Shown here piece by piece: positions 1-64,000 of a DNA stretch of 64,000 nucleotides. Source of the DNA: an uncultured Spirochaetota bacterium (lineage in GTDB: Bacteria > Spirochaetota > Spirochaetia > Treponematales > Rectinemataceae); NCBI GenBank assembly GCA_903821875.1, contig CAIJMU010000088.1:1-64000 (forward strand), read 5' to 3'. The notes beneath the pieces were generated by a model, which ran no database searches, was not told where the DNA came from, and saw only the letters and a list, made by a program, of their open reading frames with translations. How positions within the stretch are numbered: position 1 is the stretch's first letter; each line of letters starts with the position of its first letter. The position numbers and the translations under genes are program-made.

Positions 1-15
1 CCGACAGCGGGTAGA

Positions 16-29
16 GGGCGGCTCCGCCC
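16..29 (-). terminator. GC-rich hairpin downstream of the first gene
   Basis: A perfect GGGCGG-ct-CCGCCC hairpin lies about 110 bases past the stop of the minus-strand gene at 140-1120. No T-run follows on the minus strand, so termination is only a possibility. Nothing else recognisable is seen in positions 1-139. Confidence 0.25.
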
Positions 30-139
30 CTCCTTAAAACGACTTAGGACCGCAGCTAGGCGGCCCCTGTCGTGAGTGTCTTTCCTGAGCACGGTATTTT
101 AGTAATAATTGCCAGGGCTAACCCTCTAGAAAGACAGCT

Positions 140-1120
140 CTATACGACCTTGTCGATCTCCAGGTACACCATCGTTTGATTCAGCAACTGGAAGGCGATC
201 TCGCCGAAGGTCATGGGACCTGTAATGACACTCGTCTTCTTTCCTTCCAGCTCGCCGTAGAGGAAGTTAAGGATGCAGTTACACGCAAATGCTGGCCTTC
301 CGGCGATTTTCGGGACTGCCATGCCGAACTCTTCGGCGTAGTTGGCGACCGGTTTGGCAAAGCGATAGGTGACACCTTCGAATACAGGGGCGTAGAATTT
401 CACAAGCTTGTCTTTCTCTTCCAGCCCTGCGATGCTGACATTGACGAGGGTGCCACAGAAATCGGCAACCAGCGGCAGCTTGATGTCGATCTTCTTTTCA
501 CCTAAGTAATCGAAGAGATTCGCCTTCTGGCCATTGATGAGGCATTCCTTGGCCTGAAAGCCTTCGACTGGGAAGGATATCTCATCACCGATGCCTTGCT
601 CGAAGATGTTCACGACGCTGATGCGAGAACGATATTCCTTGGGTAAGCCAACGTGCATGACAATGGCTTTGTCGCTCGATGACTCGCCCGTCGGTCCTGC
701 AAACACCTTGGGAGTAACGTTGCCCAGGTCGCTCAGATGCAGCCCAGAAACCCAACCTACAATGGACTTCATGAAAAGCCCGTCGTAGGTGGGAGCGTTT
801 TGGGCATATTTCTGGTGTACCGTGCTGAACGCAGGCAGGATTACCACCGAGAACCCGTTATCCGGGCTGTCTGCCGCGATATGTGGCAATTCCAGTTCAG
901 CATAGGTCTTGATGCCTATGGAACTGACGAATGCCGGCAATTCGTCGACGAAGAGACGGTCCTTCGCAACCTTGCCACCCTCATCAGTCATGAAATAAGG
1001 AATTGTCCCGCCGATCCATTCTCCCTTGGGCAAGGAAGCGAGCAATCCCTCGTCCGCAGCAAGAACAAGGCGCTTGCCCTCAGACAATAGTTTTCTTACG
1101 TCTTCAACAGTACTAAACAT
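140..1120 (-). CDS. conserved hypothetical protein, 326 aa
   Basis: A soluble protein without signal peptide or membrane segment. It opens with a charged helix, followed by a GEWIGGTIPYFM motif near residue 33. The C-terminal third has a glycine/asparagine-rich segment (CNCILNFLYGELEG) and an ITGPMTFGEIAFQLLNQT tail that resembles the last part of FIST-type sensory domains. I recall an uncharacterised family (possibly DUF6976) with this WIGGTIPYF start, but that is from memory. The ATG is preceded by a GGGAG ribosome site. It lies 15 bases after a small gene on the same strand, so the two are probably one transcript. The function is not known; a ligand-sensing role would be inference. Confidence 0.7.
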   Translation of the reverse strand: MFSTVEDVRKLLSEGKRLVLAADEGLLASLPKGEWIGGTIPYFMTDEGGKVAKDRLFVDELPAFVSSIGIKTYAELELPHIAADSPDNGFSVVILPAFSTVHQKYAQNAPTYDGLFMKSIVGWVSGLHLSDLGNVTPKVFAGPTGESSSDKAIVMHVGLPKEYRSRISVVNIFEQGIGDEISFPVEGFQAKECLINGQKANLFDYLGEKKIDIKLPLVADFCGTLVNVSIAGLEEKDKLVKFYAPVFEGVTYRFAKPVANYAEEFGMAVPKIAGRPAFACNCILNFLYGELEGKKTSVITGPMTFGEIAFQLLNQTMVYLEIDKVV

Positions 1121-1135
1121 TGAATTCTCCCTGGA

Positions 1136-1354
1136 TTATGGAAACAGCGTTACTATGTCAGTGGTAAGAACAGATTCGTATTTCTCGAAAAAGGCCCGTG
1201 CTTCCTTGATGCAAGGTGACAACACAGAAGGATCTTTCTTGTACTTCATCTGGAGATTGAAGAAGAGCAGGCCTGCAGATGCGACAGAGAACTTGTGATT
1301 GATCTCCGCACCTATCAGTTTACGCCACATGGGATGAGAATCAGCAGGTATCAT
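1136..1354 (-). CDS. small conserved hypothetical protein, 72 aa
   Basis: The frame is open from a GTG at 1381, but the ATG at 1354 (MIPADSHPMWRK) is preceded by a GGAG site at good spacing and is the preferred start. The product is a compact mixed helical protein with one Cys (PSVLSPCIKEA), no signal sequence and no membrane helix. It sits directly upstream of the 326-aa protein in the same orientation and may be its partner. I do not recognise the family. Confidence 0.5.
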   Translation of the reverse strand: MIPADSHPMWRKLIGAEINHKFSVASAGLLFFNLQMKYKKDPSVLSPCIKEARAFFEKYESVLTTDIVTLFP

Positions 1355-1381
1355 GCGATCTACTCCGTTCATTTTTTCCAC

Positions 1382-2136
1382 GATCGCGTTCGTGAAAAGA
1401 TTATCTTCCCCGCAAGCGGCAAAAATGCCACCTGAAGGAACCCATCATCAATGGCGGGCGAATGTTCCGAACCCGTAATTATGCCTCCGCCCTGATCCCG
1501 GAAACACTGACAGGCCGACTCTCCAAGGAGTCACCTTCACTTTTTTCCAGCAACACCGGAACCGTTAAATAGTACATCTCTTTTCAGGTTTGTCAAGGTA
1601 ATTATTTTGCATTTCCACCGGAATCTACTTTCATAATAACTCCTACTGTCAAATAAACCCTTCCGCATCTGTACTTTTACACATTGTCCATTACTGTCAA
1701 TTATTTGTACGGGAAATATGATGAAATATCCTTGGGAAGCAGAATGACACTCCATGGATGGATGAATCTGCGCAGTCGGCCTTCGATTGAAGACGCACGC
1801 GATTGTAGGGCATTCCATATATTGCCCAATCGCCATCTTGGCCTAGAGCTGATAGGCGCAAGGGGCCTCAGGTTGTAGCACGGCAGGTGAGCCAGGCTGA
1901 TCCCCTGCGCCGGATTGGGAGTGGGATATGTCCACCTGCACTTCCGGTGTGCCGGCTCATCATTGCCCTGGAGCCTGATCGCCGCCATGCCGATGCGCCT
2001 GGAAGCCTGGCAGGGCTTGCCGTCCTTGAGTTCCCGCTTGTCCGTTCAATTGGCGTTATTTGCCTGCATTCCCGCGATATCCGCCGGGTTCACGACGGTA
2101 TGCCTTCCCCTTCGCGGCGCAAGGATTTCCGGGTCT
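1382..2136. other. 755-base stretch with no supported gene
   Basis: Open frames here are short, overlap each other on both strands, have no ribosome site and give low-complexity translations. The part from about 1540 to 1720 is clearly more AT-rich than its surroundings, and the part after 1860 returns to high GC. It may hold the promoter of the two minus-strand genes at 140-1354, but I cannot place a convincing -35/-10 pair. I see no repeat, RNA gene or mobile element. Confidence 0.5.
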
Positions 2137-2811
2137 TCATTTCATGACAGTGGCGCGTTTGCCCCAGGTGAGGATCACTCCCAGCGCTATCGAGAGAAAG
2201 GCCGCCACGACGATCCTGTAGCCTGCAGGCAGGAGGAAGGTGATGGTATGTGCGGGGATCCAGAAGAGGGGGATGGTCCTGCCAATGACGAAGTCGAGGA
2301 AGCGCTTCCAGTCCACCGATGCGACCACCTCATCACGCTGCGGCCAGGTGCCGGAGCCCAGAGCCTTGCGGCCGAAGCGGGCCTCGATCCAGGCATCGCT
2401 GATCCTATGGGCCGCCATGAAGACGGGACCAAAGGTCAGGTTCATGATCGCGCTTGTCCAGAAGGCGACCAGGAGGTTCCCGACCCAACCCTCGCCTTGG
2501 GGCAGGAGTCCCTTGGCTCCTGCTGCCATGACCCCGGCGTTGAACAGCGTGAACATCAGTACTACGAGGATTCCCACGATCCCCCAGACCAGGACCTTGG
2601 CCCAGAGTCCGGCCGGCATCGACCAGGTGCCCTTGCCCAGGCGCAGCACAAGGAGCTCGCCCATCGTCGCGAGGAGGGCAAACTTGGTGAAGCCCAGGGG
2701 ATAGGGGTATCTGGCCGTGAGGTCGAGGACCACGGTTGCGCTGGCAGGTATGGCGAAAAGGGCGATGACTGCAGCGATTGCCGCAGCCCAGACGAAATCT
2801 CCGACTCTCAC
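2137..2811 (-). CDS. multi-pass membrane protein, 224 aa
   Basis: The frame is open to 2967, but the first 52 residues are low complexity and lack a ribosome site. A GTG at 2811 has GGAGG seven bases upstream and begins a normal membrane protein (VRVGDFVWAAAIAAVIALF), so I chose it. Five or so hydrophobic segments are visible, roughly at residues 5-27, 40-55, 70-95, 110-135 and 180-205. Amphipathic loops carry RFGRKALGSGTWP and a charged VDWKRFLDF stretch. There is no transporter signature or catalytic motif. The family is a conserved hypothetical membrane protein; the role is unknown. Confidence 0.65.
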   Translation of the reverse strand: MRVGDFVWAAAIAAVIALFAIPASATVVLDLTARYPYPLGFTKFALLATMGELLVLRLGKGTWSMPAGLWAKVLVWGIVGILVVLMFTLFNAGVMAAGAKGLLPQGEGWVGNLLVAFWTSAIMNLTFGPVFMAAHRISDAWIEARFGRKALGSGTWPQRDEVVASVDWKRFLDFVIGRTIPLFWIPAHTITFLLPAGYRIVVAAFLSIALGVILTWGKRATVMK

Positions 2812-3019
2812 GATCAGGCCTCCATGAACGCCTGGCAGGCGCAGGCTATCGAATGCACTTTGGGGGACGCGATGCCGAGGCGATGAAGAGCCTTGGCGGC
2901 CTTGAGGGATCTGGCGCTTGTCGAAGGGTTCCGCGACCTTCCGTCCAGCTTTTTTCGCTGGTTCCATAGGATGGAACTTCCATGGCGTACCTTCCCTTTC
3001 ATCAAGGGAAATGAAAAGG

Positions 3020-3033
3020 CCTCGATATCGAGG
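3020..3033. promoter_or_regulatory. perfect 14-bp palindrome upstream of the membrane protein gene
   Basis: CCTCGATATCGAGG is a perfect palindrome about 210 bases upstream of the start at 2811. It could be a binding site for a dimeric regulator. The remaining gap 2812-3111 shows no gene; the stretch immediately upstream of the start is poly-Lys/Arg-coding noise. Confidence 0.25.
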
Positions 3034-3111
3034 GCAAGTGTATCATGGTGCGGGCCAGCTATCCACAGGAGGAGTCTACGAGCAGGGATTCTGGCAGTGA
3101 TGAGAAATAAC

Positions 3112-3145
3112 GAGGCCGGCGTCGATATCTTTCGACGCCGGCCTC
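3112..3145 (-). terminator. 14-bp stem terminator after the LruC gene
   Basis: A perfect 14-bp stem (3112-3125 with 3132-3145) with a 6-base loop lies 32 bases past the stop of the lipoprotein gene. On the minus strand it is followed by GTTATTTCTC, which is T-rich enough for intrinsic termination. Confidence 0.75.
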
Positions 3146-3177
3146 TACAGCCAGCTTGCTGGAACAGGAGCCAGAAA

Positions 3178-5331
3178 TCAGTAGAGATAGCTTGTGTTGC
3201 GATACCCGCTCTTGTCCTGGTACCAGTCGGCGAACTGCGTTCCGCCGCTCTTCACCCAGTCGCTGAACTTGAGGTAGACAGTGGAGATCTCCGAACGCTC
3301 GGTAGCCCAGGGCATCTCGGCCGGGATCAGCATGGCCCAGGGCGCCCCGGCCTGGCTCTTGTAGTAGGGACCATTGGGCTTCACCGATCCATCGTCGGCC
3401 AGGTTGAACAGGGTCGAGTCAGCCTTTGAGCCTGGCTTCTTGCCGATGATGTGGACCTCGTGGCCGCGGGTTCCACCGATGACCGCGAAGAGGTCGGGGG
3501 TTGCGGTGAGGGACGAGCCTGCAACTGCATTGGGGACAAAGGTTATGAGAAGGCTAAAGTCGACCTCCGATTTGGTGGTTCCGCCAAGCTTGACGGTGTT
3601 GACCTTCAGGTCATCGGTCGAAGCCAGAGTGAAGGCCTGATGGCTGTCGGCAAAGATCGGGATGACCGAGGAGGAGGCGCCGTCAGCTTCGACCTTGTTG
3701 GTGGCCGAGGGACTGAAGACCGGGGTCACGGTGCCCTGCCCGGTAACGGAGGCAATGCTCGCAGAAGGGACAGGGAGGGCAAGGGCAAGGCCGGAGGGAA
3801 GTCCACCACCTGCGGCGCGGAGCTTGACATCGACGTACATCTCGACAGCGTTGCCCACGGCGTTCTTTACGGTTCTTGTCCTGATGTTGGTGACGAGGTC
3901 GTTGAAGTCATAGTCGCCAAGGGAGGGCCAGAGGTCCTCGAAGAGCGCAGTGCCGTAGCTCGTCGTGGAAGGCCAGCCCACGATTGCGGAGCGGAAGGGA
4001 TCGCTGGGGAAGGCATCGTTGCTGTCAGATACGCCATCGTGATCGGTATCGACCACTTCGACAGCGCCGGGGATTCCGATAGTGTTGACTGCAGTGGTCG
4101 GCGTGATGCTCACGCTGTAGAGGACGTCGTTGAAATCATTGTCTGCGGTCGACCTGAAAAGATCCTCGAAGGCCAGGAGGAGTACGGGGCCGACATGCTT
4201 GGAAGGCTTGTCGTAATAGATGAGGGCGACATGGGTCTTGTCAGCGCTTGTTCCTGCATCGGGATTCATGGAGGGAATCGAGTAGTACCTGCTTATGCCC
4301 TCACCCACATTGCTGCCAGTGTAGCCATTGGCCATGATGACCCAGGAGATCGTCGTGCCAGCCTTGAAGATGTACTCGCTCTGTCCGGCGACGGGGTTCG
4401 GGTTGACCAGCTTGAGCCGGTCTCCCGCCACAAGGCCGCCCCCACTTCCTACATAGGAGGTGTTGGGGAAGGCTACCCAGACGGAGGAGGCAGGGAGGGG
4501 ATTGGCGGGAGTCGTTCCCGTGGGGTAGGCAAAGTAGCCGAGGGCATTGCGATAGGCGGCGCCCTCGTTGACAAAGGTAACAGTGACTTCGGCGTCTTCG
4601 GTCAGCGCGAGGTTGGAACGTCCGGCCGTATCCATGAAGGTGGGGTGGTGGGCGGGCAGGGAGACATACTCAGGCAGGGTCGCAGTAATGTCGTCGAGGA
4701 AGCCCTGGGAAAAGGCTTCCCTGGGAAGGAGATGGATGGCCGACGGCACACCGTTGGCATCAAAGTCCGAGACAGCGTGGAAACCGTTCGCAATCACCGT
4801 CCGGGAGCTTCCAGAGAGGGCCCGTGAGGCGCCTCCGACGGCTGCAGGGGTATCGTCCGGAGAAATCGTCACGTCAAGGCTTGTCGCGATCGGATCAATC
4901 GTCACTTCCCGCTCAAAGAGGCCGAAAGTCGAGGGGCGGATGGTCACCGATGTGACAGAGGTCGGAACAAGGGCGGAGAAGTGCGCCTTGCCATCGGCTT
5001 CCACAGGAAGGCTGCCAGAACCGAGGAGCTCATAGCTCCCATCCGCGTTCGGGATATACACACCGATATCCCCCGCGTAGGGCTTGGTGACTCCATCAAC
5101 CCACACGCTCACATCGAGGTTCACATCGACGCTGCGGGCAGTATCGAAGCTGAAGCCCCTCGGAATAGCCTGGGTCCAGGGCGTATCCGCTGCCTTTGCG
5201 GTTGCGGTTCCATCTCCGCCGAACGAAAAGCTGCATCCTGAAAGGACGAGGGATACTAGAAGGGTAAAGGCCGCAGCCTTGGGTAGGTAGTGTACCGGCG
5301 TGTTCTTCGCCGCTTTGATCTGTTCACTCAT
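3178..5331 (-). CDS. LruC-domain exported lipoprotein, 717 aa
   Basis: A probable outer-membrane or periplasmic lipoprotein. The start at 5331 (MSEQ) follows an AAGGAG site; the open frame runs 19 codons further but would overlap the promoter. A basic N-terminus and hydrophobic run end in a lipobox LSGC with the lipidated Cys near residue 33. The C-terminal half carries the LruC-type signature: DNDFND near residue 397 and DYDFND near residue 472, separated by an acidic thrombospondin-type-3 calcium-binding-like segment (DTDHDGVSDSNDAFP, near 427). LruC domains were named from a leptospiral protein and occur in exported proteins of several diderm phyla; their role is unknown. The upstream sigma-54 promoter and the downstream hairpin suggest a single-gene unit expressed under specific conditions. 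Confidence 0.85.
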   Translation of the reverse strand: MSEQIKAAKNTPVHYLPKAAAFTLLVSLVLSGCSFSFGGDGTATAKAADTPWTQAIPRGFSFDTARSVDVNLDVSVWVDGVTKPYAGDIGVYIPNADGSYELLGSGSLPVEADGKAHFSALVPTSVTSVTIRPSTFGLFEREVTIDPIATSLDVTISPDDTPAAVGGASRALSGSSRTVIANGFHAVSDFDANGVPSAIHLLPREAFSQGFLDDITATLPEYVSLPAHHPTFMDTAGRSNLALTEDAEVTVTFVNEGAAYRNALGYFAYPTGTTPANPLPASSVWVAFPNTSYVGSGGGLVAGDRLKLVNPNPVAGQSEYIFKAGTTISWVIMANGYTGSNVGEGISRYYSIPSMNPDAGTSADKTHVALIYYDKPSKHVGPVLLLAFEDLFRSTADNDFNDVLYSVSITPTTAVNTIGIPGAVEVVDTDHDGVSDSNDAFPSDPFRSAIVGWPSTTSYGTALFEDLWPSLGDYDFNDLVTNIRTRTVKNAVGNAVEMYVDVKLRAAGGGLPSGLALALPVPSASIASVTGQGTVTPVFSPSATNKVEADGASSSVIPIFADSHQAFTLASTDDLKVNTVKLGGTTKSEVDFSLLITFVPNAVAGSSLTATPDLFAVIGGTRGHEVHIIGKKPGSKADSTLFNLADDGSVKPNGPYYKSQAGAPWAMLIPAEMPWATERSEISTVYLKFSDWVKSGGTQFADWYQDKSGYRNTSYLY

Positions 5332-5343
5332 TCCAGACTCCTT

Positions 5344-5360
5344 GAGGGTCAACAACCCTC
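5344..5360 (-). promoter_or_regulatory. leader hairpin next to the LruC ribosome site
   Basis: GAGGGT and ACCCTC pair around a 5-base loop. On the minus strand the hairpin ends one base before the AAGGAG ribosome site. It would be nearly the first structure in an mRNA started at the sigma-54 promoter, so it could protect the 5' end or modulate initiation. Confidence 0.4.
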
Positions 5361-5371
5361 GAAAGATAATG

Positions 5372-5388
5372 TGCAAGATCCGTGCCAA
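5372..5388 (-). promoter_or_regulatory. sigma-54 (RpoN) -24/-12 promoter of the LruC gene
   Basis: The minus strand reads TTGGCACG-GATC-TTGCA, a full match to the -24/-12 consensus (TGGCACG-N4-TTGCW) with the GG and GC dinucleotides at the required spacing. The predicted start of transcription is near 5361, 30 bases upstream of the ATG. A bacterial enhancer-binding protein would be needed; none is encoded in this window. Confidence 0.75.
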
Positions 5389-5685
5389 ACTTGAAGGAGT
5401 TCTGATTTTGTTTGCAGCGGAGGCTCCTATTAGTCCGGGGCCTCCGAACAGGCACTTTCACGGCTGGCGGGTAACGGGATCGATCCTCCCATTCTCACAA
5501 TAAGAATGAGACCCGCTTTGTGAGATTGATTATCCTGAGACGATTAGCTGACTATTCCGCTGCTGGATGCAGAAGCCAGGCAGGAAAAGCTCTTGGCCGA
5601 TCGGAAGCGGGATTAGTGGGCATGAGGCGTCCTTGGTCCATCTAAGGCCGAGGACTCTGGAATATGCCTGGCATTATTGATCCCC
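5389..5685. other. intergenic region, no gene seen
   Basis: This lies between the sigma-54 promoter and the stop of the propeller protein. It should contain the enhancer sites of the sigma-54 promoter. An imperfect inverted repeat around 5498-5525 (CTCACAATAAGAATGAG then TTTGTGAGATTG) is the only structure I notice. Confidence 0.35.
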
Positions 5686-6744
5686 TTACGGAACAGCGGA
5701 AAGGGCGATCTGGCAGATCTGGATCCGCGTGGGTTCCAGCATGGCAAGGACCCAGGGGCGGTCCCTCCGCGGATCGCTTGTGTAATAGGCGATGAAGGCT
5801 TTCCCGTCCTTGACGACGGCTGCGGCGTAGGACGTGTCTCCAGAGCTCGGGAGGTCGCTTGTGAATGCCAACTCGCCATTTTCAGCGTCGACCTGGAAGA
5901 GGGCGCTGCGCTTTTTTCCGAAGGCCGATCCCTGCTGTTCAAAGGGTGGGCTGATTCGCGTCTGGCGTCGGCCGAGGGCGAAGATCCTTCCTCCGACGGT
6001 AAAAAGACTCGGACCGTCGAGACGGGTCAGGCTGCTTTTCCCCTGGACCTTCCACGAAACAAAGGGAGGGGCTGCCACCGAGATCAGGGTAGCCGCACGG
6101 AGACTCCCGAAGAGGCTTCCCCCTGACTCAAGCCGCGAGACCGCGAGCATCCGTCCGTCGTCCAGGAGGGTGATGGCAGTCTCGTCCGCGTGGTCGGGGC
6201 TTTCGGCGGCGCCGTCGAAGATGCTGCCGCGTATGCTCCAGTCGAGGCCCTCCGAGGACTGAAGAAGGACTGCAGAGCCTGAATCGAGGCGATGGGCCGG
6301 GGCATACCAGGTGGCATCGCATCCCGCGATCGGACGCCCGAGAAGCCAGAGCCCGAGGGCGAGGGGCTGCAGGGCGCTCCACTCAAGGCCGTCGGCGCTG
6401 CTCGCCGCGACCGTGCAGTAAGGCTCGGGGTCGAAGCTCCTGTTCAGAAGGGCGTAGAGGAAGAGCCTCCCGCCGATGAGACCGAACTTCGGGTCACGGA
6501 TATCCTGTCCGCCACCGTCGAATTGCCTGATTTCATCCCAATGCTGTGTATCATCCGAACGCAGGAGCACGAGGCGGCTTTTTGAGCTGGCGAAATGCGA
6601 GGGCGAGGAGACATACACCAGATAGAACTGCCCCTTCCAGAAGACCATGTCGGGGAAGCCGTTGTGTGCCCCGTCGTCGACAACCACAGTGGTTTCCATC
6701 GGCAGACCCGCCGATGCGGCAACGGAGCCTGACTGGAGAATCAT
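5686..6744 (-). CDS. beta-propeller glycosidase-like protein, 352 aa
   Basis: The translation has the repeated blade pattern of five-bladed-propeller glycoside hydrolases (GH43/GH32/sialidase-like). Examples are DGAHNGFPDMVFWKGQFYLVY near residue 20, GQDIRDPKFGLIGGRLFLY near 75, a C-terminal DTSYAAAVVKDGKAFIAYY blade, and Asp residues at blade starts. There is no signal peptide, so it is cytoplasmic. The ATG at 6744 lies one base after the stop of the symporter gene; the frame extends into that gene but without a better start, and the ribosome site is weak, suggesting translational coupling. Coupling to a sugar symporter suggests it processes the imported glycoside. The exact glycosidase family and substrate cannot be fixed by eye. 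Confidence 0.6.
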   Translation of the reverse strand: MILQSGSVAASAGLPMETTVVVDDGAHNGFPDMVFWKGQFYLVYVSSPSHFASSKSRLVLLRSDDTQHWDEIRQFDGGGQDIRDPKFGLIGGRLFLYALLNRSFDPEPYCTVAASSADGLEWSALQPLALGLWLLGRPIAGCDATWYAPAHRLDSGSAVLLQSSEGLDWSIRGSIFDGAAESPDHADETAITLLDDGRMLAVSRLESGGSLFGSLRAATLISVAAPPFVSWKVQGKSSLTRLDGPSLFTVGGRIFALGRRQTRISPPFEQQGSAFGKKRSALFQVDAENGELAFTSDLPSSGDTSYAAAVVKDGKAFIAYYTSDPRRDRPWVLAMLEPTRIQICQIALSAVP

Positions 6745-6745
6745 G

Positions 6746-8146
6746 CTACTCGCCAGCCACCGTGCCGCTGGCTGCAGCGCCGGTCGCACTGCTGGCAGCT
6801 CGGCGCTCCGCGAGTTCGACACGAAGGGCCTCGAAGCGCTTTCGGGACAGCGGATACCTGCTTGCGAAGAGGATGCCGACGATGAGGAAGACTGCGGGGA
6901 TCGGGCCGATCAGGGCCTGGATGCCCAGGATAGTCGCGGGTGGCTGGGAAGGCGCATTGGCAACATAGCCGGTGACTTCGAGCATCAAAAGGACAAGGGG
7001 CAGGGAGAGGGAGGAACCGATCTTCCTCAAGGTCTGGACGAGGCTGTAGAACATGCCTTCATGGCGCTGGCCGGTCTGGAGCTCGTCCCATTCGACTGCA
7101 TCGGGAATCATGGCCCAGGTGAGCACCTGGATGGCACCGAGCCCGATTCCCACGAGGGCGCTCAATCCCAGGAGGATCGGCAGACCCCACTCGGGCTGCA
7201 TGAAGCCCATGCCAATAACCGCGAGGGCGAGAAAGGCCATCCCGGCCATGACTGCGCGCTTCTTGTCCCAGCGGGCGGCGATCAGGTTCCAGACCGGGAA
7301 GGAAATGAGCGCGGCGATGAAGAGGGTCGCGAAAACAAGGTCATAGTGCTGCTCGAGTCGCAGGCGGTATTTGAGGAAATAGAGGAGGGCTGCCTGCATG
7401 ACGTCGAGCGCTACCCAGCCGAGGAGGAAGATGCCCGCCGCGTAGAGGAAGGGCTTGTTCTTTGCGGCGGCAAGGATGGATTCCTTGAGGCTTGGCTCCT
7501 TCTGGTCCTGGTATTCGGGCTTTTCGCGGGTACCGAGGAAGACTCCGATCATGGGCAGGATGCTTATAAGTGCCACGGCCATGCCCACGTACATGACGCG
7601 CCCGGTGCTGGCCTCGTTCATGGTGCCGATGATCGAAAGAGGCACTACATAGGCGACCATGGCCCCGACGGTGGAGAAGACCATGCGGAAGGTGGTCAGG
7701 CTCGTACGCTCGTCATAGTCCTGGGTCAGTTCCGGCGTCAGCGCAAAGTAGGGCATGTAGAGGACTGTCGCCATGGTGTCGTAGAGGATGAAGGCGAAGC
7801 CAAAGTAGAGGGCAAGGACGAGCTGGCTGTCGAAGGGCGGCTTCCACCACAGGAGCATGTAGGCCAGGGCGAAGGGCAGCATTCCGAAGAGGATGAAGGG
7901 ACGACGTCGGCCCCAGCGGGTCCGTGTTCGGTCGGAGAGGTAGCCGATGATGGGATCGTTGACGTAGTCGAAGGTCCGTCCGACGAAGATGACCAGGGCT
8001 GTCAGGCCAGGGCGGAGTCCGACGACGTCGGTGCAGAAAATGGCGAAGAGGAGTCCCACCATCGTGTCGGCGAGGTTGATGCCACCGTCGCCCATGCCAT
8101 ACATGAGCTTGGTCCTGAGAGACAGCTTCTTTTCAGCATCATGCAT
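6746..8146 (-). CDS. GPH-family sugar:cation symporter (MelB/YicJ type), 466 aa
   Basis: This imports a glycoside with Na+ or H+. The N-terminus KLMYGMGDGGINLADTM and the following GRTFDYVNDPIIGYLSDRTRTRWGRRRPF are diagnostic of the glycoside-pentoside-hexuronide symporters, including the loop 2-3 DPxxG and the RxGRRRP motif. About twelve hydrophobic segments are present and the length is normal (about 460). A clear AAGGAG site precedes the ATG. The gene is first in a two-gene unit with the propeller protein and lies behind a promoter overlapped by a 20-bp palindrome. Confidence 0.9.
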   Translation of the reverse strand: MHDAEKKLSLRTKLMYGMGDGGINLADTMVGLLFAIFCTDVVGLRPGLTALVIFVGRTFDYVNDPIIGYLSDRTRTRWGRRRPFILFGMLPFALAYMLLWWKPPFDSQLVLALYFGFAFILYDTMATVLYMPYFALTPELTQDYDERTSLTTFRMVFSTVGAMVAYVVPLSIIGTMNEASTGRVMYVGMAVALISILPMIGVFLGTREKPEYQDQKEPSLKESILAAAKNKPFLYAAGIFLLGWVALDVMQAALLYFLKYRLRLEQHYDLVFATLFIAALISFPVWNLIAARWDKKRAVMAGMAFLALAVIGMGFMQPEWGLPILLGLSALVGIGLGAIQVLTWAMIPDAVEWDELQTGQRHEGMFYSLVQTLRKIGSSLSLPLVLLMLEVTGYVANAPSQPPATILGIQALIGPIPAVFLIVGILFASRYPLSRKRFEALRVELAERRAASSATGAAASGTVAGE

Positions 8147-8190
8147 TGTGGAGCTCCTTGGATTGAGCGATGTGCATCTTCCTGCGCGAG

Positions 8191-8240
8191 TAGAGCGAGC
8201 ACTCGCTCTATGCTATATACCCAGAATGCCGGATTCGCAA
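8191..8240 (-). promoter_or_regulatory. promoter with TetR-like palindromic operator for the symporter operon
   Basis: On the minus strand TTGCGA (8240-8235) and TATAGC (8217-8212) are 17 bases apart. Directly downstream, 8191-8210 is a perfect inverted repeat with 9-bp arms (TAGAGCGAG) and a 2-base centre. The form and place suit a TetR-family repressor site. No such regulator gene is in the window, so the regulator is encoded elsewhere. Confidence 0.6.
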
Positions 8241-8476
8241 GGGCAGAAGCAGCAAAGGAGGGAGAGGAAGAGATTTGCTTACCGGCTCGGGCGGCAATAT
8301 TGATATCCGCCAGGCATTTTCCTTTTCCTTCCCCAACTTGCCAGGATTGGGCAGCATCCGTCGCCAGGAGTGTTTCCCGCTTCAGCGTAAGGAAAGAGCT
8401 TTTTTAGAGAAATGGAAGCCGCTAGCGCGCGCTCAAAGCCCTCACTATCTCGACCCCATCGAACCATGCTGGTATT
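8241..8476. other. intergenic, no gene seen
   Basis: Between the symporter promoter and the toxin remnant no open frame has a ribosome site or sensible composition. Both neighbours lie on the minus strand, so this holds the end of the TA transcript and the upstream part of the symporter promoter. Confidence 0.4.
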
Positions 8477-8723
8477 CTAGATCTCATAGACTTTCCTTAT
8501 CAATTCGAGGAGTCGGACTCCATCAAGGTTGCCTGGCATACCAAGGGATTTCCGCAAGGCGTGCCAGTCCGGACTCTGTGCCAGCAGATCGACAAAGGCC
8601 GCCGCCTTCAGGGGTATACGTACAGACGGTTTCAACACCATGAGGCCTGACTCCGCCGATGAGGACGTAGCGATCCTCGAAGCCGGCGAAGTAGCGCGAG
8701 AAGGTGTCGATGCCGCGGACCAT
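8477..8723 (-). pseudogene. AbiEii-type nucleotidyltransferase toxin, internally deleted remnant
   Basis: The first 24 codons from the ATG at 8723 read MVRGIDTFSRYFAGFEDRY then VLIGG, the typical N-terminus of AbiEii-like nucleotidyltransferase toxins. The catalytic region that should follow (GG-S/T, DxD) is missing. Shifting the frame by one base just after the glycines, the sequence reads LMVLKPSVRIPLKAAAFVDL and continues to a TAG at 8477, matching the C-terminal PxKxxAxxDL part of the family. A deletion of several hundred bases with a frame change therefore joined the two ends. The ATG overlaps the antitoxin stop (ATGA), which preserves the original operon structure. No active toxin can be made. 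Confidence 0.75.
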
Positions 8724-9721
8724 CAGAGTGCCTCCTTCACGAGTCCCACAAGCGCCTGCCTTACCCGCTCATCATTCTCGCCGGCGAGGCTGAGATAGAG
8801 GGAAAGTGGGTCGACTGTCTTCGCGTTCTCGCCAGCCAGCACCTCTGGATCGTAGGCCCAGACTTCAAGCCGGCTGTCACCTTCATCCATGGATTGCTTT
8901 CGCGCGCGCCCATCGGCGACAAGGAGCTTCACATCCGGAGCCGAAATGGCATAGGTCTGCCGAGCGTCATCGTTCAGCATAGAGAGGCTCGCCAAGGCAG
9001 ACATACCGGCTCGTGGCAATTGGGGCAGGCCTGAACCGGCAGGAACGAAGCAGAGGGCTTTTATCGGCGTATGGAGATGAGGCAGGGCAGTATTCCAGAA
9101 ACTCTGACGATCGGCGGGGAAATGGAGGGGCCGGGCCTTCCCTTCTCCGGTCTCGACCAGACCGAGGGCTTCGAGTTCGCGCACCGCTCTACTCATCGTC
9201 GTGGCGCTATAGGAGAACTCACGAGAAAGCTCTCGCACCGTCTTGCCTTCAACGTTCCCTTGCAGCAGCTGAAGGAGTACCAGGAACTGGGCTGGATAGG
9301 ACAGCCGGTCCGATCGCTCGCGCTCCCTCGCAAAGTGCTCACGGAGGTCGATGAGGAGGGCGGGAAGGTAGAGCTGGCGGCCGGGAACCACAAAGGCTAC
9401 CCGCCCTTCTATCAAGCGGGCGCGGTCCCAGGAACTCAGGCCGGGGAGAACGAATACCAGCTCCAGGGAAGTTCGTTCACGTAATTCGGTGGCATGCTTC
9501 CTGAGTTGGGCGGGGCTGGGCTGTTCATCGCCGGCAAGCTCGCAAAAGAGCAGCTTGCGGCCCTCGATCTCGGTACTAGCAATGGAATAGAGGCTTGCAA
9601 GGTAGAAGGGCAGAGAAATTCCCGAAACGGGCTTGATCTGTATCTTCAGGCCCAGAGTCCTCTGGAAATAGCCTTCCACGTCTGTCCCAGCTGGCATGCG
9701 CCTCATGTCATTGTGCCTCAT
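8723..9721 (-). CDS. AbiEi-like type IV antitoxin / wHTH regulator, 332 aa
   Basis: This is the partner of the decayed AbiEii toxin. A winged helix-turn-helix sits near residues 175-215 (ELSREFSYSATTMSRAVREL then EALGLVETG), followed by a C-terminal domain that ends in the usual acidic and hydrophobic helices (YLSLAGENDERVRQALVGLV). The frame is open to a TTG at 9766, but that lies inside the promoter. Because of a 15-bp tandem duplication there are two equivalent ATGs, at 9721 and 9706, each with GAGG nine bases upstream; a third ATG is at 9697. AbiEi proteins repress their own operon; here it may persist as an orphan regulator. Confidence 0.7.
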   Translation of the reverse strand: MRHNDMRRMPAGTDVEGYFQRTLGLKIQIKPVSGISLPFYLASLYSIASTEIEGRKLLFCELAGDEQPSPAQLRKHATELRERTSLELVFVLPGLSSWDRARLIEGRVAFVVPGRQLYLPALLIDLREHFARERERSDRLSYPAQFLVLLQLLQGNVEGKTVRELSREFSYSATTMSRAVRELEALGLVETGEGKARPLHFPADRQSFWNTALPHLHTPIKALCFVPAGSGLPQLPRAGMSALASLSMLNDDARQTYAISAPDVKLLVADGRARKQSMDEGDSRLEVWAYDPEVLAGENAKTVDPLSLYLSLAGENDERVRQALVGLVKEAL

Positions 9722-9733
9722 GTCATTGTGCCT
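9704..9733. repeat. 15-bp tandem duplication of ribosome site and start codon
   Basis: CATGTCATTGTGCCT occurs twice in a row (9704-9718 and 9719-9733). On the minus strand each copy contains a GAGG and an in-frame ATG, so the antitoxin mRNA has two tandem initiation units. The repeats may also serve as operator half-sites for the antitoxin. Confidence 0.8.
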
Positions 9734-9742
9734 CAATGTTGC

Positions 9743-9771
9743 ATTGTACCACGCAACAAGCAACAATGCAA
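9743..9771 (-). promoter_or_regulatory. sigma-70 promoter of the AbiEi gene
   Basis: TTGCAT (9771-9766) and TACAAT (9748-9743) are separated by exactly 17 bases on the minus strand. The predicted start is about 15-20 bases before the first ATG at 9721. The surrounding CATTGTTG/CAACAATG repeats are candidate binding sites. Confidence 0.65.
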
Positions 9772-9868
9772 TTTGATGTTACAATCAGCTGTGGACCAAG
9801 AATTTCACGATGGAGGGAGTTTGGCTCAAGCAGCATTCGCCATGCTTGAATTTTGTGGTTCTCCCTCC

Positions 9869-10340
9869 TCATGGAAGACCCGTAAGCGCGTTCCATTCGA
9901 TCCCGCGTCGAGACCAGTGCTCACCGATAGCTTGGGTGAAGCCGGGCTTGACCAGCTTGGCGCGGTCCTCGAGCCAGAGTTCGCCTTCCCGGCGGAGGTA
10001 GTAGCCCTCAAGCTCGCCCTCACAAGAGGAGCTTGTCCCCGATATCCTCCAGCCCTTCCATGAACCGCAATTTGCCTGGGATGAGCTGGATATCGGCGAT
10101 TGCATGGGTCTTGAATGGGAAGGTGACGGAGAACTTGACTCCAATGCCTGGTTCAGGACCAGCGGAATATTCGATGCGAACTGGGACTTCGACAGGATCC
10201 TCCAGAGCCCCGATGGTCCCGGCCCGCATCCGGACATGGACAGCGGCGACGGTGTCCATCCGGAAGAAATCACCGATCCAGAATTCCCTGGGTGAGGAAA
10301 TTCCGCTCGAATCAACCAGTTTCTTTTCACAGGTCGGGGT
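9869..10340 (-). pseudogene. frameshifted gene remnant of unknown family
   Basis: Two consecutive minus-strand frames give protein-like sequence that joins at about 10022. The upstream frame reads [14 protein letters not shown]...[20 protein letters not shown]...KLRFMEGLEDIGDKLL and hits TGA at 10020. The neighbouring frame carries on as EGELEGYYLRREGELWLEDRA...FTQAIGEHWSRRGIEWNALT to a stop at 9869. No start codon with a ribosome site exists at the 5' end, where the frame runs into a stop near 10374 inside hicA. I read it as a gene of about 150 codons with a lost start and one frameshift. The family is not recognised. Confidence 0.45.
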
Positions 10341-10345
10341 TCCAG

Positions 10346-10534
10346 ATGCCTTACAAGTCGTCTGAGGTTCTCAGAAGGCTCAAACGGGGTGGATTTCTGG
10401 AGACTCGCAGTTCCAGTTCCCATATCGTTCTCCGGCATCCTGATGGTCGCCAAACCTACGTGGCAATGCACCCGGTCGAAAAGCGGAGGATGCTCCATAC
10501 CTCATGGGGTATATTTTTGACATATCCCCGATAG
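10346..10534 (+). CDS. hicA: HicA-like mRNA interferase, C-terminus altered, 62 aa
   Basis: HicA toxins are small double-stranded-RNA-binding-fold RNases. The first 45 residues match the family: [17 protein letters not shown], then the catalytic-His segment [14 protein letters not shown] and VAMHP. After HPVE the usual GTLxxIxxxAGL ending is replaced by an unrelated tail, so the protein is probably frameshifted or decayed. No HicB antitoxin is found on either side. The start ATG has a weak GGGG site. The 3' end overlaps the hipBA promoter. Confidence 0.55.
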
Positions 10535-10545
10535 GGTAATATTCT
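10517..10545 (+). promoter_or_regulatory. hipBA promoter with operator in the spacer
   Basis: TTGACA (10517-10522) and TATTCT (10540-10545) are 17 bases apart, a near-consensus sigma-70 promoter. The spacer holds the inverted repeat TATCCCCGATAGGGTA (10523-10538), reminiscent of the TATCC-N8-GGATA sites bound by E. coli HipB. Binding there would block polymerase and explain autoregulation. Confidence 0.7.
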
Positions 10546-10592
10546 TTGATATACCTCTTAAGATATGATGTTCGCAGTAATCCGGAGGTTCC

Positions 10593-10859
10593 ATGAAGTA
10601 CCTCATCTCCACAGCCGACCAGCTCTCCCATGCCCTGCGAAGCGCTCGCAGGACCAGGGCATTAAGTCAGGATGGCGCGGGCAGGCTAGTAGGGCTCCTC
10701 CCCAAGACCATCTCGGCCCTGGAGAACCAACCGGGCTCCGCAACCATCGAAAGCCTCTTGAAACTCCTGTCTGCCCTCGAGTTGGAACTTGTGCTCGTTC
10801 CCAAGGGGGCAGACCACTCCCCGAACACTGATTCTCCCCAATTCAAAGGGGAGTGGTGA
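10593..10859 (+). CDS. hipB: HipB-like antitoxin, HTH_XRE, 88 aa
   Basis: A short DNA-binding protein with a Cro/C1 helix-turn-helix at residues 10-60 (LSHALRSARRTRALSQ, AGRLVGLLPKTISALENQPG, IESLLKLLSALELELVL). This is the normal size and ending for HipB, which neutralises HipA and represses the operon. A GGAGG site lies four bases upstream of the ATG. The hipA start follows within a few bases of the stop. The spacer operator in the promoter fits autorepression. Confidence 0.85.
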   Translation: MKYLISTADQLSHALRSARRTRALSQDGAGRLVGLLPKTISALENQPGSATIESLLKLLSALELELVLVPKGADHSPNTDSPQFKGEW

Positions 10860-10861
10860 AC

Positions 10862-12190
10862 GTGGCCAGGCCCTCGCAGAGGCGCGCCCTCGGGCTCTGG
10901 TTGAACGAGATTCGCGTCGGTACCTGGTCGGTAGTCGCACGCGGGACTCATGAGTTCCGCTATGAGGATTCCTGGCTCATCCACCCTCAATCCAGGCCGA
11001 TCTCACTCTCCCTCCCCCTCGCCGAAGCCGGCTACTCATATCGTGGCGAGACGGTGTCTGCCTACTTCGACAATCTCCTCCCGGATTCGAGCGAGATCCG
11101 CCAGAGGATCAGGAGGAGGTACGGAGCGGCGTCCCTCTCGGCTTTCGATCTGCTGGCAGAGATCGGAAGGGATTGCGTCGGAGCGATCCAGCTCCTTCCC
11201 GAGGACGAAGCGCCCTCCCCCATCGACCATATCGAAGGCAGGCCGATCGACGAGCATGAGATAGCAGCACTACTGAAGGGGCTGACAGCCATGGGGCCGG
11301 GCGGGCGCGTAACCAATGAAGAGTTCCGCATATCCCTGGCAGGGGCGCAGGAGAAAACCGCCTTGCTGCGGTTAGAGGGAAGGTGGTTCGTTCCCCACGG
11401 CTCGACGCCATCGACCCACATCGTGAAGCTGCCACTCGGAAGGATGGGCGGTCTCGGATTCGATATGACCGGCTCCGTCGAAAACGAATGGCTCTGCACA
11501 AAGGTCGCAAGCGCCTTGGGACTGGAAACGGCGCGCTGCGAGATAGCCCGCTTCGAGGACGTAACAGCCCTCGTCGTGGAACGTTTCGACAGGAGAATGG
11601 CCGAAGACGGGAAGCGGATCATCCGGCTTCCACAGGAGGACTTCTGCCAGATCACTGGCATTCCTCCCAGCGGCAAGTATGAATCCGACGGCGGCCCGGG
11701 CATTGAAACAATTATGAGAATCCTCCTGGGCTCCCAGGAGGCGGCCAAGGATCGCGAGACCTTCTTCACGGCCTTGGTCCTGTTCTGGCTCCTGGCTGCG
11801 CCCGATGGACACGCAAAGAACTACTCGGTCTTCATCGAACGGGGCGGTCGGTTCAGATTGGCGCCCCTGTATGACATCATGTCGGCTTACCCCGTTCTCG
11901 GTAATGGAAGCGGGCTGATCCCGCCCGAGAAGCTGAAGCTGGCCATGGCTTTCAGGGGAAAGAATCGCCATTACGAGTGGGGAAAGATCAGCCCCCGTCA
12001 CATCAGGGAGACCGCAGGCCTCTCGGGATTCGATGGATTCATCGACACGGTAATGCAGCGTCTTGCGCGTGAGGTTCCGAAGGCAACACAGGAGCTTGGA
12101 AGGAATTTGCCCGATGAATTCCCTGGCGCAATTTCAGAGCCGATCCTTCAAGGGATCGAAACACGCGCCACGCTGCTTCATAGCGAATAG
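10862..12190 (+). CDS. hipA: HipA Ser/Thr kinase toxin, 442 aa
   Basis: HipA phosphorylates glutamyl-tRNA synthetase in E. coli and causes growth arrest. The family's N-terminal couple domain is seen at residues 5-100 (RPISLSLPLAEAGYSYRGETV, YFDNLLPDS), then the kinase core: GAQEKTALL near 158, HIVKLP, NEWLCTKVASALGL, VERFDR, RLPQEDFCQITG, the catalytic DGHAKN near 315 and the metal-binding YDIMS near 337. All key residues are present and the length is full, so the kinase should be active. In-frame GTGs at 10853, 10856 and 10862 are possible; the last has the best spacing from AGGGGAG. Confidence 0.9.
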   Translation: MARPSQRRALGLWLNEIRVGTWSVVARGTHEFRYEDSWLIHPQSRPISLSLPLAEAGYSYRGETVSAYFDNLLPDSSEIRQRIRRRYGAASLSAFDLLAEIGRDCVGAIQLLPEDEAPSPIDHIEGRPIDEHEIAALLKGLTAMGPGGRVTNEEFRISLAGAQEKTALLRLEGRWFVPHGSTPSTHIVKLPLGRMGGLGFDMTGSVENEWLCTKVASALGLETARCEIARFEDVTALVVERFDRRMAEDGKRIIRLPQEDFCQITGIPPSGKYESDGGPGIETIMRILLGSQEAAKDRETFFTALVLFWLLAAPDGHAKNYSVFIERGGRFRLAPLYDIMSAYPVLGNGSGLIPPEKLKLAMAFRGKNRHYEWGKISPRHIRETAGLSGFDGFIDTVMQRLAREVPKATQELGRNLPDEFPGAISEPILQGIETRATLLHSE

Positions 12191-12287
12191 TTTCCAATAG
12201 TATAGCTGCTTAGCCATATGCCTTAATAAACATATAACTATTTTATTATTATTAACGCTTGTGAATTCCGATCATTGGCGGGCAGAA

Positions 12288-12410
12288 TGGCTGAGCGCGA
12301 TTCAGTAAATCCCGGTCTCGGCCATATGAAAAACGGCCCCCTTAGGGGCCAATTTTCTCAAAGCCGAGACGGGGATATTTCCGCCTAGCGGAAATATCTC
12401 TGAATCGCGC
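12288..12410. repeat. nested palindrome unit 1 (tRNA-Thr-derived)
   Basis: Three inverted repeats are nested. The outer arms are GCGCGATTCAG (12295-12305) and CTGAATCGCGC (12400-12410). The next pair is CCCGGTCTCGGC (12311-12322) with GCCGAGACGGG (12363-12373), the acceptor/T-stem sequence of the nearby tRNA. Inside is a GGCCCC-cttA-GGGGCC hairpin followed by a T-rich tract, and at 12374-12398 an 11-bp stem (GATATTTCCGC) with a 3-base loop. The first 36 bases (12288-12323) recur at 12416-12451 with one mismatch. Confidence 0.8.
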
Positions 12411-12415
12411 AGCAT

Positions 12416-12511
12416 TGGCTGAGCGCGATTCAGTAAGTCCCGGTCTCGGCCTCAAATCAAAAGCCGCCCTTGCGGGCGGCCTCAAATTCAATCAGCCGAG
12501 ACCGGGAATCG
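12416..12511. repeat. nested palindrome unit 2 (tRNA-Thr-derived)
   Basis: This starts with the same 36-base leader as unit 1. Arms CCCGGTCTCGGC (12439-12450) and GCCGAGACCGGG (12495 on) enclose a 44-base spacer with a GCCGCCC-ttgc-GGGCGGC hairpin. The 73 bases 12439-12511 are repeated exactly at 12623-12695, where the right arm is the real tRNA gene. Confidence 0.85.
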
Positions 12512-12551
12512 CCCTCCAGCCTCGGACATCCTGTCCTCGGCTTCCGGGCCG

Positions 12552-12698
12552 CGCCTTTGCGCTGACGCGCGCATCCATGCGCGCTCATCCTCGCTCCGCT
12601 CGGCGCGCAAAGGCGTTCGATTCCCGGTCTCGGCCTCAAATCAAAAGCCGCCCTTGCGGGCGGCCTCAAATTCAATCAGCCGAGACCGGGAATCGAAC
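12552..12698. repeat. nested palindrome unit 3 joined to tRNA-Thr
   Basis: CGCCTTTGCGC (12552-12562) pairs with GCGCAAAGGCG (12605-12615) around a GCGCGCAT-cc-ATGCGCGC hairpin. It is followed at once by a 20-bp arm GTTCGATTCCCGGTCTCGGC (12615-12634), a perfect inverted copy of the tRNA T-arm and acceptor 3' strand (12679-12698). The 44-base spacer between the arms is identical to that of unit 2 and holds the tRNA terminator. Confidence 0.85.
12643..12664 (-). terminator. intrinsic terminator of tRNA-Thr
   Basis: On the minus strand GCCGCCC-gcaa-GGGCGGC is followed by TTTTGATTTG. It lies 15 bases after the tRNA 3' end. The same hairpin is present in palindrome unit 2. Confidence 0.7.
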
Positions 12699-12750
12699 CC
12701 GGTACCTGCGCATTACGAGTGCGCCGCTCTGCCAAGTGAGCTATCTCGGC
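12679..12750 (-). tRNA. tRNA-Thr (anticodon CGU)
   Basis: Reads a full cloverleaf on the minus strand: acceptor GCCGAGA/TCTCGGC, D-stem GCTC/GAGC, anticodon stem GCGCA/TGCGC with loop CTCGTAA (anticodon CGT, decoding ACG), short variable loop AGGTA, T-stem CCGGG/CCCGG with loop TTCGATT. The length is 72 without the discriminator base; CCA is not encoded. Its 3' half is copied in inverted orientation immediately downstream. Confidence 0.95.
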
Positions 12751-12828
12751 GGGTCTGTTCTGGAACGTGCGGGGACGACAATAGCCGACTCGGGCGGGCT
12801 GGGTCAAGGGGACGGGAAATAGAAGTAA

Positions 12829-13479
12829 TTACTTCTTGCGTCGTGAATTGACAAGGCGCTGGAAGTCGCTGACATTGCGGACGACGATGCGATCGGGGTA
12901 CATCTCGATGCGGCGCTGTTTGGTAAAATGGTCGAGCACCGATTGGGCTTCCGGACCGGACATGCCTGCCCAATGGGCGACATCGGCGGCTGTTACCTTG
13001 AACTCGCGCTTTTCGCTGTCAGCCTCGACGGCACCGCCGCTGATTGCTGCCTGGGTCTCGGAGAGCATGAGGAAGACGTCAGCGATCTTGGCCTGGGGAT
13101 CATCAAGCTTCAGGATCATGAAGCGTCGCTTCTGGTCCCAGATGCGCTTGGTAAAAAGCTTGAGGAGGCGGAGCGCGATGATGGGGTTTCCCATCATGAG
13201 GACTTCGAAGTTCGCACGGTTGAACTCGAGGACCTTGACGGTATCGACGGCCTCGGCGGAGGCGGAGCGTGGAGCACCTTCGAGGATGGCCATCTCGCCG
13301 AAGATTTCCGGCGGCTGGAGGATGTCGATGGTCTTCTCGATATCGCCGACGATCTTGGAGATGCGGACACGCCCGGCCTGGATGAGGTAGAAGCTCTCTC
13401 CTGGCTCGTATTCGGAGAAAAGCATCTCGCCGGCCTGGTAGGTACGCGCGAAGCGCATGAAGGCAGACAGGTCAGCCAC
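12829..13479 (-). CDS. Crp/Fnr-like regulator, 216 aa
   Basis: A cyclic-nucleotide-binding beta-barrel covers residues 8-115 (AGEMLFSEYEPGESFYLI, GDIEKTIDILQPPEIFGEMA). The phosphate-binding cassette reads FGEMAILEGAPRSASAEA, close to the cAMP-type FGExALxxxxxRxAxxxA. After a long helix comes a C-terminal wHTH-like domain (VTAADVAHWAGMSGPEAQSVL). The GTG start at 13479 overlaps the upstream gene by eight bases, so translation is coupled. The pair resembles the adjacent cyclic-nucleotide genes of Treponema (TP0261/TP0262, from memory). It probably binds DNA, but targets are unknown. Confidence 0.8.
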   Translation of the reverse strand: MADLSAFMRFARTYQAGEMLFSEYEPGESFYLIQAGRVRISKIVGDIEKTIDILQPPEIFGEMAILEGAPRSASAEAVDTVKVLEFNRANFEVLMMGNPIIALRLLKLFTKRIWDQKRRFMILKLDDPQAKIADVFLMLSETQAAISGGAVEADSEKREFKVTAADVAHWAGMSGPEAQSVLDHFTKQRRIEMYPDRIVVRNVSDFQRLVNSRRKK

Positions 13480-14518
13480 GGGAGGCCGCCTCAAGTCTAT
13501 TAAGCGCCTTCTTGGCTTTGAGCCTCGAAGCGGCATCCTCGTCCGACTCCATGGCGAGTATCTTCTTGTAGAAGCTCTTCGCACGCTCGGCGTCGCCCTT
13601 CTTATCCCAGGATTGGCCAAGCCAGAACAGGATATCCGTGAGGTCGGGATGCTTGGGGTTGGCCTGGATGATCGAAGTGAATTGCTTTATGGAAGCCTCA
13701 TAGTCTCCCAGCATGAAAATGGAGCGCCCTGAGTCATACATGGCCTTGGCAACATACTCCGCATCGGCATTGGCATCGATGATGCGCTTGAAGATTACAA
13801 GGGATTCCTTGTACTTCTCCTGGCTGAAAAGGCTCACTGCCTCGTAGTATTCCTTGGCGGCATCGGAGAGATTATCGCCAGGATTGCGCTCGGCCTTCGG
13901 TGCCTCGACGGGAGCTGTCGGGGCTGCGGGGCTCAGGGGATTGGCCACCACCATGGGAGCCGGACCCTTGCCGTCGCCGAAGCGCTGGGCGTTTGTCTCA
14001 GAAGTCTCCAGATGGCGACTGGCTTCCATGGCAAAGCTACCCGTCGGGAAATAGGTGAGATAGCGGCTGAATACGTACTTTGCCTGGCTGTATTGGCGGT
14101 TCTTGAGGTAGTAGGAACCCGTAGAGAATAGTCCAGCCTCCGGATTGAGTGACTCACCCTTCTCTAGGAGGTTATCTACCTGCTTGTGGACACGGCGCAG
14201 CTGGTTGGAGAAGACCTTGAGCATCTTCATGATGATCCTGGTATTGGCCTGGGCAAAGACCTCGAACTCGGGCACGGTGAAAACAAGGACGGTCGCATCC
14301 ATCAGCACGAGGGCGTTTTCCTCGCGGGGGTACTTTCCGAGGGCACTCTTCACCCCGAAAAACTCCCCTACCTGCACGGTGTCGTGCTGATCCTTGCCCG
14401 TCTCGATGTCGCTATAGTTCAGGCTGACCCGACCGGACTGGAGGACGAAGATCTTGTCACTCATGTCACCCTGGAAGTAAATGACTGAGTTGGCCCGGTA
14501 CGCACCCGCCTTCGGCAT
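13472..14518 (-). CDS. cyclic-nucleotide-binding domain plus TPR protein, 348 aa
   Basis: The start at 14518 (MPKAGAYRANSVIYF) follows GGAG. Residues 5-115 form a cNMP-binding barrel (GDMSDKIFVLQSGRVSL, GEFFGVKSALGKYPREENA); its phosphate-binding loop departs from the Arg-Ser consensus. A proline/alanine-rich linker near 190-215 precedes TPR-like repeats (YYEAVSLFSQEKYKESLVIF, SGRSIFMLGDYEASIKQF, FWLGQSWDKKGDAERAKSFY). There is no signal peptide. It is a likely cytoplasmic scaffold or sensor acting with the Crp-like protein it overlaps. The architecture is typical of spirochaetes. Confidence 0.8.
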   Translation of the reverse strand: MPKAGAYRANSVIYFQGDMSDKIFVLQSGRVSLNYSDIETGKDQHDTVQVGEFFGVKSALGKYPREENALVLMDATVLVFTVPEFEVFAQANTRIIMKMLKVFSNQLRRVHKQVDNLLEKGESLNPEAGLFSTGSYYLKNRQYSQAKYVFSRYLTYFPTGSFAMEASRHLETSETNAQRFGDGKGPAPMVVANPLSPAAPTAPVEAPKAERNPGDNLSDAAKEYYEAVSLFSQEKYKESLVIFKRIIDANADAEYVAKAMYDSGRSIFMLGDYEASIKQFTSIIQANPKHPDLTDILFWLGQSWDKKGDAERAKSFYKKILAMESDEDAASRLKAKKALNRLEAASRG

Positions 14519-14633
14519 CAGACAGCTCCCTTGCACCCACGTCGCTTCAACCACAGCACCCGACCACGCGCTCTGGCCGGGTTCTTCACGTTCAGTCTAA
14601 GCGATACCATGCGGTTTTTCCAGATGGAGCCTA

Positions 14634-15863
14634 TCACGGCTCGAAGGGGAGATAATCGAGTTTCTTCTCGAAGCCTATGGCCTTCCTGACATTTTTGTAC
14701 AGGCCTACGGGGTCTCCAACCACGAAATAATCGCGACCGCCGATCATGATCCTCGTTACCGGCCGGCTCTCACCGGCAAAGAGGCTCGCATATCGGCTCT
14801 CAAGTCCGAGGAGGGGAGCGCCGCGATGGACAAGGAGTTCTAGATCCTCCATCGTGGAGTTGGCCAGGTTCTCGAAGGGATCATCGGTTTTCGCACGGAA
14901 AACAGCTATGTCGGCGAGCTTGCCAGACTCTATGGACCCAGTCTCGCGTGCAATGCGGAAAGCTCGCGCTGCGTTGATGGTCACCATTTCGAAGAGGGTC
15001 TTGGCGGGCAGGTCCTCGCCGTAGAGTTCACGATAGGCATTCCGCGCGTAGCGCATCTCGGCAAGAAGGTTCTGCGAACCGGTATGGGTGGAATCGGTGC
15101 CCAGGGCGACATTGATTCCAGCGCGGAGAAGCTTCCGGATCTTGCAGGTGACGTTGAACATCAGGAAGTTGGAGGCGGGACACCAGGCGACACTCGCCTG
15201 GGCCTTCTTCACCTTGCGTATGTCCTCCTCTGAAAAGCCGATGCAGTGGATGAGGAGGTCATGCTCAGTAAGGCAGGCAGCGCGCTCGAGAATCCCAACG
15301 CCGTCCATGGACTCAAGGTCGAAACCCTCCTCGAGATGGGTGATGAAGGGCCAGTCGTGCTCGACAGCCCGCGCATGCTCGATCTCGAGGCCGTCGCCCC
15401 ACTTGAGGTCGTAGGAGGAGCACTCGTGCGCAAGGGCATATTCGCGGATGACGCGGACGGGGAGCACGTCGATGAAGGGCTCGTTGAACTGGTGGGGGAA
15501 GTGGTCGTTGACGGTGACGACGCCGGAGAAGAGACATTTGTAGGCACCGAGCCAGTACATCTGCTCAACAGTAAGGTTGGCGCGCTCTTTGTATACTGCA
15601 GAGGACTTGAGGTCAGCATCCCAGGGACCCCAGTTCGCATAGTAGCGGCCCTCGGGCGGACCCACGCGAGGGAGGTAGTTGCCGCGCAGGTGATCATGCG
15701 CGTTGATGAGGGCTGGATAGACAAAGGCGTCGCCTACGGCAACGTTGACCGCTGAGGGGCGGGCAAATCCGGCGAACTTTGTTCCTTCTACCACGAGCGA
15801 GGTGGCCTTTTTAAGGCCTTTCGGCGTAACGATCGTGGCGCCGGTCAAGGCAAATGCTTCCAC
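14634..15863 (-). CDS. amidohydrolase-family protein (deaminase/chlorohydrolase-like), 409 aa
   Basis: A metal-dependent TIM-barrel hydrolase of the TRZ/ATZ/SAH-deaminase type. The metal and catalytic residues are visible: HDH in INAHDHLRGN near residue 56, His in THLEEG near 196, His in LIHCIGFSEED near 225, and the distal Asp in GTDSTHTGS near 277. A small beta-sandwich is formed by both ends. The GTG start has AAGGAAG upstream. It stands alone between the cyclic-nucleotide pair and the ROK kinase. The substrate could be a nucleoside or another cyclic amidine; it cannot be settled by eye. Confidence 0.8.
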   Translation of the reverse strand: MEAFALTGATIVTPKGLKKATSLVVEGTKFAGFARPSAVNVAVGDAFVYPALINAHDHLRGNYLPRVGPPEGRYYANWGPWDADLKSSAVYKERANLTVEQMYWLGAYKCLFSGVVTVNDHFPHQFNEPFIDVLPVRVIREYALAHECSSYDLKWGDGLEIEHARAVEHDWPFITHLEEGFDLESMDGVGILERAACLTEHDLLIHCIGFSEEDIRKVKKAQASVAWCPASNFLMFNVTCKIRKLLRAGINVALGTDSTHTGSQNLLAEMRYARNAYRELYGEDLPAKTLFEMVTINAARAFRIARETGSIESGKLADIAVFRAKTDDPFENLANSTMEDLELLVHRGAPLLGLESRYASLFAGESRPVTRIMIGGRDYFVVGDPVGLYKNVRKAIGFEKKLDYLPFEP

Positions 15864-15971
15864 TGTGACTTCCTTCGCCTGCTTCCGATGTTCCTGACTT
15901 ATTGTATCGGAAGATTCGTCCGAAAAATACAGCCCCCTTCGCCCCCTGCTCCCTGAAGTCGCTGACGGGCT

Positions 15972-16874
15972 TCAGGTTGCAGCTATGCCTCCCAAGGCGA
16001 GGGCCGCTGCTCCAAAGAGTCCTGCGTTGTCGCCGAGCTCCGGCCTGCGTACAAAACCCTCCCGTATGCCCGCTTCGGTGAGATAGCCGAAATATCCCGC
16101 AAGTTCGGTCTCAAGGAGTTCCTGGACCCGCTCAGCGAGGCCCGGCCGCATTCCGACGCCTCCGCCCATGAGAATGCGGGCTGGCGTAAAGGCGCAGACC
16201 CAGGCGGCCATGGCACGGGCAAGATAATGGGCCTCGAGTTCCCAGGCCGGGTGGTCGGGAGGAAGTTCCGTGGCGGGCTTTCCCCAACGGCGAGCAATGG
16301 CTGGCCCCGAAGCGAGGCCCTCGACGCAATCGCCGTGGAAGGGACAGGCCCCTGCAAAGTCATCGCCAGCCTCGCGGGCGATCCGGGAATGGCCGAGTTC
16401 GGGATGAGCAGTGCCGTGAACAAGGCGGCCACCGGAAATGATGCCGCCCCCAATGCCAGTGCCGACGGTGAGGTAGATGAAATCAGTGAGGCCTCGGCCA
16501 GCACCCCAGCGTCCTTCGCCGGCTGCGGCCGCATTGACATCGGTGTCGAAGGCTGCCTTGAGTCCAAGCCTGCTGCCCAGGACTCCGGCTACGTCCGCCC
16601 CCTGCCAGAGAGCCTTCGGTGTCGAGGTAACCCTCCCCCATGCCGGGTGACCGGACCGGAGCTCTACAGGCCCGAAGCATCCGATCCCGAGCGCTTCTGC
16701 CTTGCCATGGCTTTCCGAGGCCGCGGCAAGAAGGGCTCCAGCACGCTCGAGGGTTTCGAACGGCTCTGTGGTCGGAATCGAGTCGCGCCACAGTAGTTCA
16801 GGGTGATTACCCTCGGAGCGCAGCAGACCAAGGACGAACTTGGTACCACCAGCCTCGACAGCTGCAATGGTCAT
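15972..16874 (-). CDS. ROK-family sugar kinase (fructokinase-like), 300 aa
   Basis: This phosphorylates a hexose, most likely fructose. ATP-binding AVEAGGTKFVLG is at the N-terminus, DTDVNAAAAGE near residue 112, GTGIGGG near 140, and the ROK zinc signature HPELGHSRI followed by CPFHGDCVEGLASG near 165-195. The absence of an N-terminal HTH shows it is an enzyme, not a NagC-type repressor. Sequence around the zinc site is closest to bacterial ScrK/GmuE fructokinases as I recall them. Its ATG overlaps the stop of the GNAT gene by four bases. Confidence 0.85.
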   Translation of the reverse strand: MTIAAVEAGGTKFVLGLLRSEGNHPELLWRDSIPTTEPFETLERAGALLAAASESHGKAEALGIGCFGPVELRSGHPAWGRVTSTPKALWQGADVAGVLGSRLGLKAAFDTDVNAAAAGEGRWGAGRGLTDFIYLTVGTGIGGGIISGGRLVHGTAHPELGHSRIAREAGDDFAGACPFHGDCVEGLASGPAIARRWGKPATELPPDHPAWELEAHYLARAMAAWVCAFTPARILMGGGVGMRPGLAERVQELLETELAGYFGYLTEAGIREGFVRRPELGDNAGLFGAAALALGGIAAT

Positions 16875-17443
16875 GCAAGATTCTCCCCGGCAGCGACAAT
16901 TGTGGCAGCTCCGGATTGCAGCGTGGCGCTGTCCTCGGGTGCCTCTCCATCTCCACCATCCTCCCCCTCACCGTCCTCGCGGTTCATGAAGTTGGAAACA
17001 TGCTTGGCGTAGATGAAGTAGTCGTCCTCGGTATCGTAGAAGGCCTTGATGTGGCCAATCATCGCAAAATCGCGCTCGAGGAGGAATCCCTCCCCCACGA
17101 CGGCTTCCTTTTTCTTCGAGATCTCGAAGCGGACGATCGCCTGGGGGCCGAAGTTCAGCACCTCCTCCTCGATCATTTCCGTGAGCTTCTGGCCCACCCC
17201 CTTGCCTCGGTACACCGCATCGACACAGATCGAGCGGACATCGTAGCTATACTCTGTGTTTTTGGCGCGGGCGAAGACGGCAAAGCCCGCGAGGAGATTT
17301 CCGTCACGCAGCTCCACCACGGAGCAGGGCTCGCCGGGGTGCTCGAGCCAGGCGATGAGGGTCTCCTTGAGGATGTCTATTTCAATATCCTTATATGCGC
17401 CCGAGTCCCGGGCCAACTTAAGGTATTCGCGGATATCTATCAT
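16871..17443 (-). CDS. GNAT-family N-acetyltransferase, 190 aa
   Basis: The acetyl-CoA-binding motif A is VRSICVDAVYRGKGVGQKL near residues 70-90 (R/Q-x-x-G-x-G/A). A beta strand precedes it (LLAGFAVFARAKNTEYSY). The last 45 residues are an acidic, glycine-rich tail that looks disordered. The acceptor is unknown. The gene shares an ATGA overlap with the downstream ROK kinase and is first in that unit; a TATAGT -10 box lies about 45 bases upstream. Confidence 0.8.
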   Translation of the reverse strand: MIDIREYLKLARDSGAYKDIEIDILKETLIAWLEHPGEPCSVVELRDGNLLAGFAVFARAKNTEYSYDVRSICVDAVYRGKGVGQKLTEMIEEEVLNFGPQAIVRFEISKKKEAVVGEGFLLERDFAMIGHIKAFYDTEDDYFIYAKHVSNFMNREDGEGEDGGDGEAPEDSATLQSGAATIVAAGENLA

Positions 17444-17601
17444 TCTTTCCTTCCTGGGACGGCGTGCGGCTACTGACTATACAGGCCATAAAGCCGCTCG
17501 TCCAGCTTTTAGGAAGTGGTGCAGGGAGGGGATAGGAGCGGTCCCGGTACGGACCCCTCCTTCAAGGATTCCATCAGGCTTCGGAGTCTGTCAGGGCCTG
17601 A

Positions 17602-18366
17602 CTATTTTATGCTAAGACCCACCCCGGCTTCGATAGTCCAGGAACGTCCAGGCTGGAGGTTGAAGGTCGACTCAAGCTTGATGCCACCGCTTGCGAGCTT
17701 GAAAACATGGTTGCCCGGAACCACGGACCCGGCAAAGGAAGCTGGTCCCGTCTGCTGGAGCTGTGCTCCATCAACCCAGGCCTGGATGGGAGCCACAAGC
17801 TGGCCCCTGGCATCGAGCGACTGCAGTGCCTGGGGAACGACGAAGGCAAAGGATACAAGCAGGGGCATGAGGGTGGCTGAAATGGCGATAGGCGAGTTGG
17901 AGACCAGGATCTGCTGGGCGAAATCGGACATGCCAGGCGCGCTCACGGTGACGGTGTAGGTACCGGGGCTCAGGCCTATGTTGAGTGGCGTCCTCCCGCT
18001 TGGGATCGCATTGATGGCGACGGTGGCGTTCTGGACATTGGCCGTAACCGAGAGCAGGTAGGTCGAGGAGGGTGGGGGGGGAGCACTCTGGCCAAGCGGA
18101 ATGAGGGTCACGGGAAGCTGGGTTCCAGCGATCGTGAGGGTGACGCTGGCCTCGAAGGGCTGATAGCCGGCTTTCTGGACCTTGATGTTGTAGGTACCTG
18201 CGGGAAGCAATACCGACAGGTTGGGCAGGGTCGAACCCGCAAGCCTGTTTTCCACAAAAACCTGCGCGCCAGAGACGTTGCAGACAACAGAAAGCGCTGC
18301 CCTGTTCTGGGCAAACAGGGGGCTTGCAAGCGCCAGGATGAGAGCAAGGACTACGAGCTTCTTCAT
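17602..18366 (-). CDS. PEGA-domain exported protein, 254 aa
   Basis: A signal peptide MKKLVVLALILALASPLFAQ is cleaved after residue 20. PEGA repeats follow: GAQVFVENRLAGSTLPN with LPAGTYNIKVQKAGYQPFE (25-75), and ATVAINAIPSGRTPLNIGL with PGTYTVTVSAPG (105-140). A proline-rich linker (SAPPPPSSTY) joins them. A C-terminal beta domain (120 residues) ends in VGLSIK. PEGA domains are surface or periplasmic beta modules common in spirochaetes. The start at 18366 has GGAGG five bases upstream, and TATACT upstream serves as a -10 box. Confidence 0.8.
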   Translation of the reverse strand: MKKLVVLALILALASPLFAQNRAALSVVCNVSGAQVFVENRLAGSTLPNLSVLLPAGTYNIKVQKAGYQPFEASVTLTIAGTQLPVTLIPLGQSAPPPPSSTYLLSVTANVQNATVAINAIPSGRTPLNIGLSPGTYTVTVSAPGMSDFAQQILVSNSPIAISATLMPLLVSFAFVVPQALQSLDARGQLVAPIQAWVDGAQLQQTGPASFAGSVVPGNHVFKLASGGIKLESTFNLQPGRSWTIEAGVGLSIK

Positions 18367-18468
18367 GATTCCTCCAGAGAAAAGCGTAACCATCTAGGCT
18401 TCAGGAAATGCCGCTATCAATGAGGAAAGTATAGCACAGGTCACGGCGAGACACTAAAAGGGCCTCTC

Positions 18469-20463
18469 CTACTCTACCACAGGCTGATCGCCGCCCTTCA
18501 GCACAAAGCCATGAAGAAGGCTCTCGAGGTGGCCGACGATCTCCTGGTTGCGGGTCGCCACTTCCTGGAGATTCTTCACACCCTCGATGATGTAGCTATT
18601 GCCCTCGGCCTGGTGCGAGGTAGCGTCACGGATGTTGCCGAAGATCTCGACAAGACGGGCGATCGAGATGCGCATGGCTTCACTGTCTCTCCTTTGGATC
18701 TCAGAGGTCACGCGGATGCTCTGGCTGGCCTCCACGAGGGAGGACATGGCATCCACGATCTCGTTTGCGCCGATTTCCTGCTCCTTCATGCCTGCGGCAA
18801 TCTGGTCAATGAGAGCGCTTGTCCCCTCGACGTCGCGGCCGATGCGGCCGAGGGCTTCGCTCGCTTCGGCAGCCAGCTTCACGTCCTCTCCGATGAGTCG
18901 CCTCATTGACGTGATGTTCGTGGAGATGTCCTTGGCGCTCCGGGCGCTTGACTCGGCGAGACTCCGCACCTCCCCCGCCACAACCGCAAAGCCAGCTCCA
19001 GATGAGCCTGCGTGGGCAGCCTCGATGGCGGCATTCATAGCCAGGAGGTTCGTCTGGGCAGCGATCTTGGAGATGGTTCCGACTATCGCATCAACCCGCG
19101 CCGAGGCTTCCTCGACTTCGTGGATGGCCCGGGCAGCGTTGCCGACTGCCACCCCTCCCGAGGCTGCCGCCTTCGTAAGCGAGGTTGCGAGCCCATTGGC
19201 CCGCTCGGTTGCGCGGCTGACCGACTTAATGTTGGCTGCCATCTGGGAAACTGCCGCCGAGGTCTGCTCCACCGCAGAGGCCTGGCTGTCGACCGCCTCC
19301 GAGATCCGCTTGAGGGAACTCAGCATGTTGCCGAGCGTGACCTCGGTTTCGGTCACGATGCCGGCCTGCGAGCGCGCGTGGCCGCTCGAGGCTTCGATGG
19401 ACCCCACCATCATCTCGGTATTCGCCATGGTGACCACGAGCACCTTGCGGAGGGTTTCGGAGGATTCCGCCACCTCGACCCCTGCTTCCAGGAACTGGCT
19501 AAGGAGGTTCTTCAGCTTTTCGATAAACAAGTTGATGGTGTTGACGAGTTCCCCGAGCTCGTCAAACTGGCCGATCTCAAGGCGCTGGGTCAGGTCAGCC
19601 TTTCCGGCTATGAGGGACCGGAGCTTGTCTTCAAGGAAGGCGAACTGTGCCCGACGATAGCGATCCGTGGCTATCTGGATGAAGATCGTAAGGCCCACGA
19701 GGAAGAGGAGGATCGGCAGGTAGACGATCACTGGGTTGACAGCCTGGGACTCGCTGCCTGCCCGGAGAAGGTGGCCTGCCTCGATAGCCTGGCTGGCGCC
19801 GATGACGGAGAACATGGTGTAAAACGAGAGGGCAAGGTTCATGAGGAGCGAACGCTGGCCCTCCGTCATCTCGCGATAGCTGCCCATATTGCGGATCTGG
19901 AGGAGGGACCGCGGCGAAGCCAGGATCAGGTTGTTGATGACGATCTGCACATAGCCGCATACGATGGCGCCTGAGATGTATTGGAGGAAGAGCGGGATTC
20001 CCCGCACGGAGCTCCGCATGGCTCCCTCGGTTCCCACGAAGTAGGCGAGGATGAAGGCGCAAAGATTGAAGGCCATGACGACCCAGGGGAGGCCGATGAG
20101 ACTTCCCATCGCTGCCTTGAATTCCTCGGCCGAGATATGTCCGCTGGCTTCGACCTTCCGGACAGCCCTGGCGAAGGGTCTCATCCAGGTGAAAAGCGCG
20201 AGGAGCATCGCCACGAGCGCCGGCAGGATCGCAAAACCGAGATAGGCCAGGACGTCGAGGGAAAAATGAGCGAGATCGAAACCACCCGAGGCGACCCCTA
20301 GGGTAACCCCAAAGGTAACCCCTGAGGTAACCACAGTCGCGAAGTCGTTCAGGAACTTCTGCGCGAGGGTGCTGATGACGATGAGAATGCCTGAATTGAG
20401 GGTCATCGCGATCATGAAGGGCAGGGCTCTCCACGTGGAACCACCGGTTTTTTGGGTCGACAT
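18469..20463 (-). CDS. methyl-accepting chemotaxis protein with six-helix membrane domain, 664 aa
   Basis: The signalling tip is intact near residues 480-530 (ISKIAAQTNLLAMNAAIEAA, GFAVVAGEVRSLAE), so it should couple to CheA/CheW. The N-terminal half has six hydrophobic segments (about 12-35, 62-90, 110-140, 158-185, 205-228, 240-265) with short loops and no periplasmic ligand domain. A HAMP-like stretch (GKADLTQRLEIGQFDELGEL) follows. Sensing must be within or near the membrane. The chosen ATG (MSTQKTGG) has no clear ribosome site but lies nine bases after a TATACT box, so the message may be almost leaderless. Confidence 0.85.
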   Translation of the reverse strand: MSTQKTGGSTWRALPFMIAMTLNSGILIVISTLAQKFLNDFATVVTSGVTFGVTLGVASGGFDLAHFSLDVLAYLGFAILPALVAMLLALFTWMRPFARAVRKVEASGHISAEEFKAAMGSLIGLPWVVMAFNLCAFILAYFVGTEGAMRSSVRGIPLFLQYISGAIVCGYVQIVINNLILASPRSLLQIRNMGSYREMTEGQRSLLMNLALSFYTMFSVIGASQAIEAGHLLRAGSESQAVNPVIVYLPILLFLVGLTIFIQIATDRYRRAQFAFLEDKLRSLIAGKADLTQRLEIGQFDELGELVNTINLFIEKLKNLLSQFLEAGVEVAESSETLRKVLVVTMANTEMMVGSIEASSGHARSQAGIVTETEVTLGNMLSSLKRISEAVDSQASAVEQTSAAVSQMAANIKSVSRATERANGLATSLTKAAASGGVAVGNAARAIHEVEEASARVDAIVGTISKIAAQTNLLAMNAAIEAAHAGSSGAGFAVVAGEVRSLAESSARSAKDISTNITSMRRLIGEDVKLAAEASEALGRIGRDVEGTSALIDQIAAGMKEQEIGANEIVDAMSSLVEASQSIRVTSEIQRRDSEAMRISIARLVEIFGNIRDATSHQAEGNSYIIEGVKNLQEVATRNQEIVGHLESLLHGFVLKGGDQPVVE

Positions 20464-20592
20464 TGTAGAGGGAGTATAGCATGGGACATGCTGCCGCCAG
20501 ACAAAAGAACCCGTCCTGTCAGTGCCGTCCGCCAAGGAGCAGGCGCAGCGGAGGGGGGGACTATTCACCGGTCCGCGAGAAGGACAGTGAAA

Positions 20593-22185
20593 TCAGAGCC
20601 GGAAGCCGAGTTCCAGGGAGCGGGCCTCGAGTGCCGCCAGATATCCATCGCTTCCGTGGAAGGCGGCCATCAGGCGGGGATCGGGCTCCAGGGCTGTTCC
20701 GGCCCGGCTCGTAGCCCTTCGTGCATCGTCGGCGACGGCCACCCGCTCCGCATCGGAAAGGAGGGACAGGGCTGCGGCGAGGGCAGCGCCGGCAGCTGCG
20801 CCCGCGTCCGCGATCGGGACAACCGGTACCTTCCAGATGGCTGCCACCCGGGCCAGGACGGCTGCGCTCGCAGATGCCCCGCCGGTGACTGCCATCGCAG
20901 CACCCTCCCCCGCGAAGGACCGCGAAGCCAGAGCCATGAGACAGAGCGAGGAATCCACGACGCCAGCGTAGTCGGTGGCGAAGTCGGGCGACCGGCCCAG
21001 GTCGAGGGCCGGCGAATCCGGGAAGGACTCGTGTTCCGGCTGGAAAATGACAGTCGGCTTCGAGGGAAGGCGAGTCGCGAGGGCAGCTTCGGCGGCAGCG
21101 AAGTCATCGGCGGCCAGACCATGGTCCCTCCGCACGCGCTCCCAGGCGAGGGCCCCGTTGGTCCTGCAGCCGAAGATGAAGGGGAGGCCCAGGCCGTCGT
21201 ACATCGCGTTGGCTGACACATGGGGCCTGCCGCCGGCAGTCATCAGCACGAAACTCGTTCCGAGGGACAGGAGGCTTCCCGGCACCAGGACCTTGCTCTG
21301 CGGATTGTCGCCCGAACCGATGAGGACCTTGCAGGCCGGTGACATGCCGTAGCGCTCGACGAAGCGCCGCGCGAGCTTTCCTGCGACGGTGAGTGGATGG
21401 GCAAGGCCTGGCAGCCTGCCAGCCAGGTTGGGATCGCCCAGGAAATCCCCGGCCGCACGGACGAGCTGCCCGTCCCAGCTTCGTTCATGCCAGTTCATGA
21501 GGCTCGTGCCCGAGCCGTTTCCCCAGTCGATCGGGCAGTCAGGATTCGCCGAGAGCACCCCAGACAGGAAGGAGGAGATAAGGTGCACCCGCGCGGTCTT
21601 TTCCCAATTATGAGGATGCAACAGGGCAGAGCGCATGAGGACCGCCCCCGAGAAGCGGAGCGGACTGTCCGAACCTGAGCGCATCGTCATGGCCGATGCG
21701 CCGCCGGCGGCGCTGCGCAGCGCAGAGGCTTCACCTGATGTGTTCGCGCTCATCCAGATAGGTGAACGCTCCCAGGAGAGGCCTGGGCCGATCAATTCCG
21801 CCAGGGAAGGAGCCCCCGGCGTGCCGGAACCCGGCCTGGCCAGATCCACAATGGCCTGGAGCGCCGCGCTGCCGAGCCAGACCTGGCCGTGCTGCTGGGC
21901 CGAGAGGTCGATGGCCGCCACACGCGAAAGGAGGTCCCGGGGAAGGTCATCGAGGAGGGCCTCGAGGGCGGCCAGGAAAAGGGCTGCGGGCTGGCTGGCC
22001 TCGCCTGGTTCCTCTGCGGGAAGCGTGGGGTTCCCCTCCGCAAGACCGAAGCCCCCGAGCCTCGGGTCATCGCGGTAACGGACCCTCGCCTCCGCGAGGA
22101 CCCTGTAGTCCAGGCGCGAAAGAATTACAGCGCTCGTCGACTGGGTGCTCGAATCGATGCCGAGGACCAGGTCCAGCTCCGCCAT
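20593..22185 (-). CDS. xylB: xylulokinase, 530 aa
   Basis: An FGGY kinase that phosphorylates D-xylulose. DLVLGIDSSTQSTSAVILS opens the first ATPase domain, with DLSAQQHGQVWLG near residue 92. Domain two carries GSGDNPQSKVLVPGSLLSLG near 290 and VTGGASASAAVLARVAAIW near 430. The order xylA-xylB on one strand, 18 bases apart, fixes the function. An inserted alanine-rich loop near 160-175 makes it slightly longer than E. coli XylB (484). Confidence 0.88.
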   Translation of the reverse strand: MAELDLVLGIDSSTQSTSAVILSRLDYRVLAEARVRYRDDPRLGGFGLAEGNPTLPAEEPGEASQPAALFLAALEALLDDLPRDLLSRVAAIDLSAQQHGQVWLGSAALQAIVDLARPGSGTPGAPSLAELIGPGLSWERSPIWMSANTSGEASALRSAAGGASAMTMRSGSDSPLRFSGAVLMRSALLHPHNWEKTARVHLISSFLSGVLSANPDCPIDWGNGSGTSLMNWHERSWDGQLVRAAGDFLGDPNLAGRLPGLAHPLTVAGKLARRFVERYGMSPACKVLIGSGDNPQSKVLVPGSLLSLGTSFVLMTAGGRPHVSANAMYDGLGLPFIFGCRTNGALAWERVRRDHGLAADDFAAAEAALATRLPSKPTVIFQPEHESFPDSPALDLGRSPDFATDYAGVVDSSLCLMALASRSFAGEGAAMAVTGGASASAAVLARVAAIWKVPVVPIADAGAAAGAALAAALSLLSDAERVAVADDARRATSRAGTALEPDPRLMAAFHGSDGYLAALEARSLELGFRL

Positions 22186-22203
22186 GGCATGCCCCTCTTT
22201 GTA

Positions 22204-23514
22204 CTAGATATAACGATTGAGGAGGGCTTCGAGCTCCTCCTGCCGGCCTGGCTCCGGATCGATGGGAGCCTGGGCCATGGCGATCTTCTCGAGGCCCGCG
22301 AATCCTTCCGTGCCCGAGCGGATTGCAGCCCCGAGGCCAGCGTTCCAGCCCGCATACCGCGCTTCCACCCGCTTCGACAGGGCACGATCGGAAATCAGGG
22401 CCCAGGCTGTCTCCAGGCCGCGTGCGAAGGCGTCCATGCCCGCGATGTGCGACACAGCAAGGTCGGTGGAGGTCCAGCTGCCGCGCCGGGGCTTGGCATC
22501 GAAATTGAGGCCGCCTCGCCCGAGGCCCCCGTTCGAGAGGACCTCGTACATGACAAGGGTCGTGTTGTAGAGGTTCGTGGGAAACTGGTCGGTGTCCCAG
22601 CCCAGGAGCTCGTCGCCCTGGTTGGCATCGACCGATCCCAGGATGCCGTGGTCGCGGGCATAGCGCAGCTCGTGCTGCATCGTGTGGCCTGCCAGGGTCG
22701 CATGATTCGTCTCGATGTTGAGCTTGAAGCTGCCGGTCAGGCCGCTCTCCTGGAGAAAGGCAAAGCAGGCGGCCGAGTCCGCATCATACTGATGCTTGGT
22801 AGGCTCCATGGGTTTGGGCTCGATGAGGAACTGTCCATCGAAGCCTATCGCCTTCGCGTAGTCGACCGCCATGTGGAGGAAGCGCCCGAGGTTCTCGAGT
22901 TCGAGCTTCATGTCCGTGTTGAGCAGGGTTTCGTAGCCTTCACGCCCTCCCCAGAAGACATAATTCTGCCCTCCCAGTTCCTTGGTGACCTCGAGGGCCT
23001 TCTTGACCTGGGCGGCTGCGTGCGCGAAGACGCGCGGGTCGGGGCTCGTCGCCGCGCCGTGCATGTAGCGGGGATGGGAAAAGAGGTTGGCCGTGCCCCA
23101 GAGGAGGCGGGTGGGGCTGGTCTTGAAGAGGTCACGCACCAGGGAGACGATGGCGTCGAGGTTCGCGTTGGACTCGCGGAGGCTGGCGCCCTCGGGGGCG
23201 ATGTCGCGGTCATGGAAGCAGAAGAAGGGGATCGAAAGCTTCTCGGTGAGCTCGAACATGCCGCGCATACGCTGGCGCGCCACTTCCATCGGATCACTAG
23301 TCCTGTCCCAGGGGCGCCGCATCGTCGGTTCGCCAAAAGGATCGCGGCCTGCCCCGGTCATCGAGTGCCAGAAGGCCATCGAAAAGCGGAGATGCTCCCG
23401 CATCGTGCGGTCGCCGATCTTCCGGTCGGGATCGTAGCGCTTGAAGGCAAGCGGGTTGTCGCTTCCCTTGCCCTCGTACTTGACTAGCGGAACCTCGGGA
23501 AAGAGCTCGTCCAT
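22204..23514 (-). CDS. xylA: xylose isomerase, 436 aa
   Basis: This converts D-xylose to D-xylulose in the cytoplasm. The catalytic and metal residues are in place: H101 and D104 in [12 protein letters not shown] pocket residues in [21 protein letters not shown]232 and K234 in [14 protein letters not shown], and [12 protein letters not shown] near 272. The 436-residue length is typical of class II enzymes. AAGGAG precedes the ATG. The promoter region (TTGCTG-N17-TGATAT) is overlapped by a 32-bp element also found before the AraC gene. Confidence 0.95.
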
Positions 23515-23570
23515 GTGGATCTCCTTGTAGAGCTATTTTCGCCCGGGACGGGCCCTGCGTAAATGACCGC

Positions 23571-23602
23571 CTTTGATGATCCATGTCGAAAATTGATATC
23601 AT
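23571..23602. promoter_or_regulatory. 32-bp shared element upstream of xylA (copy 1)
   Basis: CTTTGATGATCCATGTCG continues into AAAATTGATATCAT. It matches 25662-25693 at 30 of 32 positions. It overlaps the -10 of the xylA promoter. I infer a binding site of the neighbouring AraC-type regulator. Confidence 0.65.
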
Positions 23603-23657
23603 GAGTCGTGCTCCTGGCCAGCAACTGGCCTGATGCGGATGTTAAAGGAAGGCTTCC

Positions 23658-23686
23658 TTGTCTTATCGCGCCACGATTCATATATT
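23658..23686 (+). promoter_or_regulatory. promoter of the cytochrome-c'-like gene
   Basis: TTGTCT (23658-23663) and TATATT (23681-23686) are 17 bases apart on the plus strand, 30 bases before the ATG at 23717. Confidence 0.6.
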
Positions 23687-23716
23687 CTTTGAACGTCTAA
23701 GAGGATGGAGGTTTTC

Positions 23717-24106
23717 ATGAAGAAACTCGGTCTCTTATACCTAATGGCGATACTGTCGACCCTGGTTTTTGCGGTCGAGCCCATGCCCTATGATTCGACG
23801 GCCATCAAGGACGTCATGCATTCGAACTCCGCCACAATCGGTGCAGTGAGCAAGGCGATTTCAGCGGGAGACTGGAACGCCGTCGCGGAAGGGTTCATGC
23901 AATTCAGTGCCAATGCGAAAAGGGCCCTGGGCTACTCTGCCCCCAAGGGGGACAACAATGACTGGATCCGGATCTGGAACGACTTCCTGTCCGCTGCCTA
24001 TCAGGGTGTCGGTGCCGCAGGTGCCAGGGATCCGGTAGCTGCAAAGAAGTTCCTTGATCAACTCACCGGCGATCGAAATGTCGGCCATCCGGAGTTCAGG
24101 GGATAG
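23717..24106 (+). CDS. secreted cytochrome-c'-like four-helix protein lacking the haem motif, 129 aa
   Basis: A signal peptide (MKKLGLLYLMAILSTLVFAV) leads to a helical protein whose pattern follows periplasmic cytochromes c'/c556: MHSNSATIGAVSKAISAGDW, FMQFSANAKRALGY, PVAAKKFLDQLTG. In cytochromes the C-terminus has CxxCH followed by xxFR; here it is RNVGHPEFR, so both cysteines are gone while the His and the FR remain. The product is probably a haemless relative. The start at 23717 has GGAGG at correct spacing (an upstream ATG at 23705 does not). It is a single-gene unit with its own promoter and terminator inside the xylose locus. Confidence 0.7.
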   Translation: MKKLGLLYLMAILSTLVFAVEPMPYDSTAIKDVMHSNSATIGAVSKAISAGDWNAVAEGFMQFSANAKRALGYSAPKGDNNDWIRIWNDFLSAAYQGVGAAGARDPVAAKKFLDQLTGDRNVGHPEFRG

Positions 24107-24121
24107 TAACAATTGCTCATT

Positions 24122-24149
24122 GCTGTCCGGGAATGGCTTCCCGGACAGC
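24122..24149 (+). terminator. terminator of the cytochrome-c'-like gene
   Basis: A 12-bp perfect stem GCTGTCCGGGAA / TTCCCGGACAGC with a 4-base loop, 15 bases past the stop, followed by CGGTTTCCCC. It may also serve the opposing ZIP-type gene. Confidence 0.7.
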
Positions 24150-24220
24150 CGGTTTCCCCAGGTCGGCGGCACGGACTGGATCGTGCCTGATGCCATCAGT
24201 CCAGGCCGCCTCTCTCGATC

Positions 24221-25501
24221 CTAGGCGATGCTCTTCACAAAGAGGCCAACCAGGAAACCAGCCAGCGTGGAAAGGCCAACAACAGCGCCGCCCTGCTCGT
24301 AGGCCTCGGGCAACATGGTTTCCGCGACGACGACCAGCATGGCGCCCGCGCCGCAGCCATCGAAGATGGCCTTGGCAACCGGTGAAGCGCCTCCCAACAG
24401 GATGTTTCCGATAACAGCGGTGACTCCGCAGAGGGCGATGAGGGGTAGCCATAGCCACATGATGCTGCTGACGCTCTTGCCCTGGTTGCGCATGAGCACA
24501 GCGCTGCTCATGGCTTCGGGCATGTTGGAAAGGAAGATTCCCGCAAAAAGGGCCATGCTGAGATTCATATTGGCTATGCCCGCACCCACCAGCCCGGATT
24601 CGGGAATGCCGTCCAGCAACATGCCGAGCCAGATGGCCAGGGCCGCGCCTGAACCAGGGTGCTCCTTCACGACCTCTCGCAGATCCCGATCCGTAATGGA
24701 GACAGAGAGTGAGTCGGCATAGCCTGCCACCTGTCGTTTCCAGCGCTCCGCTTCCTCTTTTTCCTGGATGCGGCCGGCCGCAAGATCGCTGACGGCGGCG
24801 AGCAGGCGCGGGCTGACCTTGACGAGCCGGTCGAAGTCTTCCTTGCGGATCACCCAGAGCTTGACGGGGGTCAGGGTTCGTAGCGTTGCGTTACGGCTCT
24901 CGCCGGAAAGAAGGGCCATTTCTCCGAAGGACTCGCCATGGGTCATTTTCGCGATGCTTCCCCCGTTCTTGATGACCTCGACTTCGCCCGACTCGACCAT
25001 GAACAGTGAATCACCCGTGTCGCCCTGGTTGAATACGGTTTCTCCGGCTGGATACTGGCGCTCGTTCATGAAGGGGATGACAGATTTCATTTCCTCGGGC
25101 GGCAGGGAGCGGAAGATATCAACATGTGACAGATTGTCGACCATGCCCTTGAGGCGGGCCTTTTTCCGCTGCACCAGGTAGCGCATGGCGGTTGCGGGCT
25201 TCCTGAGGAAGCCGCCCTGGCCGTTGAGCTGGCCATTGAAAAACACAAACAGGAGCCCACCGAGCACAGCTCCCGCCGCTACGGGGAAAAACCCGGTTTC
25301 GTGAAAGGCCGGTGCGATGATTTCAAGGGTCAGCGCGCTGATCAGACAACCGGCCCCAAAGGCCATGGTGGCGGCCAGGACACGTTTTTGGGGCCGAAGC
25401 ACAAGCCCGAGCGCTGCACCCAATGGCAAGGACGCGGAGCACAGGACCCCGTACCACAGTGCCTGGACTGGCTGGGACTGGATCAGTGTAAGAACGCTCA
25501 T
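24221..25501 (-). CDS. ZIP-type metal transporter with inserted cyclic-nucleotide-binding domain, 426 aa
   Basis: The start at 25501 (MSVLTLIQSQ) has GGGAGG six bases upstream. Residues 1-90 hold three membrane helices (WYGVLCSASLPLGAALGLVL, TMAFGAGCLISALTLEI, AAGAVLGGLLFVFF). Residues 130-245 form a cNMP-binding barrel (FNQGDTGDSLFMVESGEVEV, cassette FGEMALLSGESRNATLRT). Residues 280-426 return to ZIP-like helices with metal-site motifs: WLGMLLDGIPESGLVG (His replaced by a D-G-I-P-E pattern) and LSNMPEAMSSA. Metal transport gated by a nucleotide is inference. The gene lies convergent to the cytochrome-like gene and divergent from the AraC gene. Confidence 0.75.
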   Translation of the reverse strand: MSVLTLIQSQPVQALWYGVLCSASLPLGAALGLVLRPQKRVLAATMAFGAGCLISALTLEIIAPAFHETGFFPVAAGAVLGGLLFVFFNGQLNGQGGFLRKPATAMRYLVQRKKARLKGMVDNLSHVDIFRSLPPEEMKSVIPFMNERQYPAGETVFNQGDTGDSLFMVESGEVEVIKNGGSIAKMTHGESFGEMALLSGESRNATLRTLTPVKLWVIRKEDFDRLVKVSPRLLAAVSDLAAGRIQEKEEAERWKRQVAGYADSLSVSITDRDLREVVKEHPGSGAALAIWLGMLLDGIPESGLVGAGIANMNLSMALFAGIFLSNMPEAMSSAVLMRNQGKSVSSIMWLWLPLIALCGVTAVIGNILLGGASPVAKAIFDGCGAGAMLVVVAETMLPEAYEQGGAVVGLSTLAGFLVGLFVKSIA

Positions 25502-25661
25502 CGGCAGCCTCCCTTTATTTTGGTTCTGAAGATGAATGGCCTTCCCGGGCTTTCGCCCCTTGCTGCAGAGTGGCCACCTATTGTGCTGCACTGTTCTATC
25601 ATGCAATTGGCTCATGTAGAAAAAAAAAACACAGGTCCTTCCAATGATAAGCGAATATGAT

Positions 25662-25693
25662 CTTTGACGATCCATGTCGGAAATTGATATCAT
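25662..25693. promoter_or_regulatory. 32-bp shared element between ZIP-type gene and araC (copy 2)
   Basis: Nearly identical to 23571-23602 (two mismatches). On the plus strand it also reads TTGACG-N18-TATCAT, which could be the promoter of the AraC gene, whose ATG begins six bases later. Autoregulation is likely. Confidence 0.65.
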
Positions 25694-25698
25694 AGGGA

Positions 25699-26532
25699 AT
25701 GGAATTCGCGGATATCATCTTCGTCTGGCACCTTGAGGACGAGGCTCAGCTAGCCTGGCATGGGCGACGGCATTCCCATGGCCCGGCTCTCCACGAAATC
25801 CATTATTTCATTTCCGGGACAGGGAGCTTCATGGACGACAGGAGGCGCTGGACCATCGCACCCGGGGCCCTCCACCTGACCGCCCCCTCCTCCATCCACC
25901 AGATAGTGGCCTCCGACGCGCGACGTCCCCTCACTTATTACGCGGTCCTCTTCGACACGGCAAAGGACGGCGAGCTCCTCGACCTCCTCCAGTCGCTGGG
26001 CGGGAGCCCCGGGCCCTGGAACATCGGAAGCTCGCGCCGCTTTTTTTTCGCCGAACTTCTCGAGCGCTTCTTCTCGGGGCGGGAGGGGCCGCTGCGCTCG
26101 GCCCGCCACCAGTTCATGGCCTTTCTCTGGGACCTCGCCGACGGGGCCTCGCCCCACCGCGACGCCATCGCCGACGCGAACATTGAAAAATCCCTGGCCA
26201 TCATGCAAGGCGCGATCGACCGGGATCTGGACCTCGGCGACCTGGCATCGCGCGTGGGCCTGTCGCGCGAGCACCTCGTGCGGACCTTTTCCGCTCGCAT
26301 GGGCATGTCTCCGATGAAGTACTACAGCCGACTCAAGGTTGAAGCGGCGAGGGCCATGCTCTCGAGCACGAACCTCCGCGTCAACGAGATCGCGGACCGC
26401 CTCCGCTACTCCAGCCAGTTCAACTTCGCGCGCGCCTTCAGACGCCTCGCCGGGATGTCGCCCTCGGAGTACAGGGCGCGGCACCTGCAGCGGGCAGATT
26501 TCGCGGCCGCAAAGGGGCCGGACGAAGCTTAG
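25699..26532 (+). CDS. AraC-family regulator of the xylose locus, 277 aa
   Basis: An N-terminal cupin sensor (RHSHGPALHEIHYFISGTGSF, RRRWTIAPGALHLTAPSSIHQ; residues 22-80) is followed by two C-terminal helix-turn-helix motifs: DLGDLASRVGLSREHLVRTF near 185 and VNEIADRLRYSSQFNFARAF near 233, ending in SPSEYRARH. The His-rich cupin core fits direct sugar binding. Its ATG lies immediately after the 32-bp element with almost no room for a leader or ribosome site. The location suggests control of xylA; it could equally control the ZIP-type gene. Its last four bases overlap the 3' end of the convergent fusion gene. Confidence 0.85.
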   Translation: MEFADIIFVWHLEDEAQLAWHGRRHSHGPALHEIHYFISGTGSFMDDRRRWTIAPGALHLTAPSSIHQIVASDARRPLTYYAVLFDTAKDGELLDLLQSLGGSPGPWNIGSSRRFFFAELLERFFSGREGPLRSARHQFMAFLWDLADGASPHRDAIADANIEKSLAIMQGAIDRDLDLGDLASRVGLSREHLVRTFSARMGMSPMKYYSRLKVEAARAMLSSTNLRVNEIADRLRYSSQFNFARAFRRLAGMSPSEYRARHLQRADFAAAKGPDEA

Positions 26533-28631
26533 GTGCGACGGACGGGGCTTGGGCCAGATGCAAGCCTCCTCGAATCCGAGAGCATCGCGAAGGCCCGCTC
26601 CAGGCCCTCACGCTCGCGTGGCGCCTGCCATTGGGGAATCGCTCCGAGCTCGATGTCCACTGCTCCCTTCCAGCCCGCGTTCCGGAGGATGGCAAAGATG
26701 CCTGCCCAGTCGCTGTCACCCTCCCCCGCCAGGACCTCGCGCCCATAGTGGACGCTGCCCTGCAGTCCATGGCGGGCAAGAAGCTCCCGATCGATAGCCG
26801 CGTCCTTTGCGTGAATGTGGAGAATGCGGGGTAACCAGGAAGCCAGCTGGGCGAGGGGCTCCGCGAGGGCCAGGACCTGGTGTGCAGGTTCCCACTCGAG
26901 GCCGAGGGGGGCACCGGGGAGGGCAGCGAAGATCAGCTCCCAGGCGTCGGGATTCATGGCGATGTTCCAGCGCCCCGTCTTCCATGTGTCGGAAAAGCGG
27001 CAATTCTCGAGGGCGAGGGAGATGCCACGACGCGATGCACGATCGCAGAGTTTCCCGAAGGTCGCCGTAAAGGCGGGCAGCGATTCGGTCACCGAGGTTC
27101 CGGGCACCCTCCCTGCAAAGCAGGAAACGAGGGGGACGCCGAAAGCCCCAGCAGCTTCGATGAGGGCCTCGATGGAGCGCAGGGTCTCCGCCCCCGCTTC
27201 GTCGCCGGCCAAGGGATTTCCGTAGACCCCGAGGGCGCTGAGGTGGCAGGAGCTTCCGTCCAGGGCGGCGTGCATCTCTTTGGCGAGCAGGCCGAGGTCG
27301 CGGCCAGCAGTGCTGGCCCACCAGGAAAGCTGCAGGCTCTCAAAACCGCGCGCGGCCAGATCCCTTGCCGCGGTCGGCGCCTCACCCCTGCCATCCACGA
27401 CTGCGCCGAGGCGGATCGCGGGAAGGGCCGGGCTGTCGGCACGAGCCTCGGGCAACTCCAGCGCTCGCGGGCGAGCCCCCGACGCTGAGCCTGCGCCTCG
27501 GCGTGGGGGCGCGGCTGTCTGCGGGAGCGCCAGGAGCACTGCCCTCGCCCGCCCCTCCTCCCGGCCCAGGGCCAGGCGGGCACAGTCGTCGACCAGGCGC
27601 TGCACCGAAAGGCCACGGCCGAAGTCCAGGCTCTCGCCGGGCATGGGGTCGGGAGCTCCGGAAGCCAGGGCGACAAATCGCTCATAACTAGTCGGAATCG
27701 GCTCCGCAGCGACCTCGACTGCGCCGGCAGCGACCTCGACTGCGCCGGCAGGTATCTCGACTGCGCCGCTGGTCCCGATGATCCGGAGCGTTCGCCGCGA
27801 CAGCCCGAAATCCAGCTCGATGGACGCCGTCTCGCCACGCAGGGAAATCGCAAAGCGGTCATCCTGGCCCGGCACCCTAAAGTTGGCCGAAACCATCACA
27901 GGGACCGGACCTGCCTCTACCAGGGCTTCGAAGGATTCCCAGGCGGGCCTGAAACCATCTCTTCCGCCCTCCGGGGCTCCCGGATCGAAGCGTCCACCCA
28001 GGCAGGAGACAACCTCGGGCGTGGAGTTCCCCCCGAGGAGGAGGAGGGCTGCATCCAGGAGGTGCGAACCGAGGTCGCCCAAGGCACCGAAGGTCGAGCG
28101 CTCCTCGTCCAGGCGCCAGGCGAGGCGTGGTGTCCTTCGCCAGTCCCCCCAGGAACCATCTGCAAGCCAGGCCTGCCCGTAGCTGAAGGAAGCCGACTTA
28201 AGCTGCCCGATCCGCCCCTCGGAAAGGAGCCGGGAAGCCAGGGACAAAAGGCCCCCGTTCCGTTTCGAGAAGTTCACAATTGTCGGGACTCCTGCCTCGC
28301 GGGCGGCAGCGGTCATCGCAAGGGCATCAGAGAGCGTACGCGCGAGGGGCTTTTCACAGAAGACCGGAAGTCGCTGCGCGAGGGCGGCGAGCACGGGCTC
28401 GAGGTGCCAGCAATCAGCCGAGGCCACCGAGACAGCGTCTATGCTGCCCGAGGCCACCATCGCCTGGGGATCGCCGAAGGATCCTGGAAGGCCGTGTTTT
28501 GCGGCGAAACGGGCTGCGTCATCGACGTGCCGGTCAGAGCAGGCTACCACAACGGCACCGGGAATGCCGACAAAGCGCGAGACATGGTAGGCGGCCATGG
28601 CCCCTGTACCGACTATGCCAATTCGTATCAT
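26529..28631 (-). CDS. Gfo/Idh/MocA dehydrogenase fused to a TIM-barrel isomerase, 700 aa
   Basis: Residues 1-370 are an NAD(P)-dependent oxidoreductase: Rossmann GIVGTGAMAAYHV, CEKPLA near 92, and the C-terminal beta sheet with GDLGSHLLDAALLLLG near 190. An Ala/Pro/Arg-rich linker (about 375-410) leads to a sugar-phosphate isomerase/epimerase-like TIM barrel (residues 415-690): FESLQLSWWAS, ISLALENCRF near 540, ILHIHAKDA near 615 and AVDIELG near 665. The His/Glu/Asp metal ligands of that family can be placed at these motifs. The two activities are normally separate neighbouring genes. The ATG overlaps the stop of the LacI gene. A 21-bp triplication lies within the dehydrogenase part. Confidence 0.85.
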   Translation of the reverse strand: MIRIGIVGTGAMAAYHVSRFVGIPGAVVVACSDRHVDDAARFAAKHGLPGSFGDPQAMVASGSIDAVSVASADCWHLEPVLAALAQRLPVFCEKPLARTLSDALAMTAAAREAGVPTIVNFSKRNGGLLSLASRLLSEGRIGQLKSASFSYGQAWLADGSWGDWRRTPRLAWRLDEERSTFGALGDLGSHLLDAALLLLGGNSTPEVVSCLGGRFDPGAPEGGRDGFRPAWESFEALVEAGPVPVMVSANFRVPGQDDRFAISLRGETASIELDFGLSRRTLRIIGTSGAVEIPAGAVEVAAGAVEVAAEPIPTSYERFVALASGAPDPMPGESLDFGRGLSVQRLVDDCARLALGREEGRARAVLLALPQTAAPPRRGAGSASGARPRALELPEARADSPALPAIRLGAVVDGRGEAPTAARDLAARGFESLQLSWWASTAGRDLGLLAKEMHAALDGSSCHLSALGVYGNPLAGDEAGAETLRSIEALIEAAGAFGVPLVSCFAGRVPGTSVTESLPAFTATFGKLCDRASRRGISLALENCRFSDTWKTGRWNIAMNPDAWELIFAALPGAPLGLEWEPAHQVLALAEPLAQLASWLPRILHIHAKDAAIDRELLARHGLQGSVHYGREVLAGEGDSDWAGIFAILRNAGWKGAVDIELGAIPQWQAPREREGLERAFAMLSDSRRLASGPSPVRRT
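27708..27770. repeat. 21-bp unit repeated three times inside the fusion gene
   Basis: Copies at 27708-27728 and 27729-27749 are identical; 27750-27770 has four differences. It encodes an AGAVEVA-type heptapeptide repeat (EIPAGAVEVAAGAVEVAAEP) near residue 300 and keeps the frame. Confidence 0.85.
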
Positions 28632-29644
28632 GAAGCCCCGCGGGGCGCTGCCGTGGTTCCACGCACGACAAAATCCGTCTCGAGCCAGCGCTGCACCGGG
28701 CCGCTTTCCTTGCCTTCCACGAGATCGGCCAGGAGCTGGGCACCGAGCTGCCCCGACATGGAAATGGGATTGTCGACGGTGGAGAGGGCAGGCAGCATAT
28801 CCTGGGCGGGATAGAGATTGTCATAACCGATGACGCTCAGCTCTCCAGGCACCGACAGGCCATGTTCCGTGCACCAGGTCATCACTCCGAGTGCGGCCCG
28901 GTCCGAGCTTGTCACGACGACGCTGGGCCGATCCACGTCTTCGAGGAGCCGGCCAGCACCCCGATAGCCCGATCCCCGTGAAAAATCTCCTTCAATTACC
29001 CGGGATTTCACAGCGAACTCCTGTACCAGGCCCTCGAAGGCCGCAAGCCGGTCCACGGCGTTCCGGTAGCGCATGTCGCCGGTGATATAGCCGAAGCGCC
29101 GGTGTCCGAGGTTCCAGACATGGGAAAAGGCCTTGCGCATCCCGCTGAGGGGACGGGAATCCACCGAGCTCAGGCCCTCGTGGTAGTTGTCAATGAGGAC
29201 AAAGGGCAGGCCTGCCTCGCGAAGTTCGAGGAAGGGCTCGTAGTCGGAGGGAGTGACGGCGAAGAGGAGTCCGTCCACCGTCCTTGAGCGGACGAGGGCA
29301 AAGTAATCCTTGATGGGCCTCGAAACCTTGTTGAGCACGATGGTCACCGAGTAGCCGCGAGCCTCGGCGCCTGTCACCGCTCCGTCAAGGAGGGCGGGAA
29401 AATAGGGGCGGGAAAAGGGAGGAAATGATTCGTAGGTGGGAACGACAAAACCAATTGAAAAGGTACGGTTCCGCGCAAAGAGGGCTGCCTGTCGCGAGGG
29501 CACGTAGCCGAGCTCGCGGGCAGCCTCGCGGACTTTTTCTTTTACAGGGTCGGTTATGAGGCGGGAGTCGTTCAAGGCGCGCGAGACGGTGGATTCGGCA
29601 ACTCCCGCCCGTCTGGCCACGTCTTTCCTGCTGGCTTTTTCGAT
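28628..29644 (-). CDS. LacI-family transcriptional regulator, 338 aa, start uncertain
   Basis: The N-terminal HTH is SRKDVARRAGVAESTVSRAL followed by NDSRLITDPVKEKVREAAREL and the hinge GYVPSRQAALFARNRT. The periplasmic-binding-protein-like sugar domain runs from SIGFVVPTYES to the C-terminus (VIGYDNLYPAQDMLPALSTV). No ATG, GTG or TTG lies at the expected place: the only strong ribosome site (GGGAGG) is five bases before an ATC codon at 29644, and the nearest standard start is a TTG at 29710. Either a rare ATC start is used or the 22-residue extension is real. It probably controls the flanking sugar genes. Confidence 0.8.
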   Translation of the reverse strand: MEKASRKDVARRAGVAESTVSRALNDSRLITDPVKEKVREAARELGYVPSRQAALFARNRTFSIGFVVPTYESFPPFSRPYFPALLDGAVTGAEARGYSVTIVLNKVSRPIKDYFALVRSRTVDGLLFAVTPSDYEPFLELREAGLPFVLIDNYHEGLSSVDSRPLSGMRKAFSHVWNLGHRRFGYITGDMRYRNAVDRLAAFEGLVQEFAVKSRVIEGDFSRGSGYRGAGRLLEDVDRPSVVVTSSDRAALGVMTWCTEHGLSVPGELSVIGYDNLYPAQDMLPALSTVDNPISMSGQLGAQLLADLVEGKESGPVQRWLETDFVVRGTTAAPRGAS

Positions 29645-29760
29645 ACCATCCTCCCTGCGACGATCCTGTGCCGCTGCAATGATATCGCCGGAAAAAAGGC
29701 AAGGAAACAAGCCCCTGGCCCCTCCTCCGGCGACAAGCTCTCAGCTTCTTGCGCCTACTG

Positions 29761-30603
29761 TCACACTCCGCAGGACTCCAGGAACTTCTTGCTCTTCTTG
29801 AGGATCTCGGCAGATCCCACGATTTCAAGCGTAGAGGAATCGATATCCGCACCCTTCAGTGCGGCGCAGACGCCCTTGATGTCGATGACACCATCCCCGA
29901 TGGCGATGTCGGAAAAGCCGCAGCCAAACTGCGTACCCCGCTTGGGTATCCATTCCGCACCGAGATCCTTCCAGTGCACATGGTGGATCTTGTCCTTGAA
30001 AACCCGCGCCATCTCCACAGGATCGGTCCCTCCAAGCCAGGAGTTCCCCGTATCCAGGTTCACCCCGAGGGAGGCCGGATTCCCGAGCATAGCGAAGACG
30101 TCCTTCAGGCCCTGGATGGAGTCGGAAACCGGTCCGTGGGGCTCAAGGAGGATCCGCACGCCGTAGTCGGCAGCCATCTTCACCGGTGTGTAGAGTTTCT
30201 CTGCAACTATGAAGATGCGCTGGTCATAGCTGAGCTTTTCCGCCCACTCGGAACGGGGATCGGTCTCGGTCGTGACGACGTCCTTGATGCCGATGGCCGC
30301 CGCAAATTTTACGGCCTTCATGATCTCGGAGGTTCCCATGAGACCGGGATTGCTGGGCTCCAGCAGCATGGCGTGGGCACAGACAGTGGTCGGCTGTATC
30401 CCGTAGCGGGCGAAAAGCCGTTTTACCTCGAAGGGGTTCTCGTCCAGGCTCACCGTGGGCGAGAAACCTGCCGATCCGAGCATGCTGCCACCCGAGTTCG
30501 TATCGGTGATGTCTGCACAGTCGAAACCCATCTCCTTGGCGCACTGCAGCTGCCGCTCGACGCTCTGGAATGCCTCGATCAGCAGGAAGACTCCAATTTT
30601 CAT
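29761..30603 (-). CDS. sugar phosphate isomerase/epimerase (TIM barrel), 280 aa
   Basis: The start at 30603 (MKIGVFLLIEAFQSVERQL) has AAGGAG. AP-endonuclease-2-like barrel motifs are present: MGFDCADITDT near 30, VRILLEPHGPVSD near 150 (metal Glu), SLGVNLDTGNSW near 183 (metal Asp), HHVHWKDLGAEW near 207 (metal His), and the final STLEIVG near 258 (metal Glu). It matches xylose-isomerase-like epimerases in size. It is the last gene after the ABC importer and probably acts on the imported sugar. Confidence 0.8.
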   Translation of the reverse strand: MKIGVFLLIEAFQSVERQLQCAKEMGFDCADITDTNSGGSMLGSAGFSPTVSLDENPFEVKRLFARYGIQPTTVCAHAMLLEPSNPGLMGTSEIMKAVKFAAAIGIKDVVTTETDPRSEWAEKLSYDQRIFIVAEKLYTPVKMAADYGVRILLEPHGPVSDSIQGLKDVFAMLGNPASLGVNLDTGNSWLGGTDPVEMARVFKDKIHHVHWKDLGAEWIPKRGTQFGCGFSDIAIGDGVIDIKGVCAALKGADIDSSTLEIVGSAEILKKSKKFLESCGV

Positions 30604-30670
30604 CACAACTCCTTTGGTATTTCCCGGACGCGGTACCAATGCCCTTGGGCGCGGCCCCGATACCTGCCAG

Positions 30671-30703
30671 AAAAAAGTGGACTTGCCGCGAAGGCAAGTC
30701 CAC
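30671..30703 (-). terminator. intrinsic terminator after the binding-protein gene
   Basis: An 11-bp perfect stem GTGGACTTGCC / GGCAAGTCCAC with a 5-base loop. On the minus strand it is followed by TTTTTT. It separates the ABC importer genes from the epimerase, giving partial read-through control. Confidence 0.88.
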
Positions 30704-30723
30704 TCCTTCACGCTAGCGACAGA

Positions 30724-31791
30724 TCAATGGGTCTTGAGGTATTCCACGACCTTGGCGTCGAAATCGGCAAACATCTTCTTGTTCGCCACATACTGCTTCT
30801 CGTAGCCGGCGAGGTCCCAGGCGAAGAGTTTCTTCTCGCGTCCGTACATGTAGGTCGCGGTGTCCCAGGGAATGGCCTTGTCGAGGTTGGCCTTGGTGAG
30901 CACGTCGAAGGGCGTGATCTGGAGGTACTTCTCGAACTTCTGCCCGTTCAGGTGGCGAACGATCTGCTGGACGCAGAGGTCGGCGTTGAGGGAGGGCGGA
31001 TTGGGAACGGTGGCGGCCATCTTGCCTTCCTTCATCCATGCCCAGGCATCTTCCTTGCCGTTGTTGGAGACGATGATCTTGCCCTTGATGCCCTGCTCTT
31101 CGAAGACCTGGATGACGCCGCGGGCGGTCTCTTCGTTCGCCGCGAAAACGACGTCAAATTCGGTGCCGGAAGCGATGAGGTCCTCGGTGATGGGAACAGC
31201 GAGGGTAGCCTGCCACTCGGCGCTCTTCAGGAGCTTGACTTCGCCCTTCTTGGCTTCGGTAAAGGCCAGCTGGAAGCCGACGAGCTCGCCTTCTGCAGGG
31301 CCCTGGCCGAGGAAGCCAGGAATGTTCACGGCCTTGGCCTTGGGATAGTTCTTCACGACCCACTGCCCGATCTTGTAACCCATGATGACGAAATTGTCGG
31401 TAACGTGTCCGGTGAGGTCCGTCCCCGGAAGGAGATCGGGCTTGCCGGCGATGAAGAAGATGGGAACCTTCGCGTCGTTGGCAGCCTTGATGGTTGTCGC
31501 GCTGCCGGCTGCGCCCGCAGTGATGACAGCGATCGCGTCGACGCCCTTGGCGATGAGGTCCTGGACGTTGGCGAGCTCTTTCTCGGGCTTGTAGTCCGAG
31601 TTGACTTCGGTGACCACCATGCCGTAGGACTTTGCGACGGCGACAAGGGTCTTTCCGAACTGGGCATAGTAGTCATCCGGACCGGCGTTGACGAATCCGA
31701 GCTTCTTGCCCTTTTCTTTCTGCGCCGATGCTCCGCCGACGATGGCGAACAACATCACCAGAACCATAAGGATCGTAACTAGTCTTTTCAT
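30724..31791 (-). CDS. ABC sugar-binding protein (RbsB/YtfQ type), 355 aa
   Basis: A signal peptide MKRLVTILMVLVMLFAIVGG with cleavage at ASA-Q (near 24), then a type I periplasmic-binding fold: KLGFVNAGPDDYYAQFGKTL, LIAKGVDAIAVITAG (near 82), VPIFFIAGKPD, FDVVFAANEETARGVIQVF (near 210). It delivers a sugar to the permease/ATPase encoded just upstream. The start at 31791 follows GGAG; an upstream extension would remove the signal peptide. A stem-loop lies between permease and binding-protein genes. Confidence 0.9.
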   Translation of the reverse strand: MKRLVTILMVLVMLFAIVGGASAQKEKGKKLGFVNAGPDDYYAQFGKTLVAVAKSYGMVVTEVNSDYKPEKELANVQDLIAKGVDAIAVITAGAAGSATTIKAANDAKVPIFFIAGKPDLLPGTDLTGHVTDNFVIMGYKIGQWVVKNYPKAKAVNIPGFLGQGPAEGELVGFQLAFTEAKKGEVKLLKSAEWQATLAVPITEDLIASGTEFDVVFAANEETARGVIQVFEEQGIKGKIIVSNNGKEDAWAWMKEGKMAATVPNPPSLNADLCVQQIVRHLNGQKFEKYLQITPFDVLTKANLDKAIPWDTATYMYGREKKLFAWDLAGYEKQYVANKKMFADFDAKVVEYLKTH

Positions 31792-31816
31792 GTAACCTTC
31801 TCCTCTACGAGGTTTG

Positions 31817-31834
31817 GTCGCCACGAAGGGCGAC
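31817..31834 (-). promoter_or_regulatory. intercistronic stem-loop before the binding-protein gene
   Basis: GTCGCC pairs with GGCGAC around a 6-base loop. Such structures upstream of binding-protein cistrons often raise their mRNA level; here that is inference. Confidence 0.4.
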
Positions 31835-31932
31835 GTTGGTACATAAGCGCCAATGCCTGTCACGTTTCCGGCCACCTCCTCTATCCAGGATGTCTCACGT
31901 GGGCAGGGCAGCCAGCCCCGCCCGGTATGCAC

Positions 31933-32967
31933 TCACTTCGCGACGGACCTTTGCCCGGTAAGCACGGGTGATTTCACTGAAGAAGCCCGCTGGCCGCTAT
32001 AGTAGCTCAACAATACCGCAAGGATGATGAGGCTGCCACGCAGCACGTACTGCCAATGGGGGAAAACGCCCAGTATGTTGAGCGCGTTGGAGAGACAGCC
32101 AAGCAGGAGGACGCCGATGAAGGTGCCCCAGACATTGCCCTTTCCGCCGCTCAGCGCGGTACCGCCCACTACGACAGCGGCAATGACCTCGATCTCCTTG
32201 CCCTCGCCCATCAGGGGGTTGCCCGTGCCCATCCTCGACAGCGAAGCCATCGTCGCGATGGCGACAAAGATGCCATTCAGCGCATAGAGCCAGAGCTTGA
32301 GGTTCTTGACGTTGATTCCGGCCAGGTAGGCGGCGTTCTCGTTGCCTCCCACCGCATAGACCGACCTGCCGAACTTCGTGTACTTCAGCACGAGCCAGAT
32401 GATTACACACAGGAGGAGCAGGACGATGACGGGCATGCCAAGGCGGAAGTCATCAGTTATGTTTATGTAGGTCTTTCCCAGGAAGCCGAACTTGCCACCG
32501 ATGGTGATCTCCCGGCCGTTCGTGATGAGGTAGGTAAAGCCCTTGTACATGCTCATGAAGCCGAGCGAGACGATGAAGGGCTCCAGCTTTGTCCGCGAGA
32601 TGATGAAACCCATCAGGACCTGGAAGACCACGGCGAGGACGAGGCCGAAGATCACGACTGTCCAGTCGTTCAGTCCTACATTCTTCATCATGTAGGCCAT
32701 CGCCGTTCCGAGGAAGCACATCATCTGGCCGATCGAGAGGTCGATGCCGCCGGAAACCATCACCAGGGTCATGCTGATGGCCATCATCCCGGTGATGGAG
32801 ATCTGCATGAGCACGTTGGATATGTTCATGGGTTTTATGAAGGCTACCTTGGTGATGTCCGAACCCCGCACGAAGAGAAGCTCCACAAGGAAGACCGCCA
32901 CGATGGTGGTGAGAAGCACGAGGAACATGGGGCCGTTTTCACCCCGGATCAGCCTTGATGGTTTCAT
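31933..32967 (-). CDS. ABC sugar permease (RbsC type), 344 aa
   Basis: About nine to ten membrane segments. Family motifs are GIDLSIGQMMCFLG near residue 92 (the VDLSVG motif), AVGGNENAAYLAGI near 226 (the EAA-like loop), and VVVGGTALSGGKGNVWGTFIG near 282. It is the membrane channel for the importer; the start ATG overlaps the ATPase stop (ATGA). It ends in a basic tail (VKSPVLTGQRSVAK). Confidence 0.9.
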   Translation of the reverse strand: MKPSRLIRGENGPMFLVLLTTIVAVFLVELLFVRGSDITKVAFIKPMNISNVLMQISITGMMAISMTLVMVSGGIDLSIGQMMCFLGTAMAYMMKNVGLNDWTVVIFGLVLAVVFQVLMGFIISRTKLEPFIVSLGFMSMYKGFTYLITNGREITIGGKFGFLGKTYINITDDFRLGMPVIVLLLLCVIIWLVLKYTKFGRSVYAVGGNENAAYLAGINVKNLKLWLYALNGIFVAIATMASLSRMGTGNPLMGEGKEIEVIAAVVVGGTALSGGKGNVWGTFIGVLLLGCLSNALNILGVFPHWQYVLRGSLIILAVLLSYYSGQRASSVKSPVLTGQRSVAK

Positions 32968-34454
32968 CTCTGGTCACTCCCGATGGCATGCTTGAGTATC
33001 GCCTCTTCGCTGATACCCTCTTTGTCGATCCGCGCGACAATCTTTCCCCCGCGCATCACGACTACCCGGTCGCTCATCGCGATGAGCTCAGGCATGTCAG
33101 ACGAAATCATGATGATCGACCTGCCCTGCTCGAGCAGGCCGATCATGATCTTGTAGATCTCCTCCTTCGCCCCCACATCGATGCCGCGGGTGGGTTCATC
33201 GAAGATAAAAATCTCTGCATTGGTCATGAACCACTTCGCGAGGACGACCTTCTGCTGGTTGCCTCCCGAAAGGAGCATGGCGATCTGGAATACCCCCGGG
33301 GTCATGATGCCAAGCGTCTTGACATAGCGCTCCGATTCCCTGACGTCAGTCGAGGGAAGGGCGAAGGGGGTCCGAGTTCGGACATAACTGACGATCGGAA
33401 TGTTCATCGACAGGGGATGCTTGAGGAAAAGCCCTGAGGCCTGCCTGTCCTCGGTGATATAGCAGAGCCTGTGCCTGATCGCGGCAAGCGGGGTTTTTAG
33501 CGCTACCTTCTTTCCGCCGATGAGGATCTCGCCCCCCACTGCCCGCCTGGCTCCGAAGAGGAGGTCAGCCAGCTCGGTCCGCCCCGAGCCGACCATGCCA
33601 GCCACGCCGAGAAGCTCGCCCTTGCGGAGGTCGAGGCAGATGTCGATCACACCGTTGCCCGTGAGCTTGCGCGCCTCGAAGACGACCTCGCCGATGGGGA
33701 AGTGCGCCCGCTGATAAAAGAGCGAGACATCACGCCCTACCATGTCGCGGATGAGTGACTGCTCAGTGACGGATCCGACGGGGGCCGTACTCACCTTGCG
33801 TCCGTCCCGGATGACTGTGACCCGGTCAGCGAGTACGAAAACTTCCTCAAGGTGGTGGGAGATGTAGATGACACTCATGCCGTTGGAGACGAGGCGCTTG
33901 ATCACCTCGAAGAGATGGTCGATCTCGGTCTGGCTGAAGGATGCGGTGGGCTCGTCGAGGATGATGACCCTGGAATCCTGCACGAGGGCCTTGGCTATCT
34001 CGACGATCTTCTGGGCCCCGCTTCCGAGCTTTCCTACGACATCGTGGGGCGAGATGTCCGAATGGAGGTAGTCCAGTATTTCCTGGGCCTTCGCCACCAT
34101 CTTCGGCTTGCTGATGATGAGGCCATTGTTGATCTCGCTGCCCGCGAAGAGGTTCTCGACGACGGTGAGAAGCGGGAAGAAGTTGTGCTCCTGGTAGATC
34201 GTCTGAATTCCCATCATCATCGCCGAACGCGGCGTGAGGTCATGGACGGAAGCCCCGTTGAAGTAGATCGCCCCCTTGTCGGGCAAGTGCGCCCCGGACA
34301 GCATCTTGATCAGTGTGGACTTGCCTGCGCCGTTTTCGCCGCAGATGCAATGGACTTCGCCCCGTCTGAGGTCGAAGTCGAAGTCCTCGAACACCTTGAC
34401 GCCGGGGTAGGACTTCGAGATCCCTTTCATTTCCAGAATCAGGTCCTCGGACAT
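32964..34454 (-). CDS. ABC sugar ATPase, two nucleotide-binding domains (RbsA/MglA type), 496 aa
   Basis: NBD1 has Walker A CGENGAGKSTLIKML near 39, a signature-like GKLGSGAQKIVEIAKAL near 140 and Walker B VIILDEPTAS near 163. NBD2 has the usual degenerate Walker A (GMVGSGRTELADLL near 285), LSGGNQQKVVLAKW near 400 and IFIFDEPTRGIDVG. This is the normal pattern for class-2 sugar importers. It energises the permease it overlaps and follows the ManA-like gene. Confidence 0.93.
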   Translation of the reverse strand: MSEDLILEMKGISKSYPGVKVFEDFDFDLRRGEVHCICGENGAGKSTLIKMLSGAHLPDKGAIYFNGASVHDLTPRSAMMMGIQTIYQEHNFFPLLTVVENLFAGSEINNGLIISKPKMVAKAQEILDYLHSDISPHDVVGKLGSGAQKIVEIAKALVQDSRVIILDEPTASFSQTEIDHLFEVIKRLVSNGMSVIYISHHLEEVFVLADRVTVIRDGRKVSTAPVGSVTEQSLIRDMVGRDVSLFYQRAHFPIGEVVFEARKLTGNGVIDICLDLRKGELLGVAGMVGSGRTELADLLFGARRAVGGEILIGGKKVALKTPLAAIRHRLCYITEDRQASGLFLKHPLSMNIPIVSYVRTRTPFALPSTDVRESERYVKTLGIMTPGVFQIAMLLSGGNQQKVVLAKWFMTNAEIFIFDEPTRGIDVGAKEEIYKIMIGLLEQGRSIIMISSDMPELIAMSDRVVVMRGGKIVARIDKEGISEEAILKHAIGSDQR

Positions 34455-34503
34455 CGCTCGCCTCTCCTCGTCATCGCCATCGCTCCCGCGACCTGGGCCC
34501 GCC

Positions 34504-35715
34504 CTAGCGGCGGCCCTGGTACTTCTCCAGATAGGGCACGACCGAACTGTTGATGTCGGGCCCGAAGAACTTTATGATCTCGAGGTCGACTGACCCCGTA
34601 TTCTCGTAGCTCACTCCTGCGACCGCCCTGTCGTGGCTAACGAGGATCTCGTCGGCAGCGAAATCGCCGGCTGCGACGCGGAGCTTCTGGACCCTGCCCT
34701 CGCCTTTCCATACAAGGAGATTGTGGACACCAAGATCCTTTATTGTAAGGCTTTTGCCGGGCTTTACCACAAGACGCTTGCCGGAATACCGCGTCGAATC
34801 GTAATAGATCCACGTTTCACCGCCGAGCGCGGGGTCCGTGCCCGGGATTTCCACAGGCGCGGTGTGATGGTTCTCGTAGAAATATGGGTCGCCGTTCGCC
34901 TCCCACTGGAGCTGGTCGAGCGCTGCCCGCTCTCCTTTGGCCGCGACCTCTTCCGGCGGGATGTCCTTGTACAGAAGGGCTTTTGACTGCTTGACTCCCT
35001 CGACTTCGGCCTGGAGGACGCCCATCACATCCGAGGATTCCTGCAACTCTATCGTGAGGGCCGTGCCAGGGGCGTGGAGAAGGCCTGCCTGGAGGTGGAA
35101 ACCCTCCCCCTGGACGTTGAGATAGGCACGCGAGAACTTGAGTATGCCGTCGCCCTCCCATTTCTCGAGGAGAGGAAGGAGCAATTCATACTGTTTCCCC
35201 TGCTCCACGATGTAGGGATGGACTCCGAAGAAGGTTTCGGGATGTGGGCCCAGAGGCACTCCGGTCGGGAAGTAGTAGGACTCCTCCTTGGAGTTGTGGC
35301 CGAGCTTGCGCGCGTCCTCCGTCATCTGGTGGTAATGGAAGAAGATGCGCGAATCGAAATCGTAGATCTTGGCGAGGCGGTCGAGGCCATGGTGCTTCGC
35401 CGCGTAGGCGGCGCCCATGAGGAGGGCAGCACAGGAAGCGAGGGCATCCCTGAGGAGGATGTCATGACCTGCGATGTCGAGGTAGGAGAGCCCCTCGTTC
35501 GGATGCTTGACCGTGTTGTCGGTCTCGGTTTCGGAGGCAAGCCAGCGCTCGCAGATGAAGCCGCGTTTGCCGACGTCCATATCCTTTTCGGAAAGACCGA
35601 GGCGCCTGCCCGGCTTGAGGAAATCCCTTGCGACCCAGCTCGGGCGCAACCTGAGGAGGCCGTCTTTCGAGGCGAGTTCCTTGTCGAGTATCTCTGCAAG
35701 CCGCTTGGCATCCAT
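34504..35715 (-). CDS. phosphomannose-isomerase-like cupin protein, 403 aa
   Basis: Resembles type I mannose-6-phosphate isomerases in layout. A helical N-terminus is followed by GHNSKEESYYFPTG near 150, QGEGFHLQAGLLHAPGTALT near 210 (the metal cupin with His and Glu) and IELQESSDV. A C-terminal cupin ends in IIKFFGPDI. The start at 35715 has GAGGAG upstream; a longer frame lacks it. It lies between the dehydrogenase and the ABC ATPase genes, so an aldose-ketose isomerisation of the imported sugar is likely. Whether the substrate is phosphorylated is unclear because no kinase is in this operon. Confidence 0.65.
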   Translation of the reverse strand: MDAKRLAEILDKELASKDGLLRLRPSWVARDFLKPGRRLGLSEKDMDVGKRGFICERWLASETETDNTVKHPNEGLSYLDIAGHDILLRDALASCAALLMGAAYAAKHHGLDRLAKIYDFDSRIFFHYHQMTEDARKLGHNSKEESYYFPTGVPLGPHPETFFGVHPYIVEQGKQYELLLPLLEKWEGDGILKFSRAYLNVQGEGFHLQAGLLHAPGTALTIELQESSDVMGVLQAEVEGVKQSKALLYKDIPPEEVAAKGERAALDQLQWEANGDPYFYENHHTAPVEIPGTDPALGGETWIYYDSTRYSGKRLVVKPGKSLTIKDLGVHNLLVWKGEGRVQKLRVAAGDFAADEILVSHDRAVAGVSYENTGSVDLEIIKFFGPDINSSVVPYLEKYQGRR

Positions 35716-35782
35716 ATCTACGCTCCTCGCTTCATGCCCGGCTGTGCGCGGGAAGACCGCCTCCCGCACGCACGTTCCAGGA

Positions 35783-36862
35783 TCAGATCACTATCTCGTA
35801 CTTGATGGGATTGCCGACACGGTTCCTGAGATCCACGATCGCCTTGCCTGTATCCTTGAGGGAGGCCGTGTGGGTGATCAGGGGCTCGATGCTCACGAGC
35901 TTCTCCTCGACGAGCCTGATGGTCTGGGGCCAGACAAGGGGAGCGAGCCAGGCAGAGCGGATCTGCTTGTCCATGGTATGGAAGCTGAGCGAGGGGATCT
36001 TGAAGGTCCCGTCTCCGTCGGGCAGGCCGAACTGGACGATGATCGAGCAGTTGCCTCCACAGTCGACAGCCGTCTCGAGGGCGGCATCGGGACCTGCGGG
36101 TGTGATGAGCCTGTCCGCCAACCTGCCACCCGAAGCCTTCCTGATGGCTTCCTTGACGTCGGGCACATAGTACTTCGAGCCCTTCTCCGAGTCATTGAAG
36201 ATGAAGTCGGCTCCGGCCTTCTTCCCTGCCTCGAGGCGGAAATCACGCGTACCAATTAAAGCGACCTTGCCGGCGCCGTAGGCCCTCTTCGCAAGCTCGA
36301 CCATCCAGATCCCGATGGGCCCCGGACCGAAGACGGCGACGAACTGGCCTGGCTTGATGTCCAGGCGGTTCATGCCGTTGACCGCGCAGGCGAGGGGTTC
36401 AATGCAGGCTCCGGCGGCATAGCTCACGCTGTCGGGCAGCTTGAAAAGGCCGGTGTACTTGGAGACGCTGTACTCGGCGAAGGCGCCGTTGACCGTGACT
36501 CCGGGCACGCTGCCATGCGAGCACATGTGCGTATTGCCTGCGGCGCAGTCAGGACAGGCATTGCAGAACTGGACGGGATTCACCACGACGCGGTCGCCTG
36601 GCTTGAAGAGCCCGAGTGCCTTCGGTACCGAACCGACCTCTACGACCTCCCCGGTGAACTCGTGGCCAAGGACAAGGGGTCCCTTGCCCGAAGCGGTGCC
36701 AACTGGGCTCATACCGTAATAATAGGAAACATCGGAACCACAGATGCCCACGTTCTTCACACGTACGAGAACGTCGGTATCGGTGACCACTGGGACCGGG
36801 ATCTTCTCAAAGACCATCTTCTCTTTTTCATAGAAGACCTGCGCGTTCATCTGTTCGGACAT
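35783..36862 (-). CDS. zinc-dependent medium-chain dehydrogenase (sorbitol/threonine dehydrogenase-like), 359 aa
   Basis: The catalytic zinc site is CGSD near 44 and GHEFTG near 72. The structural zinc site CNACPDCAAGNTHMC has all four Cys near 102-116. The NAD Rossmann motif is AVFGPGPIGIW near 180. A substrate-domain ACIEP motif is near 158. The start at 36862 has AGGAGG. It probably oxidises a polyol or sugar to a ketose as the first enzyme of the operon driven by the promoter at 36962-36989. Confidence 0.88.
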   Translation of the reverse strand: MSEQMNAQVFYEKEKMVFEKIPVPVVTDTDVLVRVKNVGICGSDVSYYYGMSPVGTASGKGPLVLGHEFTGEVVEVGSVPKALGLFKPGDRVVVNPVQFCNACPDCAAGNTHMCSHGSVPGVTVNGAFAEYSVSKYTGLFKLPDSVSYAAGACIEPLACAVNGMNRLDIKPGQFVAVFGPGPIGIWMVELAKRAYGAGKVALIGTRDFRLEAGKKAGADFIFNDSEKGSKYYVPDVKEAIRKASGGRLADRLITPAGPDAALETAVDCGGNCSIIVQFGLPDGDGTFKIPSLSFHTMDKQIRSAWLAPLVWPQTIRLVEEKLVSIEPLITHTASLKDTGKAIVDLRNRVGNPIKYEIVI

Positions 36863-36935
36863 CCTGAACCTCCTGTGACGGCGCTCTTCGCCGTAGTCGA
36901 TCAATAACTCTTGTGAGACCTGCGCCCTGGACAAT

Positions 36936-36989
36936 GGAACCGTTCCCTTTATTGCTGCACCACTATAGCATGTCCATGGAAGCTGTCAA
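36936..36989 (-). promoter_or_regulatory. strong promoter with LacI-type operator for the dehydrogenase/ABC operon
   Basis: TTGACA (36989-36984) and TATAGT (36967-36962) are 16 bases apart. The expected start is near 36955. At 36936-36946 lies GGAAC-C-GTTCC, an inverted repeat centred about 14 bases into the transcript. It shares CGGTTCCATT with the site before the LacI gene at 37039, read in the same sense. Confidence 0.75.
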
Positions 36990-37038
36990 ACATTTCCGCC
37001 GAATCCTGCACGCAGGCCCGGATGGGGCACAGCCTCCA

Positions 37039-38061
37039 TCAGCACCTGGCCTGGCGAATCGACCTCGTGGACTCTCGCTCGACAAGCCAGGGTTTTGCTA
37101 TTTCCCGGCTGGATATGGGCTCCCTACCCTCCACCAGATCCATGAGCATGGAGGTGCCTGCCTCGATCATCTCGTTGATGGGCTGATGGATGGTCGTGAG
37201 GGAGGGCACTACGATCGAGGAAATATCTATGTCGTCGTAGCCAATGACAGAGATATCCTCAGGCACCGAATAGCCCTTCCGCCTGAGCAGCCGGATGAGC
37301 CTGAGGGCCTTGATGTCGTTGGAGCCAAAAAAGGCCGTCGGCGGGTCGGCTGAATGAAAGACATCCTCAAAGGCAGCGAAGCCGCCTTCGGCCCACGCAT
37401 CCTCGCTCATCGACACGACAGGAATGTCTTCCTGGGCAAGGCCCTTTGCCTGGCAGGAGAGGATGAAACCCTCCATGCGGTGCCGCTCAGGCAGGGTGAG
37501 ATCGGAGGTGGCGAACACGATGCGGCGATGGCCCAGGTCAAAAAGATAGTCTGTGGCAAGCCGTGCGCCGAATACATTGTCAAGGTTGACCGTGGGTATG
37601 TCATAGCCCTGCACCTCCCTGTCGACGAGAACGACCGGGATGCCCTCGCGCACGTGGAAGTCGATGATGTTGGTGGCATCCTTGTCGCCGCCAATGCACA
37701 GCAGACCATCGACCCTGCGGTACTTCACCGTTTCGAGGGCGCTCTTCTCGAGGGACCTGTTATTGTCCGCGTTTAGGATATCCAGACTGAACCCGAAGCC
37801 GCTCAGGATCCTTTCAGCGTACCAGCTGGCGTAGGCGTAATAAGGATTCCGGATATCCTGGACGATCAGCGAAAAGGAATTGGATCTGTTCCGGGCGAGA
37901 TGCCTCGCTACTGCGTTGGGCTTGAAATTGAGCATCTCGACAGCCTCGAGGACCTTTCGCCTCGTCATGGCGGAAGTCGGACCGCTCTCGTTGAGCACAC
38001 GGGATACCGTGCTCTTCGAGACACCCGCGTATCTTGCTATGTCGATGATCGTCGACTGCAT
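37039..38061 (-). CDS. LacI-family repressor, 340 aa
   Basis: The HTH is TIIDIARYAGVSKSTVSRVL at residues 4-23, followed by hinge helix NAVARHLARNRS near 50. The sugar-binding core has FSLIVQDIRNPYYA, VVLVDREVQGYDIPTV near 140 and VIGYDDIDISSIVVPSLTTI near 275. It lies between two sugar importers; matching operators sit just after its own promoter and that of the minus-strand importer operon, so it is likely to control both itself and that operon. Effector unknown. Confidence 0.9.
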   Translation of the reverse strand: MQSTIIDIARYAGVSKSTVSRVLNESGPTSAMTRRKVLEAVEMLNFKPNAVARHLARNRSNSFSLIVQDIRNPYYAYASWYAERILSGFGFSLDILNADNNRSLEKSALETVKYRRVDGLLCIGGDKDATNIIDFHVREGIPVVLVDREVQGYDIPTVNLDNVFGARLATDYLFDLGHRRIVFATSDLTLPERHRMEGFILSCQAKGLAQEDIPVVSMSEDAWAEGGFAAFEDVFHSADPPTAFFGSNDIKALRLIRLLRRKGYSVPEDISVIGYDDIDISSIVVPSLTTIHQPINEMIEAGTSMLMDLVEGREPISSREIAKPWLVERESTRSIRQARC

Positions 38062-38170
38062 TCAGGCTTCCATCCTGCGCTACACCATTCGGCAACACCC
38101 CTCCCCACCGTGGGAGAATCCACGGAAAAAGCGGGGAGAAGCACACTGTGCCGGAGAATGGAAGCAAAAA

Positions 38171-38223
38171 TAAAACCGGTTCCATTCGTCGCTCTATTAT
38201 ATCTGGCCCCGGGGACTTGTCAA
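38171..38223 (-). promoter_or_regulatory. consensus promoter and operator of the LacI gene
   Basis: TTGACA (38223-38218) and TATAAT (38201-38196) with 16 bases between. Positions 38174-38181 read AACCGGTT within AAAACCGGTTCCATT, just past the expected start at about 38189. The placement is the same as at 36936-36946, which supports autoregulation by this repressor. Confidence 0.8.
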
Positions 38224-38535
38224 CAAGATCATGGAGCAGCAGGTAGCTGCCGCAATCTCATGAATTTCTCCGTCTGCCTCCAATGCATAAACTGCTACTG
38301 CACCAATAGGCAGCAGTCAAGGAATAATATATTCACAGTGGGACTGGTGAGACGGATATTCCGATCGGCTGAAGGACCTTTTTGGAATTCGATGATTCTG
38401 CCGACAGGTTTATCGCTTGACAAGATATCAAAATATAGTAAGATTCCGCTTCTTGTTCATGTGACATTTCCGATCAGCTCGTGCTAGTTGAATCAATCCC
38501 GAATCGCCGAAACAGGCGAAGAATAGAGGAAGCCT
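38224..38535. other. upstream region of the plus-strand importer operon
   Basis: No gene is seen. A likely promoter, TTGACA (38417-38422) with TAAGAT (38439-38444) 16 bases apart, lies on the plus strand about 90 bases before the permease start. I see no copy of the GGTTCC operator beside it. Confidence 0.55.
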
Positions 38536-39513
38536 ATGCCAGCAAGCCTCAGGTCGTGGCTTCTCAACCGTGTCGTTATCGCCTATTTACTTGCCGCAGG
38601 GCTGATGGTCATCGGTGGCCTTCTCGTCCCGAACTTCCTCACCTTCAGGCACGTCATGACAGTCATCCAGGCATCGGCCTTCCTTGGCCTGATCACCCTG
38701 GGACAGACAGTCGTGATAATTTCCGGCAAGGAAGGGCTCGACCTATCGGTAGGCGGGATCTTCGTGATCGGCGTCATACTCGCGGCAGCCATACTCAGGG
38801 GCAACGACGCGAACCTGCCCCTCGCCATCGGCGCTGTCATCCTGTGTGGATTCGTCCTTGGGCTCGTGAATGGGGTCGGCGTCTCGTATCTCAATATCTC
38901 CCCCCTCATCATGACGCTGGCATGGGGAACGGCGACGAGCGGAATCGCGCTCTTCTCCACCGGAGGCAACCATATCGGCAAGGCGAGCCCCTTGCTCGAA
39001 ACGATCGGTGTCGGATCCCTCTCCATCAAGATCGGCAGTCCAGGCATCAGCATACCCTGGGTCGTCGTGATCTGGATCATCACCATAGTGGCTGCGCAGT
39101 TCATACTGCGGAGGACAAGCGCCGGGAAGACGCTCTACGGGATCGGAGCGAACAACAGGGCTGCGGCTCTCTCCGGAGTCCGCACCAAGTTGTTCCGCAT
39201 GACCGTCTACGGCGTCAGTGGCATTTTTTCCGCTGTCACGGGCATGCTCATGCTCGGCTATGTCGGCGAACCGAACATAAACCTCGGTTCGGTCTACATC
39301 CTCCCCTCGGTCGTAGCGGCTGTCATCGGAGGAATATCCTTTGCCGGTGGCACGGGCAGCTACCTCGGCTCCGTGGCCGGAGCGATCTTCCTCACTACCC
39401 TCGACAGCATTCTCGCCACATTGCAGCTTGGAGAAGGCGGGAGGCAGGTCACCATCGGGTTGGTCCTCCTGATCCTCCTGTTCAGCTACTCCCGGAAAAA
39501 ACAGGAAGAATAG
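38536..39513 (+). CDS. ABC sugar permease A, 325 aa
   Basis: About nine hydrophobic helices. The substrate-loop motif GKEGLDLSVGGIFVIG is near residue 66 and YGIGANNRAAALSGV near 200, then VVAAVIGGISFAGGTGSYLG near 260. It is the first of two different permeases in this operon, which probably form a heterodimer. AGAGGAAG precedes the ATG. It ends in a basic tail (YSRKKQEE). Confidence 0.9.
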   Translation: MPASLRSWLLNRVVIAYLLAAGLMVIGGLLVPNFLTFRHVMTVIQASAFLGLITLGQTVVIISGKEGLDLSVGGIFVIGVILAAAILRGNDANLPLAIGAVILCGFVLGLVNGVGVSYLNISPLIMTLAWGTATSGIALFSTGGNHIGKASPLLETIGVGSLSIKIGSPGISIPWVVVIWIITIVAAQFILRRTSAGKTLYGIGANNRAAALSGVRTKLFRMTVYGVSGIFSAVTGMLMLGYVGEPNINLGSVYILPSVVAAVIGGISFAGGTGSYLGSVAGAIFLTTLDSILATLQLGEGGRQVTIGLVLLILLFSYSRKKQEE

Positions 39514-39652
39514 AGGACAAGGATGCGAGGCACTTCCCGGGCTTGAGGCGGCCCAGGATCCGCCGGAGAAGGAGGTGACTACACGCTTTGGGCCCTCGGC
39601 TAAGGATTATAGATCGCATCAACTACACGCTTTCCCAGGAGGAGTATCGAGT

Positions 39653-40759
39653 ATGAAACGCTCACGGATTTTCTTCATGATCACAGGCATCCTGTTCCTG
39701 TTCGCCACGGCCATGAACGGCTTCGGCGAGACAGCCACGTCGCAGTTCCTGAAGGGCACACTCAAGAAGAAGCCGCCCTACGTCATCGGCGTCAGCAACG
39801 GGCTCATCACCCACAGCTGGAGGACCCAGGCGATCGTCGACCTCAACAGCGACATCCAGCTCTACAAGGGCATGGGCCTGGTCAGCAAGCTCATCGTCCA
39901 GCACGCCGGCTTCGAGGTCGAGCTCCAGATCTCCCAGATCCGCAACCTCATCAACAGCAAGGCTGACATCATCCTCATCAACCCGAACTCGGTGAGCGCC
40001 CTCGACCCGGTCATCGAGGAAGCGAACGCGAAGGGCATCCTGGTCATCGTCTATGACCAGAAGACGACCAGCACCGAGGCGCTCCAGGTCTATCCCAACA
40101 ATTATAACTGGATGGCCGACCAGACCGAGTACGTCATCAAGCGCATGGGCGGCAAAGGCTCCATCTACTACCTCTCAGGCTACGATGGCTCTCCCGCCAA
40201 CACCGACCGCGACAAGGCCTTCGCCGACGTCACCAAGAAGTACCCCGGCATCAAGGTGCTCGGCAAGGCGAACGGCAACTGGGATCCCACCACCTCCCAG
40301 CAGGTCATGGCCAACGTCCTCGCTGCCGTACCGCAGATGGACGGGCTTGTCACCCAGGACGGAGAGTCCCTCGGCGCCATCCGCGCCTTTGAGTCCGCCG
40401 GCCGTGCCCTTCCCGTCATGAACGGCGAGGCGCGCGTCCCCTATCTCGAGTACTGGCTCAAGAACAAGCCCAACGGCTTCAAGGCCTTCGCCATCGAGAA
40501 CGGCCCCGGCTACACCATCAACCTCGCCCTTGGAATCGGCATCCGCGCCCTCCAGGGCAAGCAGATCAAGCCCGGCTTCTTCAAGCCCGACGCCGAGATC
40601 AAGGTCACGAGCGCCACGATCTTCCAGGTTCCCCTCAACGTCGGCATCACCGACGAGAACGTCCAGGCTGTCTACGACAAGCACATCGAGAACCGCGGCA
40701 TCACCGAGTACATCGACAACTGGTACTCCCAGGACCAGATCAACGCGCTCTTCAAGTAG
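39653..40759 (+). CDS. ABC sugar-binding protein, 368 aa
   Basis: Signal peptide MKRSRIFFMITGILFLFATA ending near residue 25. The binding fold shows YVIGVSNGLITHSWRTQ, LINSKADIILINPNSV near 105, LVIVYDQKT near 130, GSIYYLSGYDGSPANTDRD near 170 and DGLVTQDGESLGAIRAFESA near 235. The start at 39653 has AGGAGGA; 26 extra upstream codons lack signal-peptide character. Base composition is very GC-rich at third positions, fitting high expression. The sugar is unknown. Confidence 0.9.
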   Translation: MKRSRIFFMITGILFLFATAMNGFGETATSQFLKGTLKKKPPYVIGVSNGLITHSWRTQAIVDLNSDIQLYKGMGLVSKLIVQHAGFEVELQISQIRNLINSKADIILINPNSVSALDPVIEEANAKGILVIVYDQKTTSTEALQVYPNNYNWMADQTEYVIKRMGGKGSIYYLSGYDGSPANTDRDKAFADVTKKYPGIKVLGKANGNWDPTTSQQVMANVLAAVPQMDGLVTQDGESLGAIRAFESAGRALPVMNGEARVPYLEYWLKNKPNGFKAFAIENGPGYTINLALGIGIRALQGKQIKPGFFKPDAEIKVTSATIFQVPLNVGITDENVQAVYDKHIENRGITEYIDNWYSQDQINALFK

Positions 40760-40838
40760 GATCGCGAAGCAATGAACGGAATGTCGGCATGCCTCGGTGT
40801 GCCGGCATTCCTTACTCTCCAGAGGCAGGTGGGCAGGG

Positions 40839-42353
40839 ATGAAATCCTTTCAGGCTACGGGCGTGAAGAAAAGGTACGGAGGCGCCATCGCCCTCCACGG
40901 AGTGGACCTGGCTTTCGAGGGACCTATGGTATGCGGCCTCGTAGGAGCCAACGGTTCGGGAAAGTCTACCTTTGCCCGCATCTGCTCGGGAGAGACCAGC
41001 TCCGATGAGGGTTCCCTCTCCATTGACGGCAAGCATACGGTCATCCGGTCTCCTGGCGACGCCAAGCGTCATGGGATCGTCCATGTCCACCAGCACCTGA
41101 GCCTCATCCCGGAGCTTTCCGTCTGGGAGAACATCAGCCTCGGCAACGAAACCCACAGCTTTGGGCCTTTCCCGAACAACCGCATCGCGAAGGACAAGGC
41201 ACGGCTCCTCCTCGACGAGCTTGACCTCGCCGATCTCGCCATCGAAGAAAAAGTCTACTCGCTGACCTCGGAAAAGAAGCAGATGGTCGAAATCGCGAAG
41301 GCCCTCCTCCAGGCGCCCCGCCTCCTCATCCTTGACGAACCGACGGCCTCACTCGGCTACGCGCATGTGGAAAAGCTCTTCAAGAAGGTAATGGACCTCA
41401 AGAAGGAAGGTGTCTCGGTAATCTTCATCTCCCATCGGCTCTGGGAAATCGTCAGGCTCTGCGACCTCGTCTATGCATTCAGCAACGGGAAGGGGGCAGG
41501 CGTAGTCGACTTCCAGACCCAGGCCCGCGACGAGAACCTCATCGTTCCCCTGGTGACCGGCCATGCCAGGGAAGAAAACGCGGCGAGCGGCTCGCGCAAC
41601 AGGCCAGCATCGGAAGAGACTACCCTGGAACTCCAGGCGGCATCCCACGATCTCGATGTATGCGGGGTAAGCCTCAAGGTCGAAAAGGGCGAGATCCTCG
41701 GCATCGGCGGACTCGCGGACCAGGGGCAGGAAGAACTAGTACTGATGATGTCGGGGATGCTCCCGCGGACCCAGGGCAGGATACTCCTCGAGGGCAAGGA
41801 AGTGAGGCTCCGCCACCCCCGCGAGGCAGTCAGGAAAGGCATCTTCCTCGTGCCCGGCGACAGGCAGAAGGACGGCCTGTTCATGAACCTCGACATTTTC
41901 GAGAACGTGATATATCCCCGCTTCCCCATGGCAGCTGCCGGCTTCTTCCTTGATGTCAAATCCCTCTTCAGGATGACAGAGGGTCTCACAAAGAAACTCG
42001 GCGTAAATCCTCCCAACCCGCGCAATGTCGTCAGCAACCTGAGCGGAGGAAACCAGCAGAAGGTGGTCTTCGCGAAGTGGCTCCAGTTCACCCCGAAGCT
42101 CCTCCTCCTCAACGACCCTGCCAAGGGCATCGACATCCAGGCCAAGGACGCACTCTACCTCCTCGTCCGCGAACTCGCCGACGCGGGGACCTCGGTCGTC
42201 CTCTACGCGAGCGCCGTCGAGGAACTCCGGGCGAACTGCGACAGGGTCGTCATCATGTTCGAGGGGCGCATCGTGGACGAGATCAAGGGAGAACAGATCA
42301 CGGACGAGAGCATACTGACATCGTCACTCACGAAGGGGGTATGCAATGACTGA
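40839..42353 (+). CDS. ABC sugar ATPase with two domains, 504 aa
   Basis: NBD1 has Walker A GLVGANGSGKSTFARI near 35, an unusual signature YSLTSEKKQMVEIAKAL near 142 and Walker B LLILDEPTAS near 165. NBD2 lacks Walker A (GIGGLADQGQEELVLM), has LSGGNQQKVVFAKWL near 402 and Walker B LLLLNDPAKGIDIQ, where the usual DEPT reads NDPA. NBD2 therefore probably lacks ATPase activity, as in several sugar importers. The stop overlaps the next permease by eight bases. Confidence 0.9.
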   Translation: MKSFQATGVKKRYGGAIALHGVDLAFEGPMVCGLVGANGSGKSTFARICSGETSSDEGSLSIDGKHTVIRSPGDAKRHGIVHVHQHLSLIPELSVWENISLGNETHSFGPFPNNRIAKDKARLLLDELDLADLAIEEKVYSLTSEKKQMVEIAKALLQAPRLLILDEPTASLGYAHVEKLFKKVMDLKKEGVSVIFISHRLWEIVRLCDLVYAFSNGKGAGVVDFQTQARDENLIVPLVTGHAREENAASGSRNRPASEETTLELQAASHDLDVCGVSLKVEKGEILGIGGLADQGQEELVLMMSGMLPRTQGRILLEGKEVRLRHPREAVRKGIFLVPGDRQKDGLFMNLDIFENVIYPRFPMAAAGFFLDVKSLFRMTEGLTKKLGVNPPNPRNVVSNLSGGNQQKVVFAKWLQFTPKLLLLNDPAKGIDIQAKDALYLLVRELADAGTSVVLYASAVEELRANCDRVVIMFEGRIVDEIKGEQITDESILTSSLTKGVCND

Positions 42354-43314
42354 CGGAAACAGCTACGCAGACAAGTTCCGGCGGGCCTTCCAGAATCCCT
42401 CGACGATGGGGCTCGCCATCCTCTTCGTCCTCCTCATCGTAAACGTCGCCCTGCAGCCGGACTTTTTCAGCCGGGACATACTGACTTCCAACTTCATGTC
42501 CTTCACGCCACTGATCTTCGCCGCCCTCGCACAGGGCATCATCATCCTCTCCGGCAGCGTGGACCTCTCCATCGGTGCGACCATGTCGCTGTACACGATC
42601 GTCGCGGCAAAGTCGATGACCGACACGAACGTAGCTTTGATTGTAGCCTTCGGCCTCGTCATCACGGTGATGATCGGAGGCTTCAATGGTCTCCTCATCG
42701 GCCGGCTCAGGCTCCCGCCCTTCATCGCGACCTTCGCCACATCGGGCGTAGTGCTCGGATCCACGATCCTCATCATGCCGACGCCGGGCGGATACGTACC
42801 CAAATTCTTCTACAAGGCCTATCGCCAGGACTTCCTCGGCATACCCATGCCCCTCGTCATCCTCTGCTGTGGACTTCTTTTGTGGTTCATCGTAAGTAGG
42901 ACCGCCTTCTATCGCCACCTTTACGCTGTGGGTGGCAACGAAAAGGCAGCCTTTGCCTCTGGCATCAAGGTAAACCGGGTGAGGTTGATGTCCCACCTCT
43001 TCGCAGGGATCTTCGTCGGACTCGGCGGCATGTGCCTCCTGATGCTGACAGCCTCGGGCGAATACCGCTCGGGCACTGCCTACTCGATGAACTCCATCGC
43101 GGCGGTGGTCATCGGCGGAATCGCGATGTCCGGAGGAAGGGGCAACATCTGGGGAGCCATAGTAGGCGCCCTCATCCTTGGCCTCCTCAACAACATCATC
43201 TTCTTCGCCAATGTTCCCTCCTTCTACCAGAACTTTTTCCGGGGGATGATCGTCATCTTCTCGCTGACCCTCGGTACCCTCACGAGGTTCAAGGAACTCA
43301 AGGCGCCGGTGTAG
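42346..43314 (+). CDS. ABC sugar permease B, 322 aa
   Basis: About nine membrane segments. SGSVDLSIGATMSLYTIVA near 65, YAVGGNEKAAFASGIKVNRV near 190, and IAAVVIGGIAMSGGRGNIWG near 245 are the family motifs. It differs clearly from permease A of the same operon, so the importer probably uses a mixed permease pair. No catabolic enzymes follow; the operon ends at the hairpin at 43381-43416. Confidence 0.9.
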   Translation: MTDGNSYADKFRRAFQNPSTMGLAILFVLLIVNVALQPDFFSRDILTSNFMSFTPLIFAALAQGIIILSGSVDLSIGATMSLYTIVAAKSMTDTNVALIVAFGLVITVMIGGFNGLLIGRLRLPPFIATFATSGVVLGSTILIMPTPGGYVPKFFYKAYRQDFLGIPMPLVILCCGLLLWFIVSRTAFYRHLYAVGGNEKAAFASGIKVNRVRLMSHLFAGIFVGLGGMCLLMLTASGEYRSGTAYSMNSIAAVVIGGIAMSGGRGNIWGAIVGALILGLLNNIIFFANVPSFYQNFFRGMIVIFSLTLGTLTRFKELKAPV

Positions 43315-43380
43315 GACTGTCGCAGCGCGACTATCCGCTCCGGAGCCATGGCTCTCCGGGACTCAGGCCAGTGGAAGAAA

Positions 43381-43416
43381 AGGGGCAGGAACAACTAACT
43401 AGCTGTTCCTGCCCCT
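43381..43416. terminator. bidirectional terminator between convergent operons
   Basis: A perfect 13-bp stem AGGGGCAGGAACA / TGTTCCTGCCCCT. It lies 66 bases after the plus-strand permease and 53 bases after the minus-strand methyltransferase gene. The plus side is followed by CTTCCATTTCC and the minus side by TTTCTTCC. Confidence 0.8.
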
Positions 43417-43469
43417 CTTCCATTTCCCCTGGCTCCGGCGACTGCCTTCCGGATCAGGCCATCAGGCTA

Positions 43470-44357
43470 TCAGGCCACCGGACCGCTGCCCTCTGCCTCC
43501 TGGGCCTTGAGGCGCGCCCGATAGGCCTTGAGGAATCCCAGCGCCCTCCTGTCGCGGGCAAGGAGAACGTCGGAGGCCTGGAGGGCATGGACCACCGGCA
43601 GCATGTGCGGGTTGATGATGGCGCAGGTCAGTCCCGATGCGCAGGCCATCGCGATGAAGGTTGCGTTGAGCAGGGGCCGCTCGGGAAGGCCGAAGGAGAT
43701 GTTGCTCACACCCATGTTGACGTTGAGATCCAGCTCGCGCGACACCAGGCGCATGGTCTCGAGCGCCACCGGTCCCATGCTCTGGTCCGCGCTCACCGCG
43801 AGGGTGAGACAATCGATGATCAGGTCCTCCTTGGGTATGCCTGCCTCGAGGACTGCCTCGAGGATCCTGCGGGCGATGGCCACACGCTGTTCGGAGGTCT
43901 TGGGTATTCCCGATTCCTTGTCCATGGCCAGACCAATCAATGCTGCCTTGTATTTCAGGGCCAGGGGGAGAATCGCATCGAGTTTCTCACGGTTTCCGTC
44001 GACCGAATTGATGATGACCTTGCCGTCGCAGACGGCAAGGGCTGCTGCGAGCGCAGCGGGATCCCCTGAGTCGAGGCAGAGGGGCACCGATACGGCCTTC
44101 TGCACGGCCTCGACGGCGCGCGGAAGGGTCTCGACCTCCCTCGCCTCGGACACTGCCACGTTCACGTCGATGATGACCGCTCCCGCAGCGACCTGCTCCT
44201 GTGCCAGGATTCCGACACGGTTCCAGTCACCCTCACGGATGGCCTGCTTCAGCCAGTCCTTGCCGGTGGGATTGATGCGCTCGCCGATGATGACCGTCGG
44301 CTTGGTTGGGCTGATCACTACACGGGCATCGCCCCTGGTGATGATTGTCTCGCTCAT
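43470..44357 (-). CDS. pterin-type methyltransferase (methyl-corrinoid:tetrahydrofolate), 295 aa
   Basis: A DHPS-fold TIM barrel, the second methyltransferase of corrinoid systems. It has TVIIGERINPTGKDWLKQAI near 22, IIDVNVAVSEARE near 61 (pterin-binding Asp and Asn), VPLCLDSGDPAAL near 92, KVIINSVDGNREKLD near 113 and LDLNVNMGVSNISFGLPERP near 205. It likely moves the methyl group from the corrinoid protein to tetrahydrofolate. The start at 44357 overlaps the stop of the upstream gene (ATGA). It is the last gene of the methyl-transfer operon. Confidence 0.88.
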   Translation of the reverse strand: MSETIITRGDARVVISPTKPTVIIGERINPTGKDWLKQAIREGDWNRVGILAQEQVAAGAVIIDVNVAVSEAREVETLPRAVEAVQKAVSVPLCLDSGDPAALAAALAVCDGKVIINSVDGNREKLDAILPLALKYKAALIGLAMDKESGIPKTSEQRVAIARRILEAVLEAGIPKEDLIIDCLTLAVSADQSMGPVALETMRLVSRELDLNVNMGVSNISFGLPERPLLNATFIAMACASGLTCAIINPHMLPVVHALQASDVLLARDRRALGFLKAYRARLKAQEAEGSGPVA

Positions 44358-45067
44358 GTCGTTTCCTTTACGGGAAGAGTAGCCCTCCGGTTCCGGAAGG
44401 CGCAACGGTTCTTGATCGTACAGAAGTCACAATTGCTCCCACCTTCGTGCCCCAGGGATTCACTGCCCCTGCCCATGGCCAGTGAAAGGGTCTTGAGCGG
44501 ATACATGACCAGCGAGGGGCTGAGGGTAGCTCCTATGGCTGCGGTGTCCAGAAGCGAGAAGATGACGCGCTGGTCCTCGAGGGTCCAGGTGGACTCGCCC
44601 GGCGACAGGCAGGTACTGATATGGAGTCCCGCCCCGGCTGCCTCCTCCTCCATCTGATGGCAGAGCTGCTGCCGTACGAGATCGACAGCCCAGCTGCCGA
44701 GGTCGTCGAGAAGGAGAGCCCGCATCATGTTGCGTCCTTGCTGGAGTTCCTTGACGCGGGCTCCGAGGCCGGTGCCGATCGAACAGATGCCGATGATCAG
44801 CTCCGAGGCACCGGCAAAGACCTTGGCGACGAGGCCGCTCCCGATGACTGCACCGCCTTCGAGCTGGATCTTGTCCTTTTGGATCTCGCGTACAGGGATG
44901 TAGTCCCAGACGGCCGCTGGCTCGACGAGTTTCCTCGCGTCCGCGAGGGCTTCCGCCCAATCCTCCCTCCCCTTGGGACGGGCGAGGATCCTGGCGAATG
45001 ACTCGCTCTGGAGCTCTTCGATACGCTGGACGTCGAACTCCATTGTCCAGTCAGTCCTTACATTCAT
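44354..45067 (-). CDS. MetH-activation-domain-like iron-sulfur protein, 237 aa
   Basis: Found beside many corrinoid methyltransferases. The middle resembles the B12-dependent methionine synthase activation domain: IGICSIGTGLGARVKELQQG near 95 and STCLSPGESTW near 150, in the place of its SPG AdoMet-binding motif. The C-terminus has CDFCTIKNRC (CxxCx5C), a possible iron-sulfur or metal site. It probably helps to reactivate or position the corrinoid. The GGAGGGG site and ATGA overlap show coupling to the reductive activator gene. Confidence 0.75.
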   Translation of the reverse strand: MNVRTDWTMEFDVQRIEELQSESFARILARPKGREDWAEALADARKLVEPAAVWDYIPVREIQKDKIQLEGGAVIGSGLVAKVFAGASELIIGICSIGTGLGARVKELQQGRNMMRALLLDDLGSWAVDLVRQQLCHQMEEEAAGAGLHISTCLSPGESTWTLEDQRVIFSLLDTAAIGATLSPSLVMYPLKTLSLAMGRGSESLGHEGGSNCDFCTIKNRCAFRNRRATLPVKETT

Positions 45068-46896
45068 GACGTCCCCTCCTCAGGAAACCACTGGGATCGT
45101 GCGAAGCATTTCCTGAAGCCACCCTGCAGGGAAAGTTCGAGGTGTGTGATGGAACGGCTCAGATCGGACGCTACCCTGCGCTCATCCTCCGAAAGGAGCT
45201 GAAGGACCGCTCCCGTGCCGGCGGCATTTCCGATCTGTCGGATACGGTCCCGCGGTATGTCGGGGTAGAGTCCGATCGCAACCGCACTTTCTACATGGAG
45301 ATGGTTGCCGAAGGTTCCCGCAACGAGAAATTCGTCGAGGTCCTTGACGCCAAGGCCATGTACGGAAAGCAGGGTATCGATGCCCGCACGGATGGCGCCC
45401 TTCGCCAGTTGCAGGGAGCGGATCTCGTCCTGGGAAACCGTGAGGTCCTCGCCGAGGGCTGTTGATGCTGCCGGGGCGACAACGAAGTGGTGATTGCCGG
45501 CGGGATCCGGCAGGACCAGGGGAGAATCGGCGACAAGCCTGCCGGTCCGGCTGACCAGACCGCTACGGACGAGGCAGGCGAGGAGGTCGATAATGCCGGA
45601 GCCGCATATGCCCGTGGCGGGTCGCCTGTCGATCGTCGTGTATTCGAAGGCCGCTTTCGGCGCGCTTGACCAGACGGCATCGATGGATCCGGGAGACGCG
45701 ACTGTCCCGAACCTGAGGGCCGAGCCCTCGAGGGCCGGGCCGCTGGCCGTGGAACAGCAGTACAGGACTCCGTCCACGGACAGGAGAAGCTCAGTATTGG
45801 TACCGATGTCGAGGGCGAGCCTTGCGCCGCGCTTTTGGTCGAGGCGGGTGGCCAGGGCGACTGCCAGGAGGTCGGAGCCCACAAAGCCACCGACCAGGGG
45901 TGGCATGTACACGTAGCCTCCCCGTGCGATCCCTATGCCGAGTTCGCGGGCCTTGACCGACACCGCGATATCGAGGGCTGCGACGAAGGGAGCCCGCGTG
46001 AGCTGCCGCCCCGGAAGGCCAAGGAAAAGATGGTGCATACCGCTGTTGCCAACTATTACCATCTCATCGATGTCTTCGACGTCGCCGCCCTGTTGGCGCG
46101 TCGCGTGACCGGCGAGGATGTTCACCGCCTTGGTCAGCACGCGCTGCAATTCCATCCTGTTGTCCGTCGACACCGATGAATAGGCCAGGCGCGAAATGAT
46201 GTCGGCGCCATAGGCAGAGAGCGGGTTGGGAGCGGAGAAGACTGCGAGGAGGGATGCATCGTCCATCCTGTAAAGGTAGGCAGCGATGTTGGTAGTACCC
46301 AGATCCACGGCGAGACCGAGGGAATGCCGTGCAGTGGCAGAAGGGCACAGTCCTATGAGTTCGTCGCCTCGGAGGGTCGCGACGACCTTCCATTCAGCTG
46401 CACGAAGTGTTTCAGAAAAGTCACGCGCTACCTGGAAATCTACAGTCCTTGGCTGCGAGCCGCCATCCAGCGACAGGGCGGATGAAAGGTTTCCGAAATC
46501 GCTGGTGGGTTGGTCGAGGCGCGGTGGGGGAACCTCGAGCGATCGGCGCTGCACGGGAGGCGCGAAAACAAAACCGCGCTCGAAGGGCGGGGCTTCGCCC
46601 TTGGCCCGGCTACGGACAAGAAAGGCCTCGACCTTGACAGGGGAGGTCACTTCGTACTGGCAGGCCAGCCGCCAGCCTTCGGAAAGGGCGCTCTCCGAAA
46701 GAGCGCCCCTTTCCTTGGCCGTGGATGGAGGCAGGGAACCTTCGAGGACGCGGACCTGGCATTTACCGCAGGTTCCGCGCCCCCCACAGGTTGCGCCGAG
46801 TGAAACCTCGGCATCCCGGGCGGCATCCAGAAGAGTCCGCCCGGGTTCGACTTCCACCGCCGTTCCGACTGGCTCGAAAAGAACGGCGACACTCAC
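45064..46896 (-). CDS. reductive activator of corrinoid proteins (RACE, 2Fe-2S plus ASKHA), 610 aa
   Basis: It restores inactive Co(II) corrinoid to Co(I) with ATP. An N-terminal plant-type 2Fe-2S domain has CGGRGTCGKC near 37-46 and the fourth Cys in LACQYEV near 78. A linker leads to the actin-like domain: GLAVDLGTTNIAAYLY near 193, IVGNSGMHHLFLG near 277, LALDIGTNTELLL near 360 and GICGSGIIDLLA near 420. The 610 residues match the family. The GTG start has only a weak ribosome site and lies 13 bases after the upstream methyltransferase stop, suggesting coupling. Confidence 0.92.
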   Translation of the reverse strand: MSVAVLFEPVGTAVEVEPGRTLLDAARDAEVSLGATCGGRGTCGKCQVRVLEGSLPPSTAKERGALSESALSEGWRLACQYEVTSPVKVEAFLVRSRAKGEAPPFERGFVFAPPVQRRSLEVPPPRLDQPTSDFGNLSSALSLDGGSQPRTVDFQVARDFSETLRAAEWKVVATLRGDELIGLCPSATARHSLGLAVDLGTTNIAAYLYRMDDASLLAVFSAPNPLSAYGADIISRLAYSSVSTDNRMELQRVLTKAVNILAGHATRQQGGDVEDIDEMVIVGNSGMHHLFLGLPGRQLTRAPFVAALDIAVSVKARELGIGIARGGYVYMPPLVGGFVGSDLLAVALATRLDQKRGARLALDIGTNTELLLSVDGVLYCCSTASGPALEGSALRFGTVASPGSIDAVWSSAPKAAFEYTTIDRRPATGICGSGIIDLLACLVRSGLVSRTGRLVADSPLVLPDPAGNHHFVVAPAASTALGEDLTVSQDEIRSLQLAKGAIRAGIDTLLSVHGLGVKDLDEFLVAGTFGNHLHVESAVAIGLYPDIPRDRIRQIGNAAGTGAVLQLLSEDERRVASDLSRSITHLELSLQGGFRKCFARSQWFPEEGTS

Positions 46897-46909
46897 GAAG
46901 GAAATCCGA

Positions 46910-48151
46910 TCAGCGGTAGACTCCGTATTCCTTGGTGAAATCGAACATCGCTTTCAGGTTCTCGGGCTTGGCCTCGTCGAGCATCACCGCGGAATCCATG
47001 ATGAAGCCGCCATCCTTGCCGACTGTGTCGATGAGATTCTTGCAGCTGGCCTTCACGTCGTCGACAGTGCCGGAGAGGAGGACGATGTTGGGCACGCTGC
47101 CGGCGAGGCAGACTGTGTTCCCGAGGACGGCCTTGGCCTTCGCCGGGTCGGTGTTGGACAGGTGGTAGATGACCTTGCCCTTGGGGATGTCGCCGATGTA
47201 CTGGAGCCGGCTCTCGAAGTCCGCCTCCCAGTAGATCACTGGAGTTACTCCCTTCTCGATGAGCGCAAGGAGACCCCTGCGGAGGTAGGGCCAATAGAAT
47301 TCGTTGAACTGGGAGTCGGACATGAACTCGCGCGTGGACTTGTGTATCCAGGTCCAGGTGAAGGGCAACGGCGCCCCGGCTGATCCGGATCCGTATTCGA
47401 TGAAGATCCTGGTCGCGACTTCGAGGGCATCGTGCAGCTTTCCGGGCCTTCGGCGCATGTCAGCCAGGATATTGTGCGTTCCGCGGAGGGTGTCGCCAAG
47501 GATGTCGAAGGGGGCCCAGTCCCAGCCCGCGAAGGCGAGGGGGTAGCCCTTGGCCTGGATCTCGCCCCAGTACTGGGCCTGCGATCCCCACCACTCGTTC
47601 AATTGCTCACCGGCCTTCATGGCTAGTTCGAGGGTCTGTCGCATCTCAGGCGAAGCGAAGAATCCGAAGTTCATCCAGCCGGACCACATGAAGCGACGCC
47701 AGGGCACCATGCTGTTGAAGCCCTTCAAGGCGCCGAACTGGCGCGAGGCCCAGGTGCGGAGCATGAAGTCGGAGGGATCGTTGATGAAGTCGTCGTATTC
47801 CTCGGCCTTCATGTACTCGCCGTCGATGTACTGGTACATCGAGTCCTCGCCGACACCGTGGCCGGGCCACTTGAAGGCGTTGTACTGGAGGGTATCCATG
47901 ACCTTCGCGGGATAGGCGAAGATGGGACCGAAGTCAGCATCGGGCTGGAAGTAGTCAAGGAATTTATGACAGGCTTCCCTGGCCTTGCCGTAGTCGTTCA
48001 TTGCTTCCTGAAGGGTGATCCCGCCGAAGGTGTAGGGATATTTCTGGAAGGGGCCAACGATGGGAACGCGGTCCGGCACCCGGCCGGCAGCTGCGTCGAG
48101 GACGCGCTTGAGGCGCTCGTCGTAGAGTTCTTTGGGCGATTTCTCTGCCAT
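46910..48151 (-). CDS. UroD-like methyltransferase I, 413 aa
   Basis: A uroporphyrinogen-decarboxylase-fold methyltransferase, expected to move a methyl group from a substrate to the corrinoid protein encoded just upstream. Motifs are RVPDRVPIVGPFQKYPYTFG near 25, AFAGWDWAPFDILGDTLRG near 210, PVIYWEADFESRLQYI near 310 and GKVIYHLSNTDPAKAK near 330. Methanogen MtaA/MtbA use His-x-Cys and a distal Cys for zinc; here His is kept but the Cys positions read HLS and DSAVMLDE. It is therefore a distant subgroup with a different metal site. Substrate unknown: O- or N-methyl compounds are likely. GGGAGG precedes the ATG. Confidence 0.82.
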   Translation of the reverse strand: MAEKSPKELYDERLKRVLDAAAGRVPDRVPIVGPFQKYPYTFGGITLQEAMNDYGKAREACHKFLDYFQPDADFGPIFAYPAKVMDTLQYNAFKWPGHGVGEDSMYQYIDGEYMKAEEYDDFINDPSDFMLRTWASRQFGALKGFNSMVPWRRFMWSGWMNFGFFASPEMRQTLELAMKAGEQLNEWWGSQAQYWGEIQAKGYPLAFAGWDWAPFDILGDTLRGTHNILADMRRRPGKLHDALEVATRIFIEYGSGSAGAPLPFTWTWIHKSTREFMSDSQFNEFYWPYLRRGLLALIEKGVTPVIYWEADFESRLQYIGDIPKGKVIYHLSNTDPAKAKAVLGNTVCLAGSVPNIVLLSGTVDDVKASCKNLIDTVGKDGGFIMDSAVMLDEAKPENLKAMFDFTKEYGVYR

Positions 48152-48178
48152 GTTCAGTTTCCTCCCTGCGTTTGCATG

Positions 48179-48808
48179 CTATGCCAGCCAAGCCTTGACG
48201 AGCTTGACTGCCGCGCTTGCGTCGGCACCGAATGCGTCGGCCCCGACATAGGTGGATACCTTGGTATCCATGATTGCCCCACCTATCATGATCTTGACCT
48301 TGTCGCGCAGGCCCGCAGCCTTGATCGCCTCCACCGTTACCTTCATCTGGTCGAAGGCCTGGGTGAGGAAGCCGCTCAATCCGACGACATCGGGCTGGAA
48401 CTCCTTGATCTTCTGGACGAAGGTCTCGGCTGGAACGTCGATGCCGATGTCCAGAACCTCGAAATTGTTGACATCGAGCATGAAGCTGACGACGTCTTTC
48501 CCGATGTCGTGGATGTCCCCAGCAACGGTACCGATCAGTACCTTGCCCTTGGCCTTGCTCGTCGTCGCCCTGGCCTTGAGCATCGGCTTGAGCATGACTC
48601 CGATTTCCTTGAGGAGGTCACCCGCGATGATGAGCTCCGGAAGGAAGTATTCCTTCTTTTCATAGCGGGCGCCGACGACTTCCATCGCTTCCTTGCTGTA
48701 TTCGAGGACCAGCCACGGATCGACTCCGGAGTCGAGCATCTGCCTGGCGATCTTGATCGCCTCCTCCTCCTCCATATCCGCAATGGCTTTGATCAGAGAT
48801 TCCTTCAT
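48179..48808 (-). CDS. methyltransferase corrinoid protein (MtaC/MttC type), 209 aa
   Basis: A helical cap (residues 1-85; LVLEYSKEAMEVVGARYEKK, YFLPELIIAGDLLKE) precedes a Rossmann B12-binding domain. Its base-off motif is GDIHDIGKD near 102 (Asp-x-His-x-x-Gly), with VVGLSGFLTQAFDQM near 145 and IMIGGAIMD near 175. It carries the methyl group between the two methyltransferases of this operon. It is the first gene, behind a promoter at 48865-48893. Confidence 0.93.
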   Translation of the reverse strand: MKESLIKAIADMEEEEAIKIARQMLDSGVDPWLVLEYSKEAMEVVGARYEKKEYFLPELIIAGDLLKEIGVMLKPMLKARATTSKAKGKVLIGTVAGDIHDIGKDVVSFMLDVNNFEVLDIGIDVPAETFVQKIKEFQPDVVGLSGFLTQAFDQMKVTVEAIKAAGLRDKVKIMIGGAIMDTKVSTYVGADAFGADASAAVKLVKAWLA

Positions 48809-48864
48809 GCTTCGTACCCTCCCTAGGCTGCAGAATCACTATGGTCTGGATGTTGCAGTGACGA

Positions 48865-48893
48865 AGTCTAGACGACTAGCCACCTGCCGTCAA
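48865..48893 (-). promoter_or_regulatory. promoter of the methyl-transfer operon
   Basis: TTGACG (48893-48888) and TAGACT (48870-48865) are 17 bases apart on the minus strand, about 55 bases before the corrinoid-protein ATG. No cobalamin riboswitch pattern is visible in the short leader. Confidence 0.65.
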
Positions 48894-48938
48894 TGCAAAT
48901 AAATATTCTCATAACAGTGAGTGTATACCGCATGCAAA

Positions 48939-48968
48939 AGGGGAAGGGCCGAAAGCGGTCCCTCCCCT
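48939..48968 (-). terminator. hairpin after the flavin reductase gene
   Basis: AGGGGAAGGGCCG pairs imperfectly with CGGTCCCTCCCCT around AAAG. On the minus strand it is followed by TTTGCATG. It ends the reductase transcript before the methyl-transfer promoter. Confidence 0.6.
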
Positions 48969-48993
48969 CCTGCATGGCAGGAACCCATCAGAA

Positions 48994-50232
48994 TCAGGTA
49001 CGCTTGGCCTTGAGTTCGCCCTCGGCCTTCCTGATGGCCAGCAAGGCCTGGGCAAAGCCCTTGTCGTGCGTCGCGCAACCGACTGGCTGCTGTCGGATCA
49101 GGAATTCGATGCAGTGGTCACAGGCAGTGCACCACTTGATCTCCTTGCCCCTGCCTTCGGCGAATTTCCTCGGAAGCTCCCCATCGGCGAGGGACTGGCG
49201 GCCGATGGCAACCATGTCGGTGACATGGTCGCGGATGTTGCGGTTGGCCCAATACCATAGCGTGTTCTCATCGCGATTCCTCGCCTGGAGGCCGTTGTGC
49301 CCGTCGTTGAGGACAGAGTACGCCGAGCCAATGACGACGGTCTCGGGCTTGAGCGCGTCGCGCACGAGCTTCTGGAAGGTGAAATGCAGGTAGCAGTCGT
49401 CTGGTACGCTCTTGTCGGGCTGCGAAAGGGCCAGGGTGATCGAGGGGCTGCCCGCAGAGACGATGATGAACTTTGCGCCGCGCTGCTCCATGCCCTTCAC
49501 AAGGTCGAGGGATTCGGTGAGGTCCATCACTGGCGAGTCCGGACCGGCCGAACCCTGCCCGCCCGGGAAGCCTTCCCAGATGGAAACCTTCGATCCGACG
49601 ATGAAGTTCGGATCGTTGATGGCCTTGGCGATGCCCTCGTAGATGGCATAGGTGAAACGGGTCCGGTTGGCCCAGGAACCGCCGTACTTCCACTTGCGGT
49701 CGTTGTAGGGCCGGAGGATCTGCGAGTCGAGGTAGCCGTGGCAGTTCTTGAAGTCGATGCCGTCGGCTCCGCAGTCATGGGCGATCTTCGCAGAGGTGAT
49801 GAACTGTTCGATGGTCTTGTCGATGTAGTCTTCGTCGATGAGGTCGCCGCCGAAACCCGGCATGGGCTTCACGCAGACGCGATGTGAGAAATCCTGATGG
49901 CTGAGCTCGCCGGAATGGGTGAGCTGCCACACGAAGAGTGTCTTGTCGTTGACCTTGCGCAGATCAGAGGTGAACTTTGCAAGTGCTTTCTGGTTCCGCG
50001 GCATGACAGACAGCTGGTTCCTGCGGCTCCGGGATTCCCACTGCACGGTGATCGCCTCGAGATCGACGACGCCCGCGCCTCCCTCGAAAAGCTTGCGGTA
50101 CCGGGCGAAGGTCTTTTCGGTCGGGTTGCCCTCGTCGTCGGCATCGCAGCATTCCATGGCATTGATGACAAAACGGTTCTGGGCTGTCCGGGTGCCGATC
50201 TTTACCGGCTGCAGGACGGGATCGTCGCTCAT
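48994..50232 (-). CDS. old-yellow-enzyme-type FMN/4Fe-4S oxidoreductase without FAD domain, 412 aa
   Basis: An FMN TIM barrel of the 2,4-dienoyl-CoA reductase / trimethylamine dehydrogenase family: VWQLTHSGELSHQDF near 95, DCGADGIDFKNCHGYLDSQI near 155, PYNDRKWKYGGSWANRTRF near 180. A cluster motif CTACDHC followed 11 residues later by Cys (near 370-390) fits the 4Fe-4S site. Family members with this cluster normally carry 250 more residues for FAD/NAD(P); here the protein stops after the barrel. It therefore needs another electron partner, or works with a ferredoxin. Context suggests a role with the methylated substrate. Confidence 0.82.
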   Translation of the reverse strand: MSDDPVLQPVKIGTRTAQNRFVINAMECCDADDEGNPTEKTFARYRKLFEGGAGVVDLEAITVQWESRSRRNQLSVMPRNQKALAKFTSDLRKVNDKTLFVWQLTHSGELSHQDFSHRVCVKPMPGFGGDLIDEDYIDKTIEQFITSAKIAHDCGADGIDFKNCHGYLDSQILRPYNDRKWKYGGSWANRTRFTYAIYEGIAKAINDPNFIVGSKVSIWEGFPGGQGSAGPDSPVMDLTESLDLVKGMEQRGAKFIIVSAGSPSITLALSQPDKSVPDDCYLHFTFQKLVRDALKPETVVIGSAYSVLNDGHNGLQARNRDENTLWYWANRNIRDHVTDMVAIGRQSLADGELPRKFAEGRGKEIKWCTACDHCIEFLIRQQPVGCATHDKGFAQALLAIRKAEGELKAKRT

Positions 50233-50362
50233 CCTCCACTCTCCTTCGGCCCACTCGGGCCAGTGGCAGTATCCACCCGAAATCGCTGTAGATGAATACG
50301 AGGAAAGACAGCGTGTATCACTGGGGATTTACTAGGAGTTTCACTGATGCGCCATCGCCCCA

Positions 50363-51400
50363 TCAGCTGGATCCACCAAGTTCCCTGAGTTTACTGAACA
50401 GACTCGTACCAGTGCCGAGTATCCCGAGCTTGCGCCGGAGGTTCATGCGGTGAAAATCCACGGCCTTCTCCGAGACATGGAGGCCCTCCGCAATCTCCTT
50501 GCTTGCCCTTCCCTCCCGGACCAGGGCCGCCACCTCCAACTCCCTCCTGCTCAGGCCATCACCGGCGGCGTTGACCGTACGGAGAAAGGGAGAGGCGATG
50601 TCGGAGAGCCTCGCCTCGAGAAGCTCGAGATCCCTGGACATGAGGGGATCCGAACAGCCTTCCCTGATTCCAGCCAGGAGGGGACCGATCAGGAGTTCCA
50701 CATTCGCCGCCACGTCGCCTGCGAGACGGCTCTCGGCCTCACCCGTTCTCCGGAGGAGGTAATCGACGACGGCTTCCTTTTCCTCGAGGCTGTGCGCCTG
50801 GAACTGGATGCGCCGCTTCAGTTTCTCGATGGCCTCCTTCTCGGCCGAGGAGTCGGAAATATCACGCACATACTCTATGACGCCGAACACCTCGCCCCGG
50901 TCGTCGAAGACGGGAAAAACGGAGAGTTCCTGACGCCCCATGAGTTCCCCGCCATCCTCGTAGGCCACGACTCCCGTCTGGGGCTTTGCGCTCGCTATGG
51001 CTTCTGCCGTCGGGCATCTCTCGCAGGGCGTCGGCCTGTCATGGTAGGCCTCGTGGCACTTGCGGCCTACCAGGGGGAGCTTGGCGGAGTAGAGGGACTC
51101 GAGGGCTGTGTTCGCGCCAAGTATGGTGAAATCACGGGCGAGGACGCTGATGCCATCGAGGGACGCGTTGAAGATCCGCGTAAAAAACTGGTCGAACTCC
51201 TCACGCGCGGCCGAGGGGTTGTCAAAGGATCCCCTGGACGATGAGCGGGACGATATCCATTTGCGCAGGAGGCTCACACCGCCCTGACCGGACTTCACTT
51301 CCTCGGGGCAGTACCGGGAAGCAGAAGCCCTCGTGCCTTCGGCAAAACCAGGGGGAAGGCGATCCTTCCTTCCTGGAAAGGAAATCGACATCCGATCCAT
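50363..51400 (-). CDS. PAS-LuxR transcriptional regulator, 345 aa
   Basis: A PAS domain covers residues 70-190 (FNASLDGISVLARDFTILGA, with the conserved Cys motif CHEAYHDRPTPCERCP near 115-130), then a coiled coil (KEAIEKLKRRIQFQAHSLEE). The C-terminal LuxR HTH is LSRRELEVAALVREGRASKE with IAEGLHVSEKAVDFHRMNLR near 285-325. Regulators of this build are seen beside corrinoid methyltransferase operons, so it probably controls the reductase and methyl-transfer genes. The first ATG (51400) and a GTG at 51409 are both possible; about 55 N-terminal residues are of low quality, so a later start is also possible. Confidence 0.75.
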   Translation of the reverse strand: MDRMSISFPGRKDRLPPGFAEGTRASASRYCPEEVKSGQGGVSLLRKWISSRSSSRGSFDNPSAAREEFDQFFTRIFNASLDGISVLARDFTILGANTALESLYSAKLPLVGRKCHEAYHDRPTPCERCPTAEAIASAKPQTGVVAYEDGGELMGRQELSVFPVFDDRGEVFGVIEYVRDISDSSAEKEAIEKLKRRIQFQAHSLEEKEAVVDYLLRRTGEAESRLAGDVAANVELLIGPLLAGIREGCSDPLMSRDLELLEARLSDIASPFLRTVNAAGDGLSRRELEVAALVREGRASKEIAEGLHVSEKAVDFHRMNLRRKLGILGTGTSLFSKLRELGGSS

Positions 51401-51412
51401 TGTGTGCACGCC

Positions 51413-52831
51413 TCAGGCCTCGGCCAGTTTTCCGAAACGGTTGGCGATCGCGAGGGCGGGATCGAGGGGGACTCCTTGGCGCTTCACGTCCTTGGGCACG
51501 GTGATCGCTGGCACGGTCCGGAGCTTCTTTCCCGCAAACTGCGGAAGCCAGGGGCGCTGGGCCTCGAGCATTTCGGCTGTCATTTCGCGGATCTCGGCGA
51601 GGGTCAGGACGGCAGCGGTGAGGGGATCCATGGCGCAGGCCTGGACGAGGAGCTCGGTATCACCGGAGAGGGCGGCCTCGACGGAAAGCCCTTGAACCAG
51701 GACGTTCGTCATGTTGAGCGCCGCGAGCGGTGACGGCAGGGCGCCGACTCCGGTCGGGCGAAGACCTGTCCTGTCCACGTAGATCGGCACCTCGACGCAG
51801 CAGCCTCGGGGGAGGTTGTCGATCCAGCCGTCGTTCCGGATGTTGCCGTTGAGGCGGAAGATCTCGCCGGTCTCCCTCGCCTCGATGATGTGCGAGCAGT
51901 ACTCCGCACTCCTTGGACCGAGTTTCGTCGACTCGATGGACAGTGGGTCCAGCTTCTGGAACTTCTCGTCGATCATCGCGCAGTACCCGTAGTAGGCGCC
52001 GGTCTCGCCACCGAAGGCGGGCTCGTCGCAGTAGGCCTCCAGGGCCTTCTGATTCTTCCGGAAATAGGGCAGGTACTCGGAGAGATGGCCCGTGCTCTCC
52101 GTCATGAAGTAGCCGAAGTGGCGCATGACCTCGGCGCGGACCTTCTCGTTGACGTAGTAGCCGGGCTTCTCGAAGTTGGCCTTGAGGAGGGGGTAGAGGT
52201 CGACGCCCCGGTGCTCCAGCTTGAGGAACCAGGCCATGTGGTTGATGCCCGCCGCGACGAAGTCGATCTCGTCCTTGGGTTTGGCGGTGTAGGAGGCGAT
52301 GAGGTCCATCGTGGTCTGCACGCCGTGGCAGAGGCCGATGAACTGGAGGCCCTCCACCGTGCCCAGGGCCCAGCAGCACATGGCCATGGGATTGGCATAA
52401 TTAAAAAGGATGGCGTTGGGACAGAGTTCCCGCATCTCATGGGCGATCTCCAGCAGTGCCGGTATGTGTCGCTGGGCACGGAAGATGCCGCCAGGCCCCA
52501 TCGTGTCGGCGATGCAGTTGTCCACACCGTGGCGCATCGGGATCTCGTAGTCGTGCCTGAAGGCTTCGACCCCTCCTACCTGGATCATGACGACGACGTA
52601 GTCGGCCCCTCGGAGGGCTTCGCGCCTGTCCGTGGTAGCCACGACGCTCGCGTCGACCTTGTTGTCGGTGATCATGCGCCTGACGAAATCGTGCATGCGG
52701 TCCAGACGCTTGTGGGTCAGGGCCATGAGGCGGTACTCGCTGCCCGCAAGGGCTGGGGTTCCGAGGAAGTCGTTCATCAGGGTCTTGCTGAACACGAGGC
52801 TGCCTGCCCCGATCATCGCTATCTTCGCCAT
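51413..52831 (-). CDS. GH4 alpha-glycosidase, NAD-dependent, 472 aa
   Basis: GH4 enzymes cleave alpha-glycosides by transient C3 oxidation with bound NAD and Mn2+. A Rossmann KIAMIGAGSLVFSKTLMNDF opens the protein. Other motifs are GADYVVVMIQVGG near 75, DTMGPGGIFRAQRHIP near 107, NYANPMAM near 140, the metal-binding GLCHGVQTTMDL near 162 (Cys and His) and INHMAWFLKLEHRG near 195 (His). The length fits melibiase/alpha-glucosidase members. The start at 52831 has AAGGAGG. It is the downstream end of the third sugar cluster; a second GH4 gene starts the other end. Confidence 0.93.
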   Translation of the reverse strand: MAKIAMIGAGSLVFSKTLMNDFLGTPALAGSEYRLMALTHKRLDRMHDFVRRMITDNKVDASVVATTDRREALRGADYVVVMIQVGGVEAFRHDYEIPMRHGVDNCIADTMGPGGIFRAQRHIPALLEIAHEMRELCPNAILFNYANPMAMCCWALGTVEGLQFIGLCHGVQTTMDLIASYTAKPKDEIDFVAAGINHMAWFLKLEHRGVDLYPLLKANFEKPGYYVNEKVRAEVMRHFGYFMTESTGHLSEYLPYFRKNQKALEAYCDEPAFGGETGAYYGYCAMIDEKFQKLDPLSIESTKLGPRSAEYCSHIIEARETGEIFRLNGNIRNDGWIDNLPRGCCVEVPIYVDRTGLRPTGVGALPSPLAALNMTNVLVQGLSVEAALSGDTELLVQACAMDPLTAAVLTLAEIREMTAEMLEAQRPWLPQFAGKKLRTVPAITVPKDVKRQGVPLDPALAIANRFGKLAEA

Positions 52832-52907
52832 GCCATCCTCCTTGGTTTCTAGAACAATTACCCGCAATCTGGCAGCGCCCTCCGGGCTGCTGCCCCGTCG
52901 TCAGCCC

Positions 52908-54425
52908 TTACATGCCCGCCGGCCTGACCAGGAGGTCGGAGAGCCTCGGAAAAAGCTGGGCATAGGCCTCGTATTTTTCAAGGTAGATCGCATGCCGCGC
53001 GGCGTCGGGCTCGAAGAGTTCGCCGGGCCTGACGAAGCGCGATACCGCCTCCTCGTAGGAGGCGAGCTCGCCGACGGCAACTGCGGCTATCATGGCAGCA
53101 CCGAGGGTGCCCGACTCACCGATGGGCGAGCGCTCGAAGGGCACACCGATGACGTCAGCCTTGATCTGGAGCCAGGCCGAGGATCTCGCGCCGCCGCCGG
53201 TAGCGACAAAACGTGAGGTATCGATGCCGAGCGAGGAAATGGCCCTGAGGCTCTCGAAGAAGTAGAGGGTCTCGCACTCCATGATGGCCTTGAGGATCTC
53301 GCCGCGGGTGGTCGAGGTCTTGAGCCCGAGGATGAGCCCTGAGCTGTTGTCGATGAAGGAAGGGGTGCCCACGGGATCGAAGTGGGGCAGGACCAGGAGG
53401 CTGCTGGGTTCGGAGGGCATCTCGGCAGTCAGGACATCGTAGATGTCGATGCCGGTCGGGGCAATTACTCCCTTCGCGAAGGTGTCGCGGTACCAGCGGA
53501 CGAGGCTGCCTGCCTGGTTGTAGATGAAGGAGACATACAAGCCGGGCAGCGCATGGTGCTCCACATTGAGGCCATTGGCGAGCATGAAGTTGCCGTCGGG
53601 AATGTGGTCGTAGACCGGGGTGATGCACTCGACGGTGCCGATGCCACAGACCGCTTTGCCGGCGGAGATGACGCCCGCGCCCAGGGCATTGCAGCACTGG
53701 TCGTGGGCGCCGACCACGCAGGTTACCCCGCGCCCGAGGCCGAGCTCAGAAGCCATGCCTGCCCCGAGTTCCCCGGCGATGGTGCCTGAGGCTACGGGCC
53801 TGCCCAGGAGCTCGGGATCCATGCCCGCGAGGGAGAGGAGACGCTCGGACCAGCGCTCGGTACGAATATCGAAGAGGAGGGTCCGGTTCGCGAGGGAGTA
53901 GGAAGTCAGCGGCTCGAGACCGAGCATGAAAAAGAGGAGTTCGTCGAAGAGGAGGAACTTCCAGGCCGAGGCGAAAGCCTCCGGATCCCTGTCCTTCCTC
54001 CACAGCAGCTTGGGAAGGGAATAATTGGTACCGGGTATGTTGGGATTGATCCCGAAGAGCTCCTCGCGCCCGATGCGGGAGTAGAAGGCATCGATCTGCT
54101 CGCGGCCGCGTGAGTCGAGGTGGATGATGGCGTTGCCCAGGATCCTCCGGTCTGAGGACACGGGGGTCATGGCCTCGCCCATCGAGCAGACCGAGATCGC
54201 GCGTATGGGATCGGCGGAGGTAGCAGCGGCGACCTCCCGTATCACGTCCCGGGCTGCCGCAATGACCTCCCGGGAGTCGAGTTCGGCCCAGTCCGGGCGG
54301 AGGTGGATGAGGGGGTACTCCCTTTCGGCCCGTGCCAGGACCCCGCCTCCGGCGGCGCGTCCCCCCACCGAAAAGACGGTACCCTTGCAATTGGTAGTAC
54401 CGATGTCTATGCCGAGGATGCTCAC
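52908..54425 (-). CDS. FGGY-family carbohydrate kinase, 505 aa
   Basis: ILGIDIGTTNCKGTVF at the N-terminus and ISVCSMGEAMTPVS near 93 form the first half. CVVGAHDQCCNALGAGVIS near 238 is the FGGY substrate/nucleotide region, and FVATGGGARSSAWLQIKADV near 405 binds ATP. It differs from the xylB of this window; the layout is closer to gluconate/ribulose kinases. It stands beside an isomerase and an aldolase, so a ketose produced by the isomerase is the likely substrate. Confidence 0.88.
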   Translation of the reverse strand: MSILGIDIGTTNCKGTVFSVGGRAAGGGVLARAEREYPLIHLRPDWAELDSREVIAAARDVIREVAAATSADPIRAISVCSMGEAMTPVSSDRRILGNAIIHLDSRGREQIDAFYSRIGREELFGINPNIPGTNYSLPKLLWRKDRDPEAFASAWKFLLFDELLFFMLGLEPLTSYSLANRTLLFDIRTERWSERLLSLAGMDPELLGRPVASGTIAGELGAGMASELGLGRGVTCVVGAHDQCCNALGAGVISAGKAVCGIGTVECITPVYDHIPDGNFMLANGLNVEHHALPGLYVSFIYNQAGSLVRWYRDTFAKGVIAPTGIDIYDVLTAEMPSEPSSLLVLPHFDPVGTPSFIDNSSGLILGLKTSTTRGEILKAIMECETLYFFESLRAISSLGIDTSRFVATGGGARSSAWLQIKADVIGVPFERSPIGESGTLGAAMIAAVAVGELASYEEAVSRFVRPGELFEPDAARHAIYLEKYEAYAQLFPRLSDLLVRPAGM

Positions 54426-54434
54426 CGCGCCGCC

Positions 54435-55841
54435 CTAGACCCGCTGGGTTTCATAGCCCAGGTACTTCGAGAGGGCTTCCTCGACGGGAGCGGCGACTTT
54501 GCCAGCGGTGACGCTGACGTGGTGGCGGAATCCACCCTCCCCCACCGCGGCAAGGACGTCCTGGAGGCCATCGATCCGCGCGACACCTGCACAGCCAAAG
54601 AAATTCTCGGCGATGGGATCGCCGGTGAACTCTCCCTCGCCAAGGTAGACGCGGCTCGCACCGTCTTCGGTAGTCAGGCTGCCGAAGCTCATCGGCGTCT
54701 GCCGGATGCGCCCGACGTCGCAGCCATAGGAACGGCCTTCGCCGACCGCATTGGCAAGTATGAGGTGGTCGGAGATCTTGCCCCGGGCAGCCATCAGGGA
54801 CTTCGGCACGGGACCACAATGGAAGAGGATGACCTTGTCAGGATCATCGCCATAGTTGTTGTTCCAGTCGAGGCAGGTGGCAGGACTCCGCGATGCCAGT
54901 GACAGCGCCTTCATCGCAACGGCGTTGCCGATGTCGAGTTCGCAGGCCGAGGCCATTCCCACGTCGTTCAGGGCACCCATGAGAACGCAGGGTGAAATAT
55001 GGAGGATTTCCTGCATCTCCACCCAGCAGCGCAGGGCCATGCAGTCTATGTTGTCGCGCAGAAGCAGCTCGTCGAGGGTGGCACCGAGACGGACGATGGT
55101 ATCGAAGGCTTCTTCGGGAGCGGCGCTCCAGTCGGAGTAGCCGCGGAGCATCTGGGCCTTGTCGCGGTAGATCGTACTCGACTTCCTGATGCCCTTCATG
55201 CGGTCCATCACGGAGGAGAGGTCGTAGGTCTCGACGGTGACGCCGCGCTTCTGCAGGGCGAGTTCGTCGATGCGCACGGTCTTGAATGCGCTCGTCCTCG
55301 CGCCTATGGCTGCGACGCGGAGGTTGCGGAGTCCGCTCGTGACCGAACAGAGCCGCCCGAAATGGTCGAGGGCTTCGGCGAAGCCCTTGGACGAGGGCGC
55401 AGCAACGTGAGGCTTCCTGATGGTGAAGGGAATGCTGTTTTGTTTGAAGACATCCATGATCGAGAACTTGCCACAGAAGGCATCGCGACGGAGGGCAGGC
55501 GCCATCTTGTCGAGGTCGTCGGGATAGGCCTGGATGAGGATGGGGAAGCGCGCGTTCTTGAATGCCTCCACTGCTCCGTTCTCGTCGCCGAAATTGGGAA
55601 GGCAGAGGATGATGCCGTCGATCTTCGCCCGATGCGCCTCGATGAAGGCTGCGAACTTCCGGCCCTCGTCGGGAGTCTCCACCGCGCCATAGCGCGTCTG
55701 TTTGGCTTCCATCATGAGGCAACCGTAGCCCGCGGCTTCGATGACCCGTTTCATTTCTTCGCGGGCGCTGCTCTGGTGGGAGGCCGGGAAAAAACCCCGG
55801 TTCCCGAAATAGACCGCAAAGGTCGGCTTTGACTCATTCAT
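54435..55841 (-). CDS. L-fucose/L-arabinose isomerase-family protein, 468 aa
   Basis: The N-terminal half holds two Rossmann-like domains (AVYFGNRGFFPASHQSSARE, DGIILCLPNFGDENGAVEAF, LRNLRVAAIGARTSAFKTVR near 170). The C-terminal part has the family's metal ligands: MALRCWVEMQEI near 290 (Glu), CELDIGNAVAMKALSL near 318 (Asp), and a late His. It probably interconverts aldose and ketose. The ATG at 55841 is chosen because AAGGAG is seven bases upstream; the earlier ATG at 55847 is too close to it. The aldolase stop lies within its ribosome site. Confidence 0.8.
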   Translation of the reverse strand: MNESKPTFAVYFGNRGFFPASHQSSAREEMKRVIEAAGYGCLMMEAKQTRYGAVETPDEGRKFAAFIEAHRAKIDGIILCLPNFGDENGAVEAFKNARFPILIQAYPDDLDKMAPALRRDAFCGKFSIMDVFKQNSIPFTIRKPHVAAPSSKGFAEALDHFGRLCSVTSGLRNLRVAAIGARTSAFKTVRIDELALQKRGVTVETYDLSSVMDRMKGIRKSSTIYRDKAQMLRGYSDWSAAPEEAFDTIVRLGATLDELLLRDNIDCMALRCWVEMQEILHISPCVLMGALNDVGMASACELDIGNAVAMKALSLASRSPATCLDWNNNYGDDPDKVILFHCGPVPKSLMAARGKISDHLILANAVGEGRSYGCDVGRIRQTPMSFGSLTTEDGASRVYLGEGEFTGDPIAENFFGCAGVARIDGLQDVLAAVGEGGFRHHVSVTAGKVAAPVEEALSKYLGYETQRV

Positions 55842-55843
55842 GC

Positions 55844-56743
55844 TCATACTCCTTGTCCAAGGCGCCTGGCCGATCCGCGGAGTCCGAGCGAATCGATCTC
55901 GGCGATGGTGGCTGCGTAGACTGCCGCGTCCGCGTCGGTCCCGTCCTTGATGGCCGCCTCGTAGGGGGCCCTGGTAGCCGTACCGATATTGATCTTCGCA
56001 ATTCCCCTCTTCATTCCCTCGCGGAGGTTGTCTGGCTTGATGCCCGTACCGCCATGGAGGACGATGGGTACGCCTGACTGGCGCGCGATGGCAGAGAGCC
56101 GCTCGAGGTCGAGGCGGGCCTCGGGTTTCTTCTGGCTCCTGGCCGCTCCGGCGATCGCTCCGTGGATGTTGCCAATTGAGACTGACAGCCAGTCGACCCC
56201 CGTCTCGGCGACAAAACGCTCGGCGTCGGCCGGCTCGGTAAAGCCCTTCCCGCTGGCAAAGAGCTCTTCGTAGGGAGGAAGTGGGCCCGCCTCATGGCCC
56301 AGGACCGCCCCGAGCTCCGCCTCGACGGGCACGCCCGCCGCGTGGGCCAGCTCCAAGACCCTGCGCGTCGCCGCCACATTGTCCGCGAAGGGAAGCCGCG
56401 AACCGTCGACCATCACCGAGGCGTATCCCGCTGCAAGGGCACGGCGGATGATGGGCAGATAGTCTACGGTACGATCATCCTCGTCCAGCACGGGGACGTG
56501 GTCGAGGTGGAGGCGCATGTACCTCTCGTCCTTGAGCCGCGCATACTCTTCCGCGATGGCTTCGAGGCTTTTCGACTCGAATTTTTCCCACTCAAGCCTG
56601 GCCACCTGGATGAGGGCGAAGGCCCCCGTGTCCTTCAGGGCCCGCACCACCGAGGCCATCATGGGGAGGTAGGGGATGTTGAAGGCGGGCAACGCGATGC
56701 CCGCTGCGCGGGCCTTCTCGACTATCGACTTGCTGTCGCTCAT
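55844..56743 (-). CDS. class II aldolase (fructose/tagatose-bisphosphate type), 299 aa
   Basis: A zinc TIM barrel: PAFNIPYLPMMASVVRAL at residue 19, RLHLDHVPVLDEDD near 78 (HxDH metal motif), ASVMVDGSRLPFADN near 108, VEAELGAVLGHEAG near 140, IVLHGGTGIKPDNL near 225 (zinc His) and KINIGTATR near 248 (phosphate site). It cleaves a ketose phosphate into two trioses, the last step of the pathway that the kinase and isomerase of this cluster would feed. Confidence 0.88.
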   Translation of the reverse strand: MSDSKSIVEKARAAGIALPAFNIPYLPMMASVVRALKDTGAFALIQVARLEWEKFESKSLEAIAEEYARLKDERYMRLHLDHVPVLDEDDRTVDYLPIIRRALAAGYASVMVDGSRLPFADNVAATRRVLELAHAAGVPVEAELGAVLGHEAGPLPPYEELFASGKGFTEPADAERFVAETGVDWLSVSIGNIHGAIAGAARSQKKPEARLDLERLSAIARQSGVPIVLHGGTGIKPDNLREGMKRGIAKINIGTATRAPYEAAIKDGTDADAAVYAATIAEIDSLGLRGSARRLGQGV

Positions 56744-56809
56744 GTGACGTCCTTGGTACAGGAATTTCTCAGACTTTCTTCGCGCGGATGCGCATTGATT
56801 CGGATGGAT

Positions 56810-57925
56810 CTAGTCCGTCGCGGGTATCTGGACGCGGGCTCCACCCTTCATCGCCGACTCATGCGCGCACACGCCGGCCATGGTCCAGTTGGCAGCCTTC
56901 CGGGCATCCGCGTAGGACTCACGGCCCTCGAGGATGGCCCTGATGAACTCGTGCGCGAGGTGGGGATGGGAGCCGCCGTGGCCAGCCCCCTGGATGAAGG
57001 AGGTATGCTCGTTGTCTTCGTCGTAGACACCGTGGACGGTGTAGGGCGCGATCTCCTTTGGCAGCCGGCTCCCATAGTCGGGAACCTCGAAGCGGGAGGC
57101 ATCCTCGTAGTTGGTGAACAGGACCGGCTTCTCGCCGGCGAGTTGCTCCCATTCTATGGAGGACTTGGTTCCGTATACGTCAAAGCTCTCCCGGTACTGC
57201 CGGATCGTGTCGAAGAGCGAGCGCGTCACTTCGCAGGCAAGGTCTGAACCGCGCAGCTTGATGAGGGCCGTCTCGACCGCGAAGGGCGAACCGTAGCGCG
57301 CCTTGTATTCGTCCCGGATGGTGCCCGAACCGAAACAGACCACCGACTCTGCCTCGGCTCCAGCGAGGGCGAGGAGGGGACTCACCGCGTGGGTCGCGTA
57401 GTGCATCGGCGGGAATCCATACCAATAGTCGGGCCAGCCCGGCAGGCTCATGTTCTGCTGGTGCGATCCCCGGAGGAACTGGATCTTGCCGATTTCGCCC
57501 GCTTCGACCTTCCCCTTCACGAAAAGGAATTCGCGGGTGTACACGGCGGTCTCCATCATCATGTAGACCTTGCCCGATTTTTTCCTGGCCTCGACGATCC
57601 CGAGGCATTCCGAGACCGTGGTCGCCATCGGCACCGTGCTCGCCGCGTGCTTGCCCGCGTCGAGGGCGGCGATCGTCATGGGGGCGTGCGCCGCGATGGG
57701 GGTAACTACATGGATCGCATCGATGTCCTTGTCCCTCAGCATGTCCTCGTAGCGGGTGTAGCGCCTCTCCACCTTGAACATGTCGGCGACCTGCTTCAGC
57801 TTCGCCTCGTCCCGTTGGCAGACGGCCACGCACTCCGCATCCGGATGCTTCTGGTAGAGAGGGATGAATTCCGCCCCGAAACCCAGACCGACGACACCAA
57901 CCCTCAGCTTTTTTCCGCTAGCCAT
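56810..57925 (-). CDS. Gfo/Idh/MocA-family dehydrogenase, 371 aa
   Basis: KLRVGVVGLGFGAEFIPLYQ gives the Rossmann Gly motif; DIDAIHVVTPIAAHAPMTIA near 70 and the position of EKP is replaced by STVPMA near 97, so the usual catalytic Lys is missing from that site. The substrate domain has HYATHAVSPLLALAG near 180, where a His usually lies in the active site. The unusual STVPMA suggests altered chemistry. It lies between the aldolase and two TIM-barrel isomerases; redox change at a sugar carbon is the likely role. Confidence 0.85.
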   Translation of the reverse strand: MASGKKLRVGVVGLGFGAEFIPLYQKHPDAECVAVCQRDEAKLKQVADMFKVERRYTRYEDMLRDKDIDAIHVVTPIAAHAPMTIAALDAGKHAASTVPMATTVSECLGIVEARKKSGKVYMMMETAVYTREFLFVKGKVEAGEIGKIQFLRGSHQQNMSLPGWPDYWYGFPPMHYATHAVSPLLALAGAEAESVVCFGSGTIRDEYKARYGSPFAVETALIKLRGSDLACEVTRSLFDTIRQYRESFDVYGTKSSIEWEQLAGEKPVLFTNYEDASRFEVPDYGSRLPKEIAPYTVHGVYDEDNEHTSFIQGAGHGGSHPHLAHEFIRAILEGRESYADARKAANWTMAGVCAHESAMKGGARVQIPATD

Positions 57926-57982
57926 ATGCTCTCCTTGGGAACAGTCGTCCCGCCGGCATCCATGCCGGCGGAACCATGCCTA

Positions 57983-58834
57983 TCAGGCCATCAATTTCCT
58001 GAGGAAGGCGAGACCCTTCGTCGCAAGCTCGTCCGCACTGGGAGCCAGCGGGCGCCATACGGCGGCGGCCCTCGCGATCTCCTTCACCGAGGTCGAGAAT
58101 GATTCGATGACGAGGGGACCCGAATACTTGATCTTCTTGAGGGCAGCGGCGACCTCGCTCCAGGCCACATTGCCGGTACCCGGGGTCCCGCGGTCGTTTT
58201 CGTTGGCATGGACGTGCACCATCAGCTTGCCCGCCAGCTCGATCGCCTTGCCGAGGCTCTTCTCCTCGATGTTTGCATGGAAGGTATCCATCATGAGCTT
58301 GACGCTCGGACTGTCGACCCGCTTCACGAGTTCCAGGGCCTGCTCGGTAAGGTTGATGAAACTCGTCTCGAAGCGGTTGAGGGGCTCGAGGGCGAGGATG
58401 ACGCCCTTGTCCTCGGCGTACTTCGCGATCACCCTGAGGTTCTTGGCGCATCGGGAGAGGTCCTTCTCCCTCTGTGCAGCCGTCGCCTGCCACTGGCGGC
58501 CGACAGCCGCGTAGAGGGGGCCAACGACGGCGACCGACTTCATCGTCACGGCGGCGTCGATACAATGCTTCATGTAGGAAATCGCGCCTTTCTGGATGTC
58601 GGCGTCGGGATGGGAGGGATCGCGGCCGGCGCCCATGACGGCGCAGATCGAGCTCTTGAGTCCCAATCGCCTGTAGGCCTCCGCCGCCTTGGCGTAGTCG
58701 AGGTCTTTTTCGCCCTCGATCGGGATCTCGACGAGGTCGTAGCCTATTTCCTTCGCCTTGTCGAACCAGGACAGGTCCTTGGTCCGGAATGGAGAAGCCC
58801 AGAGGAAGGTGTTGATTCCAAACGTCAGTGGCAT
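57983..58834 (-). CDS. sugar epimerase, D-tagatose/D-psicose 3-epimerase-like, 283 aa
   Basis: FGINTFLWASPFRTKDLSWF opens it. Metal ligands fit GVILALEPLNRFETSFINL near 150 (Glu), VKLMMDTFHANIEEKSL near 180 (Asp), MVHVHANENDRGTPGTGNV near 210 (His) and PLVIESFS near 245 (Glu), with the RGTPGTG loop typical of ketose 3-epimerases. The start at 58834 has AAAGGA; a long upstream open frame is only the 27-bp repeat. It follows the second TIM-barrel gene. Confidence 0.87.
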   Translation of the reverse strand: MPLTFGINTFLWASPFRTKDLSWFDKAKEIGYDLVEIPIEGEKDLDYAKAAEAYRRLGLKSSICAVMGAGRDPSHPDADIQKGAISYMKHCIDAAVTMKSVAVVGPLYAAVGRQWQATAAQREKDLSRCAKNLRVIAKYAEDKGVILALEPLNRFETSFINLTEQALELVKRVDSPSVKLMMDTFHANIEEKSLGKAIELAGKLMVHVHANENDRGTPGTGNVAWSEVAAALKKIKYSGPLVIESFSTSVKEIARAAAVWRPLAPSADELATKGLAFLRKLMA

Positions 58835-58877
58835 GTGCCCATCCTTTCGCCCGCTTACGGGCCTCTCAACAATCAGA

Positions 58878-58958
58878 ACGCCGGAGGATTCCCCCGCGTC
58901 AGCGACGCCGGAGGATTCCCCCGCGTCAGCGACGCCGGAGGATTCCCCCGCGTCAGCG
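58878..58958. repeat. 27-bp perfect tandem repeat, three copies
   Basis: ACGCCGGAGGATTCCCCCGC-GTCAGCG is repeated at 58878-58904, 58905-58931 and 58932-58958 without change. It lies between the two TIM-barrel genes. Each junction contains GCGTC-AGC-GACGC, so a short hairpin can form per copy. There are no spacers, so it is not a CRISPR array. Confidence 0.95.
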
Positions 58959-58979
58959 GGGGGATCCGACGGCGCGGGC

Positions 58980-59873
58980 TCAGCTCTGCCCGTACTTCGC
59001 GACGAGGATATCCATGAATTCCTTCGCGGGCTTGGTCTCGGCAAGGGCGTTGGACCAGAAGCAGAGGTCGATGGGCCACCACTCGTCGTCGTAGCCGGCC
59101 TCGAGGATAGCCTTGGTAATTGCGTCGAAGTCCAGGACACCCTTGCCGAAGGGCGCGTGGGTGCTCGTCTCGTCGCCGTGGAGCGTTCCGTCCGAATCGA
59201 TGAAATGGACAGCGCCGATCTTGCCGGTGAGCATATGGGCGAACTGCACGACGCCACCGGGGAGGGTCTCGCGCTTTCCAAACTGCCTCGAGCCCATGAC
59301 TCCGCACATGAAGGCGTGGCAGGAATCGAACATGACCGAGAAGTTCGGGTGGTCGACCTTGTAGGTCATGCCGACGACCTCGCTCGGCTTGTTGAAGAAG
59401 AAGCCAGGCTCAAACTCCCAGACCAGCTTGATGCCGGCCTTGGCGCAGAGCTCGGCCGACTCGTGCCAGCGCTCTGCCACGGTGGAGAAGCAGGCGTCGT
59501 AGCTCATGCCACCGGGGATGGCGGTGGGCGGATCGACTGCATCGACGCGGAGCTTCGGGATGCCCATGACCTTGCACATCTCGAGATGGCCCTTCACTGT
59601 GTCGAGGTAGACCTGCTTGGACGAGGTGGCTGGGGAGGGGAAGGGCGCAGCTACGCCGGAGAATCCCATGCCCAGGTCGTTGAAGAGCTTCTTGATTTCC
59701 TTCCACTTCTCGGGCGTATTGGGCTCGCAGTGGGGGGGGAAGGCGGCGAACTCGACGCCATCGAACTTGTACTCCTTGAGGCGAGTGGCCACCTCGACGA
59801 GGGGGATCGGCTTGTCGGCATAGCCACCCCAAATGTAAGCCCACGCACCCACTGAAATCTTTTTCTGCGCCAT
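58980..59873 (-). CDS. TIM-barrel sugar isomerase/epimerase-like protein, 297 aa
   Basis: KISVGAWAYIWGGYADKPIP, FDGVEFAAFPPHCEPNTPE near 35 and IPKLRVDAVDPPTAIP near 105. Metal-site motifs are IKLVWEFEPGFFF near 150 (Glu), VMFDSCHAFMCG near 183 (Asp and His), GAVHFIDSDGTLHGDETSTH near 225 (His), and a final WPIDLCF near 270 where Asp replaces the usual Glu. It is probably specific for another step than its neighbour. It follows the binding-protein gene after 260 bases. Confidence 0.8.
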   Translation of the reverse strand: MAQKKISVGAWAYIWGGYADKPIPLVEVATRLKEYKFDGVEFAAFPPHCEPNTPEKWKEIKKLFNDLGMGFSGVAAPFPSPATSSKQVYLDTVKGHLEMCKVMGIPKLRVDAVDPPTAIPGGMSYDACFSTVAERWHESAELCAKAGIKLVWEFEPGFFFNKPSEVVGMTYKVDHPNFSVMFDSCHAFMCGVMGSRQFGKRETLPGGVVQFAHMLTGKIGAVHFIDSDGTLHGDETSTHAPFGKGVLDFDAITKAILEAGYDDEWWPIDLCFWSNALAETKPAKEFMDILVAKYGQS

Positions 59874-60055
59874 GATCGTCTCCTCCCGCTACCCTAAAGA
59901 TACGTATCCGCCCCCACTATGGGCGCGCTTGCTCCACTTCGCCTTGAAGCCATCGACCGCATTGACCAAGCCCCCGAACGAAGGAAACTCCCCTCCGCAT
60001 CGGAAGGGGAATGGACCCGATGACCGCTTCGATTCGGTCGTCCATCCTCAGAGGC

Positions 60056-60083
60056 GGGCGATCGGGAAGCTTCCCGATCGCCC
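60056..60083 (-). terminator. 28-bp perfect palindrome after the binding-protein gene
   Basis: GGGCGATCGGGAAG is followed immediately by its complement. It lies 51 bases past the stop of the binding-protein gene, as in the first cluster. No T-run follows, so it may act in mRNA stability (high binding-protein levels) more than termination. The rest of 59874-60133 is without a gene. Confidence 0.6.
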
Positions 60084-60133
60084 ATCTTGACTGGTGGCGG
60101 CGAAGGGGTCAAACCCGATCGCCCCCGCCTGAG

Positions 60134-61198
60134 CTATTTGTAGTCCGGATTCGCCCTGAAGACAGGGTCATTGATATCGTAAATAAAGGCTTTCTTGTCG
60201 CGGGCCTCGATGTAGTCGCTGGTGATCCAGGGGATCATCTTCGACATGTTGAGGGTCTCCTTCTCGAAGGGCAGGAAGTTGACATAGACGGCCTTCTTCG
60301 TGGCCTTGCCAGCGAACTTGGCGACGATCATCTGGTAGGCAATGTCGGCCTCGAGGGTCGGGCACTGGTTGACGTCCATCGTGGTCTGTCCCTTGGCGAC
60401 CCAGATCCAGGACTTCTCCTTGCCATTGCTCGAACCCAGCCAGTACTTGCTCGTATCGAGGCCGGCTTCCTGCATGGCCTGGAGGGCGCCGGTCATCATC
60501 TCGTCATTCTGCACATAGGCGCCGTCGAAACCGTTGGGTCCGAGGGAGGTGATGGCGTCCTGCATGACCTTCTTGGCGGGGTCAGCGAACCAGCCGCCCG
60601 AGCCCCAGAATACGATCTGGAGGTCCTTGCCGCCTGCGCCCTTGACGCCGACGCTGGAGAGGAGGTTGCCGATATCCTTGCCGGCCTTCTTGTAGCCCTG
60701 GAGGAAGCCCTGGGTCTGCCCTGCTGCTGTACCCTGGCCGAGCTTGCCCTCGATCATGATGATCTTCTTGGCCTTGTGAGCGATGGCGGACTTTGCGGCC
60801 AGTTCCCCATCAAAGACCCAATCGAAGCCGGAGAAGCCTGAGAGGCCGGGCTCGTTCGGTGGGTTGTGGGTCAGGTTATAGAAGGGGATGTTGGCCTCTT
60901 TGGCGAGCACGAGGCACTCCGAGGTGGTCTGGGGGGAGTTCTGGACGCAGACGATGGCATCTACTCCCTGGGTCACGAAGTTCTGTATTGCGTCGAGCTG
61001 CTCGGGCGCCGTACCCTGACCAACGACGTCACGCACTTCCCATCCGGACCGGTTTGCGAGGACCTTGAAGACCTGGAAGCCGGCCTTGTAATAATCGTCG
61101 GAGGCATCCATGTAGTAGCCGATGACCTTTTTCTGGGCAGAGACACTCATTACCCCGAAGACCGCGAGAACCATCATCAGAATTGCGATTCGCTTCAT
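60134..61198 (-). CDS. ABC sugar-binding protein, 354 aa
   Basis: Signal peptide MKRIAILMMVLAVFGVMSVSA-Q (cleavage near 21), then KKVIGYYMDASDDYYKAGFQ, VTQGVDAIVCVQNSP near 95, IPFYNLTHNPPNEPG near 120, GFDGAYVQNDEMMTGALQAM near 222 and WIWVAKGQTTMDVNQCPTLE near 265. A normal type I binding fold. It belongs to the permease and ATPase encoded upstream. AGAAGAGAG precedes the ATG. Confidence 0.9.
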   Translation of the reverse strand: MKRIAILMMVLAVFGVMSVSAQKKVIGYYMDASDDYYKAGFQVFKVLANRSGWEVRDVVGQGTAPEQLDAIQNFVTQGVDAIVCVQNSPQTTSECLVLAKEANIPFYNLTHNPPNEPGLSGFSGFDWVFDGELAAKSAIAHKAKKIIMIEGKLGQGTAAGQTQGFLQGYKKAGKDIGNLLSSVGVKGAGGKDLQIVFWGSGGWFADPAKKVMQDAITSLGPNGFDGAYVQNDEMMTGALQAMQEAGLDTSKYWLGSSNGKEKSWIWVAKGQTTMDVNQCPTLEADIAYQMIVAKFAGKATKKAVYVNFLPFEKETLNMSKMIPWITSDYIEARDKKAFIYDINDPVFRANPDYK

Positions 61199-61269
61199 CT
61201 CTCTTCTCCTTGCCTGGTTGGTATGACAATCAACATAACTAAAATCGATAATTGCGACGTCCGTCTATC

Positions 61270-62364
61270 TCACCCCCCTTTTGACGCGTCGCCGGAAACA
61301 GCCGCGAGCCCCTTCCTTCTGGAGAGGAACTCGGAGAAAGTGCTGGAAACATAGCCTGCGGAAACTGCGACGATGATCACCAGCCCCTTGGCCACGAACT
61401 GCACCTCGGATGGCAGGCGAAGCAGGTTCATCGCGTTGCCGATGGATCCAAGGAAGAACACGCCGATCAAGGTCCCCAGGACATTGCCCTTTCCACCCTT
61501 CAAGGCCGTCCCACCGATGACCACCATCGCAATGGTGTCGATCTCCAGGCCCTGTCCGAGGGTGATGATGCCGACGTTGATGCGCGCCAGCAGCATGACC
61601 GATCCAATGCCGACGAGGAGCCCCATCAGCGCGTAGACCGACAGCCGCATGGCCCTCACGTTGATGCCGGCCAGGAAGGCTGCGTTGCTGTTGTTGCCCA
61701 CCGCATAGATCCGCCGGCCGTATTTCGTATACTTGAGCAGAAGCCCGACAAGAAGGGCGAGCAGGAGGAAGACGAGCACATAGGGTGGGATCACCAGGTT
61801 GAGCCCCGTCACCGGATCCTTGGTGCCCGCTATCAGGTTTGTCTTGATGAAGTTGAGCTCGCCGTTCATGATTACTTCGCGCGAGTTGCACAGGAGGAGG
61901 GCTATGCCCTGGAATGTGATCATGCCGCCGAGCGTGATGATGAAGGGTTCCACCTTGACCCGCGAAATGATGAAGCCCATGAGGGTCTCGAGCACGACGG
62001 CGGTGCTTATGCCGACGAGTATCGAAGGCACGACCCCAAGGTGCCACTTCGAGATGCCCAGCGCCGTGACAATTGATACGAGGGAAGCGAGCATGCCGAC
62101 CGAGAGGTCGATGCCGCCGGAGATCATCACCATCGTCATGCCGACCGCGACTATGCCGGGCACACCGACCTGCTGCATGATGTTGAGTATGTTGACCGGG
62201 CTGATGAAGGTCGGATACTTGGTGCCTCCCGTCATGATCAGCTGGAGCAGCACGATGATGATCACAAAGGACACGAAAATCGTGAGGACGGTGAAATTCT
62301 CGAATCGCTTGAAAGGCGAGACCCACGGTGCCTTTTCGGTCTTCGTCGAAGCCTGATCGCTCAT
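61270..62364 (-). CDS. ABC sugar permease (RbsC type), 364 aa
   Basis: The start at 62364 (MSDQASTKTEK) overlaps the ATPase stop by four bases and has GAGAAGG upstream. Nine to ten helices with MVMISGGIDLSVGMLASL near 92, YAVGNNSNAAFLAGINVRAM near 225, and IAMVVIGGTALKGGKGNVLG near 285. A basic C-terminus (LSRRKGLAAVSGD). Forms the channel of the third importer. Confidence 0.92.
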   Translation of the reverse strand: MSDQASTKTEKAPWVSPFKRFENFTVLTIFVSFVIIIVLLQLIMTGGTKYPTFISPVNILNIMQQVGVPGIVAVGMTMVMISGGIDLSVGMLASLVSIVTALGISKWHLGVVPSILVGISTAVVLETLMGFIISRVKVEPFIITLGGMITFQGIALLLCNSREVIMNGELNFIKTNLIAGTKDPVTGLNLVIPPYVLVFLLLALLVGLLLKYTKYGRRIYAVGNNSNAAFLAGINVRAMRLSVYALMGLLVGIGSVMLLARINVGIITLGQGLEIDTIAMVVIGGTALKGGKGNVLGTLIGVFFLGSIGNAMNLLRLPSEVQFVAKGLVIIVAVSAGYVSSTFSEFLSRRKGLAAVSGDASKGG

Positions 62365-63845
62365 TGTGCCTTCTCTCCTATGGAATGGGTAAGTATGTGT
62401 TCTTCCGATATCCTGTCTTTGCCGATCTCCGCGACCATCTCGCCGCCCTTCATCACGATGACGCGGTCGCTCATCGAGATGACCTCGGGCATGTCGGATG
62501 AGACCATGATGATCGCCTTGCCCTGCTTCAGGAGGCCTACCATCAGTTGGTAGATCTCCTGCTTCGAGTTCACATCGATGCCGCGCGTCGGCTCGTCGAA
62601 TATGAAGATGTCGCCGTTCGTATTGAACCACTTCGCCAGGACGACCTTCTGCTGGTTCCCGCCGGAGAGGTTCATCGCGCGTACCCTGGCATTCTTCGCC
62701 CGGATGCTGAGCTTCTGGATGAATCCCTCCGCCACCTTGAGGTCACGTGCAGGGCTTGAGATGAAATTCCGCGTGTTCACCATGTTCGCGACGACAATGT
62801 TCTGGGCAATGGTCTGCTCGATGAAGAGCCCAGTGTTCTGGCGATCCTCCGTTATGAAGCACATCTTGTTGCGTATCGCGGCCTTCGGCGTCCGATGGCG
62901 CACCGGCCGGTCCCCGATCCGGACCTCGCCTGAGTCAAGGCGGGCGCCCCCGAACAAGAGTTCCATCAACTCGGAGCGGCCCGATCCGGTCATCCCCGAG
63001 AATCCGAGGACCTCGCCGCGGTGCAGCTTGAAGGAGATGTTCCTTACGCCGTTCCCGCTCAGGTTCCGGGCCTCGAAAAGCACCTCGCCGATCGGCACGC
63101 TCTCACGCTTGTAGAAGGTCGAGGGATCCCTGCCGACCATGTCCTTGATCAACTGGGATTTCGTGAGCCCGCCTATGTCGTAGTGACTCACGTTCCGTCC
63201 GTCGCGGAGCACTGTAACACGGTCGCCGACCCTGAAGACCTCGTCGAGGTGGTGGGAGATGTAGATGATCCCGATGCCGCTCTTCTTGACCGTCTTGATT
63301 ATTTCCAGGAGGTTGTCGATTTCCGAGATCGAGAAGGAGGCAGTCGGCTCATCCAGGATTATGACCTTCCGTTTGAAGACCAGACCCTTGGCTATCTCCA
63401 CGATCTTCTGCTGACCGCTGCCCAGATCGCCCATCACCATCTCCGGTCGGAGGTCGCTCTTGAGGTACTCGAGCACCTCGACCGTCTGCCGCCGCATCTC
63501 CTTCCTGTCGAGGAAGATGCCCTTCTCCCGCTCGAGCCCCATGAAAATGTTCTCCATGACGCTGAGGCTGTCGAAGACGATGTGCTCCTGGTAGATGGTC
63601 TGGATGCCAAGCCCCAGGGCGAGGTGCGGCGTGAGATCAATCTTCCGGCCCTCGAACCAGATCTCCCCGCCGATGTCGGGCTGGTGCGCCCCTGACAGGA
63701 CCTTGATGAGGGTGGATTTGCCCGCGCCGTTCTCGCCGCAGAGGCAGTGGACCTCGCCTTCCTTCAAGTCGAAGGTAATCCCCTGCAGTGCCCGCACGCC
63801 CGCGAAGGTCTTGGACACATTGCTCAGCCGCAGGATCTCTCCCAT
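62361..63845 (-). CDS. ABC sugar ATPase, two domains (RbsA/MglA type), 494 aa
   Basis: NBD1: Walker A CGENGAGKSTLIKVL near 38, GDLGSGQQKIVEIAKGL near 140, VIILDEPTAS near 163. NBD2: GMTGSGRSELMELL near 285 (degenerate), LSGGNQQKVVLAKW near 398, IFIFDEPTRGIDVN near 420. About as similar to the first importer ATPase (32964-34454) as one expects from paralogues of one family. It follows the partial GH4 gene at the window edge. Confidence 0.93.
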   Translation of the reverse strand: MGEILRLSNVSKTFAGVRALQGITFDLKEGEVHCLCGENGAGKSTLIKVLSGAHQPDIGGEIWFEGRKIDLTPHLALGLGIQTIYQEHIVFDSLSVMENIFMGLEREKGIFLDRKEMRRQTVEVLEYLKSDLRPEMVMGDLGSGQQKIVEIAKGLVFKRKVIILDEPTASFSISEIDNLLEIIKTVKKSGIGIIYISHHLDEVFRVGDRVTVLRDGRNVSHYDIGGLTKSQLIKDMVGRDPSTFYKRESVPIGEVLFEARNLSGNGVRNISFKLHRGEVLGFSGMTGSGRSELMELLFGGARLDSGEVRIGDRPVRHRTPKAAIRNKMCFITEDRQNTGLFIEQTIAQNIVVANMVNTRNFISSPARDLKVAEGFIQKLSIRAKNARVRAMNLSGGNQQKVVLAKWFNTNGDIFIFDEPTRGIDVNSKQEIYQLMVGLLKQGKAIIMVSSDMPEVISMSDRVIVMKGGEMVAEIGKDRISEEHILTHSIGEKAQ

Positions 63846-63927
63846 CGCTCAAACTCCTCTATTCGGGGCGACCGCCGGATAAAGGCCGCGTAGTGCTGCC
63901 CTCCCCGACTCCTCCTTTCCAGACATC

Positions 63928-63945
63928 GCGGGCTCGGAAGCCCGC
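63928..63945 (-). terminator. short hairpin between GH4 fragment and ATPase gene
   Basis: GCGGGCT-cgga-AGCCCGC, seven base pairs, just after the GH4 stop and about 80 bases before the ATPase start. No T-run follows; it may be a processing or attenuation site. Confidence 0.4.
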
Positions 63946-63951
63946 CTTCTT

Positions 63952-64000
63952 CTAGCCGCTCGCCAACTTTCCGAAGCGGTTGTTGATCGCCAGGGCAGGG
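63952..64000 (-). CDS. GH4 glycosidase, C-terminal fragment cut by the window edge
   Basis: The last 15 codons read PALAINNRFGKLASG and stop. This is nearly the same as the end of the GH4 protein at 51413-52831 (PALAIANRFGKLAEA). The 5' part lies outside the window. It would be the first known gene of the third sugar cluster in this direction. Confidence 0.8.
   Translation of the reverse strand, partial: PALAINNRFGKLASG

Follow-up and report, generated by a model that had tools for sequence, protein, structure and literature searches.

A gene-free element, probably mobile, inserted in the T-loop of tRNA and tmRNA genes of Spirochaetota

A mobile element that settles at a tRNA gene normally depends on one particular tRNA, whose sequence its attachment site must match. 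Islands and prophages at tRNA and tmRNA genes break inside the gene, restore its 3′ end, leave the displaced fragment beyond the insert and can form tandem arrays. Gene-free DNA is moved in trans in the REPIN/REP systems (RAYT, Y1 HUH), whose sequences are about 100 nt long and form hairpins, and MITEs are likewise short, non-autonomous and palindromic. Integron attC sites fold as single-stranded DNA (ssDNA) and occur in tandem arrays, and the rtT repeats of the E. coli tyrT operon are tandem units of about 170 bp located 3′ of a tRNA, each holding the tRNA 3′ end.

Here we analyse an array of palindromic repeats beside a tRNA-Thr(CGU) gene in a 64,000-nucleotide (nt) stretch of spirochaete DNA (hereafter referred to as the window), together with its copies elsewhere. 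The array probably arose when a mobile DNA element specific to Spirochaetota, which carries no genes and is non-autonomous, inserted in tandem. The element is about 170–200 bases long and contains a folded core of about 100 nt, and the gene is left whole after insertion. That a gene-free mobile element inserting into T-loops exists is very likely, and this claim is independent of the steps by which its ends are joined.

No described element with these features was found in the literature searched (open-access full text). The element resembles REPINs and MITEs, which are gene-free and moved in trans, and also tDNA islands, but it shows the complete set of hallmarks of neither. Like REPIN/REP sequences, many copies carry a G[G/T]AG-like motif, here at the foot of helix P3; unlike them, the element targets only tRNA and tmRNA T-loops, has arms with the target's own sequence, a terminator and a larger three-way-junction fold, lies practically always 3′ of tRNA or tmRNA genes or their fragments rather than dispersed between genes, and occurs in genomes without a Y1 transposase (13 of 34 element-bearing genomes). 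With tRNA and tmRNA islands it shares the internal break, the restored 3′ end, the displaced fragment and the tandem arrays, but it is shorter than 200 bp, carries no genes and encodes no integrase, and a single core occurs at very many tRNAs, with arms rewritten to each and an inverted arm added. The predicted ssDNA fold, the arrays and the T-loop GTTCRA, which resembles the GTT core, recall attC sites, whereas the break falls at T55|C56 and not at G|TT, there are no gene cassettes, and a true integron integrase is found in only 14 of the 34 element-bearing genomes. The rtT repeats are similar in being tandem units downstream of a tRNA with its 3′ end; the element differs from them by its inverted arms, its conserved core at many tRNAs and the lack of RNA-type pairing. 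It differs from MITEs in lacking terminal inverted repeats of fixed sequence; its inverted arm has the sequence of the target.

Architecture of the tRNA-Thr array

A repeat search of 12288–12698 resolved the array into three tandem units of one repeat family. With A denoting tRNA bases 56–73 and A′ the same sequence inverted, a unit consists of A, terminator, A′ and core, after which A follows again. On the tRNA strand the order is tRNA, A1 (C56–73), terminator T1, A′, core 1 and A2, continuing with T1, A′, core 2, a partial A3, terminator T2, A′ and the start of core 2:

12678–12750, minus strand: tRNA-Thr(CGU), intact (ARAGORN; Rfam tRNA model, 65 bits; parse)
12678–12695, minus strand: A1, first copy of arm A, the last 18 bases of tRNA-Thr from C56 to the discriminator
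12635–12677, minus strand: spacer s and intrinsic-terminator-like hairpin T1 (GCCGCCCGCAAGGGCGGCTTTT), recurring without change at 12451–12493 (sequence, parse)
12615–12634, minus strand: A′, inverted tRNA 3′ end, 20 bp perfect with 12679–12698 (repeat search)
12512–12614, minus strand: core 1, the conserved, probably mobile core (covariance model, folds)
within 12512–12614, minus strand: first part of the core 1 fold, P2 three-way junction with two hairpins
within 12512–12614, minus strand: second part of the core 1 fold, P3 with GGA/GGA and GAG/GAG internal loops and a ACAGGATGT hairpin
12495–12511, minus strand: A2, tRNA bases 56–72 repeated directly, with C56 as first base (repeats, parse)
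12451–12494, minus strand: spacer and terminator T1, second identical copy (direct repeat, parse)
12438–12450, minus strand: A′, second copy, 13 bp (repeats, parse)
12374–12437, minus strand: core 2, two hairpins at the core position (sequence, parse)
12363–12373, minus strand: A3, incomplete direct repeat of the tRNA 3′ end (parse)
12323–12362, minus strand: third spacer and terminator-like hairpin T2, which differs from T1 (GGCCCCTAAGGGGGCC) (sequence, parse)
12288–12322, minus strand: third A′ (12310–12322) and truncated start of core 2 (12288–12309), the far end of the array (direct repeat, parse)

In the unit with core 1, A2 and A′ pair as stem P1. Core 1 matches the family covariance model described below at 12502–12627 (121.2 bits, E = 2.7e-26), and its fold is more stable than expected by chance as DNA (z = −5.6) and as RNA (z = −6.4). 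Folded as ssDNA, the 411-base region reaches −152.7 kcal/mol, against a dinucleotide-shuffle mean of −81.5 (z = −16.8). Core 2 gave no match to the covariance model in the search of its own genome and is a degenerate or divergent unit. Directly beyond the array, window positions 10292–12190 (plus strand) encode a HicA-like toxin, an HTH protein and a HipA kinase (Pfam matches); such toxin–antitoxin genes are cargo typical of island hot spots, and no integrase was seen adjoining them.

A sequence-only reading of this locus had described the repeats accurately: all were recovered by the repeat search, including the 36-base leaders (12288–12323 and 12416–12451, one mismatch), and the perfect 20-bp inverted repeat (12615–12634 and 12679–12698, 44 nt apart) whose right arm is the tRNA-Thr(CGU) 3′ end. 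Additional stems of 17 bp and 13 bp and a hairpin pair at 12365–12407 are also present. The block common to its second and third units runs to 74 identical bases (12438–12511 and 12622–12695) and not 73. It took the unit to be a tRNA end, a terminator and the same end inverted, and the copies to be inverted and not direct. The arms, the terminator and the inversion hold, but the true unit extends through the core, and tRNA bases 56–73 are directly repeated as well. The hairpins that it placed between the units (12512–12614) are real and turn out to be the most informative part, recurring across the genome and the phylum; the conservation of this core and the direct repeat beginning at C56 had both escaped it.

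Copies in the genome and the phylum

Searching the source genome with the region revealed more copies of the stretch 12504–12607, located 3′ of the Leu(CAA), Leu(CAG) and Met tRNAs, and their arms have the sequence of the local tRNA, not that of tRNA-Thr. An alignment of 15 units drawn from eight genomes led to a covariance model, R1; in this alignment, 22 of the 30 predicted pairs have compensatory changes. R1 detected five strong and one or two weak copies in the source genome. Of 59 relatives, 34 hold copies, as do 81 of the 393 genomes sampled over the phylum. A single-genome scan of the closed 4.06-Mb genome G041 gave 24 matches; 20 reach E ≤ 2e-7 and count as strong. The scan used in the enzyme comparison below counted 21 copies there, and the closed 3.24-Mb genome G038 yielded seven matches. 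These copies, found in the source genome and in relatives alike, rule out a one-off rearrangement.

Named hosts among the matches listed in a pattern scan of GTDB genomes are Treponema, Spirochaeta, Spirochaetaceae and Spirochaetales, and the non-spirochaete pattern matches listed all fail the covariance model; on these matches we rejected a general distribution beyond Spirochaetota. Phage and plasmid collections contained no match to the element; matches of the window to plasmids (query 409–491) are merely tRNA genes. One element copy lies on a 44-kb IMG/VR contig (L354, 4270–4520), at a prophage end. We do not regard it as viral, since it sits behind a displaced tmRNA 3′ fragment and is host-derived; the element was probably in place at the tmRNA before the phage integrated there.

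Insertion between T55 and C56

For 80 of 94 scored matches, an annotated tRNA of the same strand lies no more than 400 nt upstream; the other 14 comprise two later tandem units and 12 that mostly follow tRNA 3′ fragments or are located at contig ends or next to runs of N. The element sits directly 3′ of tRNAs for at least 15 amino acids and 28 anticodons in this set, and three genomes each have one copy at tmRNA. At each copy the arm sequence matches the local tRNA. Every insertion has the same layout. The tRNA remains intact, its complete 3′ end being A1; next come A′ and the core, in most cases after a terminator, and finally the displaced original 3′ end, A2, with the old flank.

The direct repeat begins exactly at C56 in 99 of the 109 first units with a recognisable right-hand arm, and at T54 in one, which places the insertion point at GGTT|C56, so that the T-loop is split between T55 and C56. 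A few subfamilies deviate from this point, and the tmRNA copies retain GGTTC on the right. A′ is complementary to the local arm, with its T-loop end fixed and its other end variable (mostly 10–22 nt). The terminator is duplicated along with A in 36 of 94 matches, compared with 4 of 94 control flanks. This duplication is not universal, and some copies (L002, L064 and L066) have no terminator. Inverted flanking sequence past A′, which a long snap-back copying the flank would be expected to leave, was found in 6 of 94 matches at score 40 and is not general.

Evidence for movement

The tmRNA locus of G436 is a precise empty site, with one 3′ end and one terminator followed by the neighbouring gene, and tmRNA is likewise empty in several further species of the genus. 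In G339, the same locus is longer by about 194 bp, between flanks that are 93% and 87% identical, and the additional sequence supplies another 3′ end and a new terminator, along with A′ and the core. The rebuilt tmRNA gene uses the left copy, A1, and the old flank follows the right copy, A2; this is an insertion. Tandem units occur three at a time with 176-nt spacing (L152) and four at a time under Gln(CTG) in G041. At L115 (1389–1615, in G041), under tRNA-Pro(UGG), an element lies within the P3 hairpin of another, flanked by short inverted and direct arms of only 5–6 nt, a rare insertion outside a tRNA.

The core sequences also record movement between tRNAs. In 84 cases, the genome that holds a core has another copy under a different anticodon. 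For 20 of these cores the nearest core was such a copy, against a mean of 2.1 and a maximum of 8 when the genome labels were shuffled. The Arg, Trp, Met, Thr and Gln cores of G041 are one another's nearest, and the Leu(CAA) and Met cores of G038 are 88% alike with different arms. Some of the 20 cases are neighbouring tRNA-Ser genes with a common 3′ end (L267), for which ordinary recombination would suffice. Same-anticodon cores from different genomes are somewhat more alike than average (0.554 versus 0.498), so vertical descent or local re-duplication explains part of the pattern. The copies at many tRNAs, the genome-specific spread and the precise empty site support two suggestions of the sequence-only reading, an undescribed tRNA-derived palindromic repeat and a mobile element that inserts at tRNA ends.

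These observations also bear on a minimal, gene-free genomic island, in which a tyrosine or serine recombinase acting in trans would integrate a circle of A, spacer, A′ and core at the tRNA 3′ end, with A as attachment site and A′ and core as recombinase-binding arms. A restored tRNA and a displaced 3′ fragment do surround the insert, and a split and restored tRNA with a displaced fragment is tDNA-island anatomy (Islander, PMC4383910). Unit-length arrays fit repeated integration, and phage-integrase-type ORFs adjoin some tRNAs of the region. We nevertheless consider this account unlikely: a recombinase requires the incoming A to equal the target, and one core with matching arms at 28 anticodons is unexplained unless the arms are rewritten. 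Integrase genes, moreover, adjoin a few loci only.

The fold is probably maintained as DNA

Covariation in the stems is strong. Across 105 copies, with 790 double-change cells, the score was 0.631, compared with 0.169 for shuffles and less than 0.09 for slid partners, and a second, mostly new set of 98 gave 0.572 against 0.156 for shuffles. In RNA stems, G-U pairs are tolerated on the transcribed strand only. In the element stems, G-U accounts for 1.4% and A-C for 0.8% of cells (1.15% and 0.7% in the second set), whereas the acceptor and T stems of the tRNAs at the same loci have 8.8% and 0.5%. The G-U to A-C asymmetry is thus about 2 to 1 in the element and 19 to 1 in the tRNA stems, and the RNA-type pattern, in which G-U is tolerated and A-C is not, is missing from the element. 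Strong covariation with scarce G-U and weak asymmetry suggests that pairing is required or maintained as DNA, and we consider it likely that the fold is kept at this level and not as RNA.

The pairing pattern weighs against a role as a structured non-coding RNA or in the processing of tRNA operons, similar to rtT of E. coli tyrT, in which the element would be co-transcribed, pair through its arms with the tRNA 3′ end and regulate maturation. Such a role would suit the strong covarying structure on the tRNA strand and the several copies that have no terminator between tRNA and element. The terminator, however, usually precedes the core, species differ in whether a given tRNA is occupied, and empty sites are precise. 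The element copies match no Rfam family, RtT included, only tRNA and tmRNA reaching gathering scores. With its stems so short of G-U wobble, an RNA function of this kind is highly improbable. Sub-threshold Rfam matches in the window (mir, Histone3, psRNA6 and Plastid-ycf2) were set aside as chance or tRNA antisense.

Template switching can homogenise inverted repeats and produce double changes without wobble intermediates (PMC8604942), and the scarcity of G-U could stem from such homogenisation or partly from high G+C. The unpaired motifs GGA, GAG and CAGGATG are conserved as well, and homogenisation alone would not account for them. Template switching at tRNA terminators would also, with gene conversion and no transposition, yield tandem units, inverted arms and homogenised palindromes (PMC8604942). 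As a complete account, local duplication of this kind has a very slight chance of being right, since it leaves unexplained one conserved core and fold at many tRNAs in many genera, and a single fixed insertion base.

A possible mechanism

For the T-loop-inserting mobile element that we favour, copying of the arms is something we infer from their match to each target. The core would move as a folded single DNA strand, with helices that must be Watson–Crick. At a nicked T-loop, the 3′ end of the core would be attached to the 5′ end that starts with C56, and repair synthesis beginning at T55 would restore the gene by copying A together with the terminator. At the terminator hairpin the growing strand would change template to the displaced A2, generating A′, and its ligation to the folded core, at the core's 5′ end, would complete the insertion. 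An enzyme provided in trans would carry this out. Given that the terminator is sometimes absent or unduplicated, the template-switch point would vary, which counts against this reading. Replication-fork foldback, raised earlier as an origin of the array, is refuted as a one-off event by the copies across genome and phylum, but it is plausible as the step that makes the inverted arm. These joining steps are, in their detail, doubtful.

We suggest, tentatively, that the element represents a new class of mobile DNA: a folded, gene-free, single-stranded core that inserts at T55|C56 of any T-loop, with a restoring arm (including the terminator) and an inverted arm copied from each target by repair synthesis and template switching, and with many tRNAs and tmRNA occupied and none inactivated. 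Local arms at tRNAs for so many amino acids (at least 15), and at tmRNA, imply that the element can take its attachment sequence from the target. Arms taken from the target would be a new solution to harmless insertion into essential genes. With copies numbering in the hundreds across Spirochaetota, gut and termite Treponema among them, the family constitutes a large natural data set for single-strand DNA elements, and its position 3′ of tRNA genes will confuse the annotation of islands, terminators and tRNA fragments.

Candidate enzymes and the weakest alternatives

We compared enzyme presence across the same 59 genomes, 34 element-bearing and 25 element-free, a comparison in which XerC/D and other resident recombinases are not separable. 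None of the families compared emerged as the mobilising enzyme, and the element was not seen in an excised form; we count both against the mobile-element reading. The Y1 HUH/RAYT family (PF01797) occurs in 21 of 34 element-bearing and 9 of 25 element-free genomes (p = 0.07), and the 13 element-bearing genomes without it include G035 (16 copies), G043 (17), G054 (15) and G057 (10). Integron integrase (TIGR02249, over cut-off) occurs in 14 of 34 and 13 of 25 genomes, respectively (p = 0.44), and the true enzyme is absent from G041. Reverse transcriptase (PF00078) does not explain element presence (p = 0.74) and is absent from 14 copy-rich genomes (G041, G048, G043, G035, G001 and nine more). Each of these three enzymes is missing from copy-rich genomes, and we rejected them as obligate partners. 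One 2.3-Mb genome, G049, has 27 Y1-transposase matches and no detected element copy.

A SINE-like retroelement moved by target-primed reverse transcription is barely plausible: duplication of a target-derived A with its terminator resembles copying of a pre-tRNA, but the 14 copy-rich genomes without PF00078 include the closed G041, and the pairing is DNA-like. An assembly artefact, conceivable for the 193-contig assembly to which the window belongs, is refuted by the same units in the single-contig G041 and G038 and in unrelated assemblies.

Tyrosine-integrase-type ORFs adjoin a few of the tRNAs, as expected at island hot spots. In several relatives (L034, L038, L042 and L152) they lie immediately 3′ of tRNA-Thr or tRNA-Met, and islands use these same tRNA ends. 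Elsewhere in the source genome, on contig C98 (L008, 1440–1640), a cluster of GGCGCGCATGGATGCGCGCC-like hairpins that resemble core hairpin B, with no tRNA detected nearby, is possibly another palindrome family. At two tmRNA loci, L197 and L207, the tmRNA 3′ end is repeated and the place of the core is taken by unrelated or decayed sequence; by analogy of layout, these may be other element families that share the architecture, like core 2 of the window.
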